Shown here piece by piece: positions 1 to 12,347 of a stretch of 12,347 bases of DNA. Under the pieces are notes generated by a model. The model worked only from the letters and a program-made list of their open reading frames with translations, had not been told where the DNA came from and searched no databases. Numbering within the stretch: position 1 is the stretch's first letter; every line of letters starts with the position of its first letter. Source of the stretch: a bacterium (GTDB lineage Bacteria > ARS69); the NCBI GenBank assembly GCA_025774865.1, contig JALGZO010000503.1, forward strand, positions 1 through 12,347. Direction: 5' to 3'. The translations under genes and the position numbers were made by a program.

Positions 1-428
1 GTTTGCGTCTGCGTGTCGGTGATGTGTACCCACCGGATCGGATCCGACGCGGTCGCCGGAAACGTCTTCAGGCCGAAGATGACCGTGTCGGGGGCCGCCT
101 GTCCCGCCACGAACCGCTGGTACCAGGGAGTCGTCGGCCAGTGCCCGGCGGGAATGGTCAGGGTGACGAAACGATAGATGTCGAGGTCGAGCGTGAGGTC
201 GAGCCGGCCTTCGGCATCCGTCGTGCGGATCTCTTCCCCGTTCGTGATCCGGACGCTCGCGAGTCCCGGTTCCGTCGTGTCCTCGATCCCGTCCGCATCG
301 AGATCGTGAAACACACGACAATGCACGAGAAGTGAGTCCGCCGCCTCGGCCGAGGCCGCGGCGAGAACGGGGGGGAGAAGGACGGCCAGGGCAGCCAGCC
401 GCACGGCCATCCCCGGTCGTAGGTGCAT
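1..428 (-). CDS. Secreted metallophosphoesterase, N-terminal part (runs off left edge)
   Basis: Partial gene: 142 codons are visible before the window ends. It starts at ATG 428 with a GGAG (436-439) seven bases upstream, and an in-frame stop at 450-452 rules out a longer protein. Residues 1 to about 29 form a Sec signal peptide with a hydrophobic Leu/Ala/Val core. Residues about 32-90 resemble an SdrD-B/MetallophosN-type beta domain: 'VFHDLDADGIEDTTEPGL', then a repeated Thr/Asp-rich strand pattern ('TTDAEGRLDL'). The visible end, 'RWVHITDTQTQ', matches the first metal-binding block (H-x-[ST]-D-[TH]-Q) of calcineurin-like phosphoesterases. The family hydrolyses phosphomonoesters or diesters using two metals. 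Here it would act outside the cytoplasm; the substrate is unknown. The remaining metal-ligand blocks lie outside the window, so catalytic integrity cannot be judged. Confidence 0.78.
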   Translation of the reverse strand, partial: MHLRPGMAVRLAALAVLLPPVLAAASAEAADSLLVHCRVFHDLDADGIEDTTEPGLASVRITNGEEIRTTDAEGRLDLTLDLDIYRFVTLTIPAGHWPTTPWYQRFVAGQAAPDTVIFGLKTFPATASDPIRWVHITDTQTQ

Positions 429-491
429 CAGCGGGCTCCGACGAGATGCTCAGCAAGGATGAGGAGGCCCTGATCGAGCGCGAAACGGGGA

Positions 492-518
492 TTGCTCACA
501 CGAGCTATCGTGGAGCAA
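492..518. promoter_or_regulatory. 11-bp hairpin in spacer upstream of the metallophosphoesterase
   Basis: Inverted repeat with outer arms TTGCTC (492-497) and GAGCAA (513-518), one bulged A at 498, inner arms CACGA (499-503) and TCGTG (508-512), and loop GCTA. It sits 64 bp upstream of the metallophosphoesterase start and about 100 bp downstream of the lipoprotein stop. No T-run follows on the minus strand, so it is not a canonical intrinsic terminator. It could be an RNA structure in the leader, a factor-assisted terminator or a protein site. Confidence 0.4.
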
Positions 519-570
519 GGGGGCCGGCCGATTCAACCCCTCGGGCCAAAAGGCGGCAAACGACCCCGAA

Positions 571-586
571 GAGACGCTATCGTCTC
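571..586. promoter_or_regulatory. 6-bp hairpin sharing its core with the neighbouring hairpin
   Basis: Perfect arms GAGACG (571-576) and CGTCTC (581-586) around loop CTAT. It lies 32 bp downstream of the lipoprotein stop codon on the minus strand. Its centre contains GCTATCGT (576-583), the same octamer found at the centre of the hairpin at 492-518. It could be a weak terminator for the lipoprotein gene or one of a pair of binding sites. It is short enough to be chance in GC-rich DNA. Confidence 0.25.
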
Positions 587-617
587 CAGGAGTTGTACAA
601 AGTCCGCGCGGTGCGCG

Positions 618-1445
618 TCAGGACGACCGGAAGTAGAGCGGCCCCCCGAGCGCGATCCACTTGATGTCGACAGTCCCGGCGACTCGCGTATCGACGCGCG
701 CGCGACGCTCGAAGATCCCTTCGACCAGGATGCCTCCCTTGAACTCGCGATCCTCGGCCAGCAAGTAGTCGAGCATGAGACAGGTCATGGGATCGTTGTT
801 CGTGACCAGGTAGTCGCTACCTCTCGACGTGATGAAGTAGACCGCCCGGTCCGTGGGACGCTGGCTCGCGACCACGAGCTCCGTGCCGACGAGCTGGTCG
901 GGAACGACGGATTTCCTCACGTGGAACTCCGAGACGAACACCCTCTGGTGCTCCGCCGAGGCCAGCTTCGTCCCGTCCTGCGGCGGCACTTCGCACAAGC
1001 CGACTTCCTGATCGAACTTCTGGAACGCGATGTCGCTGGCGTCGACGAGCTGCGGCAGGCGGTAGCGGAACTTCTCTTCCTTCGCGACGAGCTGGATCTC
1101 TTCGTCGCGCGTCCAGACGCGTTCGAGGACGAGGTGCCGGCGAGGCTCGCGCAGGAAGTGAACGCCGAACTCGACGTCCTCACCGGAGTACTTCTTGAGC
1201 GTGCTCTTGAGGTCCGGGCCGACGATCGGGATGAAGAGACTGCTCTCGCGAACGATCCCGATGTTCTTGCGAACGATGGGGATCTCGGGCATCGGAATGC
1301 GGTACCGGTCGGAGGGGCTCGGCACGATGCCCTTCACGACGTCCTGTACCTCAGCCACTTCGTATTTGTAGTCGACGAGGCCGCAGCCTGCCGCCGTGAT
1401 CACGGCGACGAGGACGACCGCGCCACGGACTCGGGTCCCCTTCAT
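618..1445 (-). CDS. Uncharacterised lipoprotein, 275 aa
   Basis: I do not recognise the family. The start chosen is ATG 1445, because AGGGGG (1452-1457) lies six bases upstream and because translation then begins with a short lipoprotein signal: Lys2/Arg5/Arg7, a Val/Ala/Ile core and 'ITAAGC' with the putative lipidated Cys21. The reading frame stays open upstream, but that extension is Arg/Pro-rich and looks non-coding. The mature part has no heme, HExxH or nucleotide-binding motif. It alternates hydrophobic and charged residues as in beta-rich proteins, with Cys151 and Cys212 besides the lipid Cys. The last 45 residues ('FKGGILVEGIFERR', 'VDIKWIALGG') look like a beta-sheet sandwich. It lies upstream of the metallophosphoesterase on the same strand with a 189-bp gap, so an operon is possible but not shown. 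It is divergent from the TPR unit. Confidence 0.72.
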   Translation of the reverse strand: MKGTRVRGAVVLVAVITAAGCGLVDYKYEVAEVQDVVKGIVPSPSDRYRIPMPEIPIVRKNIGIVRESSLFIPIVGPDLKSTLKKYSGEDVEFGVHFLREPRRHLVLERVWTRDEEIQLVAKEEKFRYRLPQLVDASDIAFQKFDQEVGLCEVPPQDGTKLASAEHQRVFVSEFHVRKSVVPDQLVGTELVVASQRPTDRAVYFITSRGSDYLVTNNDPMTCLMLDYLLAEDREFKGGILVEGIFERRARVDTRVAGTVDIKWIALGGPLYFRSS

Positions 1446-1605
1446 GGCGCACCCCCTGGCTCGGGGACGATTCCGGACTTTCGGGTCCTCTACGTCCATG
1501 GGTATCCGTTTCCCCCAGGCCCGGCAAGGCCTTCTCGGCCCGTCGAGTGGCCCGTCCGCCCGGTTTGAGTTCGCGGGCGCGGCGGCGCTCCAGTAGAGTC
1601 GCGAC

Positions 1606-1624
1606 TCTCCCGGAGGCCGGGAGA
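1606..1624. promoter_or_regulatory. 8-bp GC hairpin just ahead of the TPR gene
   Basis: Perfect arms TCTCCCGG (1606-1613) and CCGGGAGA (1617-1624) enclose a 3-base loop, AGG. If translation starts at TTG 1646, this hairpin lies in the 5' leader, eight bases before the Shine-Dalgarno site. No T-run follows it. Its meaning is uncertain: leader structure, protein site, or chance. Confidence 0.25.
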
Positions 1625-1632
1625 ACGCACGC

Positions 1633-1637
1633 GGAGG
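1633..1637 (+). promoter_or_regulatory. Shine-Dalgarno GGAGG deciding the TTG start of the TPR gene
   Basis: GGAGG sits eight bases before TTG 1646. The in-frame GTG 1547 further upstream has no comparable site and would add 33 Arg-rich residues in front of the lipoprotein signal. The site therefore favours the TTG. Confidence 0.65.
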
Positions 1638-1645
1638 CATCGTTC

Positions 1646-3331
1646 TTGGGAGTCTGGCGGGCTTCGATCGGGGTGGGGCTCGTGATCTGGGTCGCCGGCT
1701 GCGCGCGCGACCCCGGTCCGCTTCGAGATGCGGCCGGGGCACTCGCCGAGGGCCGAACGCAGGACGCCTACCGATCCGCCGTCGCCGCGGCCGCGGCGCT
1801 ACCGGAGTCGCCCGACGCGCACGTTCTGCTCGCCGAGGCGGCACTCCTCACGATGCGGACGACCGACGGCGTGGCCGCATCGGAGCGGGCCCTGGAGCTC
1901 GCGCCGGACGACCCCCGGGCGCACGTCGTTCGAGCGTTTCTCGACCAGGCGCGCTTTCGCAACGTGGCGGCGATCGCGGCTGCCCGCGAGGCCGTCCGGC
2001 TGGCTCCCGACGAGCCGCGCTACCGGATCGCGCTCGGGGAGCTCCTGTTCGGCGGCGGCATGGTGGGCACGCCCGACTACGACGGGGCCGCCGCGGCGTT
2101 CCGCGAAGCGCTCCGCCTCGAACCGGACGCCGCGCGAGCGCGTTTCGGACTGGCGAAGTCGCTGATCCTCGCCGGGGAGGACGAAGAGGGCGAGCGGGAG
2201 ATCGGGCGGTACCTCGAGCAGCGTCACGGCCATGGGGAGGCGTACTACTTGAGGGGTCTCGCGCGTCTCCGTCGGCGCGCGCTGGGGGAGGCCGTGGCCG
2301 ACTTCCGTGACGCGGCCGCGTACGCCCCGCACGAGTCCGCTCACCACTTCAACCTCCAGCGCGTGCTCCAGCTCTTGGGCCGCGAACAGGAAGCCAGCGA
2401 CGCGAGGAAGAGGTTTCAACACTTTCGCGGTCTGGAAAAGGGAGTCGCCGGCACGGCGGTGGCCTACCACTCCGACACGGGAAACGTGGGGGCCGCGCTC
2501 CAGTTGGCGAGGCTCTTGGCGGAGCAGGGCCGGTTTCGCGAGTGCACGATCCTGTTGGAGTCGCTTTGCCTCGATCACCCGAACCTTCTCGAGGCACATG
2601 CGCTCCTGGCCGAAGTGTGTGTCCCCTGGCACGAGATCTCCTCGGGCAGGGAGGCCGCGCTCCGAGTGATCGAAATGGCCCCGGGGAAAGCGCGAGGCTA
2701 CCTCGCCCTGGCTCGTCTCGAATCCGAAGCCGGAAACGCGGTCGCCGCGGTGAAGCCTGCGCAGACCGCGGCGAGTCTCGAGCCCGGCGATGTCGAAGTG
2801 CAGCTTCTCTTGGGTTCGATCCTGCTGGACGCTGGAAAGTTCGATGAGGCTCTGGCGTTGTTCGAACGCCTTCGCCGACAATTCCCCGAGAACCTCCGAG
2901 CGCGGGGGGGATTCGGGCAGGCTCTCGTCGGAGTGGGAAGGCACGAGCAGGGAGTGTCCGCGCTGACGGACGTGCTCCGAAGCCGCCCCCGACATATCGC
3001 CTGGTTGTACTATCGCGGTCTCGGACAGATCGGCCGAGGGAACCCCGGCCTCGCCGAAGGCGACCTTCGCAGCGTGGTCGCGATCGACCCGGCGCACGCG
3101 GAAGCTCGGGCGGGTCTCGTGCGGGTATTCCGGGAAACCGGGAGAGAGCGCGAGGCGCAGAAGTTGGAGGCGAAGCATCAGGAACGACTTGGGCTCGAGA
3201 CGGAGATCCGAGAGCTGCGTGAGCAGGGATCGCGTACCCATCACCTGGCCGACCTTCTCGAGAAGGCCGGTCGTCCCGCCGAGGCGGTCCGCGTGAGAGC
3301 GGACGCCGACGTGCCGAGCTTGCTCCCTTGA
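1646..3331 (+). CDS. TPR-repeat lipoprotein, 561 aa
   Basis: The TTG start gives a compact 19-residue lipoprotein signal (one Arg, a Ile/Gly/Val/Leu core, then 'WVAGC' with Cys19 as the lipid site). Starting at GTG 1547 instead would give 594 aa. After the signal, nearly the whole protein is about ten tetratricopeptide repeats, with repeated pairs such as 'A..ALELAPDDP', 'AREAVRLAPDEP', 'FREALRLEPDAA' and 'LGSILLDAGKFDEALALF'. TPR arrays are superhelical protein-binding scaffolds, and no catalytic motif is visible. The stop codon overlaps the start of the next gene (TTGA, 3328-3331), so translation is probably coupled to the CRTAC1-type protein. TPR proteins next to CRTAC1-type proteins are common in Planctomycetota and Acidobacteriota. 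I infer that this one binds its FG-GAP neighbour at the membrane. Confidence 0.88.
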   Translation: MGVWRASIGVGLVIWVAGCARDPGPLRDAAGALAEGRTQDAYRSAVAAAAALPESPDAHVLLAEAALLTMRTTDGVAASERALELAPDDPRAHVVRAFLDQARFRNVAAIAAAREAVRLAPDEPRYRIALGELLFGGGMVGTPDYDGAAAAFREALRLEPDAARARFGLAKSLILAGEDEEGEREIGRYLEQRHGHGEAYYLRGLARLRRRALGEAVADFRDAAAYAPHESAHHFNLQRVLQLLGREQEASDARKRFQHFRGLEKGVAGTAVAYHSDTGNVGAALQLARLLAEQGRFRECTILLESLCLDHPNLLEAHALLAEVCVPWHEISSGREAALRVIEMAPGKARGYLALARLESEAGNAVAAVKPAQTAASLEPGDVEVQLLLGSILLDAGKFDEALALFERLRRQFPENLRARGGFGQALVGVGRHEQGVSALTDVLRSRPRHIAWLYYRGLGQIGRGNPGLAEGDLRSVVAIDPAHAEARAGLVRVFRETGREREAQKLEAKHQERLGLETEIRELREQGSRTHHLADLLEKAGRPAEAVRVRADADVPSLLP

Positions 3332-4956
3332 AGAGGATCGTGACGTGGGGGCTCCTCGGAGCGGCGCTCGTATTCGGCCGCGGCGGCACGATCGCGGCCG
3401 AGGTCCCAGCACCACTCTACCGTGACATCACCGCGGAGTCCGGAATCGATTTCAGGCAGTCGAATGGCGCTACCGGGACGAAGCAATACATCGAGCTGAT
3501 GGGCTCGGGCGGGTGCCTCCTGGATTACGACGCGGACGGCCGCTTCGACCTCTACCTGGTAAACTCGGTCGGCGCGAATCAGTTGTACCGGAACCTCGGC
3601 GGTCTCCGCTTCGAGAATGTAACCGCCCGCGCCGGACTCGGGCACGAAGGGTACGGGATGGGAGCGTTCGCCGCCGACGTCGACAACGACGGTGACACGG
3701 ACATCTTCGTGACGAACTTCGGCCCCAACGCGCTCTACTTGAACGAGGGTGACGGGACGTTTCGCGAAATCGCCGCCCGCGCCGGCATCGACGACGCTCG
3801 CTGGGGAACCGGTGCCGCGTTCTTCGATGCGGACAGTGACGGCTGGCTCGATCTCTACCTCGTGAACTACGTTCAGATGGCCGTACCCGATACGAACGAG
3901 TGCTATGCCGAACAGGGTGCGATTCGCCTGTACTGTCCGCCGCGGCGCTATCCGCGGGCGAAGGACGTCTTCTATCGGAATCGTGGCGACGGTACGTTCG
4001 TCGACGCGACCGAGGTGTTCGGCGGCCGTGGGTTGGAGGGCCGGGGGCTCGGTGTGATCGCAGGCGATTTCGATCGGGATGGCCGCCCCGACGTCTACGT
4101 GGCGAACGACCTCGACCCGAACTTCCTCTTCCACAATCAAGGAGGCGGAACGTTCGAAGAGATCGGAATGCTGGCCGGCGCGAGCCACTCCGAGGACGGA
4201 CGGGAAGAGTCGGGGATGGGTCTCGCCGCGGGTGACTACGACAACGACGGGTGGATCGACCTCTTCGTATCCAACTTCGTCAACGAGACGAACACCCTCT
4301 ACCGTAACGAGGGTGGGCTCTTCCTCGACGCGTCCGCGACCTCGCGCGTCGGCCCGCAGAGCCTACCCTTCGTGAGTTGGGGAACCGAGTTTTTCGATTT
4401 CGACCTGGACGGGTGGAAGGATCTGTTCGTAGCGAACGGGCACACCGAGTCGGACGTCGAACGAATCGACCCCACGTCCACGTGGAAGCAGCCGGATTTC
4501 CTGTACCACAATCGCGGTGACGGAACCTTCGCCCAGATAACGGCCACCGTGGCCCCGAGCCTGGTCGAGCACCGCGCGGGACGCGGCGCCGTGTTCGGAG
4601 ACCTCGACGACGACGGCGACATCGACTTCGTCGTCGTCAATCAGAACGATCCGCTGCTCTTCCTGGAGAACGCGGGAGTCCCGGGCCACCACTGGATCGG
4701 GTTCCACCTGGAGGGCACCGAGTCGAACCGGGATGCGGTGGGCGCGCGCGTGGAGATCCACGCCGGCGACCTCGTCACCGTTCGAGAAGTCCGAGCCGGC
4801 TCCAGCTACCTCTCCAGCAACGATCCCCGCGTCCACTTCGGTCTGGGGGAGCGCGACACGGTCGACTCCGTCGACATCCGGTGGCCCTCCGGTCGGGAGC
4901 AGACGATTCACGGGCTTGCGGTCGATCGTTACCATCGAATCATCGAGGGGAAGTGA
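3328..4956 (+). CDS. Secreted CRTAC1-type FG-GAP/ASPIC-UnbV protein, 542 aa
   Basis: The start is TTG 3328, overlapping the TPR stop. There is no clear Shine-Dalgarno site, so re-initiation after the TPR gene is likely. A Sec signal peptide covers residues 1 to about 24 (Lys2-Arg3, a hydrophobic stretch, then 'TIAA'). Seven FG-GAP/VCBS calcium loops of the DxDxDGxxD type begin at Asp66, 117, 167, 247, 303, 357 and 425, consistent with a seven-bladed beta-propeller. Between blades 3 and 4 is the family insert 'ECYAEQGAIRLYCPPRRY' with Cys192 and Cys203, a possible disulfide. Residues about 453-538 form a complete ASPIC/UnbV domain ('VGARVEIHAG', 'REVRAGSSYLSSNDPRVHFG', 'VDIRWPSG'). The family is related to animal cartilage acidic protein 1; its bacterial role is unknown. 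The product is exported and probably binds calcium and other proteins or surface sugars. Confidence 0.92.
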   Translation: MKRIVTWGLLGAALVFGRGGTIAAEVPAPLYRDITAESGIDFRQSNGATGTKQYIELMGSGGCLLDYDADGRFDLYLVNSVGANQLYRNLGGLRFENVTARAGLGHEGYGMGAFAADVDNDGDTDIFVTNFGPNALYLNEGDGTFREIAARAGIDDARWGTGAAFFDADSDGWLDLYLVNYVQMAVPDTNECYAEQGAIRLYCPPRRYPRAKDVFYRNRGDGTFVDATEVFGGRGLEGRGLGVIAGDFDRDGRPDVYVANDLDPNFLFHNQGGGTFEEIGMLAGASHSEDGREESGMGLAAGDYDNDGWIDLFVSNFVNETNTLYRNEGGLFLDASATSRVGPQSLPFVSWGTEFFDFDLDGWKDLFVANGHTESDVERIDPTSTWKQPDFLYHNRGDGTFAQITATVAPSLVEHRAGRGAVFGDLDDDGDIDFVVVNQNDPLLFLENAGVPGHHWIGFHLEGTESNRDAVGARVEIHAGDLVTVREVRAGSSYLSSNDPRVHFGLGERDTVDSVDIRWPSGREQTIHGLAVDRYHRIIEGK

Positions 4957-6935
4957 TGCGACGACTCCCGGCGGCAGTCAGCACTCTGATACTGCTCGCG
5001 CTCGGCGCGGGTTGCGGCGGCGAGTCGGAGCCGGCGTCGGACGCCGGCGTCGAGGATGCCCATCACCACCACCCGGACCCCGTGACTCGCGCGCCGGATG
5101 CGGACGCGGTTCCGCACAGCGAGAAGCACGACGAGCTGCTGCAGATCGCCCGGCGTCTGCAGGCGAGCGACGAGACGTACTTCGGGAAAGCGATCATGCG
5201 TCAGCTCGAAGCGGCCGACACGACCGGCTTCTCCGCCGAGGAGAAGGCACAGTGGTTCCATGCTCGCGCGCACCAGGCTTTCAAGCTCGGCGGTCCGGAA
5301 GAAGCCGAAGAACTCTGGGAGAAGAGCTTCGAGGAGCGTCCGTCGGTCTGGACCAAGTATCTGATCGGTGTGACCCAACTGCGTATCGGCGAGCTGCAGA
5401 ACTGCATTCGGGGACACGACCCCGAAAGCTGCATATTTCCGCTGGCCGGCGGCGGCATTCATTCCGACGCCGGCGGCGCGGAGCGAGCCATCGCCACGCT
5501 CATGCTGACGCTGGACCGGGCGCCGCGTCCGATGCGTCCGCGCGTGCGCTGGTTCGTGAACCTCGCCGCGATGGCTCTGGATCGTCATCCGGGATTGCTC
5601 GAATCGCACGTGCTGATCGCGCCGGCGCGGTTCACGTCGGACTACGACATCGGTCGCTTCCCCGACGTCGCGATGAGTCTAGGGATCGCGCCGATGAACC
5701 TGGCGGGCGGCACCATTCTCGAGGACTTCGACGGCGACGGGTTCCTGGACATCGTGACGTCCACCTCCGACATCTACGGTCAGCTCCGCTACTACAAGAA
5801 CGAGGGCGACGGCACGTTCACGGAGCGTACGGAAGAGGCGGGGCTTCTCGGCCAGATCGGCGGCTTGAATCTGGTCCATGCGGACTACGACGGTGACGGA
5901 GACCGGGACGTGCTCGTCCTTCGGGGGGGCTGGCAAGGGACGTACGGACGCATTCCGAACTCGCTGCTCCGAAATCGCGGCGACGGGCGGTTCACCGACG
6001 TCACGCGGCGGGCCGGCATCGGCGAGAACTCCTACCCGTGTCAGGTGGCGGCGTTCGCGGATTACGATCTGGACGGCGATCTCGATCTCTTCTTCGCGAA
6101 CGAGACCCCGCCCCCGGAGTCGGGACTGAAATACCCTTGTGAGCTCTTTCGCAACGAGGGAGACGGCACGTTCACCGACGTCGCAGCCGAGGCGGGGGTC
6201 GAGAGCTTCAAGCTCGCGAAGGGTGCCGCGTGGGGCGACTTCGACGGAGATCGTGATCCGGATCTCTTTGTATCAAACCAGTACGACATCAACCGCTTCT
6301 ACCGGAACAACGGAGACGGCACGTTCACGAACATCGCCGACGAGCTCGGGGTGGACGAGCCGCGGCTGAGTTTTCCGACCTGGTTCTGGGACTACGACAA
6401 CGACGGTCGGCTGGATCTGTTCGTGGCGGGGTACGGCGGCGACGTGAACGAGGTCGCGAAGAACTACCTCCGGCCGGAGGGCAAGTACGCGCTGAACGCG
6501 CTGTACCACAATGAAGGCGGTGCATTCCGGGATCTGGCGCGGGAGTCCGGGCTGACGCGTCAGGCGCTGGTGATGGGAGCGAACTTCGGGGATCTCGACA
6601 ACGACGGCTGGCTCGACTTCTATCTGGGAACCGGCACGCCCGACTTCGATGCGCTCATGCCGAATCTGATGTACCGGAGCGACGGGAAGGGTGGCTTTCA
6701 GGACGTCACGACCTCGGGCGGATTCGGAAACCTCCAGAAGGGCCACGGGATCGCCTTCGGAGACGTCGACAACGACGGGGACGAGGACGTGTACCTGCAG
6801 AGCGGCGGGATCTACCCGTCTGGCCGAAGACGGACGCGACGCAAACCCTCGAGGGGCTCGAGCTGGACGCCTTCTATCGGGTGGTCGAGTTCGAGAAGAA
6901 GCCGGAGCGGCTGGAACGGAAGACGATCGCCCTGA
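4956..6935 (+). CDS. Lipoprotein with helical N-domain and FG-GAP propeller; C-terminus disrupted
   Basis: ATG 4956 overlaps the previous stop (TGATG), with GAGG (4945-4948) seven bases upstream. The signal ends in 'LGAGC' with Cys20 as the likely lipid site. A linker with four histidines (36-39) follows, then an alpha-helical TPR-like region (about 55-215). The FG-GAP region (about 245-621) has seven DxDxDGxxD-type loops starting at Asp257, 310, 369, 428, 479, 546 and 603; the fourth has Arg in place of Gly (DFDGDRDPD). Up to Pro621 the protein is typical of CRTAC1-type lipoproteins. From residue 622 it becomes 38 Arg/Ser/Gly-rich residues that resemble out-of-frame translation, and the expected ASPIC/UnbV domain is missing. 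Its last 43 residues survive in another frame at 6818-6949. The open frame as written is 659 aa. It may be a truncated protein, a decaying gene or an assembly error. Confidence 0.85.
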   Translation: MRRLPAAVSTLILLALGAGCGGESEPASDAGVEDAHHHHPDPVTRAPDADAVPHSEKHDELLQIARRLQASDETYFGKAIMRQLEAADTTGFSAEEKAQWFHARAHQAFKLGGPEEAEELWEKSFEERPSVWTKYLIGVTQLRIGELQNCIRGHDPESCIFPLAGGGIHSDAGGAERAIATLMLTLDRAPRPMRPRVRWFVNLAAMALDRHPGLLESHVLIAPARFTSDYDIGRFPDVAMSLGIAPMNLAGGTILEDFDGDGFLDIVTSTSDIYGQLRYYKNEGDGTFTERTEEAGLLGQIGGLNLVHADYDGDGDRDVLVLRGGWQGTYGRIPNSLLRNRGDGRFTDVTRRAGIGENSYPCQVAAFADYDLDGDLDLFFANETPPPESGLKYPCELFRNEGDGTFTDVAAEAGVESFKLAKGAAWGDFDGDRDPDLFVSNQYDINRFYRNNGDGTFTNIADELGVDEPRLSFPTWFWDYDNDGRLDLFVAGYGGDVNEVAKNYLRPEGKYALNALYHNEGGAFRDLARESGLTRQALVMGANFGDLDNDGWLDFYLGTGTPDFDALMPNLMYRSDGKGGFQDVTTSGGFGNLQKGHGIAFGDVDNDGDEDVYLQSGGIYPSGRRRTRRKPSRGSSWTPSIGWSSSRRSRSGWNGRRSP

Positions 6936-6949
6936 AGCCGGGAAGCTGA
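6818..6949 (+). pseudogene. Out-of-frame remnant of an ASPIC/UnbV C-terminus
   Basis: Read in frame from 6818, this stretch gives 'VWPKTDATQTLEGLELDAF' and then 'YRVVEFEKKPERLERK', followed by 'TIALKPGS' and a stop at 6947-6949. This is the usual ending of ASPIC/UnbV domains. Compare 'IRWPSGREQTIHGLAVDRY' at the end of the upstream paralogue. It follows 'GGIYP' of the propeller directly but is shifted by one base, so the roughly 80-90 residues normally between those points are missing. The loss would be of length 3n+1. The tail has no start or ribosome site of its own. Confidence 0.75.
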
Positions 6950-8113
6950 CTACTCCTCGGTGAGCTCGAAGGCGCCGAGGTCCGGCGCGTCTCCTCGAAA
7001 GGAGCCTTCGGGCGCGGAGTAGGTCCACCGCCCCGGCCGCTCGAAGTAAGCGGCTCCGGCGTCCACGCACGGGCTCTCCGTCGTCAGCCGGAGCTCCCGG
7101 GTCAGTCGGGGGTCGGCTCGAAACACCGCGTCTTCCAGGTTGCTCCGCTCGTCGTCTTTGCGGTTCTTCCAGAAGAGGACGTGAGAGACCACGGATTGAC
7201 CGTCCACCTTCTTGAGCGCCGTCCGTCGGGTCGACGAGAACACGTTGTTCAAGACCAGCATGTTGTCGCCGCCGGTGACTCCGTATTCGTTGCCCACGAA
7301 CGTATTGTGAATGAGCTCGACCCGCTCGGGAATGCTGGCCGCCTGGTAGTTCTCCTTCGTCTCGCCGTTCGCCATGCAGCCCACGGCCGCCATCGCATTG
7401 CGCTCGAAGACGTTCCTCTCGATCCGGATCTCGCGATCCGACCGGTCTGGATAGTCGATCAGCTGGATCCCGTCTTCGTCGTTGCGGGAGATGACGTTGC
7501 CGCGGATGACGACCGACAGGAGATCTCCCGAATACTCATGCAGGCGGATCTCGATGCCGTCGTCCTCGTTGTTCGTGATGATGTTGTCCTCGATCAGAAC
7601 GGCGCAGGCGCCGTCGAGGTCGATCCCGTCGTCGCGGTTCCTCTCGAACACGTTGTTCCGGCAGACACCGCCGCCTCCCTCGTAGTCGAGCGCGTCCTTG
7701 TTTCTGGTGAAGCGGTTGTTCTCGACGTGGATCCGCGCGTGGCAGGAGATGCCGTCGTCGCCGTTGCGGATCGTGAGCCCGACGATGCGGGTCTCGGGCC
7801 CCACGCTCTCGTCGACGAGGACGACGAACGCGGACTTCCCCCGTCGCTCGAGCACCGTCTTCTCGACGTCCGAGGAATCGCCGCTCTCGAGGAAGCGGGA
7901 TGCGAGCGTGATCGTCTTGTGGCGGATCTCGATCGCTTCGCGGTAGACGCCCGGAGCCACGAGAACGACGTCGCCGTCCCGAGCGGCGTCCACGCCCGCC
8001 TGGACGGTGGGTCGGTCCGCCGGGACGTGGATCGTCGCGGCCGGCGCGGGTAGCGCCCCCGGACCGGCCAGGAGCAGGCAGATGAGGCGGAAGAAGAGAG
8101 ATCGGGCGAGCAT
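6950..8113 (-). CDS. Secreted right-handed beta-helix protein, 387 aa
   Basis: The start is ATG 8113, with AGGAG (8118-8122) four bases upstream. The open frame continues to 8290 but is Arg/Gly-rich there and has no signal. A Sec signal peptide covers residues 1 to about 26 ('FFRLICLLLAGPGALPAPAA'). Residues 27-60 ('TIHVPADRPTVQAGVDAA', 'VAPGVYRE') are the classic opening of NosD/pectate-lyase-like parallel beta-helices. Residues about 95-320 carry helix rungs such as 'ENNRFTRN', 'RNNVFERN', 'EDNIITNN', 'RGNVISRN' and 'ERNVFERN', many followed by an acidic 'DDGI' turn (119-122, 161-164, 184-187, 213-216). The end, 'SPCVDAGA...DAPDLGAFE', matches the terminal motif of choice-of-anchor-Q and related polymorphic beta-helix proteins. 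No pectate-lyase active site can be assigned, so polysaccharide binding or cleavage remains a guess. It converges on the FG-GAP unit with no gap. Confidence 0.86.
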   Translation of the reverse strand: MLARSLFFRLICLLLAGPGALPAPAATIHVPADRPTVQAGVDAARDGDVVLVAPGVYREAIEIRHKTITLASRFLESGDSSDVEKTVLERRGKSAFVVLVDESVGPETRIVGLTIRNGDDGISCHARIHVENNRFTRNKDALDYEGGGGVCRNNVFERNRDDGIDLDGACAVLIEDNIITNNEDDGIEIRLHEYSGDLLSVVIRGNVISRNDEDGIQLIDYPDRSDREIRIERNVFERNAMAAVGCMANGETKENYQAASIPERVELIHNTFVGNEYGVTGGDNMLVLNNVFSSTRRTALKKVDGQSVVSHVLFWKNRKDDERSNLEDAVFRADPRLTRELRLTTESPCVDAGAAYFERPGRWTYSAPEGSFRGDAPDLGAFELTEE

Positions 8114-8138
8114 GTGGCTCCTCTCGGCAGGGCAGTCC

Positions 8139-8167
8139 ACTCTAGCAGCGGCGCACATTTTTTTCGA
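8139..8167 (-). promoter_or_regulatory. Candidate promoter for the beta-helix gene
   Basis: On the minus strand, TCGAAA (8162-8167) and TAGAGT (8139-8144) are separated by 17 bases, and each matches the sigma-70 consensus at four of six positions. Transcription would begin near 8132, giving a leader of about 20 bases that contains the AGGAG site. The -35 element lies in a 7-T run that is unusual for this GC-rich window. Weak evidence, from base matching only. Confidence 0.3.
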
Positions 8168-8192
8168 CTCGGGCCCGCCGGCACCGTATCTT
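8164..8192 (+). promoter_or_regulatory. Candidate promoter for the M3 peptidase gene
   Basis: TCGACT (8164-8169) and TATCTT (8187-8192) have a 17-base spacer, each matching four of six consensus positions. Transcription would start near 8199, about 84 bases before the GTG. Its -35 overlaps that of the divergent candidate promoter, so the two would compete for polymerase. Weak evidence. Confidence 0.3.
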
Positions 8193-8270
8193 GTACGCAA
8201 CCTCGAGCCGGCTTCCGGGCCCTTCCTTCCCCGCCCGGATCCACGAACCGAGCGATCCGAACTTCCTGTG

Positions 8271-8276
8271 AGGGAG
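8271..8276 (+). promoter_or_regulatory. Shine-Dalgarno AGGGAG deciding the GTG start of the M3 peptidase
   Basis: AGGGAG lies six bases before GTG 8283. The same frame is open back to 8007 on the opposite strand of the beta-helix gene, but starting at 8283 places a signal peptide at the N-terminus and gives the normal family length. Confidence 0.7.
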
Positions 8277-8282
8277 ACTAGC

Positions 8283-10355
8283 GTGCACATTCGACTGAAG
8301 CGAGTCTACGGGGCGTTCGCCCTGATGCTACTGGGCGCCGCGAGCGCCGGCGCCACGGACTTCGACGAGAACACGGTCTCGGCCGCCCTGGAGCGGGCGG
8401 ATGCCACCGTTGAGCGGATCATCGCGGTCCCGGCGGGTGATCGCACCTTCGAGAACACGCTCGGCGCTCTCGACGACATGGTCGCCCGGCTCGACCTCGA
8501 CACGAACATGTTCACGTTCATGGCGTACGTCTCCCCGGATCCGCGGCTTCGCGAGATCGCCGAGCAGGGCGACGAGCGGCTCCGGGAGTGGTTCATCGAT
8601 GTCAGCCAGAACGAGGAGCTCTACGCGGCCGTGCGGGAGTACGCGGACGCGAAGCCGGAGCTCGAGGGAGAGAGGGCGCGCTACCTGAAGGAGACGCTGC
8701 GCGATTACCGCCGAGCCGGAATGGAGCTTCCCAAGGAAGAGCGTGAGAAGCTCGCCGAGATCAAGAAGGAGATCTCTCGCCTCGGTCTCGACTTCGACCG
8801 GAACATTCGTGAATACGAACAGCACGTTCCTCTGACGGAGGAGGAGCTCGTCGGCACGAGTGAGGACTTTCGAAACAGCCTCACGAAGTCCGGTGACATG
8901 TATCTCGTCGGTCTGTCCTATCCGGAGTTCCTGCCGATCGACGACTACTGCGAGAACGAAACGACGCGGCGGAAGATGTGGCTCGCTTACAAGCGCCGAG
9001 GCGGCAAGAAGAACATCGACGTGCTGGAGCAGCTGGTGGCGAAGCGGGCGGAGGCGGCCGAGGTCCTCGGCTATGAGTCGCCAGCGGCTTACGAGGTCGA
9101 GGTCCGGATGTCGAAGATGCCGTCGAACGTGCTCGAGTTCTACGAGAAGCTCCGCCCCCTCGTGAGGCAGAAGGCGGAGATGGATTATGCACAGTTCGTC
9201 GAGGCCAAGCGCAAGCACACCGGTGACCCGGAGGCTCAGCTTCGGCCCTGGGACTTCAGCTTCTACAAGAACCGGCTTCTCCAGGACGAGTACGCAGTGG
9301 ACTCGGAGAAGGTGCAGGAGTACTTCCCTCTTCACCTCGTGACCGAGGGCCTCTTCTCGATTACGCAGTCGCTCTACGGGCTCGAGTACGAGGAGATCAC
9401 GGACCAGGCCCGAGAAGAGGGGTTGCTCTGGCACGAGGACGCGAAGCTCTTCGCGGTGCGCGACAAGGCGTCCGGCGAGACGATCGGCGAGTTCTTCATC
9501 GATCTGCATCCGCGCGAGAACAAGTACGGTCACGCGGCCCACTGGGGGTTGAGCCAGAACAAGGTCTGGATGGACGGCAAGCGTACGAAGCCGCAGTCGG
9601 CGCTCGTCTGCAACTTCACGAAGCCGACCGCGGACAAGCCGTCACTCCTGACGCACGATGAGGTCGAAACGTACTTTCACGAGTTCGGCCATTGCCTCCA
9701 CAACCTGCTGAGTGCGGCCGACATGTGGTCGTTTTCGGGAGCCCGGGTCGAGCGTGACTTCGTGGAGGCGCCATCGCAGATGTTCGAGAACTGGATCTGG
9801 GACGCCGACGTCCTGAGCACCTTCGCCGCGCACTACGAGACCGGCGAACCTCTGCCGCGCTCGCTTCTGGACGGGATGATCGCGGCCCGGAATCTCGGCT
9901 CGGGTTTGTCGGCCGAACGGCAGTTCTTTTACGGGCTGTACGACTTCACGCTGCACTCGGATCAGGAGGGTGATCTCGACACGACCGCGCTCGGCCACGA
10001 GCTCTGGGGCGCGCTTGGCTCGGGCGTCGAGCTCTACGAAGCCGTGCCGGAGACGTACTTCCAGTCAGCCTTCGGGCACCTGACCGGATACCAGGCCGGC
10101 TACTACGGATACCAGTGGTCGCTCGTGTACGCGTGCGACATGTTCCAGCGGTTCAAGGAGCTCGGCATGCTGGATCCCGAAGCGGGGCAGTTCTATCGGG
10201 AGAAGATTCTTTCGCAGGGCGGCAGCCAGGACGGCATGGACCTCGTGAAAGGGTATCTCGGACGGGATCCGGACTACGGTGCGTACCTGAAGCACCTCGG
10301 GATCGAAGATGCGGTGGGCGGCGCGACCGGCTCGTCGTCGTCCAGCGGGTACTGA
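8283..10355 (+). CDS. Exported M3-family zinc oligopeptidase, 690 aa
   Basis: The start is GTG 8283 with a strong Shine-Dalgarno site. Residues 1 to about 23 form a Sec signal peptide ('GAFALMLLGAASAGA'), so the enzyme is probably periplasmic. The body is full length for thimet oligopeptidase/oligopeptidase A/Dcp relatives (about 680-700 aa). The zinc site is complete: His466-Glu467-Phe-Gly-His470, with the third ligand Glu495 in 'FVEAPSQMFENW', the same 29-residue spacing as in thimet oligopeptidase. The substrate-binding block near the C-terminus is present as 'HLTGYQAGYYGYQWS' (His599 to about Ser613). The family cleaves short peptides, usually under about 20 residues, in a deep channel. 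Here it would degrade peptides outside the cytoplasm. The C-terminus ends in a Gly/Ser tail ('GSSSSSGY') beyond the catalytic domain. It appears monocistronic, with the beta-helix gene divergent and csp about 250 bp downstream. Confidence 0.94.
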   Translation: MHIRLKRVYGAFALMLLGAASAGATDFDENTVSAALERADATVERIIAVPAGDRTFENTLGALDDMVARLDLDTNMFTFMAYVSPDPRLREIAEQGDERLREWFIDVSQNEELYAAVREYADAKPELEGERARYLKETLRDYRRAGMELPKEEREKLAEIKKEISRLGLDFDRNIREYEQHVPLTEEELVGTSEDFRNSLTKSGDMYLVGLSYPEFLPIDDYCENETTRRKMWLAYKRRGGKKNIDVLEQLVAKRAEAAEVLGYESPAAYEVEVRMSKMPSNVLEFYEKLRPLVRQKAEMDYAQFVEAKRKHTGDPEAQLRPWDFSFYKNRLLQDEYAVDSEKVQEYFPLHLVTEGLFSITQSLYGLEYEEITDQAREEGLLWHEDAKLFAVRDKASGETIGEFFIDLHPRENKYGHAAHWGLSQNKVWMDGKRTKPQSALVCNFTKPTADKPSLLTHDEVETYFHEFGHCLHNLLSAADMWSFSGARVERDFVEAPSQMFENWIWDADVLSTFAAHYETGEPLPRSLLDGMIAARNLGSGLSAERQFFYGLYDFTLHSDQEGDLDTTALGHELWGALGSGVELYEAVPETYFQSAFGHLTGYQAGYYGYQWSLVYACDMFQRFKELGMLDPEAGQFYREKILSQGGSQDGMDLVKGYLGRDPDYGAYLKHLGIEDAVGGATGSSSSSGY

Positions 10356-10373
10356 TCGGCGGCCGTCTCCCGG

Positions 10374-10420
10374 CCTCGATCCTCGCGACTCCGAGCTCTA
10401 CCCTCGGTCCGTGATCGAGG
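10374..10420. terminator. Nested inverted repeat after the M3 peptidase gene
   Basis: Outer arms CCTCGATC (10374-10381) and GATCGAGG (10413-10420) enclose inner arms CCGAG (10391-10395) and CTCGG (10403-10407). It starts 18 bases after the peptidase stop. The position fits a transcription end or mRNA-stabilising structure, but no T-run follows, so intrinsic termination is not established. Confidence 0.3.
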
Positions 10421-10503
10421 TACCATGGGGCTCGCGCGGAGTGCCGTCGGGCGAGCCCGGTCAGCCCCGCGCGTTTGGGCGCCTCCGGTGGTCGGTGGCG
10501 TAC

Positions 10504-10526
10504 CTCGCGGGAGGGTGTCCCGCGAG
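10504..10526 (+). promoter_or_regulatory. 9-bp hairpin in the leader of the cold-shock gene
   Basis: Perfect arms CTCGCGGGA (10504-10512) and TCCCGCGAG (10518-10526) surround a five-base loop, GGGTG. It lies 83 bases upstream of the csp ATG. There is no T-run, so this is more likely leader RNA structure than a terminator. Cold-shock genes often have long structured leaders that respond to temperature; any such role here is inference. The rest of 10356-10609 shows no gene, and I could not pick a convincing promoter in it. Confidence 0.4.
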
Positions 10527-10609
10527 AACGAGTAGTCGGGTGGGACGGATGATGCGGAAAGATCGCAGGGCCGGACTCCGACGAATCGAAAACTGAAGGA
10601 GTAAGGTCC

Positions 10610-10819
10610 ATGCGTACGACCGGAACCGTGAAATGGTTCAGAGACGAGAAGGGCTTCGGATTCATCACGCGTGACGACGGCGACAGCGACGTGTTCGTCC
10701 ATCACAGCGCGATCCAGATGGACGGGTTCAAGTCGTTGAACGAGGGTCAGAAAGTGGAGTTCGACGTGGTGCAGGGCAACAAGGGACCGGCGGCGGAGAA
10801 CGTCGTGCCGGTGGCTTAG
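10610..10819 (+). CDS. CspA-family cold-shock protein, 69 aa
   Basis: The start is ATG 10610, with AAGGAG (10596-10601) eight bases upstream. This is a single cold-shock domain of normal length. Residues 5-10 are 'GTVKWF', RNP1 is 'KGFGFI' (14-19), RNP2 is 'VFVHHS' (28-33), and it ends in '[10 protein letters not shown]'. These proteins bind single-stranded RNA or DNA in the cytoplasm and melt secondary structure in mRNA at low temperature or during growth changes. The gene stands alone between the peptidase and the convergent peroxidase, with its own leader and terminator. It is the only clearly cytoplasmic protein in the window. Which Csp paralogue it is, and whether it is cold-induced, cannot be told from the coding sequence. 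Confidence 0.97.
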
Positions 10820-10848
10820 GCGAGAGTCCCCATCACCTCGAGTGGAAC

Positions 10849-10887
10849 GAGGGGCCGTCCCATCGGGGCGGCCCCTCTCCCGATTTT
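10849..10887 (+). terminator. Intrinsic terminator downstream of csp, possibly bidirectional
   Basis: Perfect 9-bp arms GAGGGGCCG (10849-10857) and CGGCCCCTC (10869-10877) enclose an 11-base loop whose CCC and GGG can pair further. Seven bases later comes TTTT (10884-10887). The T-run is short and offset, and is itself within a small CCCGA/TCGGG inverted repeat that ends two bases before the peroxidase stop. The position between two convergent genes suggests it ends csp transcription and may also stop the peroxidase transcript. Confidence 0.65.
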
Positions 10888-10891
10888 CGGG

Positions 10892-12178
10892 CTAGTCCCC
10901 CAAGCCGAACACCGGGGTCAAACCGCTCGGCACCGACTCCGGTACGGTGAGCAGGAACGAATCGAGCTCGGTTCCCGGATCCGTCAGCGCCTCCAGGAAC
11001 GACACGAGGGCTCGGATCTCATCCTCCGTCAGGCCGAGCGGCTCGCGCAAATCCTCTTCGAGCATCTCGTCAGTGACGGCCGCGTGGCGAGGTTGTGCCC
11101 CGTCATTGCAGAACCGAATGACCTCGTCCAGCGTGTGGAAGACGCCGTCGTGCATGTAGGGGGGAGTGAGCGCGACGTTGCGGAGCGTCGGGACGCGAAA
11201 CGCATACCGGTCTTGCGAGTCACCAGTGTGCTCTTCCCGACCGGTGTCATCGCCGGGAATCACGTCCTTACCTTCGCCTTCCTGGGGAATGCCCTTCACG
11301 ATGAAGTCGAAGTTCGTGAACATCGGACCACTGTGACATCCGGCGCATCGGGCCTTCGTGAAGAAGAGCTCGAGGCCCTCCTTCTGGAGCGCCGTGAGCG
11401 CATCGTCCTCCCCGTTCACGTATCTATCGTACGGCGAATTCCGCGTCACGAGCTCGCGCTCATAGGCGGCGATGGCCCTCGTGTAGGTCGAGGAATCGAT
11501 GGCGCTGCCCCCGGGGGAGGTGAGCTCGGGGAACGCGTTGGCGAAGAGCGCTTCGTACGCCGGGATTTCTTGCAGGCGAGCCAGGACGCTGTCGAGAGCG
11601 GCGGCCGCCGCCACGTCCTCCGCGCCCGGATAGGCGTCGCCGCGCATCTCCACGCGCGAGGTGATCGGTTTCGTGGATTGAACCTCGAGGCCCGAGACGC
11701 GGCCATCCCAGAACTGGAGGCCGTCGTGGGAAGGCACACCGGATTCGTCGAGATTGAACGCCGTGTTGAAGACCGTCGGCGAGTTGCGGGGCTCGAGCTG
11801 AATGGGCAGCTGCGTCACCGCCGAGACCGAAACGACGCGCTCCGGTCCGAGACCCCGGCCGCTCGCGCCGGCGCCGAACTGGCGACGATCGGCGAATGCG
11901 AAGTCGGGGTGGTGGCAGGTCCCGCAGGCAACGTCCTTCTCGCCGGCGAGGATCGGGTCGAAGAAGAGAAGCCTCCCGAGCGCGATCCTCTCCTGGCGGG
12001 GAGGGTTGTCGGGTGGGTAGGGGATCGGTCCCAGAGTCTCCAGAGCGAAGCGGGTGCGAGGGTCCTCGTCGTCGACGGGGCCCGTGGAATCCGTGCTGTC
12101 GCAGCCGGAGACGGACAACGAGATCAAGAGCAGGAAGGCCGGTGCGAGCCTCGCACCGGGACGGGTCGAATGAGACAT
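10892..12178 (-). CDS. Di-heme cytochrome c peroxidase / MauG-family lipoprotein, 428 aa
   Basis: The start is ATG 12178, with AAGGA (12185-12189) six bases upstream. ATG 12184 is in frame but directly abuts that site. The signal has a Leu/Ala/Ile core and ends in 'SVSGC', giving lipid Cys26 and an acidic Ser/Thr/Asp linker. Two CxxCH heme sites are present: Cys85-GT-Cys88-His89 in the N-terminal domain ('VACGTCHHPDFAF') and Cys278-AG-Cys281-His282 in the C-terminal domain ('RCAGCHSGPMFTN'). The hallmark 'RVPTLRNVALTPPYMHDG' (328-345) supplies Met342, the likely distal ligand of the C-terminal heme. Family members reduce hydrogen peroxide with electrons from cytochrome c or cupredoxin, or oxidise protein substrates (MauG type). 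Met342 favours a peroxidase over MauG, whose ligand is Tyr. It would be anchored at a membrane, facing the periplasm. No partner gene is visible. Confidence 0.93.
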   Translation of the reverse strand: MSHSTRPGARLAPAFLLLISLSVSGCDSTDSTGPVDDEDPRTRFALETLGPIPYPPDNPPRQERIALGRLLFFDPILAGEKDVACGTCHHPDFAFADRRQFGAGASGRGLGPERVVSVSAVTQLPIQLEPRNSPTVFNTAFNLDESGVPSHDGLQFWDGRVSGLEVQSTKPITSRVEMRGDAYPGAEDVAAAAALDSVLARLQEIPAYEALFANAFPELTSPGGSAIDSSTYTRAIAAYERELVTRNSPYDRYVNGEDDALTALQKEGLELFFTKARCAGCHSGPMFTNFDFIVKGIPQEGEGKDVIPGDDTGREEHTGDSQDRYAFRVPTLRNVALTPPYMHDGVFHTLDEVIRFCNDGAQPRHAAVTDEMLEEDLREPLGLTEDEIRALVSFLEALTDPGTELDSFLLTVPESVPSGLTPVFGLGD

Positions 12179-12184
12179 GCTCAT

Positions 12185-12190
12185 TCCTTC
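12185..12190 (-). promoter_or_regulatory. Shine-Dalgarno GAAGGA deciding the peroxidase start
   Basis: On the minus strand, AAGGA ends directly before ATG 12184 but six bases before ATG 12178. The spacing therefore favours the second Met of 'MSMSHS' as the real start. Confidence 0.6.
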
Positions 12191-12281
12191 TCGACTGGGG
12201 GTTTGTCTGAACCGAGCCGCCTGGCGAGGTGCGGAGCGAGTCAGGAGGGCTCGCCTCCAGGGTCTCGTCGTCGGCCGGCCC

Positions 12282-12316
12282 ATGATATCTGAATACACGA
12301 CTGAAAAGTCGTAAAT
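12282..12316 (-). promoter_or_regulatory. AT-rich upstream region of the peroxidase with a short palindrome
   Basis: This stretch is much richer in A/T than the rest of the window and holds -10-like elements on the minus strand (TATCAT at 12282-12287, TATTCA at 12290-12295). I could not find a -35 with good spacing. A perfect palindrome, ACGACT (12297-12302) and AGTCGT (12307-12312) around GAAA, overlaps the likely -35 zone and could be an operator. Beyond it, to 12347, I see nothing recognisable. Confidence 0.3.
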
Positions 12317-12347
12317 CGGGGAGAGCCTCGAGGGCCGGCTGGTTCGC

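Follow-up and report, generated by a model that had tools for sequence, protein, structure and literature searches.

An apparent out-of-frame loss of about 247 nucleotides in a CRTAC1-type FG-GAP lipoprotein gene of a draft bacterial genome

The third FG-GAP gene of the window (the whole stretch of DNA analysed, 12,347 bases, which is the entire contig G000:C507) belongs to a known family, is ordinary except for being broken in this draft genome, and does not represent a new system. Judged by sequence comparison, the gene is disrupted relative to its 79 aligned homologues through an out-of-frame loss of ~247 nt. The initial annotation of the locus was right in nearly every detail. It had left the cause open among a deletion, a pseudogene and an assembly error, and evidence from the rest of the genome now tips the balance towards the last of these, short of proof.

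The gene starts with the ATG at 4953, and its open frame ends with the TGA at 6933-6935. The part read in the normal frame (4953-6815, plus strand) encodes a putative signal peptide, a predicted helical N-terminal region and a beta-propeller up to the residues GGIY (6815). Its identification as a CRTAC1-type FG-GAP lipoprotein is based on six stretches of FG-GAP repeats (PF13517, E 1.9e-48), on codon-position G+C and on 68% identity across the propeller to L039, identical to L119, the counterpart in Gemmatimonadota bacterium DHS20C21 and the closest relative among those searched (none of the same genus). The N-terminus, MRRLPAAVSTLILLALGAGC, fits by eye a lipoprotein signal peptide with a lipobox cysteine. 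As originally described, the propeller reads normally in frame 0 as far as DVYLQSGGIYP (CCG at 6816-6818) and then gives way to 38 Arg/Ser/Gly-rich residues (6819-6935, plus strand) that lack similarity to the family. The junction itself, CCGTC (6816-6820, plus strand), occupies the site of 80-89 residues in the homologues. A displaced frame begins directly behind it and reads WPKTDATQTLEGLELDAFYRVVEFEKKPERLERKTIALKPGS (beginning WPKTDATQ) from 6821 to its own stop, the TGA at 6947-6949 (plus strand), which directly adjoins the stop of a convergent gene at 6950.

The claim that the displaced frame is an authentic domain ending was borne out by pairwise similarity and by codon-position G+C. When the ASPIC/UnbV domain of the intact relative was searched against the whole draft, it matched G000:C507:6815-6934 with 48% identity (E 1e-6), and 19 of 40 residues of the displaced tail are identical to the relative. 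This tail has a BLOSUM62 score of 105; none of 5,000 shuffles exceeded 53, and the frame-0 tail reached 13. Ahead of the join the three codon positions have G+C fractions of 0.68/0.44/0.83, and those of the displaced frame are 0.64/0.40/0.90, while the frame-0 tail, at 0.38/0.92/0.67, has the composition of an out-of-frame reading. A PF07593 search, which the initial annotation had proposed for the alternative-frame tail, gave no match in either the open frame of the gene or the 43-residue displaced tail; this cannot refute the assignment, as the tail is presumably too small a remnant of the 68-position model. Placement of the tail in the ASPIC/UnbV family is thus by pairwise similarity only.

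In L039/L119, 84 residues (252 nt) separate GGIY from the WP motif, against 5 nt in the window. The net loss of ~247 nt equals 3 × 82 + 1 and agrees with the earlier estimate of 240-270 bp (3n + 1), going beyond a mere frameshift. The same spacing was measured in the 79 aligned homologues, drawn from many phyla, and amounts to 80 residues in 2 of them, 84 in 51, 85 in 24, and 87 and 89 in one each; in the upstream paralogue of the window it is 81, where about 80 had been stated. None of the 79 ends naturally at the point where the window gene does. L086 (~5098), from a Bacteroidetes draft, was considered as a second truncated homologue and rejected, since the gene is simply frameshifted in this same region and its whole ASPIC domain is intact in the neighbouring frame. 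A split gene in the genome G003 (contigs C41 and C21) was likewise rejected as a deletion, being a contig break within one gene.

A complete in-frame PF07593 domain is absent from the third gene, whereas the intact relative matches positions 1-67 of the model. The structure of the relative was modelled with confidence (mean pLDDT 88, pTM 0.90), and in this model residues 553-636, the ones missing from the window gene, form the two final strands of the propeller and the greater part of the C-terminal beta-sandwich. The original view that most of the ASPIC/UnbV domain has been removed therefore stands, with the refinement that the end of the propeller is lost as well, and on the basis of this model the truncated protein as drawn is unlikely to fold properly. 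The relative combines a propeller with PF07593 in the manner of CRTAC1-type proteins (PF13517 plus PF07593); its best match among solved structures is murine CRTAC1 (PDB 9etn; 554 columns, Foldseek E 8e-30), which the family profile also matches (E 3.4e-24). The window gene has the propeller repeats in common with these proteins but not the final propeller strands or most of the ASPIC domain, and it differs from them, together with its close homologues, in an additional N-terminal helical region predicted by the model of the relative. Literature searches on ASPIC/UnbV together with CRTAC1, on DHS20C21 and on gene truncation in draft assemblies found nothing.

An intact paralogue lies upstream (3328-4956, plus strand) with a complete ASPIC/UnbV domain at ~4735-4935 (PF07593 model positions 1-67, E 5.7e-25). 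Downstream, good Pfam matches identify a beta-helix/NosD-like protein (6950-8290, minus strand), the convergent gene whose stop adjoins the broken one, an M3 peptidase (8007-10355, plus strand) and a di-haem cytochrome c peroxidase (10892-12298, minus strand). The draft as a whole (G000) comprises 4.72 Mb in 785 contigs, is 92.65% complete and 8.3% contaminated, and holds many FG-GAP/ASPIC paralogues (18 ASPIC places and 147 FG-GAP repeat matches). One of these, a CRTAC1-type gene on contig C741 (L146), has an in-frame stop (KDL*SFFWRQ) in an otherwise normal FG-GAP gene.

We consider a recurrent defect of the assembly to be the probable cause of the loss, and favour it over a real recent deletion. 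The living organism would then carry an ordinary, whole CRTAC1-type lipoprotein gene, of which ~247 bp would have been lost during assembly of the draft, two correctly assembled flanks having been fused across a short unassembled stretch; the same defect would recur at other places in the draft. The loss, its frame and the occurrence of similar losses in other genes are directly visible in the draft, and we infer from them that the joining took place in the assembly rather than in the cell. The preference derives from the similar breaks found in several unrelated genes, including a probably essential one.

These breaks were found by reciprocal protein searches between two genomes of one family: 470 kb of G000, on contigs chosen mainly as named by earlier searches and not randomly, and 1.6 Mb of the cleaner G003. 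Among 175 gene matches in G000, covering 201 kb of alignable sequence, there were three clean out-of-frame deletions of ~34, 82 and 89 nt, and the reverse comparison for G003 (239 matches, 239 kb) yielded none; each side had one ambiguous case in a poorly conserved region. At equal rates the chance of all three falling in G000 (201 vs 239 kb) is ~0.10, which is not significant alone, and the count is therefore suggestive of a draft-wide defect. A homology-free scan for frame switches by codon usage was discarded, as it missed the known junction and made weak calls, 4 in G000 and 7 in G003.

The first of the three deletions (~34 nt) affects a farnesyl diphosphate (FPP) synthase on contig C461 (L181, ~8052, minus strand), the loss of which is expected to be lethal or nearly so. 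Its counterpart in G003 reaches 316 bits as an FPP synthase, above the cut-off of 275; only one other prenyl synthase turned up in the draft, and it falls below that value with 139. The C461 gene is thus the sole FPP synthase family match above the cut-off level found in the draft, and a real break would eliminate a probably essential enzyme, which makes this gene the strongest single point in favour of an assembly defect. The second deletion (~82 nt) lies in an NHL-like protein on contig C258 (L187, ~2314, minus strand). The third (~89 nt) removes a CxxCH haem site from a multiheme cytochrome on contig C480 (L241, ~1143), whose downstream part, after the join, shows ~74% identity to G003; the lost piece was not found elsewhere in the draft. 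Two further abrupt joins came to light through the ASPIC search, a biased route, and were kept outside the deletion count. On contig C699 (L188, ~4220) the N-terminal part of a sulfatase (positions 6-96 of the 301-position model) is fused out of frame to an ASPIC/UnbV domain, and on contig C761 (L176, 14159-14479, minus strand) an orphan ASPIC-type domain end stands directly behind an unrelated gene that contains a helicase C-terminal domain. The break in the window resembles all five in being abrupt within coding sequence with undecayed flanks, but the clean deletions on C461, C258 and C480 are smaller (~34-89 nt against ~247 nt), and C699 and C761 fuse different genes.

The abrupt joins on C699 and C761 and the near-absence of decay in the displaced tail, together with the 785 contigs and 8.3% contamination of the draft, were counted in favour of an assembly defect. 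Counted against it were the bias in how these two joins were found, the non-significant difference of three deletions versus none, and the intactness of the four long housekeeping genes tested (rpoB, rpoC, ileS and alaS), although four intact genes are to be expected at a rate of ~1.5 breaks per 100 kb. The missing segment was not found on other contigs of the draft, and no exact long repeat liable to collapse in assembly can be demonstrated for it; both points also count against an assembly defect. Contig C765 was rejected as its source, since it carries the ASPIC domain of a different paralogue, cut by the contig end. The locus has neither a second copy nor a strain variant in the draft, and the left flank has no exact match among viral contigs.

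A possible but less probable explanation is that the sampled strain itself recently lost this segment, out of frame, leaving a pseudogene or a misfolded truncated lipoprotein. The 12.3-kb contig has the junction in its interior, away from its edges, the four housekeeping genes are intact, and the many FG-GAP/ASPIC paralogues of the genome, one of them intact and adjoining the broken gene, could make such a loss tolerable. Against it stand the similarly affected unrelated genes of the draft, among them the only FPP synthase match, and the state of the displaced tail, which retains its family sequence and its stop with no visible decay, so that little time can have passed since the loss. The same state would follow from a very recent deletion, so that the undecayed tail is equally compatible with an artefact and a very recent event. 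It is improbable that the population truly has numerous out-of-frame deletions of recent origin in its surface and metabolic genes, that of the lipoprotein included, as a lineage quickly losing functions.

We regard it as very unlikely that selection maintains the shortened product as a working lipoprotein made up of the propeller alone plus a new basic tail. The frame does stay open for 38 codons beyond the junction, but no aligned homologue out of the 79 stops short here (the apparent exception, L086, being a frameshift), the confident model of the relative shows that the loss covers the two final propeller strands and most strands of the sandwich, and the new tail has the codon-position G+C expected of an out-of-frame reading. 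Recoding that connects the two frames, by a programmed frameshift or otherwise, can practically be dismissed: the frames come within 5 nt of each other, but ~82 residues present in every aligned homologue could not be recovered by any frameshift.

Should the deletion be real, the gene would count as an ordinary pseudogene in a known family. With an assembly defect as the favoured cause, the meaning of the finding is mostly cautionary. Automatic annotation would call this locus a lipoprotein with just a propeller and a basic tail, and would also call the FPP synthase of the draft and a cytochrome pseudogenes. Short deletions that leave neither a run of N nor a contig end can evade completeness and contamination scores, and comparison with a cleaner member of the same family reveals them.
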